From: Streptococcus sp. 1643
Lineage (GTDB): Bacteria > Bacillota > Bacilli > Lactobacillales > Streptococcaceae
Length of the DNA: 64,000 bases
Direction of reading: 5' to 3'
Assembly (NCBI RefSeq): GCF_006228325.1
Contig: NZ_CP040231.1
Span: 693,001-757,000, forward strand
This document shows positions 1-64,000 of this stretch, piece after piece. The notes below the pieces were generated by a model, which saw only the letters and a program-made list of their open reading frames with translations, had not been told where the DNA came from and searched no databases. A program made the position numbers and the translations under genes. Every line of letters begins with the position of its first letter. Position 1 is the stretch's first letter.

Positions 1-2
1 AG

Positions 3-128
3 CATGTTCGTGAAAGCGTCCGTCGAATCTATAAGGACGGTTTTCACGTATGTAATGATTTTTATGGACAACGCCGAGAGCAGGACGAGGAATGTATGTT
101 CTGTGACGAGTTGTTGTACAGGGAGTAG
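3..128 (+). CDS. yabA: YabA C-terminal end (replication initiation control), partial
   Basis: Only the last 41 codons are in the window; the gene begins upstream. The tail contains the zinc-binding pattern of YabA, H-V-C-N-D-F-Y followed 13 residues later by E-C-M-F-C. YabA binds DnaA and DnaN and restrains re-initiation of replication. The stop codon lies 2 bases before the rsmI start, so the two genes are probably cotranscribed, as is usual in streptococci. Confidence 0.85.
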
Positions 129-130
129 GC

Positions 131-1009
131 ATGCAGATTCAAAAAAGTTTTAAGGGACAATCTCCATATGGCAAACTTTATCTAGTGGCAACGCCGATTG
201 GCAATCTAGATGACATGACCTTTCGTGCCATTCAGACCTTGAAAGAAGTGGACTGGATTGCAGCTGAGGACACGCGCAATACAGGACTTTTGCTCAAGCA
301 TTTTGACATTTCCACCAAGCAGATTAGTTTTCACGAGCACAATGCCAAGGAAAAAATTCCTGATTTGATTGGTTTCTTGAAAGCAGGCCAAAGTATCGCT
401 CAGGTATCCGATGCGGGTCTGCCTAGTATCTCGGACCCTGGTCATGATTTGGTTAAGGCAGCTATTGAGGAAGAAATTGCAGTAGTGACAGTTCCGGGTG
501 CCTCTGCAGGGATTTCTGCTTTGATTGCCAGTGGTTTAGCTCCACAACCACATATCTTTTACGGTTTCTTACCGAGAAAATCAGGCCAGCAAAAGCAATT
601 TTTCGACTTAAAAAAAGATTACCCAGAAACTCAGATTTTCTACGAATCGCCCCACCGTGTATCAGATACATTGGAAAATATGCTAGAAGTCTACGGTGAC
701 CGCTCGGTAGTCTTGGTCAGGGAATTGACCAAAATCTATGAAGAATACCAACGAGGAAAGATTTCAGAGCTACTAGAAAGTATTGCTGAAACGCCACTCA
801 AGGGTGAATGCCTTCTCATCGTTAAAGGCGCAAGTCAGGATGTGGAGGAAAAGGACGAGGAGGACTTGTTTTCAGAAATCCAATCTCGTATCCAGCAAGG
901 CATGAAGAAAAATCAAGCCATTAAGGAAGTTGCGAAACTCTACCAGTGGAATAAAAGCCAACTCTACGCTGCCTACCACGAATGGGAAGAAAATCAAGAA
1001 AATGACTAA
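131..1009 (+). CDS. rsmI: 16S rRNA (cytidine-1402-2'-O)-methyltransferase RsmI
   Basis: 292 residues, normal length for RsmI, which methylates the ribose of C1402 in the ribosomal decoding centre using SAM. Family motifs are visible: L-V-A-T-P-I-G-N-L-D near residue 18, S-D-A-G-L-P-S-I-S-D-P-G near residue 92, and the V-P-G-A-S-A segment after it, together forming the tetrapyrrole-methylase-type SAM fold. It follows yabA by 2 bases with the ribosome binding site GGGAG inside the yabA end, and is closed by an intrinsic terminator. Confidence 0.95.
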   Translation: MQIQKSFKGQSPYGKLYLVATPIGNLDDMTFRAIQTLKEVDWIAAEDTRNTGLLLKHFDISTKQISFHEHNAKEKIPDLIGFLKAGQSIAQVSDAGLPSISDPGHDLVKAAIEEEIAVVTVPGASAGISALIASGLAPQPHIFYGFLPRKSGQQKQFFDLKKDYPETQIFYESPHRVSDTLENMLEVYGDRSVVLVRELTKIYEEYQRGKISELLESIAETPLKGECLLIVKGASQDVEEKDEEDLFSEIQSRIQQGMKKNQAIKEVAKLYQWNKSQLYAAYHEWEENQEND

Positions 1010-1010
1010 A

Positions 1011-1040
1011 CAGGGAAGTTTGCCATCTTCCCTTTTTTTG
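1011..1040 (+). terminator. Rho-independent terminator after rsmI
   Basis: GGGAAG and CTTCCC pair around an 8-base loop and are followed by seven T residues. Confidence 0.85.
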
Positions 1041-1047
1041 TTATACT
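1039..1047 (+). promoter_or_regulatory. Extended -10 promoter for trmFO
   Basis: TGT followed by TATACT directly after the rsmI terminator. The leader contains TGGGTG and CACCCA pairing across about 45 bases, just before the trmFO ribosome binding site. Confidence 0.55.
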
Positions 1048-1142
1048 AGTAGAAGAAAAATTAGAAAGATTTGTGGGTGTCAAACAGTCTAGTAGCTTGT
1101 TTTGATATGAACTTAGGTTCCACCCAAAGAGGTATTAGTGTC

Positions 1143-2477
1143 GTGTCTCAATCTTATATCAATGTTATCGGTGCTGGTTTGGCAGGTTCTGAAGCAGCTT
1201 ACCAAATCGCAGAACGCGGTATTCCAGTTAAACTTTATGAAATGCGTGGGGTCAAGTCAACACCTCAGCACAAAACAGACAATTTTGCTGAATTGGTTTG
1301 TTCCAATTCCTTACGTGGGGATGCTTTGACCAATGCAGTTGGGCTTCTCAAGGAAGAAATGCGTCGCTTGGGTTCTGTTATCTTGGAATCTGCTGAAGCT
1401 ACACGTGTTCCTGCTGGTGGAGCCCTTGCGGTGGACCGTGATGGTTTCTCTCAAATGGTGACTGAAAAAGTGGCTAATCACCCCTTGATTGAAGTGGTTC
1501 GTGATGAAATTACAGAATTGCCGACTGATGTTATTACAGTTGTCGCTACTGGTCCTTTAACCAGCGATGCCCTAGCTGAAAAGATTCATGCCCTTAATGA
1601 CGGTGATGGTTTCTATTTCTACGATGCGGCGGCGCCGATTATCGATGTCAATACCATCGATATGAGCAAGGTCTATCTCAAGTCTCGTTATGACAAGGGA
1701 GAAGCAGCCTACCTCAATGCCCCTATGACCAAGCAAGAATTTATGGATTTCCATGAAGCATTGATCAATGCGGAAGAAGCCCCGCTCAATTCGTTTGAAA
1801 AAGAAAAGTACTTTGAAGGTTGTATGCCTATCGAAGTCATGGCTAAGCGTGGCATTAAAACCATGCTTTATGGTCCGATGAAGCCAGTCGGTTTGGAGTA
1901 TCCAGACGATTATACAGGCCCTCGTGACGGGGAGTTCAAAACACCGTATGCAGTTGTCCAGCTTCGTCAGGACAATGCGGCTGGTAGCCTCTACAATATC
2001 GTTGGTTTCCAAACCCACCTCAAATGGGGAGAACAAAAGCGTGTCTTCCAAATGATTCCAGGTCTTGAAAATGCTGAGTTTGTCCGTTATGGGGTCATGC
2101 ATCGCAATTCTTATATGGATTCACCAAATCTTCTTGAACAGACTTACCGTTCTAAGAAACAACCAAACCTCTTCTTTGCTGGTCAAATGACGGGTGTAGA
2201 AGGCTATGTTGAGTCAGCAGCTTCAGGCTTGGTTGCAGGTATTAACGCAGCTCGTCTCTTTAAGGGTGAAAGTGAAGCTATCTTCCCAGAGACCACAGCG
2301 ATTGGAAGTCTGGCTCATTACATCACTCACGCTGATAGCAAACATTTCCAACCAATGAACGTCAATTTCGGGATTATCAAGGAATTGGAAGGCGAGCGTA
2401 TCCGTGATAAGAAGGCTCGTTATGAAAAAATTGCAGAGCGTGCTCTTACCGACTTAGAGGAATTTTTAACGGTCTAA
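1143..2477 (+). CDS. trmFO: Methylenetetrahydrofolate-tRNA-(uracil-54-C5)-methyltransferase TrmFO
   Basis: Makes ribothymidine at position 54 of tRNA, using methylenetetrahydrofolate and FAD. The N-terminal dinucleotide-binding motif G-A-G-L-A-G-S-E is at residues 9-16, the cysteine-containing F-A-E-L-V-C-S-N-S follows, and [11 protein letters not shown] lies near residue 350. I start at the GTG at 1143, 10 bases after an AAAGAGG ribosome binding site, giving the family length of 444 residues. An open frame extends upstream to 1071, but that part has no homologous look and covers the leader. Confidence 0.93.
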
Positions 2478-2560
2478 TTTTTTTCAAAGAATTGCTCATG
2501 ATACTATAAAAATCTTAGAAATTGTGATAAAATAGGTAGGATAAAAAAAGGAGAGTAAAA

Positions 2561-3298
2561 ATGGCGAACCCCAAGTATAAACGTATTTTAATCAAGTTAT
2601 CAGGTGAAGCCCTTGCCGGTGAACGTGGCGTAGGGATTGATATCCAAACAGTTCAAACAATCGCAAAAGAGATTCAAGAAGTTCATAGCTTAGGTATCGA
2701 AATTGCCCTTGTTATTGGTGGAGGAAATCTCTGGCGCGGAGAACCTGCTGCAGAAGCAGGAATGGACCGCGTTCAGGCTGATTACACTGGAATGCTTGGG
2801 ACCGTGATGAATGCTCTTGTGATGGCAGATTCATTGCAACAAGTTGGTGTCGATACGCGTGTACAAACAGCCATTGCCATGCAACAAGTGGCAGAACCTT
2901 ATGTACGTGGACGTGCTCTTCGCCACCTTGAAAAATGCCGTATTGTTATCTTTGGTGCTGGTATTGGTTCACCTTACTTCTCAACAGATACAACAGCAGC
3001 CCTTCGTGCAGCTGAAATCGAAGCGGATGCCATCCTTATGGCTAAAAATGGCGTAGACGGTGTTTACAATGCCGATCCTAAGAAAGACAAAACTGCCGTT
3101 AAGTTTGAAGAATTGACCCACCGTGACGTTATCAATAAAGGTCTTCGTATCATGGACTCAACAGCTTCAACTCTCTCTATGGACAACGACATTGACTTGG
3201 TTGTCTTCAATATGAACCAACCAGGCAACATCAAACGTGTCGTATTTGGTGAAAATATCGGAACAACAGTTTCAAACAATATCGAAGAAAAGGAATAA
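2561..3298 (+). CDS. pyrH: UMP kinase
   Basis: 245 residues. Hexameric amino-acid-kinase-family enzyme that phosphorylates UMP to UDP. Seen: the start [12 protein letters not shown], the glycine loop V-I-G-G-G-N-L-W-R, and [10 protein letters not shown] near the nucleotide site. The start has an AAAAAAGGAGAG ribosome binding site. It is followed by frr after 7 bases, the standard Firmicutes pair. Confidence 0.96.
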
Positions 3299-3305
3299 GA
3301 AAATT

Positions 3306-3863
3306 ATGGCTAATGCAATTGTAGAAAAAGCAAAAGAGAGAATGACCCAGTCTCACCAATCACTTGCTCGTGAATTTGGAGGTATCCGTGCCGGTCGTGC
3401 CAACGCAAGCTTGCTAGACCGTATCCACGTAGAATACTATGGAGTTGAAACTCCTCTTAACCAAATCGCTTCAATTACTATTCCAGAAGCGCGTGTCTTG
3501 TTGGTAACACCATTTGACAAGTCTTCATTGAAAGACATCGAACGTGCCTTGAACGCTTCTGATCTTGGTATTACACCAGCTAATGACGGTTCTGTGATCC
3601 GCTTGGTTATCCCAGCTCTTACAGAAGAAACTCGTCGTGACCTTGCCAAAGAAGTGAAGAAGGTCGGTGAAAATGCTAAAGTGGCTGTCCGCAATATCCG
3701 TCGTGATGCTATGGATGAAGCTAAGAAACAAGAAAAAGCAAAAGAAATCACTGAAGACGAATTGAAGACTCTTGAAAAAGATATTCAAAAAGTAACAGAC
3801 GATGCTGTGAAACACATCGACGACATGACTGCCAATAAAGAAAAAGAAATCTTGGAAGTCTAA
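3306..3863 (+). CDS. frr: Ribosome recycling factor
   Basis: 185 residues, exactly the family length. Splits the post-termination ribosome together with EF-G. Typical sequence: G-G-I-R-A-G-R-A-N in the first helix and R-R-D-A-M-D-E near residue 135. The ATG at 3306 is chosen over an in-frame upstream start that would overlap pyrH; its ribosome binding site AAGGAATAAG spans the pyrH stop codon, suggesting coupling. Confidence 0.95.
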
Positions 3864-3874
3864 AAATAAACAGA

Positions 3875-3908
3875 AAAACTCAGTTGGCATTGCTGGCTGA
3901 GTTTTATT
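3875..3908 (+). terminator. Terminator-like hairpin between frr and cvfB
   Basis: AAAACTCAG (3875-3883) pairs with CTGAGTTTT (3897-3905). The T run is short and the cvfB ribosome binding site follows at once, so it may be only partly terminating. Confidence 0.6.
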
Positions 3909-3922
3909 CGAAAGAAGGAAAT

Positions 3923-4777
3923 ATGAATACAAATCTTGCAAGTTTTATCGTTGGACTCATCATCGATGAAAATGACCGTTTTTACTTTGTGCAAAAGGAT
4001 GGTCAGACCTATGCTCTTGCTAAAGAAGAAGGTCAACATACAGTAGGGGATACGGTCAAAGGTTTTGCCTACACGGATATGAAGCAAAAACTCCGCTTGA
4101 CCACTCAAGAAGTTACTGCGACTCAGGACCAATTTGGTTGGGGAACCGTAACAGAAGTTCGAAAGGACTTGGGTGTCTTTGTCGATACCGGTCTACCTGA
4201 TAAGGAAATCGTTGTGTCACTCGATATCCTCCCTGAGCTCAAGGAACTCTGGCCTAAGAAAGGTGATAAACTTTACATCCGTCTTGAAGTGGACAAGAAA
4301 GACCGAATCTGGGGACTTTTGGCGTATCAGGAAGACTTCCAACGTCTGGCTCGTCCTGCCTACAACAACATGCAGAACCAAAACTGGCCAGCCATTGTTT
4401 ACCGTCTCAAGCTATCAGGGACCTTTGTCTATCTGCCAGAGAATAACATGCTTGGTTTCATTCACCCAAGTGAGCGCTACGCAGAGCCACGTTTGGGGCA
4501 AGTGTTAGATGCGCGTGTAATTGGTTTCCGTGAAGTGGATCGTACCTTGAACCTCTCCCTCAAACCACGTTCCTTTGAAATGTTGGAAAATGATGCCCAG
4601 ATGATTTTGACCTACTTGGAAAGCAATGGCGGTTTCATGACCTTAAATGATAAGTCATCTCCTGAAGACATCAAGGCAACCTTTGGCATTTCTAAAGGTC
4701 AGTTCAAGAAAGCACTCGGTGGCTTGATGAAGGCTGGTAAAATCAAGCAAGATCAGTTTGGGACAGAGTTGATTTAA
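3923..4777 (+). CDS. cvfB: CvfB-family S1 RNA-binding protein
   Basis: 284 residues from the ATG behind AAGAAGGA. Contains S1-like beta barrels (V-T-E-V-R-K-D-L-G-V-F-V-D-T-G near residue 75 and a second near 180) and a C-terminal winged helix around residues 225-284. CvfB proteins bind RNA and affect virulence gene expression in staphylococci; the molecular role in streptococci is not settled. An in-frame extension of 13 residues begins inside the preceding hairpin and is unlikely to be translated. Confidence 0.85.
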   Translation: MNTNLASFIVGLIIDENDRFYFVQKDGQTYALAKEEGQHTVGDTVKGFAYTDMKQKLRLTTQEVTATQDQFGWGTVTEVRKDLGVFVDTGLPDKEIVVSLDILPELKELWPKKGDKLYIRLEVDKKDRIWGLLAYQEDFQRLARPAYNNMQNQNWPAIVYRLKLSGTFVYLPENNMLGFIHPSERYAEPRLGQVLDARVIGFREVDRTLNLSLKPRSFEMLENDAQMILTYLESNGGFMTLNDKSSPEDIKATFGISKGQFKKALGGLMKAGKIKQDQFGTELI

Positions 4778-4788
4778 ACCTTATAGAC

Positions 4789-5394
4789 ATGATAAAGAAA
4801 CTTGAAGAAATGAGTTTAGAGGAACTCTGGCAACTTTTTCCTATTTTTCTAGTAGAGCATAAGTCAGAGTGGAAAGACTGGTATGAATCGGAAAAAACAA
4901 GTCTGAAAAAAATATTGGGTGCAAATGTTATTAAAAGAATAGAACATATCGGTAGCACTGCTATCCCTAATATTTGGGCCAAAAATATCGTTGATATTCT
5001 GCTAGAAGTAGGTAGAATAGAGGATTTAGCAAGAGTCAGGGATTTATTGGTGAAGAATGGTTGGCTAGTGATGTCGGAGAGTCCTAACAGGATTTCGCTA
5101 AATAAAGGATATACAGAGCAGGGATTTGCTGAGAACGTTTTTCATCTACATTTGCGAATGACGGGAGATCATGACGAGATTTATTTTAGAGATTATCTCT
5201 GCCAGCATCCAGATATTGCCCAAGCGTATCAGGAATTAAAACTAAGTTTGTGGAAACAATTTGAACACAATCGAGACGCCTATACAGATGCGAAAACGGA
5301 TTTTATAAACCACTACGTTTCAGAGGCTAAGTCCAGTAATTTTCAAGAATCAGAAAAGTGTCATCAAAAAACTCTTGATAGGAGAAAGAATTGA
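4789..5394 (+). CDS. GrpB/UPF0157-family nucleotidyltransferase-like protein
   Basis: 201 residues. The segment [10 protein letters not shown] followed by [10 protein letters not shown] is the hallmark of the GrpB family, a polymerase-beta-type nucleotidyltransferase fold; the same fold is fused to dephospho-CoA kinase in some actinobacteria. The substrate is unknown. It lies 11 bases after cvfB and its TGA overlaps the TTG start of the next gene, so it is probably translated from the same message. I do not recall it at this position in pneumococcus, so it may be an accessory insertion. Confidence 0.75.
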
Positions 5395-5606
5395 GAAAAT
5401 CATTTTACACTTGGCTCATGACCGAGCGCAATCCTAAAAGTAATAGCCCCAAAGCCATTTTGGCAGATCTCGCTTTTGAGGAGTCAGCTTTTCCAAAACA
5501 CACGGATGATTTTGATGAGGTGAGTCGCTTTTTGGAGGAGCATGCCAGCTTCTCTTTTAACCTAGGAGACTTTGACGCCATCTGGCAAGAATACTTAGAA
5601 CACTAG
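5391..5606 (+). CDS. YozE family (UPF0346) small protein
   Basis: 71 residues. The pattern [12 protein letters not shown] near the start and [15 protein letters not shown] identify the YozE/SAM-like helical family; function unknown. It uses a TTG start with TAGGAGAAAG at 5379-5388, overlapping the previous stop by 4 bases (TTGA). Confidence 0.85.
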
Positions 5607-5643
5607 AGACAATGAGATGAGGCTAGTATTTTATTGTTCTCTT

Positions 5644-5652
5644 TGCTATAAT
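5644..5652 (+). promoter_or_regulatory. Extended -10 promoter for phoH
   Basis: TGC followed by a perfect TATAAT, 35 bases before the phoH start; no good -35 box. Confidence 0.6.
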
Positions 5653-5686
5653 AAAAAGAAATAAACGGATTAGAGAGGTTCTTTAT

Positions 5687-6673
5687 TTGAAGGAACATTC
5701 AATAGACATTCAACTAAGTCACCCAGATGACTTGTTCCATCTTTTTGGTTCCAATGAGCGCCATCTTCGTTTGATGGAAGAAGAGCTCGATGTGGTGATT
5801 CATGCCCGTACGGAAATTGTCCAGGTTATCGGAGAAGAGTCTGCCTGTGAGGAAGCCCGTCAGGTTATCCAAGCATTGATGGTTTTGGTGAATAGAGGAA
5901 TAACGGTTGGCACGCCAGATGTGGTGACTGCGATTAGCATGGTCAAAAACGATGAAATCGACAAGTTTGTCGCCCTTTACGAAGAAGAAATTATCAAGGA
6001 CAATACTGGGAAACCGATCCGTGTCAAAACCTTGGGTCAAAAGCTTTATGTGGACAGTGTCAAACAGCATGATGTGACCTTTGGAATCGGACCTGCAGGG
6101 ACAGGGAAGACCTTTCTTGCAGTGACCTTGGCAGTAACTGCCCTTAAACGTGGGCAGGTCAAGCGGATTATCCTTACTCGTCCAGCAGTGGAAGCAGGTG
6201 AGAGTCTAGGATTTCTTCCAGGTGATCTCAAGGAGAAGGTGGATCCTTATCTTCGACCAGTTTACGATGCCTTGTATCAGATTCTCGGCAAAGATCAGAC
6301 GACCCGTCTCATGGAGCGTGAAATTATCGAAATCGCGCCTCTTGCCTACATGCGTGGGCGGACCTTGGACGATGCTTTTGTCATTCTCGATGAGGCACAA
6401 AATACGACCATCATGCAGATGAAGATGTTCCTGACTCGTTTAGGCTTTAATTCCAAGATGATTGTCAATGGAGATATCAGCCAGATTGACCTGCCACGTA
6501 ATGTTAAATCCGGTTTGATTGATGCTCAAGAAAAGCTCAAGAACATTCACCAAATCGACTTTGTTCATTTTTCAGCCAAGGATGTGGTTCGCCATCCAGT
6601 TGTCGCTCAGATTATCCGAGCTTATGAACCGGCTCCAGTTAAGGTTGAAGAAAAGAATCAAGAAACAGAATAG
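5687..6673 (+). CDS. phoH: PhoH family ATPase
   Basis: 328 residues. Walker A G-P-A-G-T-G-K-T at about 135-142 and Walker B F-V-I-L-D-E-A-Q-N near 232 are intact; the N-terminal 110 residues resemble the KH-like region of PhoH proteins. PhoH members are ATPases linked to RNA metabolism, and in many Firmicutes lie near ybeY, although here ybeY is 37 kb away. TTG start at 5687 preceded by AGAGAGG. Confidence 0.92.
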   Translation: MKEHSIDIQLSHPDDLFHLFGSNERHLRLMEEELDVVIHARTEIVQVIGEESACEEARQVIQALMVLVNRGITVGTPDVVTAISMVKNDEIDKFVALYEEEIIKDNTGKPIRVKTLGQKLYVDSVKQHDVTFGIGPAGTGKTFLAVTLAVTALKRGQVKRIILTRPAVEAGESLGFLPGDLKEKVDPYLRPVYDALYQILGKDQTTRLMEREIIEIAPLAYMRGRTLDDAFVILDEAQNTTIMQMKMFLTRLGFNSKMIVNGDISQIDLPRNVKSGLIDAQEKLKNIHQIDFVHFSAKDVVRHPVVAQIIRAYEPAPVKVEEKNQETE

Positions 6674-6674
6674 C

Positions 6675-6710
6675 AAAAAAGCAGTTCAGATGTGAACTGC
6701 TTTTTTTTAA
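6675..6710. terminator. Bidirectional terminator between phoH and ald
   Basis: GCAGTTCA and TGAACTGC pair around GATG, flanked by an A run on the left and eight T on the right, so it can end transcripts from both sides. Confidence 0.9.
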
Positions 6711-6723
6711 TGAGTGTCTAGCT

Positions 6724-7836
6724 TTAAACAAGTTCGTCGATAGACGTGTGCTCTTTATCGAGGCCTTGAGCAACTGGGAGGCTAGTTAAGTAACCTTGAT
6801 AAGTGGTCACACCTTGACGCAAGCCCTCATCTTCAGCAATTGCTTGTGCGAATCCTTTGCCAGCAAGAGCTTCGATATAAGGAAGAGTGACATTGGTTAG
6901 GGCGATGGTTGAAGTACGGGCAACCGCACCAGGGATATTGGCAACGGCATAGTGGAGAACACCGTGTTTTTCATAGACGGGTTCATCGTGTGTTGTCACA
7001 CGGTCAGCTGTCTCGATAACGCCACCTTGGTCAACGGCAACGTCAACAATGACAGAGCCTGGACGCATTTGTTTGACCATCTCTTCTGTCACCAATTTTG
7101 GTGCTTTGGCACCAGGGATGAGAACTGCACCAATCACCACATCAGCATCTCTCACACTTGCTTCGATGTTGAATGAATTAGACATAAGAGTTTGGATTTG
7201 GTTTCCAAAGACTTCTTCTAGAACTGAGAGACGCTTCGCACTGATATCTAAAATAGTCACTTGAGCACCAAGACCAAGGGCGATGCGGGTAGCATGTGTA
7301 CCGACGACACCACCACCGATGATGGTTACTTTTCCTTTTGGAACACCTGGTACACCACCAAGTAGAACACCAGAGCCACCAGCTTGCTTAGTAAGGAAGT
7401 GGGCTCCGATTTGAACAGCCATACGACCTGCAACCTCACTCATAGGAACGAGGAGCGGTAGTTGTCCTTGATTGTCACGAACAGTTTCATAGGCAATTCC
7501 TGTTGTTTTTGCTGCTAGCATGGCATCTGCTAATTCTGGAGCAGCGGCCATGTGCAAGTAGGTGAAGAGGAGAAGATCGTCGCGCAGATAACCATATTCA
7601 GAAGCTAGTGGTTCTTTTACTTTCACGACCAACTCGGCAGCCCAGGCTTCGGCAGCAGTAGCGACAATCTCAGCTCCTTGCTTTTGATAGTCTGCATCAG
7701 TAAATCCTGAACCGAGACCAGCATTTGTTTCGATGAGAACACGATGTCCACGGCTGACTAAACTATGGACGCCAGCAGGAGTGAGGGCAACGCGGTTTTC
7801 GTTATTTTTAATTTCTTTTGGGATTCCGATTAACAT
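6724..7836 (-). CDS. ald: Alanine dehydrogenase
   Basis: 370 residues, full length. NAD-dependent oxidative deamination of L-alanine to pyruvate and ammonia. It starts [20 protein letters not shown], has the Rossmann motif G-G-G-V-V-G-T-H-A near residue 175, and [11 protein letters not shown] near 300. The start is preceded by AAAGGTAGG. The gene is monocistronic and convergent with phoH. From memory, the pneumococcal reference copy is frameshifted; this one is open throughout. Confidence 0.95.
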
Positions 7837-7877
7837 AGAGATAACCTACCTTTCAATTGACGGGATTGTTTTAGTTG

Positions 7878-7908
7878 TCACATTTCAGTTCATAAATCAA
7901 AAATGTGA
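7878..7908 (-). repeat. Inverted repeat in the ald 5' leader
   Basis: TCACATTT and AAATGTGA, an 8-base perfect dyad with a 15-base spacer. It lies just downstream of the predicted ald -10 box, where a repressor could bind or where the mRNA could fold. Confidence 0.5.
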
Positions 7909-7915
7909 TGGTTTT

Positions 7916-7944
7916 ATTGTATATGAAACCGCTTCAAAAATCAA
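7916..7944 (-). promoter_or_regulatory. ald promoter with an internal cre-like site
   Basis: On the minus strand TTGATT (7944-7939), a 17-base spacer, then TACAAT (7921-7916). The spacer contains a site resembling a CcpA catabolite-responsive element (TGAAACCGCTTCAA, 7924-7937), two mismatches from TGWAANCGNTNWCA. Confidence 0.55.
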
Positions 7945-7951
7945 GAAAAAC

Positions 7952-7980
7952 TTGTCATCCAAATTTATTTATGCTAGACT
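7952..7980 (+). promoter_or_regulatory. Promoter for the acetyltransferase gene
   Basis: TTGTCA, a 17-base spacer, then TAGACT preceded by TGC. It is divergent from and partly overlaps the ald promoter. Confidence 0.6.
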
Positions 7981-8012
7981 AGTGAGAATCAAGCTCTAAT
8001 GGAGGGAAAAGT

Positions 8013-8582
8013 ATGGAATCAATATTTGTGAAATTTGTCCAGTATCCATCTATAGAAACGGAGCGTTTATTGCTCCGACCTGTAACCTTGGACGATGCAG
8101 AAGCTATGTTTGAGTATGCCTCAGACAGAGAAAATACACGCTATACTTTTCCAACAAATCAAAGCTTAGAAGAAACCAAGAACAACATCGCTCAGTTCTA
8201 CTTGGCTAATCCCTTGGGACGGTGGGGAATCGAACTAAAAAGCAATGATCAGTTTATTGGAACTATTGATTTGCACAAGATTGATCCCATTCTCAAAAAA
8301 GCAGCTATTGGTTACATTATCAACCAAAAGTATTGGAATCAAGGATTGACGACAGAAGCCAATCGTGCCGTGATTGAGCTGGCTTTTGAGAAGATTGGAA
8401 TGAACAAGTTGACCGCTCTTCATGACAAAGACAATCCCGCATCTGGCAAGGTCATGGAGAAATCAGGTATGCGTTTTTCCCACGAAGAACCCTATGCCAG
8501 AATGGATAATAAAGAACCAGGTCGAATCATCACAAGAGTTCATTATGTCTTGACTAAGGAAGACTATTTTGCAAATAAATAA
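8013..8582 (+). CDS. GNAT-family N-acetyltransferase (RimJ/RimL-like)
   Basis: 189 residues. The start I-E-T-E-R-L-L-L-R-P-V-T-L-D-D-A is typical of the RimJ/RimL-type Acetyltransf_3 group. I-G-Y-I-I-N-Q-K-Y-W-N-Q-G-L-T-T-E-A forms the acetyl-CoA binding loop, and N-P-A-S-G-K-V-M-E-K-S-G-M the conserved C-terminal part. Substrate unknown: ribosomal protein, other protein or small molecule. Own promoter and terminator. Confidence 0.85.
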   Translation: MESIFVKFVQYPSIETERLLLRPVTLDDAEAMFEYASDRENTRYTFPTNQSLEETKNNIAQFYLANPLGRWGIELKSNDQFIGTIDLHKIDPILKKAAIGYIINQKYWNQGLTTEANRAVIELAFEKIGMNKLTALHDKDNPASGKVMEKSGMRFSHEEPYARMDNKEPGRIITRVHYVLTKEDYFANK

Positions 8583-8616
8583 GCAGTTGAAAAGAAATTT
8601 TCGACTGTTTTTTCTT
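8583..8616 (+). terminator. Terminator after the acetyltransferase
   Basis: CAGTTGAAAA pairs with TTTTCGACTG (one G-U pair), followed by T6. Confidence 0.85.
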
Positions 8617-8621
8617 TCTCT

Positions 8622-8629
8622 TGCGAATA
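8622..8629 (+). promoter_or_regulatory. ComX (com box) promoter element for comEA
   Basis: TGCGAATA, one mismatch from the TACGAATA com box recognised by the alternative sigma factor ComX. It lies 19 bases before the comEA ATG with a T-rich stretch upstream, as in known late competence promoters. Confidence 0.7.
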
Positions 8630-8648
8630 ACTTAAGAGAGGAGTAAAT

Positions 8649-9299
8649 ATGGAAGCAATTATCGAGAAAATCAAAGAGTATAAAATCATTGTCATCTGTG
8701 CTGGTTTGGGTTTGGCCTTGGGAGGATTTTTCCTACTAAAGCCATCTACACAGACACCTGTGAAAGAAACAAACTTGCAAGCTGAAGTCTCGGCCGTTTC
8801 AAAGGATTCATCTTCTGAAAAAGAAGTCAAGAAGGAAGAAAAGGAAGAGTCTGCTGAACAAGATATAATAACAGTAGATGTCAAGGGTGCTGTTAAATCG
8901 CCAGGGATTTATGATTTACCAGTTGGGAGTCGTGTTCATGATGCTGTTCAGAAGGCAGGTGGCTTGACAGAGGAAGCAGATAGTAAATCGCTCAATCTCG
9001 CTCAGAAAGTCAGTGACGAGGCTCTTGTCTATGTTCCAACTAAGGGAGAAGAAGCGGCTAGTCAGCAGGCTGCCTCTGGAACGACTCCTTCGACAAGTAA
9101 AGATAAGAAGGTCAACCTAAATAAAGCTAGTCTGGAAGAACTAAAACAGGTCAAAGGCTTGGGAGGAAAACGAGCCCAGGATATTATTGATCATCGTGAG
9201 GCAAATGGCAAATTCAAGTCGGTAGATGAATTAAAGAAAGTCTCTGGTATTGGCGCTAAGACCATAGAAAAGCTAAAAGATTATGTCACAGTGGATTAA
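8649..9299 (+). CDS. comEA: Competence DNA receptor ComEA
   Basis: 216 residues. Membrane anchor around residues 13-32, an acidic/lysine-rich linker, an SLBB-like domain (V-D-V-K-G-A-V-K-S-P-G-I-Y near residue 77), and a C-terminal helix-hairpin-helix DNA-binding domain (V-N-L-N-K-A-S-L-E-E-L to the end). It captures double-stranded DNA outside the membrane and feeds ComEC. Late competence gene: com box upstream, and its end overlaps comEC by 17 bases. Confidence 0.95.
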   Translation: MEAIIEKIKEYKIIVICAGLGLALGGFFLLKPSTQTPVKETNLQAEVSAVSKDSSSEKEVKKEEKEESAEQDIITVDVKGAVKSPGIYDLPVGSRVHDAVQKAGGLTEEADSKSLNLAQKVSDEALVYVPTKGEEAASQQAASGTTPSTSKDKKVNLNKASLEELKQVKGLGGKRAQDIIDHREANGKFKSVDELKKVSGIGAKTIEKLKDYVTVD

Positions 9300-11514
9300 G
9301 AATTTCCCTATCCCCCTAATCTATCTGAGTTTTCTATTGCTCTGGCTTTACTACGCCATTTTTGGAGCGTCCTATCTCGCACTGCTAGGTTTTGTTTTTT
9401 TGCTCGTCTGTCTCTTTTTCCAATTTCCTTGGAAATCGGCTGGAAAAGTTCTAGCGATTTGTGGAGTTTTTGGATTTTGGTTTCTGTTTCAAACTTGGCA
9501 ACAAAGTCAAGCTAGTCAAAACCTAGTGGATTCTGTTGAAAGGGTACGGATTTTGCCTGACACTATTAAGGTCAATGGAGATAGTCTATCCTTTCGGGGC
9601 AAGGCTGAGGCTCACACCTTCCAAGTTTACTATAAACTCCAGTCCGAGGAAGAGAAAGAGCTCTTTCAGACCTTAACAGACCTTCATGAGATTGAACTAG
9701 AAGGAAAACTTTCGGAACCCGAAGGGCAGAGGAATTTTGGTGGCTTTAACTACCAAGCCTATCTGAAGACTCAAGGAATTTACCAAACTTTGACTATCAA
9801 GAGTATCCAGTCAATGAAACAGGTTAGCAGTTGGGATATAAGAGAAAATCTGTCTAGTTTACGTCGAAAGGCTGTAGTTTGGATTAAGACGCACTTTCCA
9901 GACCCTATGCGCAACTACATGACAGGTCTTCTTTTAGGACATTTGGACACGGACTTTGAGGAGATGAATGAGCTTTATTCCAGTCTTGGAATTATCCATC
10001 TATTTGCCTTGTCAGGTATGCAAGTGGGCTTCTTTATGGATGCCTTTAAGAAACTCCTCTTGCGATTGGGCTTGACCCAAGAGAAGTTGAAGTGGCTAAC
10101 TTATCCCTTTTCTCTTATCTATGCAGGTCTGACAGGATTTTCAGCTTCAGTCATTCGCAGTCTCTTGCAAAAGTTACTGGCCCAACATGGTATTAAGGGT
10201 TTGGATAATTTTGCCTTGACGGTCCTTGTCCTTTTTATCATTATGCCAAACTTTTTCCTAACTGCAGGAGGAGTCTTGTCCTGCGCTTATGCTTTTATCT
10301 TGACCATGACTAGCAAAGAAGGCGATGGGATCAAGGTAGTTGCCAGAGAAAGTTTGGTCATTTCTTTGGGAATATTGCCCATTCTATCCTTCTATTTTGC
10401 AGAATTTCAGCCTTGGTCTATCCTTTTGACCTTTGTCTTTTCCTTTCTGTTTGATGTGGTTTTCTTGCCGCTTTTGTCCATCTTATTCATTCTGTCTTTT
10501 ATTTACCCAGTCACTCAGTTTAACTTTGTCTTTGAGTGGTTGGAGAACATCATTCGCTTGGTATCGCAGCTGGCAAGCAGGCCTCTGGTCTTTGGTCAAC
10601 CCAACGCATGGCTGTTGATTCTACTGTTAGTTTTATTAGCCTTGGTCTATGACATGAGGAAAAACATCAAAAGACTAGCAGGATTCAGTCTCTTTATTGT
10701 GGGGCTCTTTTTCCTGACCAAACACCCACTGGAAAATGAAATCACCTTGCTGGATGTAGGGCAAGGTGAAAGCATTTTTCTACGTGATATGGCTGGTAAA
10801 ACCATTCTCATAGATGTGGGAGGTAAAGCAGAATCTGACAAGAAAATCCAAGCTTGGCAGGAAAAGGCGACGACCAGCAATGCCCAGCGTACCTTGATTC
10901 CCTATCTTAAAAGTCGAGGAGTAGATAAGATTGACCAGCTAATTTTGACCAATACAGACAAGGAACATGTTGGTGATTTGCTGGAGGTGACCAAGGCTTT
11001 CCATGTTGGGGAGATTTTAGTATCAAGAGGAAGTCTGACACAGAAGGAATTTGTAGCGGAACTAGAAGCAAGTCAAAACAAGGTACGTAGTGTGACAGCT
11101 GGGGAGAATTTCCCGATTTTTGGCAGTTACTTAGAAGTCCTATCTCCAAGGCAGATTGGAGATGAGGATCGTGATGGTTCTCTGGTTCTTTATGGAAAAC
11201 TTTTGGATAAGCACTTTCTCTTCACAGGAAATTTGAAAGAGAAGGATCTTCTAAAGCAATACCCTGACTTAGAGGTGGATGTCCTGAAAGCAGGCCAACA
11301 TGGTGCTAAAACATCATCAAATCCAACTTTCCTAGAAAAACTCAAACCAGAAATTACTCTTATTTCAGTTGGAAAGAACAATCGTGCGAAACTCCCCCAT
11401 CAGGAAACCTTGACACGACTAGAAATCATCAAGAGTAAGATTTACCGAACTGACCAGCAAGGGGCTATCCGCTTTACAGGGTGGAATAGTTGGCAGATTG
11501 AAAGTGTTCGTTAG
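9283..11514 (+). CDS. comEC: Competence DNA translocation channel ComEC
   Basis: 743 residues, usual length. N-terminal membrane segments and an extracellular domain, the central Competence domain with many helices (G-L-L-L-G-H and the L-F-A-L-S-G-M-Q-V-G motif near residue 245), and a C-terminal metallo-beta-lactamase-like domain (L-L-D-V-G-Q-G-E-S near 490) thought to degrade one strand. It moves single-stranded DNA across the membrane during transformation. Translationally overlapped with comEA. Confidence 0.95.
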   Translation: MSQWIKNFPIPLIYLSFLLLWLYYAIFGASYLALLGFVFLLVCLFFQFPWKSAGKVLAICGVFGFWFLFQTWQQSQASQNLVDSVERVRILPDTIKVNGDSLSFRGKAEAHTFQVYYKLQSEEEKELFQTLTDLHEIELEGKLSEPEGQRNFGGFNYQAYLKTQGIYQTLTIKSIQSMKQVSSWDIRENLSSLRRKAVVWIKTHFPDPMRNYMTGLLLGHLDTDFEEMNELYSSLGIIHLFALSGMQVGFFMDAFKKLLLRLGLTQEKLKWLTYPFSLIYAGLTGFSASVIRSLLQKLLAQHGIKGLDNFALTVLVLFIIMPNFFLTAGGVLSCAYAFILTMTSKEGDGIKVVARESLVISLGILPILSFYFAEFQPWSILLTFVFSFLFDVVFLPLLSILFILSFIYPVTQFNFVFEWLENIIRLVSQLASRPLVFGQPNAWLLILLLVLLALVYDMRKNIKRLAGFSLFIVGLFFLTKHPLENEITLLDVGQGESIFLRDMAGKTILIDVGGKAESDKKIQAWQEKATTSNAQRTLIPYLKSRGVDKIDQLILTNTDKEHVGDLLEVTKAFHVGEILVSRGSLTQKEFVAELEASQNKVRSVTAGENFPIFGSYLEVLSPRQIGDEDRDGSLVLYGKLLDKHFLFTGNLKEKDLLKQYPDLEVDVLKAGQHGAKTSSNPTFLEKLKPEITLISVGKNNRAKLPHQETLTRLEIIKSKIYRTDQQGAIRFTGWNSWQIESVR

Positions 11515-11557
11515 GAAGAAAAGGTGTTATATATTAGTAAAATAAACAAATAATCTG

Positions 11558-11586
11558 TTGCATAATAATGAGAAAAACGATATAAT
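11558..11586 (+). promoter_or_regulatory. Strong vegetative promoter before the bacteriocin remnant and ABC genes
   Basis: TTGCAT, exactly 17 bases, TATAAT. Still consensus-like although the first gene behind it is broken, so it probably now serves the ABC transporter pair. Confidence 0.75.
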
Positions 11587-11628
11587 GAAAGCGTCTTCAG
11601 TACTAATGATACAAATGCAATGATAACC

Positions 11629-11878
11629 ATGAAAAATCAGTAAAACCCGTTTTATTAGCTAGTTTGTTATCTGTTGGTCTTTTTCAGTCCAGTGTATCTG
11701 CTGTAACAGTCACTAAAAAATATTGGTATGATTGGAATACTATGTGGGAATATAGTACTAACTATCACAACCATCAATACATTTCTATCCCGTTATGGTC
11801 TATTCTGAGTGTAAAATTGGTTCTGGCTGGAATTACGATCGTTATGAAGTCATAAACTACTACAGCGGAAACTATTAA
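11629..11878 (+). pseudogene. Decayed bacteriocin-like gene (lactococcin 972-like)
   Basis: Read with one base restored in the A run after the ATG, the start is M-K-K-S-V-K-P-V-L-L-A-S-L-L-S-V-G-L-F followed by S-V-S-A, a good signal peptide. The mature part includes Y-S-T-N-Y-H-N-H-Q-Y, reminiscent of the Y-S-N-Y-H-H segment of lactococcin 972. A second shift near 11788 moves the frame to one ending in E-V-I-N-Y-Y-S-G-N-Y and a stop at 11878. Two frameshifts make it non-functional as written. The family call is tentative; the promoter and following ABC genes fit a bacteriocin locus. Confidence 0.55.
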
Positions 11879-11910
11879 TCGTTAAAAATTGAGAAAAATG
11901 AGGGCTGGCT

Positions 11911-12504
11911 ATGTTAACTCTTACTCATGTTACCTTAAAAACGCGACAAGTCATCTTGCAAGATGCGGATTTCACCTTTAAAAAAGGTAAGATTTATGGC
12001 CTTCTTGCTATCAATGGCTCTGGAAAGACGACCCTGTTCCGAGCTATTAGCAAGTTGCTTCCCCTTAGTAGTGGACATATCGCAGCCCCTCCTTCTTTGT
12101 TTTATTATGAGAGCGTTGAATGGCTGGATGGAAACTTAAGTGGGATGGACTACCTTCGTCTTATAAAAAACATCTGGAAGTCAGCCCTGAACTTGAGGGA
12201 TGAAATCGCCTACTGGGAAATGTCTGACTATATCAGTCTTCCCATCCGCAAGTATTCCTTAGGGATGAAGCAACGCTTGGTGATTGCTATGTATTTCCTC
12301 AGTCAGGCGAAATGCTGGCTCATGGATGAGATTACAAATGGCTTAGATGAGTATTATCGACAGAAGTTTTTTGATAGACTGGCACAAATCGATAGAAAAG
12401 AACAGCTGGTTCTTTTGAGTTCCCACTACAAAGAGGAGTTAATGGAGATTTGCGATAGCATCGTAACCATTCGTCAGGGGCAGATAGAAGAGGTTCCGTT
12501 ATGA
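11911..12504 (+). CDS. ABC transporter ATP-binding protein
   Basis: 197 residues, short for the family (about 210-230). Walker A reads A-I-N-G-S-G-K-T-T (alanine replaces the usual first glycine), the signature is Y-S-L-G-M-K-Q and Walker B is C-W-L-M-D-E. It forms a unit with the next gene (overlap ATGA) and lies behind a bacteriocin remnant, so export of or immunity to a peptide is a reasonable guess. Substrate not known. Confidence 0.85.
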   Translation: MLTLTHVTLKTRQVILQDADFTFKKGKIYGLLAINGSGKTTLFRAISKLLPLSSGHIAAPPSLFYYESVEWLDGNLSGMDYLRLIKNIWKSALNLRDEIAYWEMSDYISLPIRKYSLGMKQRLVIAMYFLSQAKCWLMDEITNGLDEYYRQKFFDRLAQIDRKEQLVLLSSHYKEELMEICDSIVTIRQGQIEEVPL

Positions 12505-13685
12505 AAGATATTAGCCTATTTTTATTAAAGAAAGTTTTCAAAAGTCGTTTAAACTGGATTATCTTACTTTTATTTGCATCTGTACTCGGTGTTACCTTTT
12601 ATTTAAATAGTCAGACTGCAAACTCACACAGCTTGGAGAGCGAGTTGGAAACCCGTCTTGTAAAAGATGAGAGAATCATCAATGAAAATGAAGCGAAGCT
12701 TTCCCAAATGTCTGACACCAGCTCGGAGGAATACCAGAGTGTTAAAAGAAATTTAGAATTGCAAAAAAATCTTTTAACGCAAGAGAAAGAAATTCTAACT
12801 TTACTAAAAGAAGGGCGCTGGAAAGAAGCCTATTATTTGCAGTGGCAAGATGAAGAGAAGAATTATGAAGTTATGTCAAATCAACCGACTTCTAGCTCTG
12901 AATTAAAAATGGCGAGCGACCGCCAACGGAAGATTTACCAAGCCCTGTATCCCTTGAACATAAAAGCACATACTTTGGAGTTTCCGACCCACGGGATTGA
13001 TCAGATTGTCTGGATTTTAGAGGCTATCATCCCAACCTTGTTTGTGATTGCTATTATTTTTATGCTAACACAACTGTTCGCAGAAAGATATCAAAATCAT
13101 CTCGATACAGCTCAGTTATATCCTTTTTCAAAAGTGACATTTGCCATGTCCTCTCTTGGAGTTGGGGTGAGTTATGTAACCGTGCTGTTTATCGGAATCT
13201 GTGGATTTTCTTTTCTAGTGGGAAGTCTGATAAGTGGTTTTGGACAGTTAGATTATCCCTACCCATTCTACAGCTTGACAAATCAAGAGGTAACTATTGG
13301 GAAGATACAAGATGTGTTACTTCCTAGCTTGCTATTAGCTTTCTTAGCCTTTATCGTCGTTGTGGAAGTCGTTTACTTGATTGCTTACTTTTTCAAGCAA
13401 AAAATGCCTGTCCTCTTTCTTTCCCTCATTGGGATTGTTGGCTTATTGTTTGGTATCCAAACGATCCAGCCTCTTCAGAGTATTGCACATCTGATTCCCT
13501 TTACTTACTTGCGTTCAGTAGAGATTTTATCTGGAAGATTACCTAAGCAGATTAATAATGTCGATCTACATTGGAGCATGGGGATGGTCTTACTTCCTTG
13601 CCTGATTATCCTTTTGTTAGTGGGGATTCTATTTATTGAAAGATGGGGAAGTTCACAGAAAAAAGAATTTTTTAATAGGTCTTAG
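12501..13685 (+). CDS. ABC-2-type transporter membrane protein
   Basis: 394 residues. One N-terminal membrane helix (about 14-32), a long hydrophilic, coiled-coil-like loop (about 40-165), then five hydrophobic segments between about 175 and 385. This layout is like ABC-2 exporters with a large external domain between helices 1 and 2. It overlaps the ATPase gene by 4 bases. No substrate can be read from the sequence. Confidence 0.75.
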   Translation: MKDISLFLLKKVFKSRLNWIILLLFASVLGVTFYLNSQTANSHSLESELETRLVKDERIINENEAKLSQMSDTSSEEYQSVKRNLELQKNLLTQEKEILTLLKEGRWKEAYYLQWQDEEKNYEVMSNQPTSSSELKMASDRQRKIYQALYPLNIKAHTLEFPTHGIDQIVWILEAIIPTLFVIAIIFMLTQLFAERYQNHLDTAQLYPFSKVTFAMSSLGVGVSYVTVLFIGICGFSFLVGSLISGFGQLDYPYPFYSLTNQEVTIGKIQDVLLPSLLLAFLAFIVVVEVVYLIAYFFKQKMPVLFLSLIGIVGLLFGIQTIQPLQSIAHLIPFTYLRSVEILSGRLPKQINNVDLHWSMGMVLLPCLIILLLVGILFIERWGSSQKKEFFNRS

Positions 13686-13720
13686 CGTCCCTATACGGAA
13701 GATGAGGAAAAAACTAACAC

Positions 13721-13752
13721 AGAGAGGGAACCGGAATGGTTCTCTCTTTTTG
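13721..13752 (+). terminator. Terminator after the ABC transporter pair
   Basis: AGAGGGAACC (13723-13732) pairs with GGTTCTCTCT (13738-13747, one G-U), followed by a short T run. Confidence 0.8.
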
Positions 13753-13806
13753 ATGCGGACATCAAGAAGAAAACAGAAAGTTTTTCGAAAAAATTGACTT
13801 TTTATC

Positions 13807-13835
13807 TTGACAAGGAATAGAAAACTTGGTATCAT
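13807..13835 (+). promoter_or_regulatory. infC operon promoter
   Basis: TTGACA, exactly 17 bases, TATCAT. It drives a leader of about 155 bases before infC. Confidence 0.75.
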
Positions 13836-13935
13836 ATAAAAGTTGAGAAAAGCAGAAGTGAGAGCTTCTCGCCTTGTGACATCAAGTTGCCTGGCCCTAC
13901 GGATGAAAAGTTTCTAAGAAACGCTATCATAACGT

Positions 13936-13973
13936 GCGGGCTTGTATCATTACGAGTCCGCTATTGTTTTTCT
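13936..13973 (+). promoter_or_regulatory. Leader terminator/attenuator upstream of infC
   Basis: GCGGGCTTGTA pairs with TACGAGTCCGC (11 pairs, two wobble) around TCAT, followed within a few bases by a T run. It lies inside the infC leader, 27 bases before the start codon. Firmicute infC-rpmI-rplT operons are autoregulated through the leader (L20), which this hairpin would suit. Confidence 0.65.
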
Positions 13974-13999
13974 CTAATAATAAAAAAGAGGTGAAAACC

Positions 14000-14521
14000 A
14001 TAGCAAAGCAAGACTTATTCATCAATGATGAAATTCGTGTACGTGAAGTTCGCTTGATCGGTCTTGAGGGAGAACAGCTAGGCATCAAGCCACTCAGTGA
14101 AGCGCAAGCATTAGCTGATAGTGCAAATGTTGACTTAGTATTGATCCAACCCCAAGCAAAGCCACCTGTTGCTAAAATTATGGACTACGGTAAGTTCAAA
14201 TTTGAGTACCAGAAAAAGCAAAAAGAACAACGTAAAAAACAAAGTGTTGTTACTGTGAAAGAAGTTCGTCTGAGTCCAACTATTGACAAGGGTGACTTTG
14301 ACACAAAACTTCGCAATGCACGCAAGTTCCTTGAAAAAGGAAATAAAGTTAAGGTATCTATCCGCTTTAAGGGTCGTATGATTACCCATAAAGAGATTGG
14401 TGCAAAAGTTTTAGCCGAGTTTGCTGAAGCAACACAAGATATTGCGATCATCGAACAACGAGCTAAGATGGATGGACGCCAAATGTTCATGCAGTTGGCG
14501 CCAGCAACTGACAAAAAATAA
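14000..14521 (+). CDS. infC: Translation initiation factor IF-3
   Basis: 173 residues if started at the ATA at 14000. The family begins close to [17 protein letters not shown], and the ribosome binding site AAAGAGGTG ends 6 bases before this ATA. The in-frame GTG at 13991 lies inside that ribosome binding site, and the further upstream start at 13934 lies in the attenuator hairpin. Rare AUU/AUA/AUC starts are known for infC and allow IF3 to repress its own synthesis. C-terminal domain residues such as R-F-K-G-R-M-I-T-H are intact. Confidence 0.9.
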
Positions 14522-14553
14522 TTGTCAGAAAGTTAAATAAAGGAGAAAAAATC

Positions 14554-14754
14554 ATGCCAAAACAAAAAACACACCGCGCATCAGCTAAACGTTTCAAACG
14601 TACAGGTTCTGGTGGACTTAAACGTTTCCGTGCTTACACTTCTCACCGTTTCCACGGAAAAACTAAGAAACAACGTCGTCATCTTCGTAAAGCATCTATG
14701 GTGCATTCAGGAGATTTCAAACGTATCAAAGCAATGCTTACTCGCTTGAAATAA
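14554..14754 (+). CDS. rpmI: 50S ribosomal protein L35
   Basis: 66 residues, starting [15 protein letters not shown], strongly basic. Second gene of the IF3-L35-L20 operon, with AAAGGAGAAAA before its start. Confidence 0.97.
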
Positions 14755-14805
14755 TAGCCTAACAGTAAGTAAACAATTCTAGGAAATATTTGGAGGAAAT
14801 AAAAC

Positions 14806-15165
14806 ATGGCACGTGTTAAAGGTGGCGTTGTATCACGCAAACGTCGTAAACGTATTCTTAAATTAGCAAAAGGTTACTATGGAGCTAAACACATCTTGTT
14901 CCGTACTGCAAAAGAACAAGTAATGAACTCTTACTACTATGCATACCGTGACCGTCGTCAGAAAAAACGTGACTTCCGTAAATTGTGGATCACTCGTATC
15001 AATGCGGCAGCTCGTTTGAACGGACTTTCATACTCACAATTGATGCATGGTTTGAAATTGGCTGAAATCGAAGTTAACCGTAAAATGCTTGCTGACTTGG
15101 CTGTTAACGATGCAGCAGCTTTCACAGCTCTTGCAGATGCAGCTAAAGCAAAACTTGGTAAATAA
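14806..15165 (+). CDS. rplT: 50S ribosomal protein L20
   Basis: 119 residues starting [16 protein letters not shown]. Needed for early 50S assembly and, in Firmicutes, the repressor of this operon through the leader. Followed by a strong terminator. Confidence 0.97.
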
Positions 15166-15174
15166 TGATAAACT

Positions 15175-15228
15175 GTTTCATTCTTACTCTCGTGGTTTTT
15201 ACCGCAAGAGTAGGGTGAAACTTTTTTA
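15175..15228 (+). terminator. Terminator after rplT
   Basis: GTTTCA...ACTCT pairs with AGAGT...TGAAAC across a loop near 15191-15204, then T6. Confidence 0.85.
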
Positions 15229-15299
15229 TTCTCCATAAATGATTCTCTATTTTAAAGAGTAGATGACAGATTTTTTCAAAGAAAATAGGATATTTCCTG

Positions 15300-15305
15300 T
15301 ATAAT
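15300..15305 (+). promoter_or_regulatory. -10 box before the accessory Hsp70 gene
   Basis: Perfect TATAAT 37 bases before the start. The -35 region is only TTCAAA-like with poor spacing. No CIRCE inverted repeat (TTAGCACTC-N9-GAGTGCTAA) was seen, so HrcA control is not indicated. Confidence 0.5.
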
Positions 15306-15341
15306 AGGAATATCTAAAAAAAGATTTGGAGTTAGAAGAAG

Positions 15342-17006
15342 ATGATAGTAGGTATTGATTTAGGAACGACTAATTCTTTAGTAGGGGTATACCAAGATGG
15401 CCAGGTCAAGCTGATTCCCAATGCTTTTGGTGAGTATTTAACTCCTTCTGTTGTGGCTTTAGATGACAATGATGAGATTATAGTTGGAAAAATTGCCAAG
15501 GAACGCTTGGTAACCCACCCAGATAAGACGGTTTCTCAGTTCAAGCGTTTTATGGGGACCAAGCATGAGTTGACGTTAGGAAATCGAGCATATAAGGCTG
15601 AAGAATTGAGTTCTTTTATCATTCGAAAGTTGGTAGACGATGCAGAGACCTATCTTGGAGAAAAGGTCGAGGAAGTGATTGTCAGTGTTCCAGCCTATTT
15701 CAATGATGCTCAACGCTATGCGACCAAACTAGCAGGGAAATTTGCAGGAGTTCAGATTGATCGGATTATCAATGAACCTTCCGCAGCTGCTCTTGCTAAA
15801 AAATCTATGAGCAATCAAGAAGACCAATCTTTTGTGGTTGTCGATTTTGGTGGGGGTACGCTAGATATTTCAGTTGTGGAGCTATTTGATAACATCGTCG
15901 AAATCGTGTCAATCGCAGGGGACAATCGTTTGGGAGGAGAAGACTTTACTGCGGCTATTGCTGAGGAATTTTTAGTCTCCAATCAATTAACCAAGGATAC
16001 GATTTCCCGAGAATTTTATAGCAAAACTCTGGTACAGGCTGAAAAGACTAAACTAGAACTCAATAGTAAAGAAGAAGTGAAGATGACAGTTCTGGACCAA
16101 GATCAGGAATACACTTTAGACTTGAGCTACCAGCGTTTTTATGAGCTTTGTCAACCTCTGCTAGCCCGTGTTAAGGCCGTTTTGGACCGTGCCTTGATGG
16201 ATGCGCGCTATAGCTATGTATCATCAGATAACTTTGTTCTTGTTGGGGGGACTTCGAAACTCCGCTTGGTTCAGGATTTTTTATCCTACTGTATCAATCA
16301 AGTGGTGCAGGTTTCGGATGATCCCGATCGGATGATTGCGAGAGGTTGTGCCCTTTTAGCAGGAATAAAAGAGCGGCAAGGTGAGATACGAGATTTATTA
16401 CTGTCTGATATTTGTCCTTTTACACTAGGGATTGAGATAATTGGCGACCGCTTTTCGCCGATTATTGAGCGAAATTCTACCCTCCCTGCTTCACGCATCG
16501 AGCAGTACTATACGGCTGAATTGGGACAGAGCCAAGTCAAGATAAAGGTCTATCAAGGTGAGATGATGAAGGCATCACAAAACCTGTTTCTAGGAGAATT
16601 AGAAGTTCCCGTCCCTGTGAATACTAGAGTAAATGAAAGTTTCACAGTTCGATTTACCTATGATTTAAATGGAATTTTGGATGTCGAAGTGAAAATTGAT
16701 TCAACACAGGAAGTCTTTAGCAATGTTATTCTCCAAGATAGTGTTACTCTGACAGAAAAGGAAATCAAGGCTAAGCAAGCAGAGTTGACTCGCTATAAGA
16801 TTAATGCTCAAGAAACAGAGGTTTATCGTTTCTTGATTGAAAAAGCGAATCGCGTGTACAGTATGCTCTTGGGGAGAAGAAGAGATGAGCTAATGGCTGA
16901 AACTAGACGATTTGAAGAAGAGGTCAGTCAAGCATCTGTGTATCATTTGCCAAAACTTTATCAATCATTTTCAAACTATTTAGACTTCCTAGAGCGAGGA
17001 CTGTAA
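15342..17006 (+). CDS. Accessory Hsp70 chaperone (HscC-like)
   Basis: 554 residues, shorter than DnaK (about 607) and close to HscC. The nucleotide-binding domain is complete: I-D-L-G-T-T-N-S at 5-12, V-S-V-P-A-Y-F-N-D near 115, N-E-P-S-A-A-A near 145, D-F-G-G-G-T-L-D near 168 and L-V-G-G-T-S-K near 305. A substrate-binding beta domain (about 350-470) and a shortened helical end follow. It is paired with the downstream J-domain gene 13 bases away, so this is a second Hsp70-Hsp40 system besides the housekeeping DnaK, which is not in this window. The substrate is unknown. Confidence 0.85.
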   Translation: MIVGIDLGTTNSLVGVYQDGQVKLIPNAFGEYLTPSVVALDDNDEIIVGKIAKERLVTHPDKTVSQFKRFMGTKHELTLGNRAYKAEELSSFIIRKLVDDAETYLGEKVEEVIVSVPAYFNDAQRYATKLAGKFAGVQIDRIINEPSAAALAKKSMSNQEDQSFVVVDFGGGTLDISVVELFDNIVEIVSIAGDNRLGGEDFTAAIAEEFLVSNQLTKDTISREFYSKTLVQAEKTKLELNSKEEVKMTVLDQDQEYTLDLSYQRFYELCQPLLARVKAVLDRALMDARYSYVSSDNFVLVGGTSKLRLVQDFLSYCINQVVQVSDDPDRMIARGCALLAGIKERQGEIRDLLLSDICPFTLGIEIIGDRFSPIIERNSTLPASRIEQYYTAELGQSQVKIKVYQGEMMKASQNLFLGELEVPVPVNTRVNESFTVRFTYDLNGILDVEVKIDSTQEVFSNVILQDSVTLTEKEIKAKQAELTRYKINAQETEVYRFLIEKANRVYSMLLGRRRDELMAETRRFEEEVSQASVYHLPKLYQSFSNYLDFLERGL

Positions 17007-17019
17007 AAGAGGAGACCTT

Positions 17020-19791
17020 ATGAATATATGGGAAACTTTAGGGATAGAGCCAACGACTGACGTCAAGCTTATTAGAAGGCGTTATGCTGAACTGGTTCGG
17101 CTCTATCACCCAGAAGACCAACCAGAAATTTACCAAGAAATTGTTGAAGCTTATCAAAAAGCCTTGACTTATGCGAGATCTAGAAATACAAAACCAGAAA
17201 ATAGTCTAAGAAAAGCGAGTGACTCTCAAGAAGCTGCTGAACTTGAAGAAGAGGCGAATGAAAAGCCTAACTCTAGTCTCAATTTTGAAAACTTGACTGA
17301 AGAAACGAATACTGAGAACGAAGAGTCTGAAAGATCTAGTCTTGATTTCAGTGATTATCAGCAATCGACTGATAAATTCAGCGATTCCTTTAACTTTGAA
17401 ACCTTTAAAGCAGAAGAGGATAAGCAAAAGTCAACCCTTGACTTTGGTGACTATGATGAGGAAGTTCAGCTAAATGGAGATTCTGAAGAAAGAGCTACGA
17501 ATACCCTCAACTTTGAAACGTTTGGTGACGAAGAGAACCGTGGGCAAGAAGGAACAACAAGGTCTACTCTTGACTTTAGTAGTTATAATGAAGCAGCCTA
17601 TTTGATTCGAAATGCGATTGAAAGTATTGTTAAAAATGATGATTACAGTCCAGAAGAACAAGAGCATCTATGGCGTCAGTTCTTTCATCAGTATCAGTAT
17701 GATATGGACATTGTTCAATCCGTTTTAGAGGAAATGGATGTTTATATTTTTAATAAACCGGAGCAATTCTCTATCCTCATTCCCTTGCTGGAAGACTATA
17801 TACCTGACTTTCGATACTGGGGCTATTACTATAAACTGAAGCATTGGAAGGTTAAAAGAGCTACCGCCTACAAAAATGGAGAGTCTCTTGAAGATGCAAA
17901 AAAAGAAATTTCGAATTTGTATGCTTCTTATCGTTTATGTCAGGCAATCCTTGAAGATTCCCAAAGAGCTAATCAGATTGGAGCTTGGATAAAATTTTTC
18001 AGTCAATCATTTTCTCCTAGTACTGTCCTTTTTCTCTTGAATAACAGTAAACAAATGATTACTTGCATTCCAGTTTTGGCTTATATCTTGGAGAAGATTA
18101 AACCAGAGGTTGGAGAAGAGGAACAAAAAGCCTATGATGAACTTCTAGCTTACTTTGAGGAATTACAAGCAGATTCAGAAGAACCATTCGATATCCATCA
18201 TTATAATCTGCTAAATCCATCGGAGGTTGAGGAAAAACTATATCTTTTACTCTATAGTTCATATCAAGACGAGTATAAACTTTTACGTGATTGGCAATAT
18301 CTTTTTGAATCAGTCAAAGATCACACGCTCCTACTTGATTTGTTAGAAAAGGTGGACGTCTATCCTTTAACCAATGCAAAAGTGTTAGCCCTCGTTCTCC
18401 AATTTGTAGAGCGTTACAGTGATGAGGAATCAAATCCATATCTGAAAAAGCTTCACTTCTGGAAGAGTGTCCAGTCTTATCCTTCAGTGGTGGAGGAGTA
18501 CGCACTTGATAAAAAAGAAAATTTTGACTACTGGTACAATGAAGGTTATCTTTATATTGATAAGCTCACCAAGAGTGATGAAGATATCAATGATTGGGAT
18601 AAGTGGAAAAGCTACTTTAAAGGAAGACCACGCATTCTAACGGTTTTGCTTCAACAGATCTATAAGGAGTACCATCGGTTTACAGATGGTGAGCTCCTGA
18701 GATATGTTTTGGCTCCTTTTCCTACTTCTAAAATGGCTCCCCAAATGATGACGGAGGAGACAGACCAGAAACTAGAAGAGATGACAGTTTATGCTTATGA
18801 ACTCAGTCATCCAAAGGCCAAGTTATCTTATTTGGATTGGAAAAAAAGACAGGTCTTTAATAATAAGTTTCTACAGATATTCTTTAGCCTCTTTACGATT
18901 GTGAGTCTGATACTCAGTGTTCTAGAGCAACCTATTTATAATTCTTGGGTCCATGCTGGTATGTTGTCTCTCTTTTACGTCTATATGCTAAAATTAAGGA
19001 AAACACTAATTGAGGAAGGAGTGACAGCTAGGGGTTCAAAACGAAAATTTTACCACAGTCCCCATCCATGGTTCCTATTCATCTTGCTATTGACCCTCGT
19101 CACTCCATTCTTACCGTTTGGTCTCATTGGGGCCCTTGTTTTCATTACATTTTTCTGTCTCATCGATGGCTTCCAAGTGAGTCAAGGGCTGAAGTGGGAT
19201 TATTCTTTGGATAAGCTGATTCCTGTCGGTATCTTTCTTTCTGCTGGCTTCCTATCTGCTTTGGTAAATCGAAGCCAGATCATTTCCGGAGTTGCAATGA
19301 TGTACTTCCATATTTTTGCAATCCTTGTGATTTGCTTGTCTTTTACAAGATTTAGTCCCGGATTTCCACCATCTCTGAAAAAAATTCTCCTTCCAGCAAT
19401 CTTGGGTATCCTACTCTTTCAATTATTGCCTTTCGTTCACAGCCGCTTAAACATATTTAATCCAAATATCCTAAGAAATGAAACTCTGACCATAACGGTT
19501 GTCCTCTTGTTAAATGGAATTGCCTTGTCTTATTTTACAAAGGAACAAGGTTTCATGATTGGTGTGAAGAAGGTCTTTATGATTTATGGACTGCAAATCT
19601 TTATTTTCCTAAGAAGACTGTTCCGAATCCTATTCGCACTTATCCCTGATTTTAGCAAAGTTTATTTTGAAAAAGACCTGTTAATCTTGAATAGCGAATT
19701 TGCTTTCTACTTCCTCGAGGGACTCTTTGTCCTTATCCTGCTTTTCCTTATTCGAAATATACGCAAGGAAAATCGGAAAAATTCTGCATAG
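17020..19791 (+). CDS. Membrane J-domain protein with repeated short motifs
   Basis: 923 residues. Residues 1-55 form a divergent J domain in which the HPD tripeptide is H-P-E at 30-32, followed by D-Q-P-E-I-Y-Q-E-I-V-E-A-Y, the form seen in J-proteins paired with HscC-like chaperones. Residues about 84-190 are acidic and hold six short motifs alternating between L-N-F-E-x-[LF] and L-D-F-[SG]-x-Y. A large soluble region follows (about 190-620), then about nine membrane segments (about 625-915). Likely the membrane-bound partner that recruits the adjacent Hsp70. No function is known to me. Confidence 0.75.
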   Translation: MNIWETLGIEPTTDVKLIRRRYAELVRLYHPEDQPEIYQEIVEAYQKALTYARSRNTKPENSLRKASDSQEAAELEEEANEKPNSSLNFENLTEETNTENEESERSSLDFSDYQQSTDKFSDSFNFETFKAEEDKQKSTLDFGDYDEEVQLNGDSEERATNTLNFETFGDEENRGQEGTTRSTLDFSSYNEAAYLIRNAIESIVKNDDYSPEEQEHLWRQFFHQYQYDMDIVQSVLEEMDVYIFNKPEQFSILIPLLEDYIPDFRYWGYYYKLKHWKVKRATAYKNGESLEDAKKEISNLYASYRLCQAILEDSQRANQIGAWIKFFSQSFSPSTVLFLLNNSKQMITCIPVLAYILEKIKPEVGEEEQKAYDELLAYFEELQADSEEPFDIHHYNLLNPSEVEEKLYLLLYSSYQDEYKLLRDWQYLFESVKDHTLLLDLLEKVDVYPLTNAKVLALVLQFVERYSDEESNPYLKKLHFWKSVQSYPSVVEEYALDKKENFDYWYNEGYLYIDKLTKSDEDINDWDKWKSYFKGRPRILTVLLQQIYKEYHRFTDGELLRYVLAPFPTSKMAPQMMTEETDQKLEEMTVYAYELSHPKAKLSYLDWKKRQVFNNKFLQIFFSLFTIVSLILSVLEQPIYNSWVHAGMLSLFYVYMLKLRKTLIEEGVTARGSKRKFYHSPHPWFLFILLLTLVTPFLPFGLIGALVFITFFCLIDGFQVSQGLKWDYSLDKLIPVGIFLSAGFLSALVNRSQIISGVAMMYFHIFAILVICLSFTRFSPGFPPSLKKILLPAILGILLFQLLPFVHSRLNIFNPNILRNETLTITVVLLLNGIALSYFTKEQGFMIGVKKVFMIYGLQIFIFLRRLFRILFALIPDFSKVYFEKDLLILNSEFAFYFLEGLFVLILLFLIRNIRKENRKNSA

Positions 19792-19852
19792 AATGATAAC
19801 CTAGAGAAGAGGACTCTAGTTCAAGTTCCTAGTAAATTTTCCTGAATAAAGG

Positions 19853-19858
19853 TATAAT
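19853..19858 (+). promoter_or_regulatory. -10 box before the glyoxalase gene
   Basis: TATAAT 31 bases before the start; the -35 region is weak. Confidence 0.45.
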
Positions 19859-19888
19859 GGAACTATTCAAATGAAAGAGGTAATGAAA

Positions 19889-20269
19889 ATGGCTTCAAAA
19901 ATGCTACACACTTGCTTGCGAGTAGAAAATCTTGAAAAATCAATTGCATTCTATCAAGATGCTTTTGGTTTTAAAGAGTTGCGTCGTAAGGATTTTCCAG
20001 ATTATGCCTTCACGATTGTCTATCTAGGACTTGACGGTGATGACTACGAGTTGGAATTGACCTATAACTATGACCACGGCCCTTATGTGGTAGGAGATGG
20101 CTTTGCTCATATCGCCCTCAGTACACCTGACCTTGAGGCACTTCATCAAGAACACAGCAACAAAGGCTATGAGGTTACAGAGCCAAAAGGCCTACCTGGA
20201 AACCCACCAAACTATTACTTTGTCAAGGATCCTGATGGTTACAAGGTCGAAGTGATTCGTGAAAAATAA
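19889..20269 (+). CDS. gloA: Glyoxalase I family protein (lactoylglutathione lyase-like)
   Basis: 126 residues, two beta-alpha-beta-beta-beta modules of the vicinal oxygen chelate fold. Seen: H-T-C-L-R-V-E-N-L-E-K-S-I-A-F-Y near the start, the metal ligands' neighbourhoods E-L-E-L-T-Y and F-A-H-I-A-L, and P-D-G-Y-K-V-E-V-I at the end. Likely detoxifies methylglyoxal adducts, although streptococci may use a thiol other than their own glutathione. ATG at 19889 chosen because AAAGAGG is 8 bases upstream. Confidence 0.88.
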   Translation: MASKMLHTCLRVENLEKSIAFYQDAFGFKELRRKDFPDYAFTIVYLGLDGDDYELELTYNYDHGPYVVGDGFAHIALSTPDLEALHQEHSNKGYEVTEPKGLPGNPPNYYFVKDPDGYKVEVIREK

Positions 20270-20277
20270 TCCTGTAC

Positions 20278-20316
20278 AGTCAAGTAGAATGTTCGTTTTC
20301 TACTTGACTTTTTTAC
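20278..20316 (+). terminator. Terminator after gloA
   Basis: AGTCAAGTAGAA pairs with TTCTACTTGACT, 12 perfect pairs, followed by T6. Confidence 0.92.
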
Positions 20317-20332
20317 TTTGAAAGAGTATACT
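20304..20332 (+). promoter_or_regulatory. pyrK operon promoter
   Basis: TTGACT (embedded in the preceding terminator stem), exactly 17 bases, TATACT. Confidence 0.75.
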
Positions 20333-20340
20333 AATACAAA

Positions 20341-20515
20341 TTTAACCTTTAAGGGGAGTCCAGAGAGACTCACAAGGTGTCAGATAAAAGTGATAGGGAA
20401 CTCTCTGTGGAGACTTTTTAAGTGTGCGCATGAGTTCTGTCCTATTTCGACTGAGACCTTGCAATAGCAAGGTCTTTTCTTTATCTGGTCCCCTTAAAAT
20501 TTAAGGAGGAAAATC
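20341..20515 (+). promoter_or_regulatory. PyrR-type attenuation leader of pyrK-pyrDb
   Basis: The leader contains AGTCCAGAGAGACT (20357-20370), one base from the PyrR loop consensus ARUCCNGNGAGGYU. A perfect 9-pair terminator AGACCTTGC/GCAAGGTCT (20454-20475) with a T-rich tail follows. In addition TTTAAGGGGA (20348-20357) can pair with TCCCCTTAAA (20489-20498) beside the ribosome binding site. With UMP-bound PyrR the terminator would form and pyrimidine synthesis would fall. Confidence 0.75.
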
Positions 20516-22265
<1,750 letters not shown>

Positions 22266-22335
22266 GCTAGACCTTCCTTATCGTCAACAAGACATAGAAT
22301 CTTCATCAATTTGTAATATTTCCGTCGGTTAACTA

Positions 22336-22344
22336 TGTTACAAT
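22336..22344 (+). promoter_or_regulatory. Extended -10 promoter for lytB
   Basis: TGT followed by TACAAT, 43 bases before the lytB start; no clear -35. Confidence 0.5.
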
Positions 22345-22387
22345 AGGGTTTAGAAAATGCATATAGTTTTTTACTAAGGAGAATAAA

Positions 22388-24256
22388 ATGAAGAAGATAC
22401 TGCTTGCAAGTACTGTTGCTCTCTCTATAGCAGGATTTGCAAAATCGGCAGTGTATGCCGAAGAGTCTCAAGTTACAAAAAAATCTCAGACAACAGATGT
22501 GGTTGAGAAAAAAGAAGAGTCTGCTCCGAAAAAAGAAGAGTCTGCTCCGAAAAAAGAAGTTCCTCAAGTTGATACCAGAAAAGACTCAGTTGTAAAAGAG
22601 AACGATTCCATTAAAGAAGATTCATCAAATAAGGAAAAGAGTAGAGAAATCAAAAAAGAAGGTTGGCAGAAGGAGCAGGGAAGCTGGCGCTTTTATGAAA
22701 ATAACCAGCCTGTCTTAGACTGGAAACAAATCGATAACAAATGGTATTACTTCAATAAAGAAGGTGTTATGATTAGTAATATTATAATCGATGATTACCT
22801 TATTCAAGATAATGGTGCTTTGGCAAAAAATACATGGGTAAAAATTTCTGACAAGTGGTACTATGCTACAGCATCTGGGAAAATTTTCCGTAATAAATGG
22901 GAAAAAATCGCTGGAATTTGGTATTACTTTGATAAAGAAGGCATCATGGTAACTAATACTTTAGTTGGTGATTATCTTATTCAAAATAGTGGTGCTTTGG
23001 CAGAAAATACATGGGTAAAAATTTCTGACAAGTGGTACTATGCTACAGCATCTGGGAAAATTTCCCGTAATAAATGGGAAAAAATAAAAGGGATATGGTA
23101 CTATTTTGATACTGATGGTGTAATGCTGAGTAACCAGTGGAGAAAAGATTACTATCTAAAAGATAGTGGTGCCATGGCAGAAAAAGAATGGATTTTTGAT
23201 AATTCATACAATAGTTGGTTTTATTTAAAACCCGGAGGGGCTTATGCTTCTCAAGAATGGAGTGGCTCATATTACCTTAAAAAAGGTGGATATATGGCAA
23301 AAAATGAGTGGATTTTTGACAAAGATTATGATGCTTGGTACTATCTAAAAGAAGATGGTGTGTATGTGACAGGTACTTTTAATATTAAAGGTAAAGAGTA
23401 TTCTTTTCAAAACAATGGAAAGTGGATTTCAGAATCTAAATATTACAAAGTTAAACCAATCACTGCATATGTATATAGTAGTTCGGGAGAAAAATTAAGC
23501 TATGTATCACAGGGAACGATTGTCTCATTTGGAGATACTCAAGCCCCCAAAAATACTCAAATATCTGTGAATATTTCTGGTCTGTCAGGTTTCATGAATA
23601 GAAGTGATTTGACAGCAGTAGATGAAGGAAGCGAGTTTATCCCTCATTATACTAGTGATGGGAAATTCCTTTACCATGAACTCTCTCCATACACGAGTAT
23701 CAAAGTAGCTCCACACACATCTGCTATGGTTATTGGTAAGAAGTACTACTCGACTGATGGTGAGCATTTCGATGGCTTTACCATTAAAAATCCTTTCCTC
23801 TATAAGAACTTGAGAGAGCCAAGTAATTATAGTGCAGCTGAGTTGAATAAAATTTACTCCATGATGAACTTGCAGGATAGTCCACTAGCGGGTAAAGGAG
23901 CGACTTTCAAAGAGGCTGAAGAACGTTATGGCGTCAATGCCCTTTACTTGATGGCCCATAGTGCCCTTGAAAGTGCTTGGGGTCGCAGTCAAATTGCCAG
24001 AGATAAGAACAACTTCTTTGGTATTGCCGCTTATGATACGAGCCCATATCTCTCAGCCAAGAGCTTTGATAATGTGGATAAAGGGATTCTAGGAGCTGCC
24101 AAGTGGATTCGTGAGAATTACATCGACTACGGCAGAGACCATCTTGGAAACAAGGCAACTGGAATGAATGTTCGCTATGCTTCCGATCCTTACTGGGGTG
24201 AGAAAATAGCCAGCATCATGATGACTATCAATAGCAAACTTGGTGGAAGAGACTAA
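22388..24256 (+). CDS. lytB: Choline-binding endo-beta-N-acetylglucosaminidase LytB
   Basis: 622 residues. Signal peptide (about 1-24), a lysine/glutamate-rich linker with a duplicated E-E-S-A-P-K-K block (about 42-57), choline-binding W-Y-Y-F/W-Y-Y-L type repeats (about 95-355), an SH3-like part, and a C-terminal GH73-type domain with H-S-A-L-E-S-A-W-G-R-S, where E528 is the likely catalytic acid. LytB cuts septal peptidoglycan to separate daughter cells. The block N-T-W-V-K-I-S-D-K-W-Y-Y occurs twice almost unchanged, indicating recent duplication of choline-binding units. Confidence 0.93.
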   Translation: MKKILLASTVALSIAGFAKSAVYAEESQVTKKSQTTDVVEKKEESAPKKEESAPKKEVPQVDTRKDSVVKENDSIKEDSSNKEKSREIKKEGWQKEQGSWRFYENNQPVLDWKQIDNKWYYFNKEGVMISNIIIDDYLIQDNGALAKNTWVKISDKWYYATASGKIFRNKWEKIAGIWYYFDKEGIMVTNTLVGDYLIQNSGALAENTWVKISDKWYYATASGKISRNKWEKIKGIWYYFDTDGVMLSNQWRKDYYLKDSGAMAEKEWIFDNSYNSWFYLKPGGAYASQEWSGSYYLKKGGYMAKNEWIFDKDYDAWYYLKEDGVYVTGTFNIKGKEYSFQNNGKWISESKYYKVKPITAYVYSSSGEKLSYVSQGTIVSFGDTQAPKNTQISVNISGLSGFMNRSDLTAVDEGSEFIPHYTSDGKFLYHELSPYTSIKVAPHTSAMVIGKKYYSTDGEHFDGFTIKNPFLYKNLREPSNYSAAELNKIYSMMNLQDSPLAGKGATFKEAEERYGVNALYLMAHSALESAWGRSQIARDKNNFFGIAAYDTSPYLSAKSFDNVDKGILGAAKWIRENYIDYGRDHLGNKATGMNVRYASDPYWGEKIASIMMTINSKLGGRD

Positions 24257-24267
24257 TCAAAAAATCA

Positions 24268-24305
24268 ACGGTAACTACTAAAAAAGTGGTTATCGTTTTT
24301 GTTTT
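24268..24305 (+). terminator. Terminator after lytB
   Basis: ACGGTAACTAC pairs with GTGGTTATCGT (two wobble pairs), followed by T5-G-T4. Confidence 0.8.
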
Positions 24306-24347
24306 AAACATTGGAGGAGAAATAGTATAATAACAGTCTCTTTATTC

Positions 24348-24376
24348 TTGAACAATTAACAAAATGATAGTAAAAT
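24348..24376 (+). promoter_or_regulatory. Promoter for the nuclease-like lipoprotein
   Basis: TTGAAC, exactly 17 bases, TAAAAT. Confidence 0.6.
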
Positions 24377-24422
24377 GTAATAGGAGATATTAATCTAATT
24401 ACTATATAAAAAGGAGAATTTT

Positions 24423-25466
24423 ATGAAAAAGTTACTATCCTTCTCAATTGCCTTGCTTTCAATCACAACACTAGTTGCTTGTTCTGGACATAAGGCGGAA
24501 TCAAAGGTCCCAGAAGAAAAAATTGAACAGAAGCAAATCAAGTTTGATGAGAAGTTGTTTAAAGAAGCTGGACTCTTGCCTTTTAAAAATGAGAAACAAC
24601 TAGAACTTGGGGAATTGGATTCTAAATCACGCGCAACGGGTGCTCATATTCAACTTAAGGACAGCGATGAGCCAACTGAGAAGAGAGAGTCCAAGTTGAC
24701 TTATAATCCAGTTGGATGGCACAACTATAAATTCTTTTATGGGGATGGTAAAAAAGAAGCTTGGTTGATGAGTCGAGGCCATCTTATCGGGTACCAGTTT
24801 AGCGGATTGAATGATGAAAAGAGGAATCTGGTTCCAATGACTAACTGGCTAAATGTTGGAACTTATTATGGTACAGATAATACTAATCAAGAAAGTATGC
24901 TTTACTATGAGAATCGCTTGGACTCTTGGTTGGCCAATCACCCCAACTACTATCTTGACTACAAGGTGACCCCAATCTATCAGAAAGATGAATTGATTCC
25001 GAGACAAATTGAATTGCAGTATGTGGGAATCGATGAAAACAGCAAACTCTTGGAAATCAAACTAGGTGGTAGTAAAGAAAAGGTTGATCAGCATTCAGTG
25101 ACGCATGTCGTTTTAGACAATGTTTCAGCTAATGCGGAAATCAATTACTTGGACGGTACGGCTAAAAATACAGTTGAAAACAAAGAAGAAAAAGCTAAAA
25201 AAGAAGCTGAAGAAAAGGCTAAGAAGGAAGCTGAGGAAAAAGCCAAGAAAGAGGCTGAAGAAAAAGAAGCAGCTGAAAAGAAAGCAAAAGAAGAAGAACA
25301 GGAAAAAGCTCGCAAAGCCGCACAAGAACAGGAAGAAAGCCAGGAATCAAACTCGCAATCAACAAATTCAGGTGGCTACTTTAGAGATAAAAACGGAAGA
25401 TGGCACAGACCAAATGGGAAATTTGCTTCTAAGAAAGAAATTAGAGAAGCCGGATTGCAGTGGTAG
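24423..25466 (+). CDS. DNA/RNA non-specific endonuclease-like lipoprotein (EndA-like)
   Basis: 347 residues. Lipoprotein signal with lipobox L-V-A-C, C20 the probable lipid site. The middle resembles EndA-type beta-beta-alpha metal nucleases: S-R-G-H-L-I-G-Y (117-124) in place of D-R-G-H, and R-N-L-V-P-M-T-N-W-L-N. Residues about 258-300 are a highly charged A-K-K-E-A-E-E-K heptad coil. The end G-R-W-H-R-P-N-G-K-F-A-S-K-K looks like a small separate motif. Likely a surface nuclease; H120 is present, but the usual first aspartate is serine, so activity needs testing. Confidence 0.75.
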   Translation: MKKLLSFSIALLSITTLVACSGHKAESKVPEEKIEQKQIKFDEKLFKEAGLLPFKNEKQLELGELDSKSRATGAHIQLKDSDEPTEKRESKLTYNPVGWHNYKFFYGDGKKEAWLMSRGHLIGYQFSGLNDEKRNLVPMTNWLNVGTYYGTDNTNQESMLYYENRLDSWLANHPNYYLDYKVTPIYQKDELIPRQIELQYVGIDENSKLLEIKLGGSKEKVDQHSVTHVVLDNVSANAEINYLDGTAKNTVENKEEKAKKEAEEKAKKEAEEKAKKEAEEKEAAEKKAKEEEQEKARKAAQEQEESQESNSQSTNSGGYFRDKNGRWHRPNGKFASKKEIREAGLQW

Positions 25467-25490
25467 GAAGAATTTAGCAGATATACAGTC

Positions 25491-25518
25491 AAAAAGCCGT
25501 TGGAAAACGGTTTTTTGT
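25491..25518 (+). terminator. Terminator after the nuclease-like gene
   Basis: AAAAGCCGTT pairs with AACGGTTTTT around GGAA, leading into T6. Confidence 0.75.
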
Positions 25519-25524
25519 TATAAT
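25516..25524 (+). promoter_or_regulatory. Extended -10 promoter for the DUF2829 cassette
   Basis: TGT followed by TATAAT, beginning in the tail of the preceding terminator. Confidence 0.6.
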
Positions 25525-25557
25525 TAAATGAAGAATGTAGCATTAAAGGAGAACAAC

Positions 25558-25794
25558 ATGACTTTTGAAGAAATCCTGCCTGGGTTAAAGGACAAGAAAA
25601 AATATGTACGAACTGGTTGGGGAGGGGCTGAAAACTATGTCCAACTCTTTGACACTATCGAGCAAAACGGGGTTGCACTTGAAGTGACGCCTTATTTCCT
25701 CATCAACGTGTCTGGAGAAGGGGAAGGTTTTTCCATGTGGAGCCCGACACCTTGTGATGTTTTGGCGACGGATTGGGTAGAAGTGTATGACTAG
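25558..25794 (+). CDS. DUF2829 (Tad2-like) small protein
   Basis: 78 residues from the ATG behind AAAGGAG. The pattern M-T-F-E-E-I-L-P-G-L-K then W-G-G-A-E-N-Y and F-S-M-W-S-P-T-P-C-D-V-L-A-T-D-W matches DUF2829. Phage members of this family (Tad2) bind the signalling nucleotides of Thoeris defence. Here it is chromosomal, in an operon with SDR, NUDIX, PEP-barrel and ASCH genes, and no Thoeris genes are in the window. The role is inferred from the family only. An in-frame ATG 30 bases upstream is less likely because it lacks a ribosome binding site. Confidence 0.8.
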   Translation: MTFEEILPGLKDKKKYVRTGWGGAENYVQLFDTIEQNGVALEVTPYFLINVSGEGEGFSMWSPTPCDVLATDWVEVYD

Positions 25795-26485
25795 ACGTGT
25801 ATTGATTACGGGAGTAAGTTCAGGAATTGGTCTGGCTCAAGCACGACTCTTTTTAGAGAATGGCTATCAAGTTTATGGAGTTGACCAAGGTGAAAATCCA
25901 CTCTTAGAGCGTGATTTTCACTTTTTACAGAGAGATTTGACCTTGGACTTGGAGCCAATTTTTGACTGGTGTCCTCAGGTGGATGTCTTGTGTAATACTG
26001 CTGGAATTTTGGATGATTTCAAACCACTTTTGGAACAATCAGCCCAGGAAATTCAAGAGATTTTTGAAATCAACTATGTGACTCCTGTTGAGTTAACTCG
26101 CTATTATTTGACGCAAATGCTGGAAAATAAAAAAGGAATCATTATCAATATGTGTTCGATTGCCTCAAGTCTAGCTGGCGGAGGTGGTCACGCCTATACC
26201 TCGTCTAAGCACGCCTTAGCTGGCTTTACCAAGCAGTTGGCTCTAGACTATGCTGAGGCTGGTATTCAGATCTTTGGGATTGCTCCAGGGGCAGTCAAGA
26301 CAGCCATGACTGCTGCCGACTTTGAGCCAGGTGGATTGGCTGACTGGGTGGCTAGTGAAACGCCAATCAAGCGCTGGATCGAGCCAGAGGAAGTAGCAGA
26401 GATTAGCCTTTTCTTAGCAAGTGGAAAAGCGAGCGCCATGCAAGGACAAATCCTGACCATTGATGGTGGTTGGTCTTTGAAGTAG
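25787..26485 (+). CDS. SDR family oxidoreductase (FabG-like)
   Basis: 232 residues. Short-chain dehydrogenase with T-G-V-S-S-G-I-G for NAD(P) binding, catalytic serine in M-C-S-I-A-S-S, Y-T-S-S-K as the Tyr-x-x-x-Lys pair, and the closing I-D-G-G-W. It overlaps the DUF2829 gene by 8 bases. The substrate cannot be told; 3-oxoacyl-ACP reductase is a usual automated label, but the fatty-acid operon fabG lies elsewhere in streptococci. Confidence 0.85.
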   Translation: MTRRVLITGVSSGIGLAQARLFLENGYQVYGVDQGENPLLERDFHFLQRDLTLDLEPIFDWCPQVDVLCNTAGILDDFKPLLEQSAQEIQEIFEINYVTPVELTRYYLTQMLENKKGIIINMCSIASSLAGGGGHAYTSSKHALAGFTKQLALDYAEAGIQIFGIAPGAVKTAMTAADFEPGGLADWVASETPIKRWIEPEEVAEISLFLASGKASAMQGQILTIDGGWSLK

Positions 26486-26495
26486 GAGGAGTTGA

Positions 26496-26996
26496 ATGGA
26501 AATCAAAAAACACTTTGGAGTCTATGCTGTTTGCTTTGAAAATGGGAAGTTACTCTGCATTGAAAAAACGAGAGGCCCTTATCAACATCGTTATGATCTA
26601 CCCGGTGGTAGTCAGCAACTTGGTGAAGGATTGACGGAAACGCTGATTAGAGAAGTTATGGAAGAGACGGGATATACTGTTAGAAGCTACTCCAATCCTC
26701 GAATCTACGATGTTTTCGTCAGGGAAGAGTTAACAAATTTTACTGTTCACCATATCATGGCCTTGTATGATGTTGAGATAAACAAGAAGGAAGCTCAAGT
26801 TACTATTTCGGATGCTGTCTCTGATGGTGCGAATGATTCACTCGGATATATTTGGATGGATATTCAGAAAATCACAGAAGAAAATGCATCGCCATTAGTC
26901 TTGAAGGTCAAAGCAGAGTTATTAGGATTTCCAGAACTAGACAAGACTTCTTACATGAGTTGGAAGGTGAATGATGAGAAACCAACTAGCCCTTAG
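26496..26996 (+). CDS. NUDIX hydrolase
   Basis: 166 residues. The NUDIX box is clear: G-G-S-Q-Q-L-G-E-G-L then R-E-V-M-E-E-T-G (G-x5-E-x7-R-E-x2-E-E-x-G). It would hydrolyse a nucleoside diphosphate linked to some group X; the substrate is unknown. It lies 10 bases after the SDR gene, and its end overlaps the next gene by 26 bases. Confidence 0.88.
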   Translation: MEIKKHFGVYAVCFENGKLLCIEKTRGPYQHRYDLPGGSQQLGEGLTETLIREVMEETGYTVRSYSNPRIYDVFVREELTNFTVHHIMALYDVEINKKEAQVTISDAVSDGANDSLGYIWMDIQKITEENASPLVLKVKAELLGFPELDKTSYMSWKVNDEKPTSP

Positions 26997-27822
26997 CGGA
27001 GAGCAAATCGCTGAAAAAGTTTATCCTCAGTTATTGCACCACGTCGGTATGATTCGTGGGGAATACTTACTGAGAGAGCTTAATCAAAACATCCTATTAG
27101 CAAGTTGTCAGCAATTTGTAAAAGATTATCTAGATACCATTTGCTCCTTGTGCTCAGATGAAGAGGTTTGGTATCGTTTTTCAGAGTTAACAAATACAGA
27201 AGCTAATTGTTTAGAGGGGACTAAAGAGCATTTTGATGAAAATCATCCCTTGTTTGGATATAGAGGGACAAGGCGTTTGCTGGCGTGTCCGAATGAATTT
27301 CAGGCTGAGGCACATGTCATTACAGAAGTTTATCAAACAAATCCCAATCTGTCTGTTATTTTTCCTTTTGTCAATGATGCCGACCAATTAAAACAAGCTA
27401 TTAGAGTATTGCGTGAGCATGGTTTTACTGGAAAAGTCGGCACAATGATTGAATTACCGTCAGCTTATTTTGACTTGGACAGGATACTGGAAACGGGTAT
27501 TTCAAAGATTATAGTTGGAATGAATGATTTGACTTCTTTTGTTTTTGCGACTGTGAGAAACAGTCAATGGCATGATATGGAAAGTCCAATAATATTAGAT
27601 ATGCTAAGACAAATGCAGGATAAAGCAAGGATGAAAAAGATTGACTTTGCTGTAGCAGGCTATCTGAATACTTCTTTCATACAAAAAATGAATCAGATGG
27701 GTATCAAGTGTATTATCCACTACAGTTCTATTCCAGAGATTTTTGATTTAGAGATTGACCATCCAGACCACCTCAAACGTGTAAAAGAAGTAAGTAAAAA
27801 ATTACAAAGGAGCAACCCATGA
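26971..27822 (+). CDS. Stand-alone PEP-utilising enzyme C-terminal barrel
   Basis: 283 residues corresponding only to the C-terminal PEP/pyruvate TIM barrel of PEP synthase, PPDK and PTS enzyme I. Seen: G-M-I-R-G-E-Y-L-L, then N-E-A-N-C-L-E-G, G-Y-R-G-T-R-R, I-F-P-F-V-N, M-I-E-L-P-S-A and G-M-N-D-L-T-S-F in the family order. The phosphohistidine and ATP-grasp domains are absent. The catalytic cysteine of the G-I-C-G motif is replaced (V-A-G-Y). It may bind PEP or pyruvate as a sensor rather than catalyse. The start overlaps the NUDIX gene and the end overlaps the ASCH gene. Confidence 0.75.
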   Translation: MMRNQLALSGEQIAEKVYPQLLHHVGMIRGEYLLRELNQNILLASCQQFVKDYLDTICSLCSDEEVWYRFSELTNTEANCLEGTKEHFDENHPLFGYRGTRRLLACPNEFQAEAHVITEVYQTNPNLSVIFPFVNDADQLKQAIRVLREHGFTGKVGTMIELPSAYFDLDRILETGISKIIVGMNDLTSFVFATVRNSQWHDMESPIILDMLRQMQDKARMKKIDFAVAGYLNTSFIQKMNQMGIKCIIHYSSIPEIFDLEIDHPDHLKRVKEVSKKLQRSNP

Positions 27823-28259
27823 CACCGCAAGAAATGTGGAATGCATACAAGCAAATCAACCCCTCTATCGGAGATGAGATAGATGCCTGGGCTTTTGGAG
27901 TGGAAGCAGATCTCTTGGCAGATTTGGTTTTAAAAGGCGAAAAGACAGCAACTGCCTCGGCCTACGACCTCTACGCAATAGAGGATGAACCTCTTCCGCA
28001 AGAAGGGACCTTCGATGTTATTTTAGACAGTCAAGATCAGGCTGTCTGCATTGTCGAAATTACCAAGGTTTCCGTTCAGCCTTTCAATCAAGTTTCTGCA
28101 GACCATGCCTACAAGGAAGGGGAGGGAGACAAATCTTTAGCCTATTGGCGTCAGGTTCATGAGAACTTTTTCACCGAGTGGATGAGGGAAGCCGGACTGA
28201 CTTTTAGCCCTGACAGCAAGGTCGTTTTGGAAGAATTTCGCAAGGTCTACCCACTCTAG
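27819..28259 (+). CDS. ASCH domain protein
   Basis: 146 residues. Seen: D-E-I-D-A-W-A-F-G near the start, the G-E-K-T-A-T-A-S signature, and E-G-D-K-S-L-A-Y-W-R-Q-V-H, all typical of ASCH, a PUA-like fold proposed to bind RNA or modified nucleosides. Some members are amidohydrolases of acetylated cytidine, but that cannot be assumed here. ATG overlaps the previous stop (ATGA). Last gene of the overlapping cassette. Confidence 0.85.
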   Translation: MTPQEMWNAYKQINPSIGDEIDAWAFGVEADLLADLVLKGEKTATASAYDLYAIEDEPLPQEGTFDVILDSQDQAVCIVEITKVSVQPFNQVSADHAYKEGEGDKSLAYWRQVHENFFTEWMREAGLTFSPDSKVVLEEFRKVYPL

Positions 28260-28319
28260 ACTGCTGAAGGAAGAAAGTTTTGGAAATTACCGTCCAATCC
28301 TTTTTTCTTAAGCAAAACA

Positions 28320-28328
28320 TGATATAAT
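28320..28328 (+). promoter_or_regulatory. Extended -10 promoter for pepN
   Basis: TGA followed by TATAAT, 51 bases before the pepN start. Confidence 0.6.
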
Positions 28329-28379
28329 AAGTTTGTTTGAATAAGAGTAAAACTCTTAAACTTAGAATAGGAGAAAACT

Positions 28380-30926
28380 ATGCAAGCAGTTGAACATTTT
28401 ATTACGCAATTTGTTCCTGAACATTATGATTTATTTTTGGACTTGAGTCGTGAGACCAAGACCTTTTCTGGGAAGGTGACCATCACTGGTCAAGCCAAGA
28501 GTGACCGTATTTCCCTTCACCAAAAAGATTTGGAAATCGCTTCTGTAGAAGTTGCGGGTCAAGCTCGTCCATTTACAGTTGATCATGAAAATGAAGCCCT
28601 TCATATCGAATTGGCTGAGGCCGGTCAAGTTGAAGTGGTCATCGCCTTTTCAGGAAAAATTACAGACAACATGACAGGGATTTACCCTTCTTACTACACA
28701 GTAGATGGTATCAAGAAGGAAGTCTTGTCTACGCAGTTTGAAAGCCACTTTGCGCGTGAAGCCTTTCCGTGTGTAGATGAGCCAGAAGCCAAAGCAACCT
28801 TTGATCTCGCTCTTCGCTTTGACCAAGCAGCAGGTGAGTTGGCCTTGTCAAACATGCCTGAGATTGATGTGGATAACCGCAAGGAAACAGGTATTTGGAA
28901 GTTTGAGACAACACCTCGTATGTCATCTTACTTGTTGGCCTTTGTAGCTGGTGACTTGCAAGGGGTTACCGCTAAAACTAAAAATGGTACCCTCGTAGGT
29001 GTCTACTCGACCAAAGCACATCCACTATCAAACCTTGACTTCTCATTGGACATTGCTGTTCGCTCAATCGAGTTTTACGAAGATTACTACGGAGTTAAGT
29101 ACCCAATCCCTCAATCTCTCCATATCGCCCTCCCTGACTTCTCAGCGGGTGCAATGGAAAACTGGGGTCTGGTAACCTACCGTGAAGTTTACTTGGTTGT
29201 GGATGAGAACTCAACCTTTGCTAGCCGTCAACAAGTTGCCCTAGTTGTAGCACATGAGTTGGCTCACCAATGGTTTGGTAACCTCGTTACTATGAAATGG
29301 TGGGATGACCTCTGGCTCAATGAAAGCTTCGCTAACATGATGGAATACGTCTGTGTCGATGCCATCGAGCCAAGTTGGAATATTTTTGAAGATTTCCAAA
29401 CAGGTGGTGTTCCAGCGGCACTTAAACGCGATGCGACGGATGGTGTTCAGTCTGTCCATGTTGAAGTTAAACACCCAGATGAAATCAATACGCTCTTTGA
29501 TGGCGCTATCGTCTATGCCAAAGGAAGCCGTCTCATGCACATGCTTCGCCGTTGGCTCGGAGATGCTGATTTCGCTAAAGGCTTGCATGCTTACTTTGAA
29601 AAGCACCAGTACAGCAACACCATTGGTCGTGACCTTTGGAATGCTCTCGGACAAGCATCAGGACGTGATGTTGCAGCCTTCATGGATTCTTGGTTGGAAC
29701 AACCTGGATACCCAGTTCTCACTGTCAAAGTTGAAAATGACGTCTTGAAGATTTCGCAAAAACAATTCTTTATCGGTGAGCACGAAGACAAGAACCGTCT
29801 CTGGGTTGTGCCACTCAACAGCAACTGGAAAGGCTTGCCAGATACACTCGAAACTGAAAGTATCGAAATCCCTGGCTACGTAGCTCTTCTTGCTGAAAAT
29901 GAAGGGGCTCTTCGTCTCAACACTGAAAATACTGCCCACTATATTACCGACTATCAAGGAGACTTGTTAGAAGCTGTTCTTGCTGAGCTAGAGACACTTG
30001 ATAACACAAGCAAACTGCAAATTGTTCAAGAACGTCGTTTGTTGGCTGAGGCAGGGCACATTTCTTATGCAGACTTGCTTCCAGTACTTGAAAAACTTGC
30101 TAAGGAAGAGTCTTATCTGGTAGTTTCAGCTGTTTCTCAAGTGATTGCTGCCCTTGAGCGCTTTATCGATGAAGGAACAGAAACTGAGAAAGCCTTTAAC
30201 ACACTCGTTGCTAAATTGGCTCGTCACAACTATGACCGTCTTGGTTTTGAAGCCAAAGATGGGGAATCAGATGAAGATGAATTGGTTCGTCAGTTGACCA
30301 TTTCCATGATGATTCGCTCAAATGAAGCAGAAGCTAGTCAAGTCGCTAGTCAAATCTTTGCAGCTCACAAGGAGAATCTTGCAGGCCTTCCAGCAGCAAT
30401 CCGTGCTCAAGTGCTCATCAATGAAATGAAACACCATGAGACCAAGGACTTGGTCGTAACTTATCTGGACCTCTACACTCATGCAACGGATGCGGTCTTC
30501 AAACGCCAGTTGGCAGCAGCTCTAGCCTACAGTACAGATGCGGACAATATCCAAACCTTGATTGACTCATGGAAAGATAAATTTGTGGTCAAACCACAGG
30601 ACCTTTCTTCTTGGTATCTCCAATTCCTTGGACACAAGGCTACTCAAGAAACTGTTTGGGTTTGGGCGCGTGAAAACTGGGATTGGATCAAGGCGGCCCT
30701 TGGTGGGGATATGAGCTTTGATAGTTTTGTCATCTTCCCATCACACATCTTTAAAACAGAGCAACGCTTGGCAGAGTACAAGGAATTCTTTGAACCACAA
30801 CTCTCTGACCTCGCTCTTAGCCGTAATATCAAGATGGGAATCAAGGATATCGCAGCGCGTGTTGACTTGATTAAGCGTGAGAAAGCAGCAGTCGAAACTG
30901 TTGTAGCCCAATATGCCAAAGCTTAA
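28380..30926 (+). CDS. pepN: Aminopeptidase N (lysyl aminopeptidase)
   Basis: 848 residues, M1 family zinc metalloprotease. G-A-M-E-N-W-G-L recognises the free amino end; H-E-L-A-H at about 292-296 plus N-E-S-F-A downstream form the zinc site. A long helical C-terminal domain follows, as in the family. Cytosolic, releases N-terminal residues from peptides for nutrition. Own promoter and a strong terminator before ciaR. Confidence 0.97.
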   Translation: MQAVEHFITQFVPEHYDLFLDLSRETKTFSGKVTITGQAKSDRISLHQKDLEIASVEVAGQARPFTVDHENEALHIELAEAGQVEVVIAFSGKITDNMTGIYPSYYTVDGIKKEVLSTQFESHFAREAFPCVDEPEAKATFDLALRFDQAAGELALSNMPEIDVDNRKETGIWKFETTPRMSSYLLAFVAGDLQGVTAKTKNGTLVGVYSTKAHPLSNLDFSLDIAVRSIEFYEDYYGVKYPIPQSLHIALPDFSAGAMENWGLVTYREVYLVVDENSTFASRQQVALVVAHELAHQWFGNLVTMKWWDDLWLNESFANMMEYVCVDAIEPSWNIFEDFQTGGVPAALKRDATDGVQSVHVEVKHPDEINTLFDGAIVYAKGSRLMHMLRRWLGDADFAKGLHAYFEKHQYSNTIGRDLWNALGQASGRDVAAFMDSWLEQPGYPVLTVKVENDVLKISQKQFFIGEHEDKNRLWVVPLNSNWKGLPDTLETESIEIPGYVALLAENEGALRLNTENTAHYITDYQGDLLEAVLAELETLDNTSKLQIVQERRLLAEAGHISYADLLPVLEKLAKEESYLVVSAVSQVIAALERFIDEGTETEKAFNTLVAKLARHNYDRLGFEAKDGESDEDELVRQLTISMMIRSNEAEASQVASQIFAAHKENLAGLPAAIRAQVLINEMKHHETKDLVVTYLDLYTHATDAVFKRQLAAALAYSTDADNIQTLIDSWKDKFVVKPQDLSSWYLQFLGHKATQETVWVWARENWDWIKAALGGDMSFDSFVIFPSHIFKTEQRLAEYKEFFEPQLSDLALSRNIKMGIKDIAARVDLIKREKAAVETVVAQYAKA

Positions 30927-30944
30927 TTCGTTCAAAATGTAAAC

Positions 30945-30992
30945 AAAAACTCAACTTTCTATCTGAAAAGAAGAGAGAGTTGAGTTTTTTTT
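30945..30992 (+). terminator. Terminator after pepN
   Basis: AACTCAACT pairs with AGTTGAGTT, followed by T8; the last T bases begin the CiaR-like site. Confidence 0.85.
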
Positions 30993-31011
30993 AAGGCAAT
31001 TTTGGTATAAT
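30990..31011 (+). promoter_or_regulatory. ciaR promoter with a CiaR-like half site
   Basis: TTTAAG-N5-TTTGGT (30990-31006) resembles the CiaR direct repeat TTTAAG-N5-TTTAAG with two changes. TATAAT at 31006-31011 follows directly, compatible with the known autoregulation of ciaRH. Confidence 0.55.
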
Positions 31012-31035
31012 AATCATAACAAGGAGGAGTTTCTG

Positions 31036-31710
31036 ATGATAAAAATCTTATTAGTAGAAGATGACCTGGGCCTGTCAAACTCAGTATTTGACTTTTTGGA
31101 TGATTTTGCAGATGTCATGCAGGTCTTTGATGGAGAAGAGGGGCTCTACGAAGCAGAAAGTGGTGTTTATGACTTGATTCTGCTTGACCTCATGTTGCCT
31201 GAAAAAAATGGCTTCCAAGTTTTGAAAGAATTGCGTGAAAAAGGAATTACAACTCCTGTCCTTATCATGACTGCTAAGGAAAGTTTGGATGACAAGGGGC
31301 ATGGATTTGAATTGGGAGCGGATGACTACCTCACCAAACCTTTCTACCTAGAAGAACTCAAAATGCGGATTCAAGCCCTTCTCAAACGTTCAGGCAAGTT
31401 TAACGAAAATACCTTGACCTATGGGGATGTTGTCGTCAACCTTTCAACGAATGAAGTAAAAGTGGAAGATACGCCTGTGGAACTGCTCGGAAAAGAGTTT
31501 GAGTTATTGGTTTACTTCCTTCAAAATCAAAATGTCATTCTTCCCAAGACACAAATTTTTGATCGTCTATGGGGATTTGATAGCGATACGACTATTTCCG
31601 TTGTAGAAGTCTATGTTTCAAAAGTTCGTAAGAAATTGAAGGGGACAGCCTTTGCTGAAAATCTTCAAACCTTGCGTAGTGTCGGGTATATTTTAAAAGA
31701 TGTTCAATAA
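31036..31710 (+). CDS. ciaR: Response regulator CiaR
   Basis: 224 residues. Receiver domain with E8, D9-D10, phospho-acceptor D51 in L-L-D-L-M-L-P-E, T in M-T-A-K-E, and K in L-T-K-P-F; C-terminal OmpR/PhoB-type winged helix. Controls envelope stress, competence inhibition, htrA and the csRNAs in pneumococcus. AAGGAGG precedes the ATG. The end overlaps ciaH by 11 bases. Confidence 0.96.
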
Positions 31711-33037
31711 ACTAAAAAAAACATGGTATGCGGATGATTTCAGCTATTTCATTCGAAACTTCGGAGTGTTCACCCTGATTTTCTCTGCTATGACCTTGAT
31801 TATCCTTCAGGTCATGCACTCGAGTCTCTACACTTCTGTAGATGAAAAACTCCAAGCCCTTAGTAGTAGTCCTCAAGCTGTTATCCAGTTAGCCCTTAAT
31901 CGGGCAACTGAGGAAGTCAAGGATATTCAACCAGCAACAGCGGATGCCAGCAAGGCTGAAATCAAGCCCAATGTTAGCTCCAATACAGAAGTTTTGCTTT
32001 TTGACAAGGATTTTAACCAACTCTTACTGGGTAATCGCTTTTTAGGCTTGGACAAGATCAAACTGGACAAGAAAGAGTTGAATCATATTCGGCAAATCCA
32101 AGTTTTCAACAGCTATGGTCAGGAAGAAACCTATCGAATGGTCTTGATGGAAACCAACTCTTCCACCGTATCAAGTAATGTCAAATATGCGGCGGTTCTA
32201 ATCAATACCAGCCAGCTTGAGCAAATCAGCCAAAATCACGAGCATTTAATTGTTGTAGTCATGGCTAGTTTCTGGCTCCTGTCTTTAATTGCTAGTGTTT
32301 ACCTGGCACGTGTCAGTGTCAAACCGCTACTGGAAAGCATGCAAAAGCAGAAGTCCTTTGTTGAAAATGCGAGTCACGAACTGAGAACGCCTTTGGCCGT
32401 TTTACAAAATCGTTTAGAAAATCTCTTTCGAAAACCAGAGGCAACCATCATGGAATCCAGCGAAAGTATCGCTTCCAGTCTTGAAGAGGTTCGCAACATG
32501 CGCTTCCTCACGACCAATCTTCTCAACCTTGCACGTCGAGATGATGGAATTAAACCAGAAATAGCAGAAGTATCACCACAGTTCTTAAAGACGACCTTTG
32601 CTAACTATGAGTTGATTGCTTCTGAAAATGATCGTATTTTTGAGTATGAAAATCGGATTTATCGTCCCTTCATGACCGATCAGTTGCTCCTAAAACAGCT
32701 CATGACCATTTTATTTGACAATGCCATCAAGTATACCGAAGAAGATGGGAAAATTGAGTTCGTAGTTCATGCTACAGATCGTCACCTCTATCTAACAGTA
32801 ACGGATAACGGAATTGGAATCTCAGCTGCTGATAAGAAGAAAATCTTTGACCGTTTTTACCGTGTAGACAAGGCAAGAACTCGTCAGAAAGGTGGCTTTG
32901 GTCTTGGACTATCTTTAGCCAAGCAGATCGTAGATGCCTTACGAGGAACGATTAGCGTCAAAGATAACAAACCTAGAGGAACAATTTTTGAAGTTAAAAT
33001 CGCTATTCAATCTCCTTCAAAACGTAAGAATAAATAA
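31700..33037 (+). CDS. ciaH: Sensor histidine kinase CiaH
   Basis: 445 residues. Two membrane segments (about 18-40 and 183-205) flank an external sensor region; the H-box [10 protein letters not shown] has H226, and N, G1 (D-N-G-I-G) and G2 (G-G-F-G-L-G-L-S) boxes are intact. Partner of CiaR, senses a cell-envelope signal. Confidence 0.96.
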
Positions 33038-33066
33038 AAAAAGACAGTTATATGACTGTCTTTTTT
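33036..33066. terminator. Terminator after ciaH
   Basis: A7-GACAGT pairs with ACTGTC-T6 around TATATG, symmetrical and probably bidirectional. Confidence 0.88.
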
Positions 33067-33080
33067 GGTAACTAGAAAAG

Positions 33081-33102
33081 AGGTTGGTAGTAGTACCAAC
33101 CT
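33081..33102 (-). terminator. Terminator of the DUF3270 gene
   Basis: AGGTTGGTA pairs with TACCAACCT immediately after the reverse-strand stop codon; on the minus strand CTTTTCT follows. Confidence 0.65.
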
Positions 33103-33387
33103 TTATTTTGAAAATTTTCGTTTCATTATCTTTCGTTGAAGTTGTAAAAGGGCGAAACTAAGACCTATTGCAGCGACAAAGGATAAGGCTGTATTTAATT
33201 TTAAAGCTAAAAAGATAAAACTAAACAGTGCCATAAAAATACAGAAACAAGCGATATTTACAAAAAATAAAATCTCTTTTAGGTTAGGGCCAACTGGGGC
33301 TTCAGGTGTGTAATCTTGGTAAAGCGGAGTTTGTTTTAATTCGGGAGCTTGTTCAAACTCATAAGCTTCTAATTTTCTTGCGGACAT
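33103..33387 (-). CDS. DUF3270 membrane protein
   Basis: 94 residues with a hydrophilic N-terminal 35 residues and two hydrophobic helices (about 38-60 and 65-82), then a basic end. Matches the small streptococcal DUF3270 family found next to ciaRH in pneumococcus. Function unknown. AAGGAGAGA before the start on the minus strand. Confidence 0.8.
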   Translation of the reverse strand: MSARKLEAYEFEQAPELKQTPLYQDYTPEAPVGPNLKEILFFVNIACFCIFMALFSFIFLALKLNTALSFVAAIGLSFALLQLQRKIMKRKFSK

Positions 33388-33497
33388 GATTCTCTCCTTA
33401 ACAGTACATAACTATTTTATCATTTTTTATGCAGAGAATTATTACAGAATTGTTACAAAACTACTAAAGTCTCTTATCAACTTATAAGTCTCTCTTC

Positions 33498-33526
33498 TTG
33501 ACACCCACTAGAGAAAATGATAGCAT
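33498..33526 (+). promoter_or_regulatory. Promoter of the HrtBA-like transporter operon
   Basis: TTGACA, exactly 17 bases, TAGCAT, 247 bases before the hrtB-like start. The leader between holds several small hairpins and a short ORF. The rest of the gap between 33388 and 33773 shows no gene. Confidence 0.7.
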
Positions 33527-33692
33527 GGATGTTACACTTAAAACAGATGACCTGACCTTCTTAATTATAAATATACTGAGAAAGGAAAGGAAAACTTATA
33601 TAAATTGATAGCAAGCTGAGGCTTTTTCCTAAGATGATTTGTTAAGTTGCTACCTGGATACTTTTGAAGAGTATTGGTAGGAGTTGTTTTGA

Positions 33693-33740
33693 ATGGATGA
33701 TAAGACAGAGATTCTGTCTATTGGACTGGGTGGCTTTTAA
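33693..33740 (+). CDS. Possible 15-codon leader peptide upstream of the ABC permease
   Basis: ATG preceded at 9 bases by TAGGAG, reading M-D-D-K-T-E-I-L-S-I-G-L-G-G-F then stop, 32 bases before the permease start. The coding stretch contains a small hairpin (GACAG/CTGTC), and a second (GGGTGG/CTACCT) spans its end. It could be a regulatory upstream ORF; there is no direct proof of translation. Confidence 0.35.
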   Translation: MDDKTEILSIGLGGF

Positions 33741-33772
33741 ACTACCTTTGGGAAATGTTAAAGGAGATAAGC

Positions 33773-34828
33773 ATGTATCTTGCTATCAAAGAAATAGTAC
33801 GAAACAAACTTCGATATAGTTTGATTCTAACTACCATTTTTCTTATCGCTTTTATGGTCTTTTTTATGACCAGTCTAGCTCTTGGTCTTGTGCGAAACAA
33901 CCGAGCAGCTATTGATAATTGGCAAGCGACGGGTGTCGTTTTATCCGACTACGCAAATGATAATTTGACGGCATCCTTTATTCCTGAAAAGGACTACAAG
34001 GAAAAGAGTTCTGAAGAGGCTGCTCCATTGGGCTATATGTTCGCTGTGACCAATCTAGTCGATGGTAGTGAAAAGGTCAATGTTTCCATTTTTGCTCAAG
34101 ACTGGGACGCTTTTATCTCTCCTAGTTTGACGGAGGGTCGTTATCCTGAAGGAGATTATGAGGTTGTCGTGGATCAGTCCTTTGAGAACTATGGGATGAA
34201 GCTAGGTGATACCATTCAACTGAATGGAAGCGATTCAAGTTACAAGATTGTAGGCCTGACTCAAGGAAATAAATTTTTCACCGAGCCTGTTGTCTTTACG
34301 AGCCTGACAACTTATTGGACCTTACAAGGAACCTTGAAAGCCAATCGTTCCATCTCTGCCTTGGTATTGAAAAATGATATAAAAGTGGTCGGGGATGGAC
34401 TGAAGCAGATTTCCATTCCAAAAATGATATCAAAAATTCCTGGTTACACACCTCAGGTTAATGTATTTTCAGGTATGATTCTTGCTATGATTGTTATCAC
34501 TGGCTTGATTGTGGGGATTTTTGTTTATATCATTACTATCCAAAAACTAGGCCTTTATGGAATAATGCGGGCTCAAGGGATACAGATCAAAACCATTGTA
34601 TGGTCCCTTTTCTGTCAAATCTTCCTCCTAGCTGGTATGGGGATTGCTTTAGCCTTGCTGGCAATCGGAGGAGTGATTTTAGTCTTACCAGCTACCTTCT
34701 TTTTCTATCCAAGTTGGATAGCTTACTCTGTCCTAAGTTTGGTAATTTCCATGATGGCCCTTCTAGGTGGTGTCATTTCACTTCCACGCTTGTTAAAGGT
34801 GGACCCGATTACTGCGATTGCAGAATGA
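33773..34828 (+). CDS. FtsX-type ABC permease (HrtB-like)
   Basis: 351 residues with four membrane segments: one at about 16-40, an external MacB-like domain (about 55-235), then three between 240 and 345, as in FtsX/MacB permeases. The sequence start M-Y-L-A-I-K-E-I-V-R-N-K-L-R-Y-S-L resembles the hemin exporter permease HrtB. ATG at 33773 with AAAGGAGA. It is followed at 13 bases by its ATPase. Haem efflux is suggested by similarity only. Confidence 0.75.
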   Translation: MYLAIKEIVRNKLRYSLILTTIFLIAFMVFFMTSLALGLVRNNRAAIDNWQATGVVLSDYANDNLTASFIPEKDYKEKSSEEAAPLGYMFAVTNLVDGSEKVNVSIFAQDWDAFISPSLTEGRYPEGDYEVVVDQSFENYGMKLGDTIQLNGSDSSYKIVGLTQGNKFFTEPVVFTSLTTYWTLQGTLKANRSISALVLKNDIKVVGDGLKQISIPKMISKIPGYTPQVNVFSGMILAMIVITGLIVGIFVYIITIQKLGLYGIMRAQGIQIKTIVWSLFCQIFLLAGMGIALALLAIGGVILVLPATFFFYPSWIAYSVLSLVISMMALLGGVISLPRLLKVDPITAIAE

Positions 34829-34841
34829 TAAGGAGAATAGT

Positions 34842-35522
34842 ATGACAGCATTGATTGAAATGACTCAAGTGACAAAAACCTACGGGGAAGGAAAGATGAA
34901 AGTCGTAGCCCTGCATGAGACGAATTTTCAGCTAAATGCGGGAGAGTTCGTGGCTATCGTCGGGCCTTCTGGATCTGGAAAGACGACCTTTCTAACGACT
35001 CTAGGACAACTTCAGGAAGCATCGAGTGGAAAAATTTTGGTAAAGGGGAAGGAAACAGGCAGTTTGACGGAGAAGGAGAAAACAGACCTCCGTTTTAGAG
35101 AGTTTGGTTTCATTCTCCAGGCTTCAAACCTAATTCCTTTTCTAACAGTCAAGGAACAGCTGGATTTGATTAACAGACTGGATAAGGGAAAAAATAGTAA
35201 AAGTGATCGAAAAGAGCTTTTTGACCTGTTGGATTTGGAAAAAGTACAAGATCAGTATCCAAAGGCTTTATCAGGTGGCGAACGTCAACGTGCAGCGATT
35301 GCTAGAGCGCTCTATAACAATCCAAGCATTGTGCTTGCAGATGAGCCGACAGCCAGTCTAGACACCGAGCGTGCTTACCAAGTAACGGAGATGTTGGCTG
35401 CCATTGCTCATGAACAAGGTAGAGGAGTTGTTATGATTACGCATGATACTCGTCTTCTTGATAAGGTTGACCGTATTTATGTCATGAACGATGGCCACCT
35501 AGTTGAAGAAACACATGCATAA
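34842..35522 (+). CDS. ABC transporter ATP-binding protein (HrtA/MacB type)
   Basis: 226 residues. Walker A G-P-S-G-S-G-K-T-T near 40, signature L-S-G-G-E-R-Q-R near 145, Walker B I-V-L-A-D-E-P-T-A-S-L-D. LolD/HrtA-type ATPase partnered with the FtsX-like permease just upstream. ATG at 34842 has AAGGAGA; the longer upstream frame overlaps the permease end. Confidence 0.88.
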   Translation: MTALIEMTQVTKTYGEGKMKVVALHETNFQLNAGEFVAIVGPSGSGKTTFLTTLGQLQEASSGKILVKGKETGSLTEKEKTDLRFREFGFILQASNLIPFLTVKEQLDLINRLDKGKNSKSDRKELFDLLDLEKVQDQYPKALSGGERQRAAIARALYNNPSIVLADEPTASLDTERAYQVTEMLAAIAHEQGRGVVMITHDTRLLDKVDRIYVMNDGHLVEETHA

Positions 35523-35527
35523 AATAG

Positions 35528-35560
35528 AGTGAATAGTACAAGTTACTGTTCACTTTTTTG
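35528..35560 (+). terminator. Terminator after the HrtA-like gene
   Basis: AGTGAATAGTA pairs with TACTGTTCACT, then T6. Confidence 0.85.
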
Positions 35561-35631
35561 ATTGGAAAAGATAGAAATAAGTTTAACTTTTTGTGAAACT
35601 ATCAGTACCCATAGATGATTTTTGAGAAATG

Positions 35632-35640
35632 TGGTATAAT
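35632..35640 (+). promoter_or_regulatory. Extended -10 promoter placing the start site at the U32 ATG
   Basis: TGG followed by TATAAT ending at 35640; the ATG is at 35648, where transcription should begin. No ribosome binding site fits between, so the message may be leaderless. Confidence 0.6.
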
Positions 35641-35647
35641 TTTTCTT

Positions 35648-36577
35648 ATGGAAAAGATTATCATTACAGCAACTGCTGAAAGTATTGAACAAGTTGAACA
35701 GTTACTAGAAGCTGGCGTAGACCGTATCTATGTTGGTGAGAAAGATTTTGGCCTTCGTCTGCCAACAACCTTTAGTTATGAAGAGTTACGCACCATCGCT
35801 AAGCTCGTTCATGATGGGGGTAAGGAGTTGATCGTTGCAGTCAACGCCCTCATGCACCAAGACATGATGGACCGTATTAAGCCTTTCCTAGACTTCTTGG
35901 AAGAAATCAAGACAGACTATATTACAGTAGGAGATGCAGGTGTCTTTTACGTGGTAAACCGTGATGGCTATTCCTTTAAAACCATTTATGATGCTTCAAC
36001 CATGGTAACAAGTAGTCGTCAAATTAACTTCTGGGGTCAAAAGGCAGGGGCCTCTGAGGCTGTTTTGGCGCGTGAAATTCCATCTGCTGAGCTCTTCAAG
36101 ATGCCTGAGATTTTGGAAATTCCTGCTGAAGTATTGGTTTATGGGGCTAGTGTCATTCACCATTCTAAGCGTCCGCTCTTGCAAAACTACTATAACTTCA
36201 CGCACATCGATGATGAAAAGACACGTAAACGTGACCTCTTCTTGGCTGAACCAAGTGATCCAGAGAGCCATTACTCTATCTTTGAAGACAATCATGGCAC
36301 CCACATCTTTGCAAATAACGACCTTGATTTGATGACCAAATTGACAGAACTAGTGGAGCATGGCTTTACTCACTGGAAACTTGAAGGACTTTACACCCCA
36401 GGTCAGAATTTTGTAGAAATTGCTAAACTCTTTATTCAAGCGCGTGGCTTAATCCAAGAGGGCAACTTTAGCCATGACCAAGCTTTCTTGTTAGATGAGG
36501 AAGTGCGCAAGTTACACCCTAAAAACCGTTTTCTCGATACAGGATTCTATGATTACGATCCAGATATGGTTAAATAG
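35648..36577 (+). CDS. Peptidase U32 family protein
   Basis: 309 residues. Begins M-E-K-I-I-I-T-A-T-A-E-S and contains G-V-D-R-I-Y-V-G-E, V-N-A-L-M-H and H-W-K-L-E-G-L-Y-T as in the U32 group (collagenase-like/TrhP/RlhA relatives). U32 proteins include proteases and tRNA/rRNA hydroxylation enzymes; this short form usually lies beside a second U32 gene, not seen here. ATG 35648 chosen by homology; an in-frame ATG at 35615 lies upstream of the promoter. Confidence 0.82.
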   Translation: MEKIIITATAESIEQVEQLLEAGVDRIYVGEKDFGLRLPTTFSYEELRTIAKLVHDGGKELIVAVNALMHQDMMDRIKPFLDFLEEIKTDYITVGDAGVFYVVNRDGYSFKTIYDASTMVTSSRQINFWGQKAGASEAVLAREIPSAELFKMPEILEIPAEVLVYGASVIHHSKRPLLQNYYNFTHIDDEKTRKRDLFLAEPSDPESHYSIFEDNHGTHIFANNDLDLMTKLTELVEHGFTHWKLEGLYTPGQNFVEIAKLFIQARGLIQEGNFSHDQAFLLDEEVRKLHPKNRFLDTGFYDYDPDMVK

Positions 36578-36583
36578 GACACC

Positions 36584-36614
36584 AAAACCCGAAATAAAAA
36601 TGTTCGGGTTTTTC
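36584..36614 (+). terminator. Terminator after the U32 gene
   Basis: AAAACCCGAA pairs with TTCGGGTTTT, followed by T. Confidence 0.85.
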
Positions 36615-36644
36615 CAGTGTATCCATGAAATAAAAACGGATACA

Positions 36645-36653
36645 TGTTATAAT
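36645..36653 (+). promoter_or_regulatory. Extended -10 promoter for rpiA
   Basis: TGT followed by TATAAT, 30 bases before the GTG start. Confidence 0.6.
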
Positions 36654-36682
36654 AAAAATAGCTCTTTAATGGAGGTGTTTGA

Positions 36683-37366
36683 GTGGAAAATCTGAAGAAA
36701 ATGGCAGGTATCAAGGCTGCTGAGTTTGTCAAGGATGGCATGGTAGTCGGACTTGGAACGGGCTCTACTGCCTACTATTTCGTAGAGGAAGTAGGCCGTC
36801 GGATTAAGGAAGAAGGTTTGCAGATTACTGCTGTGACAACTTCCAGTGTGACCAGTAAACAGGCTGAAGGACTTAACATCCCGCTCAAGTCGATTGATCA
36901 AGTGGATTTTGTTGATGTGACGGTTGACGGGGCGGATGAAGTAGATAGCCAGTTTAACGGAATCAAAGGCGGAGGTGGTGCCCTTCTGATGGAGAAGGTT
37001 GTGGCAACGCCCTCAAAAGAATACATTTGGGTGGTTGATGAAAGCAAACTGGTAGAGAAACTAGGTGCTTTTAAATTGCCTGTGGAAGTAGTTCAGTATG
37101 GTGCAGAACAGGTCTTTCGTCGGTTTGAGCGAGCTGGCTACAAACCAAGTTTCCGTGAAAAAGACGGCCAACGTTTTGTGACCGATATGCAGAACTTTAT
37201 CATTGACCTAGCCTTGGATGTCATTGAAGATCCAATTGCTTTCGGGCAAGAATTGGACCATGTCGTTGGTGTCGTAGAGCATGGCTTGTTCAACCAAATG
37301 GTGGATAAGGTCATCGTAGCGGGACGAGACTGTGTTCAGATTTTAACTTCAAGAAAAGGGAAATAA
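36683..37366 (+). CDS. rpiA: Ribose-5-phosphate isomerase A
   Basis: 227 residues. G-L-G-T-G-S-T-A at the phosphate site, D-G-A-D-E-V and K-G-G-G-G-A-L-L at the active site. Interconverts ribose-5-P and ribulose-5-P. GTG start with GGAGGTG. First gene of rpiA-deoB-DUF1697-punA, which feeds nucleoside-derived pentose into the pentose phosphate pathway. Confidence 0.95.
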
Positions 37367-37379
37367 AAGGAGACACACT

Positions 37380-38591
37380 ATGTCAAAATTTAATCGTATT
37401 CACTTGGTAGTACTGGATTCTGTAGGAATCGGTGCTGCACCAGATGCTAATAACTTTGTCAATGCAGGGGTTCCAGATGGAGCTTCTGACACACTAGGAC
37501 ACATTTCCAAAACAGTTGGTTTGAATGTGCCAAACATGGCTAAAATCGGTCTAGGAAATATTCCTCGTGAAACTCCTCTTAAGACTGTGCCAGCTGAGAG
37601 CAATCCAACTGGATATGCAACAAAATTGGAAGAAGTATCCCTTGGTAAGGATACTATGACTGGTCACTGGGAAATCATGGGACTTAACATTACGGAGCCT
37701 TTCGATACTTTCTGGAACGGATTCCCAGAAGAAATTTTGACGAAAATCGAAGAATTTTCAGGACGTAAGGTCATTCGTGAAGCCAACAAGCCTTACTCAG
37801 GTACGGCTGTTATCGATGATTTCGGACCACGTCAAATGGAAACTGGGGAGTTGATTATCTATACTTCAGCTGACCCTGTTTTGCAAATTGCTGCCCACGA
37901 AGACATCATTCCTTTGGATGAATTGTACCGAATCTGTGAATACGCTCGTTCAATTACCCTTGAGCGTCCTGCCCTTCTAGGTCGTATCATTGCCCGTCCA
38001 TATGTTGGTGAACCAGGTAACTTCACTCGTACAGCAAACCGTCGTGACTTGGCTGTATCCCCGTTTGCCCCAACTGTTTTGGATAAATTGAACGAAGCTG
38101 GCATCGATACGTACGCTGTGGGTAAAATCAACGATATCTTTAACGGTGCAGGAATCAATCATGACATGGGACACAACAAGTCAAATAGCCATGGAATTGA
38201 TACACTATTGAAGACTATGGGGCTTGCTGAGTTTGAAAAAGGATTCTCATTTACAAACTTGGTAGACTTCGATGCCCTATATGGCCACCGTCGTGACCCA
38301 CACGGTTACCGTGATTGCTTGCATGAGTTCGATGAACGCTTGCCTGAAATTATCGCAGCTATGAGAGAGGATGACCTTCTCTTGATTACTGCTGACCATG
38401 GAAATGACCCAACCTATGCAGGAACAGACCACACTCGTGAATATATCCCACTTTTAGCTTACAGCCCTAGCTTTAAGGGGAATGGTGTCATTCCAGTTGG
38501 ACACTTTGCAGATATCTCAGCGACAGTTGCGGATAACTTTGGTGTTGAAACTGCCATGATTGGGGAAAGTTTCTTAGATAAATTGGTATAA
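37380..38591 (+). CDS. deoB: Phosphopentomutase
   Basis: 403 residues, alkaline-phosphatase-like fold with two metals. [10 protein letters not shown] at the start, K-D-T-M-T-G-H-W-E around the nucleophilic threonine, and T-A-D-H-G-N-D-P near the end. Converts (deoxy)ribose-1-P to the 5-P. 13 bases after rpiA, 1 base before the next gene. Confidence 0.97.
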
Positions 38592-38592
38592 G

Positions 38593-39135
38593 ATGACGCG
38601 ATATGCTTTACTTGTTCGGGGAATTAATGTCGGTGGGAAAAATAAGGTTGTCATGGCGCAACTTCGTCAAGAACTGACAGAGTTGGGACTGGAAAAGGTT
38701 GAGACCTACATCAACAGTGGCAATATTTTCTTTACTTCGACAGACCCCAAAGCCCGATTGGTTGAAAAGTTAGAGGCTTTCTTTGAAATCCATTATCCAT
38801 TTATTCAGAGCTTTTCTTTGTTGAGTCTTGAGGACTTTGAAGCGGAACTTGAAAATCTGCCTGAATGGTGGACCAAAGATTTGGCACGAAGAGATGTCCT
38901 CTTCTACACGGAGGGATTGGATGTGGCTCAAGTCATCGAGAAAGTGAACAGTTTGGAACTGGAAGATGAAGTCGTTCATTTTGGAAGACTTGGAATTTTC
39001 TGGGGGAAATTCTCTGAGGAATCCTACTATGCAACTGCCTATCACAAATACTTACTCAAGATGCCTTTCTACCGCCAAATCACCATTCGTAATGCTAAAA
39101 CTTTTGACAAAATCGGTCAAATGATAAAAAAATAA
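38593..39135 (+). CDS. DUF1697 family protein
   Basis: 180 residues. Begins Y-A-L-L-V-R-G-I-N-V-G-G-K-N-K and has Y-I-N-S-G-N-I-F-F, both typical of DUF1697; ends with R-N-A-K-T-F-D-K-I. Function unknown; conserved in the deoB-punA operon of streptococci. One base after deoB without its own promoter, so translation is probably coupled. Confidence 0.85.
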   Translation: MTRYALLVRGINVGGKNKVVMAQLRQELTELGLEKVETYINSGNIFFTSTDPKARLVEKLEAFFEIHYPFIQSFSLLSLEDFEAELENLPEWWTKDLARRDVLFYTEGLDVAQVIEKVNSLELEDEVVHFGRLGIFWGKFSEESYYATAYHKYLLKMPFYRQITIRNAKTFDKIGQMIKK

Positions 39136-39148
39136 TAAAGGAGACACA

Positions 39149-39958
39149 ATGACATTTTTAGATAAAATCAATGAAACAGCTGCCTTCCTGAAAGACAAGG
39201 GAATCCTAGCGCCTGAGTTCGGTCTAATCCTTGGATCAGGACTTGGAGAATTGGCAGAAGAAATCGAAAATCCAGTTGTAGTAGACTATGCAGACATTCC
39301 AAACTGGGGCCGCTCTACAGTAGTTGGGCACGCTGGTAAATTGGTATATGGTGAACTTGCAGGGCGCAAGGTCTTGGCTCTTCAAGGACGCTTCCATTTC
39401 TACGAAGGCAATCCTCTTGAAGTCGTGACTTTCCCAGTACGTGTAATGAAAGTACTCGGATGTGAAGGTGTCATTGTAACCAATGCAGCTGGAGGTATTG
39501 GATTTGGTCCTGGTACCTTGATGGCTATCTCAGACCATATCAATATGACGGGGCAAAACCCATTGATGGGTGAAAACTTGGATGATTTTGGTCCACGTTT
39601 CCCAGATATGTCTAAAGCCTACACACCAGAATACCGTGCTACTGCTCATGAAGTGGCTAAAAAACTCGGTATCAAGCTTGATGAAGGTGTATATATCGGT
39701 GTAACCGGTCCGACTTATGAAACACCTGCAGAGATTCGTGCCTATAAGACATTGGGAGCAGATGCAGTTGGTATGTCCACTGTTCCTGAAGTGATTGTGG
39801 CAGCCCACTCAGGCTTGAAAGTTCTCGGTATTTCATGTATTACTAACCATGCTGCAGGATTCCAAGAAGAACTCAACCACGAGGAAGTTGTAGAAGTGAC
39901 TGAACGTGTCAAAGGTGATTTCAAAGGCTTGCTTAAAGCGATTCTTGCTGAATTGTAA
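39149..39958 (+). CDS. punA: Purine nucleoside phosphorylase (trimeric type)
   Basis: 269 residues. L-G-S-G-L-G near residue 31, G-R-F-H-F-Y-E-G-N, N-A-A-G-G-I, G-P-T-Y-E-T-P-A-E and the purine-site E/N region are present. Phosphorolysis of guanosine and inosine to base plus ribose-1-P. AAAGGAG before the start. No terminator is evident before the structured non-coding array, so transcription may run on into deoD. Confidence 0.95.
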   Translation: MTFLDKINETAAFLKDKGILAPEFGLILGSGLGELAEEIENPVVVDYADIPNWGRSTVVGHAGKLVYGELAGRKVLALQGRFHFYEGNPLEVVTFPVRVMKVLGCEGVIVTNAAGGIGFGPGTLMAISDHINMTGQNPLMGENLDDFGPRFPDMSKAYTPEYRATAHEVAKKLGIKLDEGVYIGVTGPTYETPAEIRAYKTLGADAVGMSTVPEVIVAAHSGLKVLGISCITNHAAGFQEELNHEEVVEVTERVKGDFKGLLKAILAEL

Positions 39959-39971
39959 TCAATACTTATTA

Positions 39972-40080
39972 TAGAAAGGTAGAGTGAAGTGTTCTGATTT
40001 GAACACGAGCGGAAAACTTTTCTAAAAAAATTGAAAGCTAGGTAGTTTGGGTTTAAATTGAGCCCGTGCTGTTCACCTAT
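39972..40080 (+). promoter_or_regulatory. Structured RNA-like module 1 of 4 (partial)
   Basis: Opens with GAAAGG, then hairpin GTGTTC/GAACAC (39989-40006) and GAGCGGAAAACT (40007-40018), as in module 4. GTGAA (39984-39988) can pair with TTCAC (40072-40076), and GGGTTT with GAGCCC (40039-40055). The second long helix found in modules 3 and 4 has no good partner here, so this copy may be degenerate. No open frame of note. Confidence 0.5.
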
Positions 40081-40097
40081 TTGTCATCAAAATTAAG

Positions 40098-40218
40098 AAA
40101 GAAAGGAATTGAACCCACCCTAAAAGCAGTGGGAAAAAGACAGTTGGTCTAGTGAGCATCGCACACTGCACCCAACTCCAATTTTCCCTTCGCTTTTTGA
40201 CGGGTTTGGTATCTTTCT
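40098..40218 (+). promoter_or_regulatory. Structured RNA-like module 2 of 4
   Basis: Closed by AGAAAG (40098-40103) with CTTTCT (40213-40218) and GAACCC with GGGTTT. A hairpin CCAC/GTGG follows, then GGGAAAA (40131-40137) pairs with TTTTCCC (40182-40188) and GTTGG (40143-40147) with CCAAC (40172-40176), capped by AGTG/CACT. Same overall plan as modules 3 and 4 with different sequence. Confidence 0.55.
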
Positions 40219-40235
40219 AAATATCAAATATAAAT

Positions 40236-40367
40236 TAAAGAAAGGATGGGCTCCTTGTATTCGCTGAACTGAATACGGGCGGAGAACTGTGTAAAAAAGA
40301 TAAACTGTCTAGCATCTGCGATGCGTCGTCAGTTTCCTATTTTTACTTTGTTCTCTGTAGCTATCCT
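40236..40367 (+). promoter_or_regulatory. Structured RNA-like module 3 of 4
   Basis: AGGAT/ATCCT closing pair, hairpin GTATTC/GAATAC (40257-40276), then GGGCGGAGAACT. GAGAAC (40282-40287) pairs with GTTCTC (40350-40355), GTAAAAA (40291-40297) with TTTTTAC (40340-40346), AAACTG (40302-40307) with CAGTTT (40330-40335), and GCATC with GATGC caps the stem. An almost continuous long hairpin after a short one. Confidence 0.65.
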
Positions 40368-40377
40368 AAATATACAA

Positions 40378-40507
40378 AAAGAAAGGTAGAGCGAAGTGTT
40401 CTAATTTGAACACGAGCGGAAAACTCGGAAAATAGATAATCTGACTGAGAAATCAGGATTTCTCGTCAAATTCCTAATTTTCAGTCGTTTTCTTCTCGCT
40501 CTTTGTA
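40378..40507 (+). promoter_or_regulatory. Structured RNA-like module 4 of 4, adjoining deoD
   Basis: AGAGCGA (40388-40394) pairs with TCGCTCT (40496-40502). Hairpin GTGTTC/GAACAC (40396-40413), then GAGCGGAAAACT. GAAAAC (40419-40424) pairs with GTTTTC (40487-40492), GAAAAT (40428-40433) with ATTTTC (40477-40482), and GAGAAAT with ATTTCTC (40447-40464) plus TGAC/GTCA forms the cap. Its last helix ends about 14 bases before the deoD start. Confidence 0.65.
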
Positions 40508-40516
40508 TCATAAACT

Positions 40517-41227
40517 ATGTCTATCCATATTGCTGCTCAGCAAGGTGAAATTGCTGATAAAATTCTTCTTCCTGGGGATCCTCTTCGTGCGAAATTTATT
40601 GCGGAAAACTTCCTTGAAGATGCTGTTTGTTTTAACGAAGTGCGTAACATGTTTGGCTACACTGGTACTTACAAGGGCCACCGTGTATCTGTCATGGGAA
40701 CTGGGATGGGGATGCCATCCATTTCGATTTACGCGCGTGAGTTGATTGTGGACTACGGTGTAAAGAAATTGATCCGTGTGGGAACTGCGGGTTCGTTAAA
40801 CAAGGATGTTCATGTCCGTGAATTGGTTTTGGCGCAAGCAGCTGCAACCAATTCAAACATCATCCGTAACGACTGGCCACAGTATGATTTTCCACAAATT
40901 GCAAGTTTTGACTTGCTAGACAAGGCCTACCATATCGCCAAAGATCTTGGTATGACCACCCACGTTGGGAACGTCTTGTCATCAGATGTCTTTTACTCAA
41001 ACTACTTTGAAAAGAACATCGAACTTGGTAAATGGGGAGTTAAGGCTGTGGAAATGGAAGCAGCAGCTCTTTACTATCTTGCTGCCCAACACCACGTTGA
41101 TGCACTTGCTATCATGACCATTTCTGATAGCTTGGTCAATCCAGATGAAGACACTACGGCAGAAGAACGCCAAAATACCTTCACTGATATGATGAAGGTT
41201 GGTTTGGAAACCTTGATTGCAGAGTAA
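40517..41227 (+). CDS. deoD: Purine nucleoside phosphorylase DeoD (hexameric type)
   Basis: 236 residues. Starts [14 protein letters not shown], with [17 protein letters not shown] and V-E-M-E-A-A-A-L-Y, and the catalytic aspartate region T-I-S-D-S-L. Phosphorolysis of purine (deoxy)nucleosides including adenosine. No ribosome binding site is visible before the ATG. Instead a structured array precedes it, and a TATCAT at 40506-40511 could place a start site at the ATG. Confidence 0.95.
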
Positions 41228-41237
41228 AATGTAAAAG

Positions 41238-41271
41238 AAAATCCTGATTTCAAGTGGAATCAGGATTTTTT
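41238..41271. terminator. Bidirectional terminator between deoD and pavA
   Basis: AAAATCCTGATT pairs with AATCAGGATTTT, followed by T; the right side overlaps the last codons of the reverse-strand gene. Confidence 0.85.
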
Positions 41272-42915
41272 CATAGATGCGATTTTTTCTGGGTCTGGTG
41301 TAACGCGGAGGGTCTTTTGTCCTGTGTAGGTTACAAAACCGGGTTTGCCACCAGTTGGTTTGTTGAGCTTTTTCACTTCAATCATATCCACTTGCACGAG
41401 ATTTGACAAGCGCCCTTTGGAGAAGTAGGCGGCTAGTTCGGCCGCATCTGTTTTAACTTCATCAGATGGGTCAAGATTTCCTGAGATGACGACATGACTT
41501 CCAGGAATGTCCTTGGCATGGAACCAAAGTTCCTCCTTGCGGGCCATTTTAAAGGTCAATTCCTCATTTTGCAGGTTGTTTCGTCCGACATAGATGATGG
41601 TCTTGCCATCGCTCGCCAGATACTGTTCTGGTTTTTTGCGTTTCTGAATTTTCTCGCGTTGGCGTCTTCTAATAAAGCCAGTTTGGATCAATTCTTCACG
41701 GATTTCAGCGATTTCCTCCAGCCCAGCTTGATTGAGAACAGTCTCGACACTTTCTAGATAAAGAATGGTAGCCTTGGTTTCTTCGATCAGTTCAGTCAGG
41801 TATTTGACTGCTTCTTTGAGTTTCTGGTAACGCTTAAAATAGCGTTGGGCATTCTGACTGGGAGTCAAGGCCTTATCAAGCGCAATGGTGATAGGTTGAT
41901 TGGTGTAGTAGTTGTCCAAGGTAACCTGATCTTGGTCATTAGGCACTTGGTGGAGGAAGGTTGTCAACAATTCCCCTTTTTGGCGAAATTCCTCAGCATT
42001 GTCTGTTGCCAGTAATTCTTTTTCTTGTTTTTTCAGCTTATGTCGATTTTTCTGAAGTTCATTTTCAACACGTCGAATCAGTTCGCTGGCTTGCTGTTTG
42101 ACACGGTCGCGTTCAGCCTTGTCCTTATAGTAGGTGTCCAGCAAGTCAGAAAGGCTGGCAAAAGGCTCTCCTACACGATTCGCAAAAGGAACTGGACTGA
42201 AGGAAGTCTCTGTTAAGCATGGCTTGGTTTTTTGACTGAAAAAGTTACGGAAGGTAGAAAGTTTATCACGAACCAAGAGTCTTTCCAATTCGTTTGCCGT
42301 ATCTCGTCCTAGACCTTGAAAGAGACTTTGAAGATTTTTGGCTGTTAGTTCTTGGGTTTGCAAGATTTCAAAGAGTTTTTCATCTTTGGCAGTAAAAGGA
42401 TTGAGAGATTCGGTGCTTGGCGGAGCGATATAGGTCGATCCTGGAAGTAAGGTGCGGTAGCTATTTTGTGAAAAGCCGACGTGTTTGATAACTTCGAGGA
42501 TTTTATGGCTGCTTTTATCGACTAGTAGAATATTGCTGTGTTTGCCCATAATCTCGATAATCAAGGTAGCCTGGATATGGTCCCCAATCTCGTTTTTATT
42601 GGAAACGGTAATTTCCACGATACGGTCGTTTTCGACTTGCTCAATCGACTCAATCAGGGCACCCTGCAAATACTTTCTCAAAACCATGATAAAAGTAGAA
42701 GGTTGGGCTGGATTTTCAAAAGTCGTTTGGGTCAGCTGGATGCGTCCAAAAACAGGATGGGCAGAAAGGAGCAGGCGATGGCTTTGGCGATTGCTGCGGA
42801 TTTGCAAGATCAACTCTTGTTCAAAAGGTTGATTGATTTTCTGGATGCGACCATTGACTAACTCGCTTCGCAATTCCTCAACCATGTGGTGTAAAAAAAA
42901 TCCGTCAAATGACAT
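41260..42915 (-). CDS. pavA: Rqc2/RqcH homologue, fibronectin-binding protein PavA
   Basis: 551 residues from the ATG that follows AAGGAGAG on the minus strand. NFACT-N domain at the start (M-S-F-D-G-F-F-L-H-H), coiled-coil middle, and NFACT-R domain (K-E-E-L-W-F-H-A-K-D-I-P-G-S-H) near 450. Known as PavA in pneumococcus; the family (RqcH) adds alanine tails to stalled nascent chains on 50S subunits. A 9-residue upstream in-frame extension is rejected for lack of a ribosome binding site. Confidence 0.93.
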   Translation of the reverse strand: MSFDGFFLHHMVEELRSELVNGRIQKINQPFEQELILQIRSNRQSHRLLLSAHPVFGRIQLTQTTFENPAQPSTFIMVLRKYLQGALIESIEQVENDRIVEITVSNKNEIGDHIQATLIIEIMGKHSNILLVDKSSHKILEVIKHVGFSQNSYRTLLPGSTYIAPPSTESLNPFTAKDEKLFEILQTQELTAKNLQSLFQGLGRDTANELERLLVRDKLSTFRNFFSQKTKPCLTETSFSPVPFANRVGEPFASLSDLLDTYYKDKAERDRVKQQASELIRRVENELQKNRHKLKKQEKELLATDNAEEFRQKGELLTTFLHQVPNDQDQVTLDNYYTNQPITIALDKALTPSQNAQRYFKRYQKLKEAVKYLTELIEETKATILYLESVETVLNQAGLEEIAEIREELIQTGFIRRRQREKIQKRKKPEQYLASDGKTIIYVGRNNLQNEELTFKMARKEELWFHAKDIPGSHVVISGNLDPSDEVKTDAAELAAYFSKGRLSNLVQVDMIEVKKLNKPTGGKPGFVTYTGQKTLRVTPDPEKIASMKKS

Positions 42916-42945
42916 CGTTCTCTCCTTGTGATTGTATTCCATAGT

Positions 42946-42990
42946 ATTATATCAAAAAGGTAGAATAAAATCATGGAAATGTGGTATAAT
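42946..42990. promoter_or_regulatory. Divergent promoters of pavA and ybeY
   Basis: Minus strand: TGA-TATAAT (TATAAT at 42951-42946) for pavA. Plus strand: TGG-TATAAT (TATAAT at 42985-42990) for ybeY. The two -10 boxes are 33 bases apart, so the polymerases may compete. Confidence 0.6.
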
Positions 42991-43019
42991 AAAGCCAAGT
43001 AAAGAGAATCGAGAAGTAC

Positions 43020-43517
43020 ATGTATATTGAAATGGTAGATGAAACTGGTCAAGTTTCACAAGAAATCTTGCAACAAACCCAAGAAATTTTGGAATTTGCA
43101 GCCCAAAAAATAGGAAAAGAAGACAAGGAGATGGCAGTCACTTTTGTGACCAATGAGCGTAGCCACGAACTCAACCTCGAGTACCGTGATACGGATCGTC
43201 CGACAGATGTCATTAGCCTTGAGTATAAACCAGAGTTGGACATCTCCTTTGACGAAGAGGATTTGCTTGAAAATCCTGAATTAGCAGAAATGATGTCCGA
43301 GTTTGATGCCTACATTGGGGAACTGTTCATCTCTATCGATAAAGCTCATGAGCAGGCTGAGGAATACGGTCACAGCTTTGAGCGTGAGATGGGCTTCTTG
43401 GCAGTACACGGCTTTTTACATATCAACGGTTACGATCACTACACTCCGGAAGAAGAAGCGGAGATGTTCGGTTTACAAGAAGAAATTTTGACAGCCTATG
43501 GACTCACAAGACAATAA
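43020..43517 (+). CDS. ybeY: Endoribonuclease YbeY
   Basis: 165 residues. The zinc site [11 protein letters not shown] (H-x3-H-x5-H) is complete near residue 130. Needed for 16S rRNA 3' end maturation and ribosome quality control. Its end overlaps dgkA by 20 bases. Confidence 0.95.
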
Positions 43518-43893
43518 ACGAAAATGGAAAAATCGTGACCTGGTATCTAGTTTAGAATTTGCTCTTACAGGAATTCTGACTGCTTTCAAGGAAGAACGCA
43601 ATATGCGAAAGCATGCAGTGACGGCTCTCGTGGTCATCCTTGCAGGGTTTGTTTTTCAGGTGTCACGAATCGAATGGCTCTTTCTCCTATTGAGCATTTT
43701 CTTGGTAGTAGCCTTTGAAATTATCAACTCTGCTATTGAAAATGTGGTGGATTTGGCCAGTCACTATCACTTTTCCATGCTGGCTAAAAATGCCAAGGAT
43801 ATGGCGGCTGGCGCGGTATTAGTGGTCTCTCTTTTCGCAGCCTTAACAGGTGCATTGATTTTTCTCCCACGAATCTGGGACTTAATATTTTAA
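43498..43893 (+). CDS. dgkA: Diacylglycerol/undecaprenol kinase
   Basis: 131 residues, three membrane helices, with E-R-N-M-R-K-H and [13 protein letters not shown], the signature of the DgkA family. In Gram-positives the substrate is mostly undecaprenol, recycling the cell-wall lipid carrier. Located between ybeY and era as in related bacteria. Confidence 0.93.
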
Positions 43894-43909
43894 ACAGTAA
43901 GAGGAAATT

Positions 43910-44809
43910 ATGACTTTTAAATCAGGCTTTGTAGCCATTTTAGGACGTCCCAATGTTGGGAAGTCAACTTTTTTAAATCACGTTATGGGGCAAAAGATTG
44001 CCATTATGAGTGACAAGGCGCAAACAACGCGTAATATAATCATGGGGATTTACACCACGGATAAGGAGCAAATCGTATTTATCGATACACCGGGGATTCA
44101 CAAGCCAAAAACAGCTCTTGGAGATTTTATGGTGGAATCTGCCTACAGTACTCTGCGTGAAGTGGATACTGTTCTCTTCATGGTGCCAGCTGATGAGCCA
44201 CGTGGTAAGGGAGACGATATGATTATCGAGCGTCTGAAAGCTGCCAAGGTTCCTGTGATTCTGGTGGTGAATAAGATTGATAAGGTTCATCCAGACCAAC
44301 TTCTGGCTCAAATTGATGACTTCCGTAACCAGATGGACTTTAAGGAAATTGTTCCTATCTCAGCCCTTCAGGGAAATAACGTTTCTCGACTAATCGATAT
44401 TTTGAGTGAAAATCTAGAGGAAGGTTTCCAGTATTTCCCAGCTGATCAAATCACAGATCATCCTGAGCGTTTCTTGGTTTCAGAAATGATTCGTGAGAAG
44501 GTTCTTCATTTAACGCGCGAAGAGATTCCTCACTCAGTTGCAGTGGTGGTCGACTCTATGAAGCGTGATGAAGAGACAGACAAGGTCCATATCCGAGCAA
44601 CCATCATGGTCGAGCGTGATAGCCAAAAGGGCATCATCATCGGAAAAGGTGGCGCCATGCTTAAGAAAATTGGGACCATGGCCCGTCGTGATATCGAACT
44701 CATGCTAGGGGACAAGGTTTTCCTAGAAACTTGGGTCAAGGTCAAGAAAAACTGGCGTGATAAAAAGCTAGATTTGGCAGACTTTGGCTATAATGAAAAA
44801 GAATACTAA
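43910..44809 (+). CDS. era: GTPase Era
   Basis: 299 residues. G1 [10 protein letters not shown]3 D-T-P-G-I-H, G4 N-K-I-D, and a C-terminal KH domain with G-K-G-G. Binds the 3' end of 16S rRNA during 30S assembly. 17 bases after dgkA. Confidence 0.97.
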
Positions 44810-44857
44810 GTAGAGGTGGGCTCATGCCTGCTTCTTGTTTTTACAGAAGGAGGATTT

Positions 44858-45682
44858 ATGCCTGAATTACCAGAGGTTGAAACGGTTCGTCGTGGCTTAG
44901 AAAAATTGATCTTGGGAAAGAAGATTTCTAATATAGAGATTACTTATCCTAAGATGATCAAGACGGATTTGGACGAGTTTCGAAAGGAAGTGCCTGATCA
45001 AGTAATTGAGTCAATAGGACGCCGTGGAAAATATCTGCTTTTTTACCTAACAGACAAGGTCTTGATTTCCCATCTGCGGATGGAGGGCAAGTATTTCTAC
45101 TATCCGGATCAGGTTTCTGAACGCAAGCATGCCCATATTTTGATTCGGTTTGAAGATAGTGGCACTCTTGTTTATGAGGATGTGCGCAAGTTTGGTACTA
45201 TGGAATTGCTGGCACCCGACCTTTTGGATGCCTACTTTATTTCTAAGAAACTAGGCCCTGAGCCAAGAGAGCAGGACTTTGATTTGCAGGTCTTTCAAGC
45301 TGCTCTATCCAAGTCTAAAAAGCCTATCAAATCCCATCTCCTAGATCAGACCTTGGTAGCTGGTCTTGGCAATATCTATGTGGATGAGGTTCTCTGGCGA
45401 GCTCAGGTTCATCCAGCAAGACCTTCCCAGACTTTGACAGCAGAAGAAGCGACAGCCATTCATGACCAGACCATTGCTGTTTTGGGGCAGGCAGTTGAAA
45501 AGGGCGGCTCCACCATTCGGACCTATACCAATGCCTTTGGGGAAGACGGAACCATGCAGGACTTCCATCAGGTCTATGATAAGACTGGACAAGCATGTTC
45601 CCGCTGTGGGACAGTGATTGAGAAATTCCAGCTCGGTGGACGGGGAACTCATTTTTGTCCTCAGTGTCAAAGGAGGGACTGA
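44858..45682 (+). CDS. mutM: Formamidopyrimidine-DNA glycosylase MutM (Fpg)
   Basis: 274 residues starting M-P-E-L-P-E-V-E-T-V; P2 and E3 are catalytic and a C-terminal zinc finger (C-S-R-C-G...C-P-Q-C) is intact. Removes 8-oxoguanine. ATG at 44858 with AGAAGGAGG; an in-frame extension upstream would displace the catalytic proline. Its stop overlaps coaE (TGATG). Confidence 0.96.
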   Translation: MPELPEVETVRRGLEKLILGKKISNIEITYPKMIKTDLDEFRKEVPDQVIESIGRRGKYLLFYLTDKVLISHLRMEGKYFYYPDQVSERKHAHILIRFEDSGTLVYEDVRKFGTMELLAPDLLDAYFISKKLGPEPREQDFDLQVFQAALSKSKKPIKSHLLDQTLVAGLGNIYVDEVLWRAQVHPARPSQTLTAEEATAIHDQTIAVLGQAVEKGGSTIRTYTNAFGEDGTMQDFHQVYDKTGQACSRCGTVIEKFQLGGRGTHFCPQCQRRD

Positions 45683-46287
45683 TGGGAAAAATCATCGGAA
45701 TCACAGGAGGAATTGCTTCTGGTAAGTCAACTGTGACAAATTTCCTAAGAGAGAAAGGCTTTCAAGTGGTGGATGCTGACGCAGTCGTTCACCAACTACA
45801 AAAACCTGGTGGTCGTCTTTATCTACTCTTAGTTCACCACTTTGGGCAGGAAATTATCCTCGAAAATGGAGAACTCAATCGCCCTCTCCTAGCTAGTCTC
45901 ATCTTTTCAAACCCTGAAGAACGAGAATGGTCTAAGCAAACCCAAGGGGAAATTATTCGTGAGGAATTGGCTGCATTGCGAGACCAGTTGACTCAGACAG
46001 AAGCGATTTTTTTCATGGATATTCCCCTGCTTTTTGAACAGGACTACAGTGCTTGGTTTGATGAAACATGGCTGGTCTATGTGAATCGTGATGTTCAGGT
46101 GGAACGTTTCATGAAACGGGATCATCTTTCTAAGGAAGTAGCAGAGTCCCGTTTGGCCGCCCAATGGCCCTTAGAGAAAAAGAAAGATTTTGCCAGTCAT
46201 GTTCTAGACAACAATGGCAGTCGTGATCAGCTTGTGGCTCAAGTAGTGAAGTTACTTGAAGGAGGCGATAGCTGTGCAAGAGATTAG
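45682..46287 (+). CDS. coaE: Dephospho-CoA kinase
   Basis: 201 residues starting M-G-K-I-I-G-I-T-G-G-I-A-S-G-K-S-T (P-loop). Last step of CoA synthesis. AAAGGAGG precedes it inside mutM. The final 14 bases overlap pmrA. Confidence 0.95.
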   Translation: MGKIIGITGGIASGKSTVTNFLREKGFQVVDADAVVHQLQKPGGRLYLLLVHHFGQEIILENGELNRPLLASLIFSNPEEREWSKQTQGEIIREELAALRDQLTQTEAIFFMDIPLLFEQDYSAWFDETWLVYVNRDVQVERFMKRDHLSKEVAESRLAAQWPLEKKKDFASHVLDNNGSRDQLVAQVVKLLEGGDSCARD

Positions 46288-47473
46288 TTGGAAAGAGAAT
46301 CTTCGTGTCGCCTGGTTTGGTAGTTTTCTAACGGGCGCCAGCATTTCCTTGGTCGTTCCTTTCATGCCTATCTTTGTAGAACAGTTGGGAATTGAAGGAG
46401 ACCAAGTTGCTTTTTATGCTGGATTAGCCATCTCAGTTTCGGCTGTTTCAGCAGCTCTAGTTTCTCCTATCTGGGGTATTCTTGCTGACAAGTACGGTCG
46501 AAAGCCCATGATGATTCGAGCTGGGCTTGCCATGACCATCACTATGGGAGGTTTGGCCTTCGTGCCAAATATCTATTGGCTACTCTTTTTGCGCTTGCTC
46601 AATGGTGTATTTACTGGATTTGTCCCCAATGCAACAGCCTTGATTGCTAGTCAGGTACCCAAAGATAAGTCTGGAGCGGCTCTGGGGACTCTAACTACAG
46701 GTGTTGTTGCAGGAACACTGACGGGTCCCTTTGTTGGAGGTTTTATTGCTGAAATTTTTGGCATTCGTAATGTCTTTTTATTGGTAGGTTCTTTCTTGTT
46801 TTTAGCTGCAATCCTAACCATTTTCTTTATCAAGGAAGATTTTCGGCCAGTGGCTAAGGAGAAGGCTATCCCAACAAAAGAAGTATTTTCTGCTTTCAAG
46901 TATCCTAGACTTTTAGTGAATCTATTTTTGACTAGCTTCGTCATTCAATTTTCAGCTCAATCAATTGGCCCCATTCTGGCTCTCTATGTGCGGGACTTAG
47001 GGCAGACTGAGAATCTCCTCTTTGTATCAGGATTGATCGTATCCAGCATGGGATTTTCTAGTATGATGAGCGCTGGAGTGATGGGAAAGCTTGGTGATAA
47101 GGTAGGGAATCATAGATTGTTAGTTGCAGCGCAGATTTATTCCGTCATCATTTACCTTCTTTGTGCCCATGCAACCAGCCCCCTTCAACTTGGCTTGTAT
47201 CGTTTTCTCTTTGGTTTGGGAACAGGTGCTCTCATACCGGGAGTTAATGCCCTTCTTAGCAAAATGACTCCGAAATCAGGTATTTCAAGGATTTTCGCCT
47301 TCAACCAAGTCTTTTTTTATCTCGGTGGAGTGATTGGACCTATGGCGGGATCCGCAGTTGCAGGATATTTGGGCTACCATGCTGTCTTTTATGCGACAGC
47401 AGCCTGTGTAGCTTTCAGTTGTTTATGTAACTTAGTGCAATTTAGATCATTATTAAAAGTAAAGGAAATCTAG
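46274..47473 (+). CDS. pmrA: Multidrug efflux MFS transporter PmrA
   Basis: 399 residues with 12 predicted membrane helices and the MFS motif A in [11 protein letters not shown]. Matches pneumococcal PmrA, which exports fluoroquinolones and dyes. The GTG at 46274, 8 bases after AAGGAGG, gives the known length; a TTG in frame at 46256 overlaps the ribosome binding site and is rejected. Confidence 0.92.
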
Positions 47474-47622
47474 TGCGAGTAAAAATCAATCTCAAGTGCT
47501 CCTCTTGCGGCAGCATGAATTATCTAACCAGTAAGAACTCCAAAACCCATCCAGACAGGATTGAGGTGTTAAAATATTGTCCAAAGGAAAGAAAAGTAAC
47601 TTTACATCTTGAATCTAAGTAG
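47473..47622 (+). CDS. rpmG: 50S ribosomal protein L33
   Basis: 49 residues from a GTG that overlaps the pmrA stop by one base (TAGTG). [13 protein letters not shown] then K-Y-C-P-K-E-R-K. Only the first zinc-type C-x2-C pair is kept; the second is C-P-K-E, so this is a zinc-independent form by reading. Sits between pmrA and secG as in pneumococcus. Confidence 0.9.
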
Positions 47623-47628
47623 AATTTA

Positions 47629-47637
47629 TGGTAAAAT
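47629..47637 (+). promoter_or_regulatory. Extended -10 promoter for secG
   Basis: TGG followed by TAAAAT, 25 bases before the secG start. Confidence 0.45.
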
Positions 47638-47661
47638 AATAGGGATTTTAAGGAGTTTGAT

Positions 47662-47895
47662 ATGTATAACCTATTATTAACCATTTTATTAGTATTATCT
47701 GTTGTGATTGTGATTGCGATTTTCATGCAACCAACTAAGAACCAATCCAGCAATGTATTTGATGCCAGCTCAGGTGATTTGTTTGAACGTAGTAAAGCGC
47801 GTGGTTTTGAAGCTGTGATGCAACGTTTGACAGGTATTTTAGTCTTTTTCTGGCTAGCCATTGCCTTAGCATTAACGGTATTATCAAGTAGATAA
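47662..47895 (+). CDS. secG: Preprotein translocase subunit SecG
   Basis: 77 residues with two membrane helices (about 2-22 and 53-75) and the linking loop containing F-D-A-S-S-G-D-L-F-E-R. Accessory subunit of SecYEG. Confidence 0.92.
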   Translation: MYNLLLTILLVLSVVIVIAIFMQPTKNQSSNVFDASSGDLFERSKARGFEAVMQRLTGILVFFWLAIALALTVLSSR

Positions 47896-47899
47896 GAAA

Positions 47900-47935
47900 T
47901 GGGCAGGACTAGGTCTTTGCCTATTTTTATTTTGA
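47900..47935 (+). terminator. Weak terminator-like hairpin after secG
   Basis: GGGCA pairs with TGCCT, with GAC/GTC inside, followed by ATTTTTATTTT. Only a weak stem. Confidence 0.4.
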
Positions 47936-47989
47936 ATGATGTTTACTAAAGTTATCACTCAAAAAATTATAAAAATCTAGAAAGAGAAC

Positions 47990-50344
47990 ATGAAAGATAA
48001 AATTAAAGAATATTTGCAAGAGAAGGGGCGAGTGACGGTAAATGATCTAGCTCAGGCTCTCGGAAAGGATGGGTCCAAGGATTTCCGTGAGTTGATTAAA
48101 ACCCTGTCTCTGATGGAAAGAAAGCACCAGATTCGTTTTGAAGATGATGGTAGTTTATGTCTGGACCAAAAGAAGAAACATGAAATTACCCTCAAAGGGA
48201 TTTTTCATGCCCATAAAAACGGCTTTGGCTTTGTCAGTCTAGAAGGCGAAGAGGACGATCTTTTTGTAGGAAAAAACGATGTCAACTATGCCATTGATGG
48301 TGATACCGTTGAGGTGGTCATCAAGAAAGTTGCTGACCGCAACAAGGGAACAGCTGCCGAAGCCAGAATCATTGATATATTAGAGCATAGTCTGACTACA
48401 GTTGTCGGGCAAATCGTTCTGGATCAGGAAAAGCCCAAGTATGCGGGCTACATCCGTTCAAAGAATCAGAAAATCAGCCAACCGATCTATGTGAAGAAAC
48501 CAGCTATCAAGTTGGAAGGGACAGAGGTTCTCAAGGTCTTTATCGATAAATACCCAAGTAAGAAACATGATTTCTTTGTTGCTAGTGTCCTTGATGTGGT
48601 GGGGCACTCGACTGATGCTGGGATTGACGTTCTTGAAGTCTTGGAATCCATGGATATTGTTTCAGAATTTCCAGAAGCTGTTCTCAAGGAGGCAGAAAGT
48701 GTACCAGAAGCTCCGTCTCAAAAGGATATGGAAGGTCGTCTGGACCTGAGAGATGAGCTTACCTTTACCATTGACGGTGCGGATGCCAAGGACTTGGACG
48801 ACGCAGTACACATCAAGCCTTTAAAGAATGGCAATATCGAACTCGGAGTTCACATCGCAGATGTTTCCTACTATGTGACCGAGGGTTCTGCCCTTGACAA
48901 GGAAGCCCTTAACCGCGCGACTTCTGTCTATGTGACAGACCGAGTGGTTCCAATGCTTCCAGAGCGTTTGTCAAATGGCATCTGCTCTCTCAATCCTCAA
49001 GTCGATCGCTTGACCCAGTCTGCTATTATGGAAATTGATAAACATGGTCGTGTGGTTAATTACACCATTACCCAAACAGTTATCAAGACGAGCTTCCGTA
49101 TGACCTATATCGCTGTTAATGATATCCTAGCTGGCGATGAGGAAAAGAGACGAGAGTTTAAGAAAATTGTTCCAAGTATCGAGCTCATGGCCAAGCTTCA
49201 TGAAAGGCTAGGAAGCATGCGTGAGAAGCGTGGTGCCCTCAATTTTGATACTAATGAAGCTAAGATTCTAGTGGATAAAAAAGGCAAGCCTGTGGATATC
49301 GTTCTTCGTCAGCGTGGTGTTGCCGAGCGGATGATTGAGTCCTTCATGTTGATTGCTAATGAAACGGTTGCCGAGCACTTTAGCAAGCTGGATCTACCTT
49401 TCATTTATCGAATCCACGAGGAGCCCAAGGCTGAAAAAGTTCAGAAGTTTATTGATTATGCTTCAAGCTTTGGTTTGCGGATTTATGGGACTGCCAGTGA
49501 AATTAGCCAGGAGGCGCTTCAAGATATCATGCGTGCTGTTGAGGGAGAGCCTTATGCGGATGTATTGTCCATGATGCTTCTCCGATCCATGCAACAAGCT
49601 CGCTATTCAGAGCACAATCACGGTCACTATGGTCTTGCTGCTGATTATTACACTCACTTTACCAGTCCTATTCGCCGTTATCCAGACCTCCTTGTCCATC
49701 GAATGATTCGGGACTATGGCCGTTCTAAAGAAATAGCAGAGCATTTTGAGCAAGTGATTCCAGAGATTGCGACCCAGTCTTCCAACCGTGAGCGTCGTGC
49801 CATCGAGGCGGAGCGTGAAGTCGAAGCCATGAAAAAGGCTGAGTACATGGAAGAATACGTGGGTGAAGAGTATGATGCGGTTGTATCCAGCATCGTCAAA
49901 TTCGGTCTCTTTGTTGAATTGCCAAATACAGTTGAAGGCTTGATTCACATTACCAATCTACCTGAATTTTATCATTTCAATGAGCGAGATTTGACACTCC
50001 GTGGGGAGAAATCAGGCACAACCTTCCGTGTAGGACAGCAGATTCGCATTCGGGTTGAAAGAGCGGATAAGATGACAGGTGAGATTGATTTCTCCTATAT
50101 CCCAAGTGAGTTTGATGTTATCGAAAAAGGCTTGAAACAAGCTGGGCGCAAAGACAGAAGTCGTGGTTCAAGTCGTCGTTCGGATAAGAAGGAAGACAAG
50201 AGAAAATCAGGGCGCTTAAATGATAAGCACAAGCATTCACAAAAAGACAAGAAGAAAAAAGGCAAGAAACCTTTTTACAAAGAAGTAGCTAAGAAAGGAG
50301 CCAAGCATGGCAAAGGGCGAGGGAAAGGTCGTCGCACAAAATAA
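47990..50344 (+). CDS. rnr: Ribonuclease R
   Basis: 784 residues. N-terminal winged helix and cold-shock domains, RNB catalytic domain (D-A-K-D-L-D-D-A-V near residue 263 with the metal aspartates), S1 domain (about 620-705), and a lysine-rich tail. 3'-5' exoribonuclease that partners SmpB-tmRNA; smpB starts inside its last 38 bases, linking the two. Confidence 0.95.
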
Positions 50345-50774
50345 AAAGGCGCACCACGACTATACAATCGTAGATACGCTAGAGGCAGGAATGGTCCTGA
50401 CAGGAACGGAAATCAAGAGCGTTCGAGCTGCTCGAATCAATCTCAAGGACGGCTTTGCCCAAGTAAAAAATGGGGAAGTCTGGCTGAGCAATGTTCATAT
50501 CGCCCCTTACGAAGAGGGTAATATCTGGAACCAGGAACCTGAACGCCGTCGTAAACTCTTGCTCCATAAGAAGCAAATTCAAAAATTGGAACAAGAGACC
50601 AAAGGAACAGGAATGACCCTTGTTCCCCTTAAAGTCTATATCAAAGATGGCTACGCCAAGCTTCTTTTAGGACTTGCTAAAGGGCAACATGACTATGATA
50701 AACGGGAGTCTATCAAGCGACGTGAACAAAACCGCGACATCGCGCGTGTGATGAAAGCTGTCAACCAGCGTTAA
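50307..50774 (+). CDS. smpB: SsrA-binding protein SmpB
   Basis: 155 residues. [16 protein letters not shown] and the basic tail [11 protein letters not shown] are typical. Binds tmRNA for rescue of stalled ribosomes. AAAGGAG within the rnr 3' end. Confidence 0.97.
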
Positions 50775-50788
50775 GAAGAGGAAGTAAA

Positions 50789-51649
50789 ATGGAAAAATTA
50801 ATTGCCTATAAACGGATGCCCTTGTGGAATAAACAGACCATGCCTGAAGCAGTTCAGCAAAAGCACAATACTAAGGTCGGCACTTGGGGAAAAATTACTG
50901 TCTTAAAGGGGGCACTCAAGTTTATTGAGCTGACTGAAGATGGTGAGGTTCTAGCTGAGCACCTCTTTGAGGCAGGAGCTGATAATCCCATGGCGCAACC
51001 ACAAGCCTGGCACCGAGTGGAGGCTGCGACAGACGATGTAGAGTGGTACTTGGAATTTTATTGTAAACCTGAGGATTATTTCCCTAAGAAATACCAGACC
51101 AATCCAGTCCATTCAGAGGTCCTAGAGGCTATGCAGACGGTGAAACCAGGAAGAGCCTTGGATTTGGGTTGTGGTCAGGGGCGTAACTCTCTCTTTCTCG
51201 CACAGAATGGTTTTGATGTGACAGCTGTGGATCAAAATGAATTGTCCCTTGAAATCTTGCAAAGCATCGTAGAGCAAGAGGATTTAGACATGCCTGTCGG
51301 ACTATACGATATCAATTCAGCCAGCATTAGCCAAGACTATGATTTTATCGTATCGACAGTTGTTCTGATGTTCCTACAAGCGGACCGTATTCCAGCTATT
51401 ATCCAAAATATGCAGGAGCACACCACAGTCGGTGGCTACAATCTCATCGTCTGTGCCATGGACACGGAGGATTATCCTTGCTCGGTTAACTTCCCATTCA
51501 CCTTTAAAGAAGGGGAACTGGCGGACTACTACAAGGATTGGGAATTGGTCAAATATAATGAAAACCCAGGACATCTGCACCGTCGTGATGAAAATGGTAA
51601 TCGCATTCAACTACGCTTTGCGACTATGCTAGCCAAGAAAATCAAGTAA
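50789..51649 (+). CDS. tehB: TehB-type SAM methyltransferase with N-terminal cupin-like domain
   Basis: 286 residues: an N-terminal DUF1971-like beta domain (about 1-90) and a methyltransferase domain with [12 protein letters not shown] near 125. The family gives tellurite resistance by methylation, but natural substrates are unclear. The stop is followed by a 9-base tandem repeat (ATCAAGTAA twice), so the end of the gene looks recently duplicated. Confidence 0.9.
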
Positions 51650-51674
51650 ATCAAGTAAATCAAACCTATACCAG

Positions 51675-51712
51675 CGAATAGAAACCACTTTGCAAGGTTT
51701 CTATTCGTTTTT
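51675..51712 (+). terminator. Terminator after tehB
   Basis: CGAATAGAAACC pairs perfectly with GGTTTCTATTCG, followed by T5. Confidence 0.92.
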
Positions 51713-51727
51713 GTTTGCGTTGGTTGA

Positions 51728-51756
51728 TTGGGGTGAGCAGGATTTTATGCTATACT
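51728..51756 (+). promoter_or_regulatory. Promoter for the CARF-nuclease gene
   Basis: TTGGGG, 17 bases, TATACT preceded by TGC (extended -10). Leader of about 75 bases. Confidence 0.6.
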
Positions 51757-51835
51757 AGAAGTAGGAAATCTGAGCAGTAGAAGTGTGTTACTGTCTATCT
51801 CAGCGCAAGAAAGTCTTTATGATGGAGGTGATCAA

Positions 51836-52984
51836 ATGACGAGTCTTTTGGTGGAGCTATATGATCGGCATGTATTGGAAAAGAATGTCTACCAAGCCTT
51901 TATCAGTGATTGTGATGAGATTCTTTTTCTATCTTTGACGAAAATAAGCAATGAAGAGAAGCTCTCTCTCCGTCAGTTTATCATGGAAGAGGTACCTCAT
52001 ATCCAACGAGTGACCTTTCGTCAGTTATCCTTAGAACAACTAGCAAACCAGTTAGATTATTGTCTAGCAGGCTATGACCAGGTTCTTCTTGATGTTTTTG
52101 GTGGGGATTCGCTCCTAGCCTTATCTCTCTATCAATACGGCTTGGATCGCCACCTCCCCATCGTTGCCATGGATGTCGAGCGGGGAAAACAATACAAGTG
52201 GGTAGCCGGTCAGTTAGAAAAAGAAGACATGGACATTCCAACCCTAAGCATCCAACAGTTGATAGCCTTGCGTGGTGGAAAAATGCTCAAATCAAAACGC
52301 CCTATCCACTCAGCTCAGCAAATTGCAGCCATCAAAAAGCTAGCCAGCTCTGCCATTGCCAATCCTGCCCACTGGTATCAAGTGACCCAATTTTTCTCTC
52401 TAGCTAAGACCAATGACCTGCATGCTGAGACAGAAAAGATACTGGAAAACAATGGCAGGTATTATCACTATCCAAAATCCCTTATTCCTTTACTTGTGGA
52501 AGCAGGGATGCTTTGTATTGAAAGTGAGGACAAAAAACGAGTAGCCTACAGCTTTCCAAGTCAAGAGGCTCAAGTCTTTTGCCGCAATAAGGGACATATT
52601 TTAGAGGTATATCTCTATCTCTTGGCGCTTGAATCTCAGCTGTTTGATGAGTGCATGATAGGTGGTGAGATTGATTGGAATGGTATCTTTCCAGAGGCAG
52701 ACAATGTTCAAAATGAGATTGATGTCATTTTGAGAAAGGGACGCTCGATTACCTTTATCTCTTGCAAGATGACAGATTTATCTGTTGAAGCCATCAATGA
52801 ACTAGAAGTCTATGCCAATCATTTTGCTGGGGAGAGTTGCCTCAAGTTAATTGTCTGTACGGGGAAAATCAATCCTGCTTATGCCAATCGCTGCCAGGAA
52901 TACGGCGTGCTGGTCATTAGAAGTGAGCAGATTCCTAATCTCATTCCCATGCTGAAAAAATACTCTAAGAGACAAAAGAGATAA
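51836..52984 (+). CDS. DUF1887 protein: CARF-like sensor plus PD-(D/E)XK nuclease (Card1/Can2-like)
   Basis: 382 residues from the ATG behind GGAGGTGATC. The N-terminal ~150 residues fit a CARF-type Rossmann sensor (L-L-V-E-L-Y-D-R-H at the start, V-L-L-D-V-F-G-G-D near 82-90, L-S-I-Q-Q-L-I-A-L-R-G-G-K after it). The C-terminal domain has N-E-I-D-V-I-L (E294, D296) and F-I-S-C-K (K311), the DUF1887 restriction-nuclease core. Card1/Can2 relatives are DNA/RNA nucleases switched on by cyclic oligoadenylate from type III CRISPR. No cas gene or array is in this window, and pneumococcus has tehB next to coiA, so this looks inserted. Confidence 0.75.
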   Translation: MTSLLVELYDRHVLEKNVYQAFISDCDEILFLSLTKISNEEKLSLRQFIMEEVPHIQRVTFRQLSLEQLANQLDYCLAGYDQVLLDVFGGDSLLALSLYQYGLDRHLPIVAMDVERGKQYKWVAGQLEKEDMDIPTLSIQQLIALRGGKMLKSKRPIHSAQQIAAIKKLASSAIANPAHWYQVTQFFSLAKTNDLHAETEKILENNGRYYHYPKSLIPLLVEAGMLCIESEDKKRVAYSFPSQEAQVFCRNKGHILEVYLYLLALESQLFDECMIGGEIDWNGIFPEADNVQNEIDVILRKGRSITFISCKMTDLSVEAINELEVYANHFAGESCLKLIVCTGKINPAYANRCQEYGVLVIRSEQIPNLIPMLKKYSKRQKR

Positions 52985-53000
52985 GAAATAATATCATGAA

Positions 53001-53024
53001 AGGCTGGATTCCAGTCTTTTTTAC
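53001..53024 (+). terminator. Terminator after the CARF-nuclease gene
   Basis: AGGCTGG pairs with CCAGTCT (one G-U) around ATT, followed by T6. Confidence 0.8.
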
Positions 53025-53030
53025 TTCTTT

Positions 53031-53038
53031 TTCGAATA
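53031..53038 (+). promoter_or_regulatory. ComX (com box) element for coiA
   Basis: TTCGAATA, one mismatch from TACGAATA, 21 bases before the coiA ATG and after a T-rich stretch, the same geometry as at comEA. Confidence 0.7.
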
Positions 53039-53059
53039 AATGAGAAAAGGAGGTAGCCC

Positions 53060-54016
53060 ATGTTTGTAGCCAGAGATGCCAAGGGGAATTTGGTGAATGC
53101 CCTTGAAAAAGATGTGACCAAGCAAGCTTATACTTGTCCAGCCTGTGGGGGCGGACTACGATTACGTCAAGGACAGAGTATTCGAACGCACTTTGCCCAT
53201 GAAAGGTTAAGAGATTGTATTGCCATTTTTGAAAATGAAAGTCCAGAACACTTAGGCAACAAAGAGGCCCTTTATCATTGGGCCAAGAAGGACAATCAGG
53301 TCGCCTTAGAATATAGTCTGCCCGAGATTCAGCAGATAGCAGATGTTCTCGTCAATGAGAAACTAGCTCTGGAGGTTCAGTGCAGTCCCTTGTCTCAAAA
53401 GCTTTTAGGCGATAGAAGTCAAGGATACCGCAGCCAGGGCTATCAGGTTATCTGGCTACTGGGAGAAAAACTCTGGTTAAAAGAGCGATTAACACAATTG
53501 CAAAGGGGATTTCTCTATTTTAGTCAAAATATGGGATTTTATGTTTGGGAACTGGATATCAAAAAGCAAGTTTTGAGACTCAAATATCTTTTGCATCAGG
53601 ACCTACGTGGCAAGCTTCATTTTCAGGTCAAGGAATTTCCCTATGGCCAAGGAAATCTCTTGGAAATTCTACGATTTCCTTATCAAAAACAAAAACTGCC
53701 TCGTTTTGCTGTTGTGCAAGATTCAACTATCTGTCACTACATTCGCCAGCAGTTGTACTATCAAACGCCCTACTGGATGAAGAAGCAGGAGGAAGCTTAT
53801 TATCAAGGAGACAATCTATTAAAGCATCAACTGGACGACTGGTATCCCCAGGTCAGACCGATAGAATCGGGTGATTTTTTGCAGATTGAAACGGATTTGG
53901 ATAGCTATTATAGAAATTTTCAGGCTTACTATCAAAAAAATCCGAAAAATAATCGCCAAAAGCTCTATCCACCAGCCTTTTATCACTTATATTTCTCAAA
54001 AAATGTGGTAAAATAG
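53060..54016 (+). CDS. coiA: Competence protein CoiA
   Basis: 318 residues. N-terminal zinc-ribbon-like C-P-A-C-G-G-G-L with T-H-F-A-H, then a PD-(D/E)XK-like core (I-A-D-V-L-V-N-E-K-L-A-L-E-V-Q near 95-110) and a variable end. Late competence gene needed for recombination of incoming DNA, behind a com box. Its end holds a TGG-TAAAAT promoter for pepF. Confidence 0.93.
   Translation: MFVARDAKGNLVNALEKDVTKQAYTCPACGGGLRLRQGQSIRTHFAHERLRDCIAIFENESPEHLGNKEALYHWAKKDNQVALEYSLPEIQQIADVLVNEKLALEVQCSPLSQKLLGDRSQGYRSQGYQVIWLLGEKLWLKERLTQLQRGFLYFSQNMGFYVWELDIKKQVLRLKYLLHQDLRGKLHFQVKEFPYGQGNLLEILRFPYQKQKLPRFAVVQDSTICHYIRQQLYYQTPYWMKKQEEAYYQGDNLLKHQLDDWYPQVRPIESGDFLQIETDLDSYYRNFQAYYQKNPKNNRQKLYPPAFYHLYFSKNVVK
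54006..54014 (+). promoter_or_regulatory. Extended -10 promoter for pepF, inside the coiA end
   Basis: TGG followed by TAAAAT, 21 bases before the pepF ATG; it lets pepF be expressed outside competence. Confidence 0.5.
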
Positions 54017-54034
54017 AAAGGATGGAGGAATCTT

Positions 54035-55837
54035 ATGGTATTACAACGACATGAAATAAATGAAAAAGATACATGGGATCTTTCGACAATCTACCCAACA
54101 GACCAGGCTTGGGAAGAAGCCTTGAAAGATTTAACTGAAAAAGTACAAACAGCATCCCAGTATGAGGGACATCTCTTGGACAGCGCAGACAGTTTGCTTG
54201 AGATCACAGAATTCTCACTCGACTTGGAACGCCAAGTTGAAAAACTTTATGTCTATGCGCATATGAAAAATGACCAGGACACGCGTGAAGCCAAGTATCA
54301 AGAGTACTATGCTAAGGCAATGACCCTATACAGTCAGTTAGAACAAGCCTTTTCATTCTATGAACCTGAGTTTATGGAGATTAGGGAAGAGCAGTATGCG
54401 GCCTTCCTAGAAGCTCAACCAAAACTCCAAGTTTACAAACACTTTTTTGACAAGCTCTTGCAAAAGAAAGACCATGTTCTTTCACAACGTGAGGAAGAAT
54501 TACTTGCTGGAGCAGGAGAAATCTTTGGCGCTGCTAGTGAAACTTTCGCTATTTTGGACAATGCGGATATTAGCTTCCCATACGTGCTTGATGACGAAGG
54601 TAAGGAAGTGCAACTCTCACACGGTACTTACATCCGTTTGATGGAGTCTAAAAACCGTGAAGTGCGTCGTGGTGCCTATGAAGCCCTTTATGCGACATAT
54701 GAGCAATTCCAACACACTTATGCGAAGACCTTGCAGACAAATGTTAAGGTGCAAAACTACCGAGCAAAAGTTCGCAACTATAAGAGTGCTCGCCATGCAG
54801 CCCTCGCAGCAAATTTTGTTCCAGAAAGTGTCTATGACAATTTGGTAGCAGCAGTTCGCAAGCATTTGCCACTTTTGCATCGTTACCTCGAGCTTCGTTC
54901 AAAAATCTTGGGTATTTCTGATCTCAAGATGTACGATGTCTACACACCACTATCTTCAGTAGAATACAGCTTTACCTACGAAGAAGCCTTGAAGAAAGCA
55001 GAAGAGGCCTTGGCAGTCTTGGGTGACGACTACTTGAGCCGTGTCAAACGTGCCTTTAGCGAGCGTTGGATTGATGTCTATGAAAACCAAGGCAAACGTT
55101 CTGGTGCCTACTCTGGTGGTTCTTATGATACCAATGCCTTCATGCTTCTCAACTGGCAGGACAATTTAGACAATCTCTTTACCCTTGTCCATGAAACAGG
55201 TCACAGTATGCACTCTAGCTATACTCGTGAAACCCAACCTTATGTTTACGGAGATTACTCTATCTTCTTGGCTGAGATTGCCTCAACGACCAACGAAAAC
55301 ATCTTGACTGAGAAATTATTGGAAGAAGTAGAAGACGATGCAACTCGCTTTGCTATCCTCAATAACTTCTTGGACGGCTTCCGTGGAACAGTCTTCCGTC
55401 AAACTCAATTCGCTGAGTTTGAACATGCCATTCACCAAGCTGATCAAAACGGTGAAGTCTTGACAAGCGATTTCCTCAATAAGCTCTACGCTGACTTGAA
55501 CCAAGAGTACTATGGACTCAGCAAGGAAGACAATCCTCAGATCCAATACGAGTGGGCACGCATTCCACACTTCTACTATAACTACTATGTTTATCAGTAT
55601 TCAACTGGTTTTGCAGCTGCTTCAGCCTTGGCTGAGAAGATTGTCCATGGTAGTCAAGAAGACCGTGACCGCTATATCGACTACCTCAAGGCTGGTAAGT
55701 CAGACTATCCGCTCAATGTCATGAGAAAAGCGGGTGTGGATATGGAGAAGGAAGACTATCTCAACGATGCCTTTGCAGTCTTTGAACGTCGCTTGAACGA
55801 GTTTGAAGCTCTTGTTGAAAAATTGGGACTAGCTTAA
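54035..55837 (+). CDS. pepF: Oligoendopeptidase F
   Basis: 600 residues, M3B zinc metallopeptidase. V-H-E-T-G-H-S-M-H (H-E-x-G-H) near residue 387 is intact, and the E of the downstream zinc ligand region lies in A-E-I-A-S-T-T-N-E. Degrades cytosolic oligopeptides. ATG with GGAGG. One base before the next gene. Confidence 0.96.
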
Positions 55838-55838
55838 G

Positions 55839-56552
55839 ATGGTAGAGTCTTATAGTAAAAATGCCAACCATAACATGCGCCGGCCTGTCGTCAAGGAAGA
55901 AATCGTAGAACTCATGCGCCAGCGTCAAAAACAGGTGACAGGTTCTTTGAAAGAATTGGAGACCTTCGCTCGCAAGGAAAACATTCCCATTATTCCCCAT
56001 GAAACGGTCGCGTATTTTCGATTTCTCATGGAGACCATACAGCCCAAGAACATTTTGGAGATTGGGACGGCAATTGGCTTTTCAGCCCTCTTGATGGCGG
56101 AACATGCGCCAGATGCCAAGATTACAACCATTGACCGTAATCCTGAGATGATTGGTTTTGCCAAGGAAAACTTTTCTCAGTTTGACAGGCGTAAGCAAAT
56201 CACCCTCTTAGAGGGAGATGCAGTCGATGTTTTATCTAGTCTGACAGAAACTTATGACTTTGTCTTTATGGATTCTGCCAAGTCCAAGTATATCGTCTTT
56301 CTACCTGAAATTCTTAAACATTTGGAAGTCGGTGGAGTAGTGGTCTTGGATGACATTTTCCAAGGAGGCGATGTTGCCAAGGATATCATGGAAGTCCGCC
56401 GAGGTCAACGAACTATTTACCGTGGTTTGCAAAGACTTTTCGACGCAACGTTGGACAATCCTGGTCTAACGGCGACTCTAGTTCCGCTTGGGGACGGCAT
56501 TCTCATGCTACGAAAGAATGTGAAAAATGTAACTTTACCAGAAATGGAATAA
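55839..56552 (+). CDS. O-methyltransferase family protein
   Basis: 237 residues. SAM site I-L-E-I-G-T-A-I-G-F-S-A near 70, D-R-N-P-E at the ribose-binding acid, and F-M-D-S-A-K and V-L-D-D-I-F at the metal-binding catechol-OMT-like site. Some relatives in this position (TrmR) methylate tRNA wobble uridine derivatives. Starts 1 base after pepF, so translationally coupled. Confidence 0.88.
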   Translation: MVESYSKNANHNMRRPVVKEEIVELMRQRQKQVTGSLKELETFARKENIPIIPHETVAYFRFLMETIQPKNILEIGTAIGFSALLMAEHAPDAKITTIDRNPEMIGFAKENFSQFDRRKQITLLEGDAVDVLSSLTETYDFVFMDSAKSKYIVFLPEILKHLEVGGVVVLDDIFQGGDVAKDIMEVRRGQRTIYRGLQRLFDATLDNPGLTATLVPLGDGILMLRKNVKNVTLPEME

Positions 56553-56567
56553 ATTAAAAAATAGCAC

Positions 56568-56600
56568 AATCCTCCTGTACCAAGTAATAGGAGGATTTTT
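56568..56600 (+). terminator. Terminator that also holds the recombinase ribosome binding site
   Basis: AATCCTCCT (56568-56576) pairs perfectly with AGGAGGATT (56589-56597), followed by T4. AGGAGG is at the same time the ribosome binding site for the ATG at 56601. Confidence 0.75.
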
Positions 56601-57223
56601 ATGTCTCAAACCACCATAAATATCGGCTATACACGCGTTTCAACGCATAAGCAAGATTTGGGCTTAGAGGTGCAAATCGAGGCTCTTAAGCACTGCGACC
56701 AGCTCTTTATCGAACGTGAATCTGGTTCAAACAATGTACGCTCAGAGCTCGAAAAGGCTCTAAAATTGGCTCAAACGCTTTCGAAAAAGGAACGCAAGTC
56801 ACTTTCACCATCTACAAGCTTGATAGGCTTACGCGCTCTATGTTTAAATTGCTAGAACTGATTGAACAATTTAATGATTCGGATATTCAGCTAGTCAGTT
56901 TGCATGAAAAATTGGAAACTGACTAGCTCATTGGTAGGTTACTTTGTATGATTTTAGATTTTGTGGCAGAAAGTGAACTGGAAAATTTGCGATTTCGTAC
57001 TCGTGAAGGGCTTCGTAAAGCCAATGAAAAAGGCGTCAAACTGGGTGCTAAGCGAATTTCGAAAAAGAAGGAGGGGAGAATTATTGAGCAGTATTTGGCA
57101 GGGGGAACAAGCATCAGAACAATAGCAAAAACAGAACGAATTTCGACCTCAACCATCTATAAAGTCTTGGAACGAAACAAGGTTGCCAATAATCGCAAAA
57201 AAGTTTCGCAAAATTCTTGCTAA
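56601..57223 (+). pseudogene. Broken serine recombinase (resolvase/invertase family)
   Basis: The N-terminal part reads I-G-Y-T-R-V-S-T-H-K-Q-D with the catalytic serine. A frame change near 56780 then moves the reading to T-I-Y-K-L-D-R-L-T-R-S-M-F-K. A TAG at 56924-56926 interrupts the protein between L-E-T-D and L-I-G-R-L. After it the frame continues with F-V-A-E-S-E-L-E-N and a C-terminal helix-turn-helix (S-I-R-T-I-A-K-T-E-R-I-S-T-S-T-I-Y) to 57223. One frameshift and one nonsense codon: inactive as written, about 205 codons when whole. Confidence 0.88.
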
Positions 57224-57245
57224 AAACCAGACAAAATGCTACAAT
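57217..57245 (+). promoter_or_regulatory. Promoter for the LPXTG gene
   Basis: TTGCTA, exactly 17 bases, TACAAT with TGC before it (extended -10). It reads across both palindromes toward the adhesin, giving a leader of about 210 bases. Confidence 0.7.
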
Positions 57246-57257
57246 GAAGGCGTAAAT

Positions 57258-57289
57258 ATGTTTCGATTAACGACCGTTTTGCGAAACAT
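57258..57289 (+). repeat. Palindrome 1 with central AC
   Basis: 32-base imperfect palindrome: outer arms ATGTTTCG and CGAAACAT, inner arms AACG and CGTT, centre AC at 57273-57274. Shares the 11-base core TAACGACCGTT with palindrome 2 in inverted orientation. Confidence 0.7.
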
Positions 57290-57376
57290 TCAAAATAACA
57301 ATGTGAATATTTCAGAAAATACGAATTTAACAAGGATTTGAGCCTGTGTTGGATTTGTATTTTTTTGTTTTTTAAG

Positions 57377-57406
57377 TGTATCGTTTAACGGTCGTTACAC
57401 GATACA
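57377..57406 (+). repeat. Palindrome 2 with central GT
   Basis: 30-base palindrome, one mismatch per arm pair: TGTATCGT/ACGATACA outside, TAACG/CGTTA inside, centre GT at 57391-57392. On the minus strand it reads with centre AC and 22 of 30 positions equal palindrome 1. As RNA it is a 14-pair hairpin. Confidence 0.7.
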
Positions 57407-57460
57407 GTTAATTCCTTTTTCTAGTAGGGAAGAAAGGATTTTATTTTAGGAGGGTTCTAT

Positions 57461-60424
57461 ATGAGAAACCATAAGTTATTACGACTCGGTGTTGCAACCT
57501 TTGCGGTTGCGGTGTTGGGTGCAGTGCCAGCTTTTACAGTTCAGGCTGACACAAATGTGGCAGAAAAGCCAAATACAGCTTCAAAACCAGTAGAAAATGC
57601 CAAACTAAGTGATTCAGAAAAACCAGAGGTTAAACCGGCTGAGGAAGTGAAACCTGAATCTGAGTCAGAAACAAATCCAGCAGAGTCTCAACCATCTGAT
57701 ACTCCTGAGGGACATGCAACCTTAAATGAAGAAAAGCATCTTCCTATCCGATATGTGATTGAACTAGATTTTAAGGATATAAGGACTGGGGAGAAAGTAG
57801 AACCTACTAAAACGTTGACAGGAAATGTTAACTTTGGTGAAGATTTAACAATTGATGCTCCAACATTTGAAGGCTATAGGCTTAATAGATCTTACCCCAA
57901 AATTCTGAATATTAGTTATGATAAACTAAATTATTATGGGAAGACAGTTGGATCTAAACCTCGTCAAGTATATGATTCATTGAAATATGGGATGTTTACT
58001 CTCACCAAAGAGGGCGATACAATCATAGCACATTATCAGCTTGAATATGAGACACTTCCACTGGAAAAGCCCAATAGGAGCGAACGGACTCTTCATATTA
58101 GCTTTAGTTATACTGGAACTCCTAAAATTATGCCTGATGGTACACTCCCACCTCATCGTAAGTATCATTCTATTGATGAAGATAAACGAGATATAACAGT
58201 CACTATTAAGCCAGGTGAGAGTTTTACTTTACCTAAGGGTGATATAGATGGCTATATTTTGGAAGAGATAACGGATTCTAGACACGAAGAGGGAAGATGG
58301 GGAGCAACTACTGGTAATCATTATAAACCTGGAGAAACTGTACCTTACGAGAAATTCAACTTTTATCCTGCTGTTGTTGACGGTGTAGAAAGCGATCATA
58401 TTTCAGTTAATTATAGTTATTATCGACCAGCGGGCTATATTGGATATGAAAAACCATCTCAACCTACGGAGAAACCAGCACCAAAAGCTGACGAAAATCA
58501 AGAGCCCATCAAATATCGTATCGATTATTTCGATGCAGATACGGGAGAGAGGCTATCTCGAGAAATCGGAGTTTTAAACCCTGGTGAAACTATCAATATC
58601 CATAAAAATATTGATGGCTATGAGGTAGTTACGAATCGTCGTTGGATGTCTGGTTATAATGTGGACTACCGGTTAATGGATAGATATTTTGGGTCTTTTT
58701 CTGGATATCGATACATTATTCTAGAATATAAGAAGGTAAATGCGGATGCTAAGCCTTCAGAGACACCGAAACCAGAAGTAAAACCGGAAACTAAGCCTTC
58801 AGAGACACCAAAACCAGAAGTAAAACCAGAACCAGCGCCAAAAGCTGACGAAAAACAAGAGCCCATCAACTATCTTATCGAATATTTCGATGCAGAAACG
58901 GGAGAGGAGATATCTCGAGAATATGGAGTATTAAATCCTGGTGAAACTGTTAATATCCATAAAAATATTGATGGCTATGAGGTAGTTTCGAATGATAGCT
59001 GGATGCCTGGATATAATGTGGACTACAGGATAATGAATAGATATTTTGGTGGTCAAACGTTTGAACGTTACATGTTTCTAGATTATAAGAAGGTAAAGAC
59101 GGATGCTAAGCCTTCAGACACACCAAAACCAGCGCCAAAAGATGAAGAAAAGCAGGAGCCCCTCAAATATCGTATCGATTATTTCGATGCAGATACGGGA
59201 GAGAGGATATCTCGAGAAATTGGAGTTTTAAACCCAGGAGAGACCATCAATATTTATAAAGATATTGAGGGCTATGAGGTAGTTTCGTATGCTAGCTGGA
59301 TGCCTGGTTATAAAGTGGACTACCGGATAATGAATACATATTTTGGTGGTACTTTGGATGACAATTACATGTATCTAAAGTATAAGAAGGTAAACGCGGA
59401 TGCCAAGCCTTCAGAGACTCCGAAACCAGAAGTAAAACCGGAAACTAAACCTTCAGAAACACCAAAACCAGAAGTTAAGCCAGAACCTAAACCATCAGAT
59501 ACACCGAAACCAGAAGTAAAACCTGAAACTAAGCCTTCAGAGACACCGAAACCAGAAGTTAAGCCAGAACCTAAGCCTTCAGAGACTCCGGAACCAGAGG
59601 TTAAGCCAGAACCTAAGCCTTCAGAGACACCAAAACCAGAGGTTAAGCCAGAACCTAAGCCTTCAGAGACACCAAAACCAGAAGTAAAACCGGAAACTAA
59701 ACCATCAGATACACCGAAACCGGCAGTAAAACCGGTACCTAAGCCTTCTGACACACCAAAACCAGTTACACCAGTTGTTCCAACAGTCCCAACAACTCCT
59801 GTAACTCCTACAAATCCAGCTACTCCAAGCACAAGCCGAGTTCTTTCAAACGAAGCTGGAAGCGTTCAAGTTCGTGGCTCAGAGGCAACGCTCAAAAATG
59901 TTAGCTACATCAAGGTAGAAGAAACCAAAGCTAAATCACTTGAGACGAAAAGCTATAAGGCTTATGACATTCATTTATATGACGCAAACGGCAAGGCTAT
60001 CCAGCCAAATGGCATGGTTTTAGTGACCCTTTCTGCCGACAAGCCAGTTGAAAATGTCTACTATGTTGCCCCAGATGGCGCTTTGCAAGCACTTGATTTC
60101 AAGCAAGATGCAGATAAGGTGACTTTTGAAACCAACCACTTTAGTATCTATGCAATGACATTCAAAAATGTTGCTGCAAATCGCAATGACAGTAGCATAC
60201 AAATGCCTATTGCTGTTGTAGGTGGTGAAAATACAACAACCACAGCTCAAAATAGCAATGGAGCAGATACCACAAAAGCGCAAGCTACACCGCTGAATAC
60301 CAAGACTGAAGGTGGGTCGAAAGCCCTACCAAACACTGGCGAACAAAATTCAATTCTTGGATTTGCAGGTTTCCTCCTTGCAAGTCTTGGTCTAGCAGGC
60401 TTGACTTACAAAGGACGTCACTAA
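57461..60424 (+). CDS. LPXTG-anchored surface adhesin with MucBP-like repeats
   Basis: 987 residues. Signal peptide (about 1-29, ends V-Q-A-D), an N-terminal MucBP-like domain (about 95-210), a second about 210-330, then three closely related MucBP-like repeats near 348, 467 and 566 (each with Y-F-D-A-[DE]-T-G-E and L-N-P-G-E-T), a K-P-S-E-T-P-K-P-E-V-K-P-E repeat stalk (about 648-774), a folded domain (about 790-900), and the sortase signal L-P-N-T-G at 956-960 with hydrophobic helix and basic end. Likely binds host or salivary glycoproteins and is fixed to peptidoglycan by sortase A. Confidence 0.9.
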   Translation: MRNHKLLRLGVATFAVAVLGAVPAFTVQADTNVAEKPNTASKPVENAKLSDSEKPEVKPAEEVKPESESETNPAESQPSDTPEGHATLNEEKHLPIRYVIELDFKDIRTGEKVEPTKTLTGNVNFGEDLTIDAPTFEGYRLNRSYPKILNISYDKLNYYGKTVGSKPRQVYDSLKYGMFTLTKEGDTIIAHYQLEYETLPLEKPNRSERTLHISFSYTGTPKIMPDGTLPPHRKYHSIDEDKRDITVTIKPGESFTLPKGDIDGYILEEITDSRHEEGRWGATTGNHYKPGETVPYEKFNFYPAVVDGVESDHISVNYSYYRPAGYIGYEKPSQPTEKPAPKADENQEPIKYRIDYFDADTGERLSREIGVLNPGETINIHKNIDGYEVVTNRRWMSGYNVDYRLMDRYFGSFSGYRYIILEYKKVNADAKPSETPKPEVKPETKPSETPKPEVKPEPAPKADEKQEPINYLIEYFDAETGEEISREYGVLNPGETVNIHKNIDGYEVVSNDSWMPGYNVDYRIMNRYFGGQTFERYMFLDYKKVKTDAKPSDTPKPAPKDEEKQEPLKYRIDYFDADTGERISREIGVLNPGETINIYKDIEGYEVVSYASWMPGYKVDYRIMNTYFGGTLDDNYMYLKYKKVNADAKPSETPKPEVKPETKPSETPKPEVKPEPKPSDTPKPEVKPETKPSETPKPEVKPEPKPSETPEPEVKPEPKPSETPKPEVKPEPKPSETPKPEVKPETKPSDTPKPAVKPVPKPSDTPKPVTPVVPTVPTTPVTPTNPATPSTSRVLSNEAGSVQVRGSEATLKNVSYIKVEETKAKSLETKSYKAYDIHLYDANGKAIQPNGMVLVTLSADKPVENVYYVAPDGALQALDFKQDADKVTFETNHFSIYAMTFKNVAANRNDSSIQMPIAVVGGENTTTTAQNSNGADTTKAQATPLNTKTEGGSKALPNTGEQNSILGFAGFLLASLGLAGLTYKGRH
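59404..59781 (+). repeat. 42-base tandem repeats coding the proline-rich stalk
   Basis: Nine consecutive 42-base units encode K-P-[SD]-[ED]-T-P-K-P-E-V-K-P-E-[TP], the last two diverging. Such repeats change number by slippage or recombination and set stalk length. A shorter run of the same unit lies at about 58750-58830. Confidence 0.9.
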
Positions 60425-60446
60425 AAAATAATACAAGACAAACAAA

Positions 60447-60475
60447 GGACTTGAACGATTGTTCAGGTTCTTTTT
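60447..60475 (+). terminator. Terminator after the LPXTG gene
   Basis: GGACTTGAAC pairs with GTTCAGGTTC (two wobble pairs) around GATT, then T5. Confidence 0.8.
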
Positions 60476-60529
60476 GGAATGAAAAAAACTGAATCGTTTA
60501 AAATTTAAAAGCTACTATTTTTAGTCTTA

Positions 60530-60561
60530 TTTAAGTTATCTGCTTTAAAATATGGTATAAT
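60530..60561 (+). promoter_or_regulatory. prsA promoter with TTTAAG/TTTAAA half sites
   Basis: TGG-TATAAT (60556-60561) preceded by TTTAAG (60530-60535) and TTTAAA (60544-60549) with 8 bases between. CiaR sites use TTTAAG-N5-TTTAAG, so this is only reminiscent, although the pneumococcal homologue is in the CiaR regulon. Confidence 0.45.
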
Positions 60562-60613
60562 GATTGAGTTGGTCTAGAGAAATTTTCGACCGTTTTTAGA
60601 AAAAGGAGTAAAC

Positions 60614-61555
60614 ATGAAGAAAAAACTTATGGCAGGAGCCATCACACTTTTATCAGTAGCAACACTTGCAGCTTGTTCAAACAGTTCTGAAGGAAAAGAT
60701 TTGATCAGCATGAAGGGCGATGTGATTACAGAACATCAATTCTTTGAAGAAGTAAAGAACAATCCAACTGCACAACAAGTCTTGCTCAATATGACTATCC
60801 AAAAAGTATTTGAACAACAATATGGGTCAGAGGTAACGGATAAAGATGTGGATGACGCCGTTGCTGAAGAACAAAAGAAATACGGCGATAGCTACAACAG
60901 CGTGCTTCAACGTGCAGGTATGACACCTGAGACTCGTAAAGCTCAAATCCGTACCAGCAAATTGGTTGAATTGGCAGTTAAGAAGGCTGCTGAGAGTGAG
61001 TTGACAGACGAAGCTTACCAAAAAGCTTTTGAGTCTTACACACCAGATATAACAGCTCAAATCATTCGTTTGGATAATGAAGACAAGGCAAAAGAAGTAC
61101 TTGAGAAAGCTAAAGCAGAAGGTGCGGATTTTGCTCAGTTGGCAAAAGACAACTCTAACGATGATAAGACAAAAGAAAATGGTGGAGAAATCACTTTTGA
61201 CTCTGCTTCAACAGAACTTCCAGAACAAGTCAAGAAAGCAGCCTTTGCCTTGGATGTGAACGGGGTTTCTGATGTGATTACAGCTACTGGAACACAAGCC
61301 TACAGCAGTCAGTTCTACATCATCAAAGTAACGAAGAAAACAGAAAAATCTTCTAATATAGAGGATTACAAAGAAAAATTGAAGACCATCATCTTGACTC
61401 AAAAACAAAATGATTCAGCCTTTGTTCAAGGAGTAATTGGTAAAGAATTGCAAGCAGCAAACATCAAGGTTAAAGACCAAGCCTTCCAAAACATCTTCAC
61501 CCAATACATCGGTGGTGGTGACTCAAGCTCAAGCAGCAGCTCTTCATCTAACTAA
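60614..61555 (+). CDS. prsA: Foldase lipoprotein PrsA/PpmA
   Basis: 313 residues. Lipobox L-A-A-C with C21, chaperone-like N-terminal part, a degenerate parvulin-type PPIase domain (about 145-250, E-N-G-G-E-I-T-F), and a serine-rich tail. Helps exported proteins fold outside the membrane. Own promoter and terminator. Confidence 0.94.
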   Translation: MKKKLMAGAITLLSVATLAACSNSSEGKDLISMKGDVITEHQFFEEVKNNPTAQQVLLNMTIQKVFEQQYGSEVTDKDVDDAVAEEQKKYGDSYNSVLQRAGMTPETRKAQIRTSKLVELAVKKAAESELTDEAYQKAFESYTPDITAQIIRLDNEDKAKEVLEKAKAEGADFAQLAKDNSNDDKTKENGGEITFDSASTELPEQVKKAAFALDVNGVSDVITATGTQAYSSQFYIIKVTKKTEKSSNIEDYKEKLKTIILTQKQNDSAFVQGVIGKELQAANIKVKDQAFQNIFTQYIGGGDSSSSSSSSSN

Positions 61556-61561
61556 GAAAGC

Positions 61562-61594
61562 AAAAAACAAATCTCTTTTGAGATTTGTTTTTTT
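61562..61594 (+). terminator. Terminator after prsA
   Basis: AAAAACAAATCTC pairs with GAGATTTGTTTTT around TTTT. Confidence 0.92.
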
Positions 61595-61664
61595 ATACCT
61601 GATACTAGAAAATGAGTAAAATTCGAAGGATTAAAGGATAAGAGTTTTTTTCTTTCTGAAAAAG

Positions 61665-61673
61665 TGGTATAAT
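61665..61673 (+). promoter_or_regulatory. Extended -10 promoter for ftsW
   Basis: TGG followed by TATAAT, 70 bases before the start. Confidence 0.6.
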
Positions 61674-61742
61674 AGCAATCAAAACTAGAAAATAAAACGG
61701 AATTGGGAACAGAAGCGTCTGTTCCTATTAGAGTGGTGAAAT

Positions 61743-62966
61743 ATGAAAATTAGTAAAAGGCACCTACTAAACTATTCCATTTTGATTCCTTACTTCCTTT
61801 TATCGATTTTGGGGCTGATTGTGGTGTACTCGACAACGAGTGCAACCTTGATCGAAGAAGGGAAAAGTGCCTTTCAATTGGTGCGTAACCAGGGGATCTT
61901 CTGGATAGCTAGTTTGATTCTGATTGCCTTAATCTATAAATTAAAATTAGGTTTCCTAAGAAATGGGCGTCTCATTTTTACCGTGATGATTGTGGAGATG
62001 GTTCTTTTAGCTCTGGCGCGACTGGTCGGAACACCTGTCAATGGAGCATACGGATGGATTTCTGTAGGACCTGTAACGATTCAGCCTGCTGAGTACCTTA
62101 AGATTATCATCATCTGGTACCTGGCACATCGATTTTCAAAACAACAAGATGAGATTGCGGTTTATGACTTCCAGGTTTTGACACAGAATCAGTGGCTTCC
62201 TCGAGCTTTTAACGACTGGCGTTTTGTTCTGCTGGTTCTGATTGGTAGTTTGGGAATTTTCCCAGACTTGGGTAATGCGACCATCTTGGTCTTGGTGGCG
62301 CTCATCATGTATACGGTTAGTGGAATCGCCTATCGTTGGTTCTCGACCATTCTAGCTCTCTTGGCAGGGAGCTCAATGTTAGTCTTGTCTGTCATTCGCT
62401 TTGTTGGGGTTGAAAAGTTCTCTCAAATTCCTGTATTTGGTTACGTTGCTAAACGTTTTAGTGCCTTCTTTAATCCCTTTAATGACTTGGCGGGTGCAGG
62501 GCACCAGCTCGCAAATTCTTACTATGCAATGGTAAATGGAGGCTGGTTCGGACTGGGACTAGGGAATTCTATTGAGAAGCGTGGTTATCTGCCAGAAGCC
62601 CATACGGATTTCGTCTTTTCGATTGTTATCGAGGAGTTTGGATTTGTTGGAGCCAGTATGATTTTGGCTTTACTCTTCTTCTTGATTTTGCGAATCATCT
62701 TAGTTGGTATTCGAGCAAAGGATCCTTTTAACTCCATGGTTGCTATTGGTGTCGGAGGAATGATCCTTGTTCAGGTCTTTGTCAATATCGGTGGGATTTC
62801 AGGATTGATTCCTTCTACAGGGGTAACCTTCCCCTTCCTTTCACAAGGTGGGAACAGTCTATTGGTATTATCCGTGGCCATCGCGCTTGTACTAAACATT
62901 GATGCCAGTGAAAAACGTGCCAAACTTATCAGAGAATACGAAAATCAAACCGATGAAAGTCTGTAA
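61743..62966 (+). CDS. ftsW: Septal peptidoglycan polymerase FtsW (SEDS family)
   Basis: 407 residues with about ten membrane helices. SEDS signature G-A-Y-G-W-I near 100, Q-P-A-E-Y-L-K, and the external loop [10 protein letters not shown] with E-E-F-G after it, holding the essential aspartate. Polymerises lipid II with its PBP partner during division. Followed at 23 bases by ppc, as in pneumococcus. Confidence 0.95.
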
Positions 62967-62989
62967 GGATTGAATGGAAAGGAAAGTAT

Positions 62990-64000
62990 ATGTCTCTTCA
63001 AAAATTAGAAAACTATAGTAATAAAGCAGTCGTCCAAGAAGAAGTCTTGATTCTGACTGAGCTATTAGAAGATATCACAAAAAATATGCTGGCGCCAGAA
63101 ACCTTTGAAAAGATTATCCAGTTGAAGGAATTATCAACTAGCGAGAATTATCAAGGGCTCAATGACCTAGTGACCAGTCTTTCGAACGAAGAAATGATTT
63201 ACATTTCACGCTATTTCTCTATCCTTCCACTTTTGATTAATATCTCTGAGGATGTGGATTTGGCCTATGAAATCAATCACCAAAACAATGTGGACCAAGA
63301 CTATTTAGGAAAACTATCTACAACGATTAAGATGGTAGCTGAAAAAGAAAATGCAGCCGAAATTTTAGAAAAGTTAAATGTCGTTCCTGTCTTGACCGCC
63401 CATCCAACACAAGTACAACGCAAGAGTATGCTGGATTTGACCAACCACATCCATACGCTCTTGCGCAAGTACCGTGATGTCAAACTCGGCTTGATTAATA
63501 AAGAAAAATGGCACACAGATCTCCGTCGTTACATTGAAATTATCATGCAAACGGACATGATTCGTGAGAAGAAATTGAAAGTAACCAACGAAATCACCAA
63601 TGTGATGGAGTATTACCAAAGTTCTTTCCTGAATGCTGTTCCGCGTTTGACAGCTGAGTATAAAAAATTGGCTAAAGAACAAGGTATCGAGCTCCAACAT
63701 CCAAAACCGATTACTATGGGGATGTGGATAGGAGGAGACCGTGATGGAAATCCTTTCGTAACTGCGGAAACTCTAAACAAATCAGCCTTGACCCAGTGTG
63801 AAGTCATCATGAACTACTATGATGAAAAGATTTATAATCTTTATCGTGAATTTTCACTTTCAACCAGCATCGTGAATGTCAGCGACAAGGTTCGTGAGAT
63901 GGCACTGAAGTCACAAGATAACTCCATTTATCGCGAAAAAGAACTCTATCGTCGTGCCCTCTTTGACATCCAAGCTAAGATGCAGGCAACCAAGGCTTAT
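62990..64000 (+). CDS. ppc: Phosphoenolpyruvate carboxylase, N-terminal part (runs off the window)
   Basis: 337 codons open to the window edge; the full enzyme is about 900 residues. V-L-T-A-H-P-T-Q holds the catalytic histidine, and [11 protein letters not shown] the bicarbonate/PEP region. Makes oxaloacetate from PEP and bicarbonate for aspartate synthesis. ATG at 62990 after AAAGGAAAG. Confidence 0.95.

Follow-up and report, generated by a model that had tools for sequence, protein, structure and literature searches.

We think it likely that the gene-free stretch between punA and deoD in Streptococcus sp. 1643 is a local pile-up of a dispersed hairpin repeat of the Lactobacillales, which is seemingly uncharacterised, and that the copy at its end forms a split ribosome-binding site for deoD. 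In Streptococcus, many copies of this repeat lie exactly between a gene's Shine-Dalgarno (SD) sequence and its AUG. The hairpin would fold out in the mRNA on a basal helix (GAACN with N'GUAUC) plus GAGC with GCUC, and this would bring GAAAGG and the AUG, which are 130 nt apart at deoD, within normal ribosome-binding distance. Ribosomes would then bind GAAAGG and initiate at the AUG across the fold. At deoD, only the last unit (40380-40509) would act as a bridge, and the preceding units have no start codon. If this is correct, then essential genes of a much-studied genus begin to be translated across a hairpin some 120 nt long, and predictors of gene starts and SD sequences would misread these genes as having no ribosome-binding site. 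Positions are those of the window, which is the whole stretch of 64,000 nucleotides that we analyzed (contig NZ_CP040231.1, positions 693,001 to 757,000, forward strand).

The array between punA and deoD

The gap between the two genes is 558 bases long (39959-40516) and no listed open reading frame of at least 60 amino acids lies wholly within it, as the first-pass annotation of this DNA had stated. That annotation, which was made from the sequence alone, divided the gap into four units that each open with GAAAGG. There are indeed four GAAAGG starts (39974, 40101, 40240, and 40381), and the four stretches fold more stably than dinucleotide shuffles (z of -3.5, -5.2, -5.3, and -3.9, with 0 of 200 shuffles equalling each); for the whole array region, z was -6.0 and 0 of 100 shuffles were as good. 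But only units 2-4 are full. Our covariance model (R1, see below) gave unit 1 an E value of just 0.38, and its first 46 nt (at the 5' end) are 96% identical to unit 4. Unit 1 looks like two truncated 5' arms, not a full module. A short form like unit 1a was found again in other strains, and remnants that resemble unit 1b are present before deoD in relatives. The features are:

39149..39958, + strand: punA, purine-nucleoside phosphorylase, the upstream gene (NCBIfam NF006054/TIGR01700)
39972..40026, + strand: unit 1a, a truncated copy with the 5' arm only (GAAAGG, H1 hairpin, GAGCGGAAAACT); 96% identity to unit 4 over 46 nt
40033..40095, + strand: unit 1b, probably a second truncated remnant (GAAAG..GAGCCCGTGCTG), judged from its sequence
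40096..40222, + strand: unit 2, full hairpin repeat of type C, with no H1 arm (R1 89.7 bits, E = 2.6e-17)
40239..40374, + strand: unit 3, full hairpin repeat of type B (R1 81.7 bits, E = 1.6e-15)
40380..40518, + strand: unit 4, full hairpin repeat of type A, flush with deoD (R1 136.6 bits, E = 5.6e-28)
40380..40386, + strand: AGAAAGG, SD-like, located 5' of the hairpin in unit 4; the site that we propose for ribosome binding at deoD (from the SD counts at flush copies)
40396..40413, + strand: H1, optional hairpin GTGTTC..GAACAC, alternative partner of GAAC (from the fold)
40408..40412, + strand: 5' strand of P0, GAACA; its partner is TGTATC at 40504-40509, with a bulged A (helix 1 of A4)
40414..40418, + strand: 5' strand of P1, GAGCG; its partner is CGCTC at 40497-40501 (helix 2 of A4)
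40434..40437, + strand: AGAT strand of the conserved 4x4 internal loop (A3 columns and motif scan)
40473..40476, + strand: CCTA strand of the conserved 4x4 internal loop (A3 columns and motif scan)
40504..40509, + strand: 3' strand of P0, TGTATC, the base of the hairpin, 7 nt before the AUG (sequence and helix 1 of A4)
40517..41227, + strand: deoD, DeoD-type purine-nucleoside phosphorylase, the downstream gene (NCBIfam NF004489/TIGR00107)

Several details of the first description change. A purine-rich segment was thought to open a second long hairpin within each unit; what is conserved is instead a single long hairpin that runs from GAAC to GTATC and has an internal loop of AGAT and CCTA. The end of the last unit was placed about 14 bases before deoD, but its hairpin extends to 40509, which leaves 7 nt to the ATG at 40517, and the R1 match of unit 4 extends into the start codon. 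The start of deoD was said to have no ribosome-binding site. There is no local one, but the site that we propose is on the other side of the last hairpin, at 40380-40386. Judging by its sequence, the leader of deoD has the layout of a split site, and the last unit probably matters for the expression of deoD.

At 40109-40123 in unit 2, and in similar short-form units, a TTG lies 2 nt past GAAAGG and begins a tiny frame (TTG AAC CCA CCC TAA) that ends within the unit, which is probably a coincidence. Elsewhere in the window, the ribosomal protein L20 leader (13844-13975, + strand) is the sole match to Rfam at the gathering score.

A dispersed family of hairpins

When we compared unit 1 to its own genome with BLAST, unit 4 was the one clear match, and it was the covariance model that revealed the family. 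An alignment of 20 units (A2) had 21 of 29 pairs changed on both sides according to RNAalifold, and R1 was built from an alignment of 19 units (A3). In the window's own genome, R1 finds 24 copies at E < 1e-3, including units 2-4. Matches are present in 56 of 58 Streptococcus genomes, with from 1 to at least 56 matches per genome, and named loci from S. sanguinis (L054 and L082) and S. pneumoniae (L045 and L083) have units. Across the order, 43 of 148 genomes have matches, and 23 of these are outside Streptococcus, in ten other genera. The family is abundant and its internal loop is conserved. Matches are weaker outside Streptococcus, where the order-wide search gave 1 to 21 of them per genome, and when we searched five of these genomes, from four genera, more closely, we found tandem arrays with a period of 121-122 nt and the same core. 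With up to 2 mismatches, a short pattern taken from units 1 and 4 is found at deoD and other genes in 80 of 118 Streptococcus genomes, with occasional matches in the reversed control as well. When we searched across the phylum with a core model, in 398 genomes from 266 genera, it matched only two Streptococcus genomes; just the best 11 candidates per genome were scored, so this says little about absence. For the alignment of cores, we used 24 sequences less L044 and L070, which were chance hits, and L211:1299-1389, which left 21. The GC content of 119 matches is 31-48%.

Most copies lie between co-directional genes, and both orientations occur. We classified 185 copies from Streptococcus, many of them at deoD, as 166 sense, 14 antisense, 5 divergent, and 0 convergent, and 51 copies from other genera as 27 sense, 19 antisense, 3 divergent, and 2 convergent; of the 250 copies, 7 within reading frames and 7 edge cases were left unclassified. 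Loci from the window's own genome were 11 sense and 4 antisense, and those from three other genomes (G014, G022, and G001) were 18 sense, 6 antisense, and 2 divergent. These gene contexts are approximate, as they come from a greedy caller of the longest reading frames and many loci were chosen at deoD. Sites without a copy were seen only in diverged genomes that are too different for the junctions to be read.

We also considered an origin from a phage or plasmid. The array had no match among 72,556 plasmid and 50,697 phage records, whether in the main search or with megablast, and two arrays from other genera had no match in plasmids, so we rejected this origin.

The first-pass annotation did not recognise this scatter over the whole genome. 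It read the units as a cis-acting array that is specific to deoD, as the end of read-through from punA, or as a set of small RNAs. In favour of a link to deoD, a unit lies flush before deoD in all 80 of the best 80 DeoD loci, and 63 of these have at least two units when counted by a regular expression. But matching copies are dispersed: they lie before dnaJ, parC, carB, prmA, and other genes, with solo copies before genes other than deoD and antisense copies elsewhere, and therefore neither a deoD-specific array nor a set of small RNAs is supported. Furthermore, in several streptococci deoD is preceded by a plain SD and has no array. Terminator-like sites are absent from the array of the window, and promoter-like sites within it are not above chance. 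Dispersal largely refutes this reading, and we give it almost no weight. A search with a covariance model had been suggested in the same annotation, with the remark that copies at unrelated sites would speak against its view; the search found a covarying, structured family, and it also found copies at unrelated sites.

Structure and covariation of the hairpin

The core of type A can be written as GAACN-C-GAGCG-GAAAGC-TCG-GAAAA-AGAT-stem-CCTA-TTTTC-AGTC-GCTTTC-..-CGCTC-TT-N'GTATC, and the other types differ from it in the second loop. We chose 80 sources, and in their 119 matches, of which 109 are distinct, 96.1% of cells were paired. Among the 109 distinct matches, 27 of 33 pairs changed on both sides and the covariation score was 0.614, versus 0.178 for shuffled alignments and 0.065-0.132 for slid registers; this alignment was fitted to the model, so it leans towards the model's structure. 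In A4, 96.2% of the cells of helix 1 (P0) are paired and its last pair covaries, while all four of the modelled pairs of helix 2 (P1) change on both sides. Both helices are at the base of the hairpin, so there is conserved paired structure between the SD and the AUG.

We also scanned for A[AG]A[TC] and CC[TA]A with complementary arms. There were 387 matches in the loci versus 4 in reversed sequence. Among the 250 unique matches, which include at least 2 chance matches, AGAT is present in 243 and CCTA in 248; in a looser scan, AGAG, TCTA, and TCTG were seen as variants of the internal loop. We considered whether AGATA of this loop could form a pseudoknot with the TATC at the 3' end, and we ruled it out because TATC is constant in A3 where AGATA varies.

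The H1 hairpin is absent from 4 of the 19 units in A3. Where it forms, the predicted fold often leaves out P0, so that two basal folds compete. The dispersed family and its covarying hairpin are both established here, and the units are structured, recurrent, and outside Rfam.

Copies that are flush with start codons

In Streptococcus, many copies end a few nucleotides before an AUG, including those at deoD, dnaJ, parC, alaS, prfA, carB, and purB. All 89 of the flush copies that we counted have a match of 7-9 nt to the SD consensus (of the GAAAGG type) just 5' of the hairpin, and none of the 89 has an SD of at least 4 nt between the hairpin and the AUG. The 89 copies correspond to 20 distinct N-termini and are dominated by orthologues (48 deoD and 15 dnaJ). 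This count left out 22 copies with an over-long call of the reading frame, and 4 copies whose start is 19-53 nt after CCTA are in neither group. Of the 22, 21 are at deoD; in these, an ATG is present in frame at the right position and the SD pattern is the same. The spacing from SD to AUG has a median of 129 nt (106 leaders).

In loci from four genomes, a 7-nt match to the SD was found upstream of 19 of 19 flush copies versus 5 of 24 non-flush copies, and 3 of those 5 are inside deoD arrays. (The genomes other than the window's own were covered via 30 of their 78 matches.)

We scanned 13 of the flush proteins, and 12 received NCBIfam names: alaS, purB, pyruvate dehydrogenase E1 beta, prmA, parC, dihydrolipoyl dehydrogenase, proS, prfA, uvrA, dnaJ, deoD, and carB. 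(The match for uvrA, from 500 residues only, was below the cut-off.) Among these 13, the protein after L186 had no NCBIfam name. These are heterogeneous housekeeping genes and we found no shared pathway among them, which bears on whether the units are regulatory RNAs. A riboswitch, thermosensor, or protein-binding leader could sense its signal through competition between H1 and P0/P1, as H1 and P0 both need GAAC and are mutually exclusive in the long-form units, and the conserved internal loops could bind a ligand. Yet alaS, proS, prfA, parC, carB, purB, uvrA, prmA, dnaJ, deoD, and the pyruvate-dehydrogenase genes have no pathway in common. Also, some units have no H1, some copies are antisense, orthologues in other streptococci lack the element, and there was no match to Rfam. 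We consider a family of regulatory RNAs to be very unlikely.

As for how a split site would be closed, the predicted unpaired distance from SD to AUG after folding has a median of 14 nt, versus 12 nt in shuffled inserts. This does not discriminate, because shuffled inserts of such length also close up. In the short-form units at parC, P0 as predicted from the sequence would leave 4 nt before the stem and 2-4 nt after it. At the proS leader of L244, the distant SD is AAAGGAGGT and the base of the hairpin holds ACCTCC, which could mask it. Downstream of dnaJ in L126 (4554-4655, + strand) there is a sub-threshold match to the Streptococcus sRNA SSRC8_2 (37.1 bits; the gathering score is 72).

Orthologous leaders with and without the hairpin

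To compare orthologues, we used 64 leaders from Streptococcus: 19 for dnaJ, 20 for deoD, and 25 for parC. For dnaJ and deoD, we selected 20 genomes by hand because they had either few copies or many, and one dnaJ locus (L279) with a short flank was left out; for parC, we used the 25 Streptococcus loci of 40 matched genomes. A distant GAAAGG with no local SD of 4 nt is present in 37 of the 64 leaders. In another 21, the SD is local and a distant GAAAGG is absent; none of these 21 has the core hairpin. Both SDs are present in three leaders (L311, L312, and L319), where the local match is just GAAA, and by the rule that we used three others have neither (L283, L296, and L326). Across orthologues, the distant SD and the local SD are nearly mutually exclusive. 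For instance, parC of L324 has a plain SD with 10 matching nucleotides.

Sixteen leaders have the distant GAAAGG but no core that is recognised by our scan: seven are long and diverged, and nine are short, with an insert of 38-92 nt. In 12 of the 16, the fold was equalled by at most 1 of 200 shuffles (5 of 9 for the short inserts). The folds of the other four are weaker or unexceptional, with 15 (L280), 4 (L317), 101 (L322), and 46 (L323) of the shuffles being as stable. In the parC leader of L318, the core is lost and the basal stems are kept; both L317 and L318 keep P1 and H1. L323 has a 4-bp stem between GAAAGG and the AUG, and parC of L325 and deoD of L288 and L294 have different hairpins in the same place. 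Hairpins that persist after the core is lost are what we would predict from selection for bringing GAAAGG to the AUG.

Different units at the same gene

In the best 80 DeoD loci, the unit adjacent to deoD belongs to type A at 38 loci, to type B at 21, to type C at 13, and to type D at 8. Since the type varies among strains, cassettes of different sequence occupy one place. The number of units per locus, as counted by a regular expression and including truncated units, ranges from 1 (17 loci) to 7 (1 locus). The internal units have GAAAGG and no AUG, and they are likely to be relics or tandem copies. We considered that their 3' ends might mask GAAAGG and so set them apart from the flush units, but this was not supported, as the flush units have the higher score (mean 5.25 versus 4.61); the internal units score slightly above swapped 3' ends (mean 4.40, with 4.51 as the highest of 100 swaps) but the flush units do not.

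In L022, from 2730 onwards, there is a chimeric unit with the 5' arm of type A and the core of type B, which suggests recombination inside units. In L132 (1536-2819), and also in L136, a gene for a ClC-type chloride channel lies between punA and deoD (NCBIfam NF002505; the match is weak, below the cut-off, and for L132 only).

Is the hairpin maintained as DNA or as RNA?

In structured RNAs, G-U pairs are usually about ten times more common than here. Among 2,364 helix cells from Streptococcus, we found 17 G-T and 11 A-C; the scan itself requires Watson-Crick pairs, so only the ratio is unbiased. With less biased sampling, in which one helix was used for detection and another was counted, there were 20 G-T and 12 A-C among 2,010 cells. 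G-U is more common in the apical helix (helix 5), and in A6 one pair of helix 2 is U-G in 6 of 21 rows, with that helix out of register for some types. Because G-T pairs are hardly more common than A-C mismatches, these counts suggest that the core is kept as a DNA hairpin or is corrected by template switching. The scarcity of G-U is unusual for an element that acts as RNA, and it is a point against the split site.

It could be that the repeat is purely a selfish or structural hairpin at the DNA level, such as a MITE-like element or a site of single-strand recombination, so that the copies next to an AUG are tolerated and the distant GAAAGG is unused. Besides the pairing counts, this would fit the occurrence of both orientations (14 of 185 copies are antisense in Streptococcus and 19 of 51 in other genera) and the tandem arrays with a 121-122 nt period in other genera. 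But it does not explain why flush copies have a distant SD and no local SD while most other copies have no distant SD, or why hairpins persist once the core is lost. Nor was there a match for the array among the plasmid and phage records. We consider it improbable that the repeat is only this.

A more far-reaching possibility is that there are two kinds of copies. Across the Lactobacillales, a plain hairpin would be kept as DNA, and in Streptococcus it would have been domesticated as a portable cassette (AGAAAGG, the hairpin, and a GTATC-A/T-rich spacer) that replaces the local SD of many housekeeping genes, with types being swapped at the same gene, as with the four types before deoD in the 80 loci. 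We offer this combination tentatively, as a possibility that we would not bet on.

Comparison with known systems

No Rfam family matches the units. A comparison of the window's array to Rfam 15 gave nothing at the gathering score, with five sub-threshold matches at E of at least 2, and in eight related loci no family covers a unit at E < 0.1. This agrees with the initial impression that the units did not match known RNA families. Among titles and the openings of abstracts, in a collection that mostly does not extend to subscription papers, we found no description of the repeat or its context. The family seems to be undescribed so far. The genome of S. mitis B6 was reported with 103 BOX and 3 RUP elements as its intergenic repeat units (PMC2828477). 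In the passages that we consulted, the annotation of S. pneumoniae D39V lists 127 BOX, 106 RUP, and 29 SPRITE elements and nothing like the present family (PMC6212727), yet the S. pneumoniae loci L045 and L083 carry it.

Like SPRITE, BOX, and RUP of the pneumococcus, this is a small dispersed hairpin repeat between genes of streptococci. SPRITE is described as an 18-bp duplex with a U-rich tract and about 28% GC, and as enriched between convergent genes (PMC3049150). Unlike SPRITE, the present family has a GC content of 31-48%, with 0 of 185 Streptococcus copies between convergent genes and 0 terminator-like sites in the array. SPRITE, BOX, and RUP are also described as nearly absent outside S. 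pneumoniae and S. mitis and as absent from S. sanguinis (PMC3049150), whereas our family is in 56 of 58 Streptococcus genomes, S. sanguinis included; we distinguish them by these descriptions and not by sequence models. Efa-1 of Enterococcus faecalis is 163 nt long and is a pair of adjacent stem-loops (PMC2267715). It is likewise a family of intergenic stem-loop repeats in a genome from the Lactobacillales; going by this description, it differs in its length and in its paired stem-loops, and we separate it only provisionally from the arrays found here.

Integron attC sites, the ends of IS200/IS605 elements, and REP/RAYT elements are imperfect hairpins with conserved unpaired bases, and some occur in arrays. 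Our repeat resembles these sites of recombination by single-stranded DNA hairpins in its shape and in its arrays; beyond that, it is not known to resemble their motifs.

For the arrangement at start codons, the comparable cases that we can name are at single genes: E. coli thrS, and genes 25 and 38 of phage T4. In thrS, the ribosome-binding site is bipartite and its parts are separated by a hairpin, as we propose here, but thrS is a single regulated gene and not a repeat family. In T4, a hairpin in the mRNA shortens the spacing from SD to AUG from 27 to 11 nt (gene 25) or from 22 to 5 nt (gene 38), and mutations that destabilize the hairpin lower initiation (PMC3014915). As in these phage genes, the SD and the AUG are too far apart in the sequence and a hairpin lies between them, which in our case would bring them together. 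The T4 pattern of an SD of normal strength far upstream, with none near the AUG, is found in 89 of 89 flush copies, in 21 of the 22 that were left out of that count, and in 37 of the 64 orthologous leaders. Unlike the T4 cases, which involve 22 and 27 nt at single genes, the median spacing here is 129 nt, and the hairpins belong to a dispersed repeat family with conserved internal loops that lies before many unrelated chromosomal genes.
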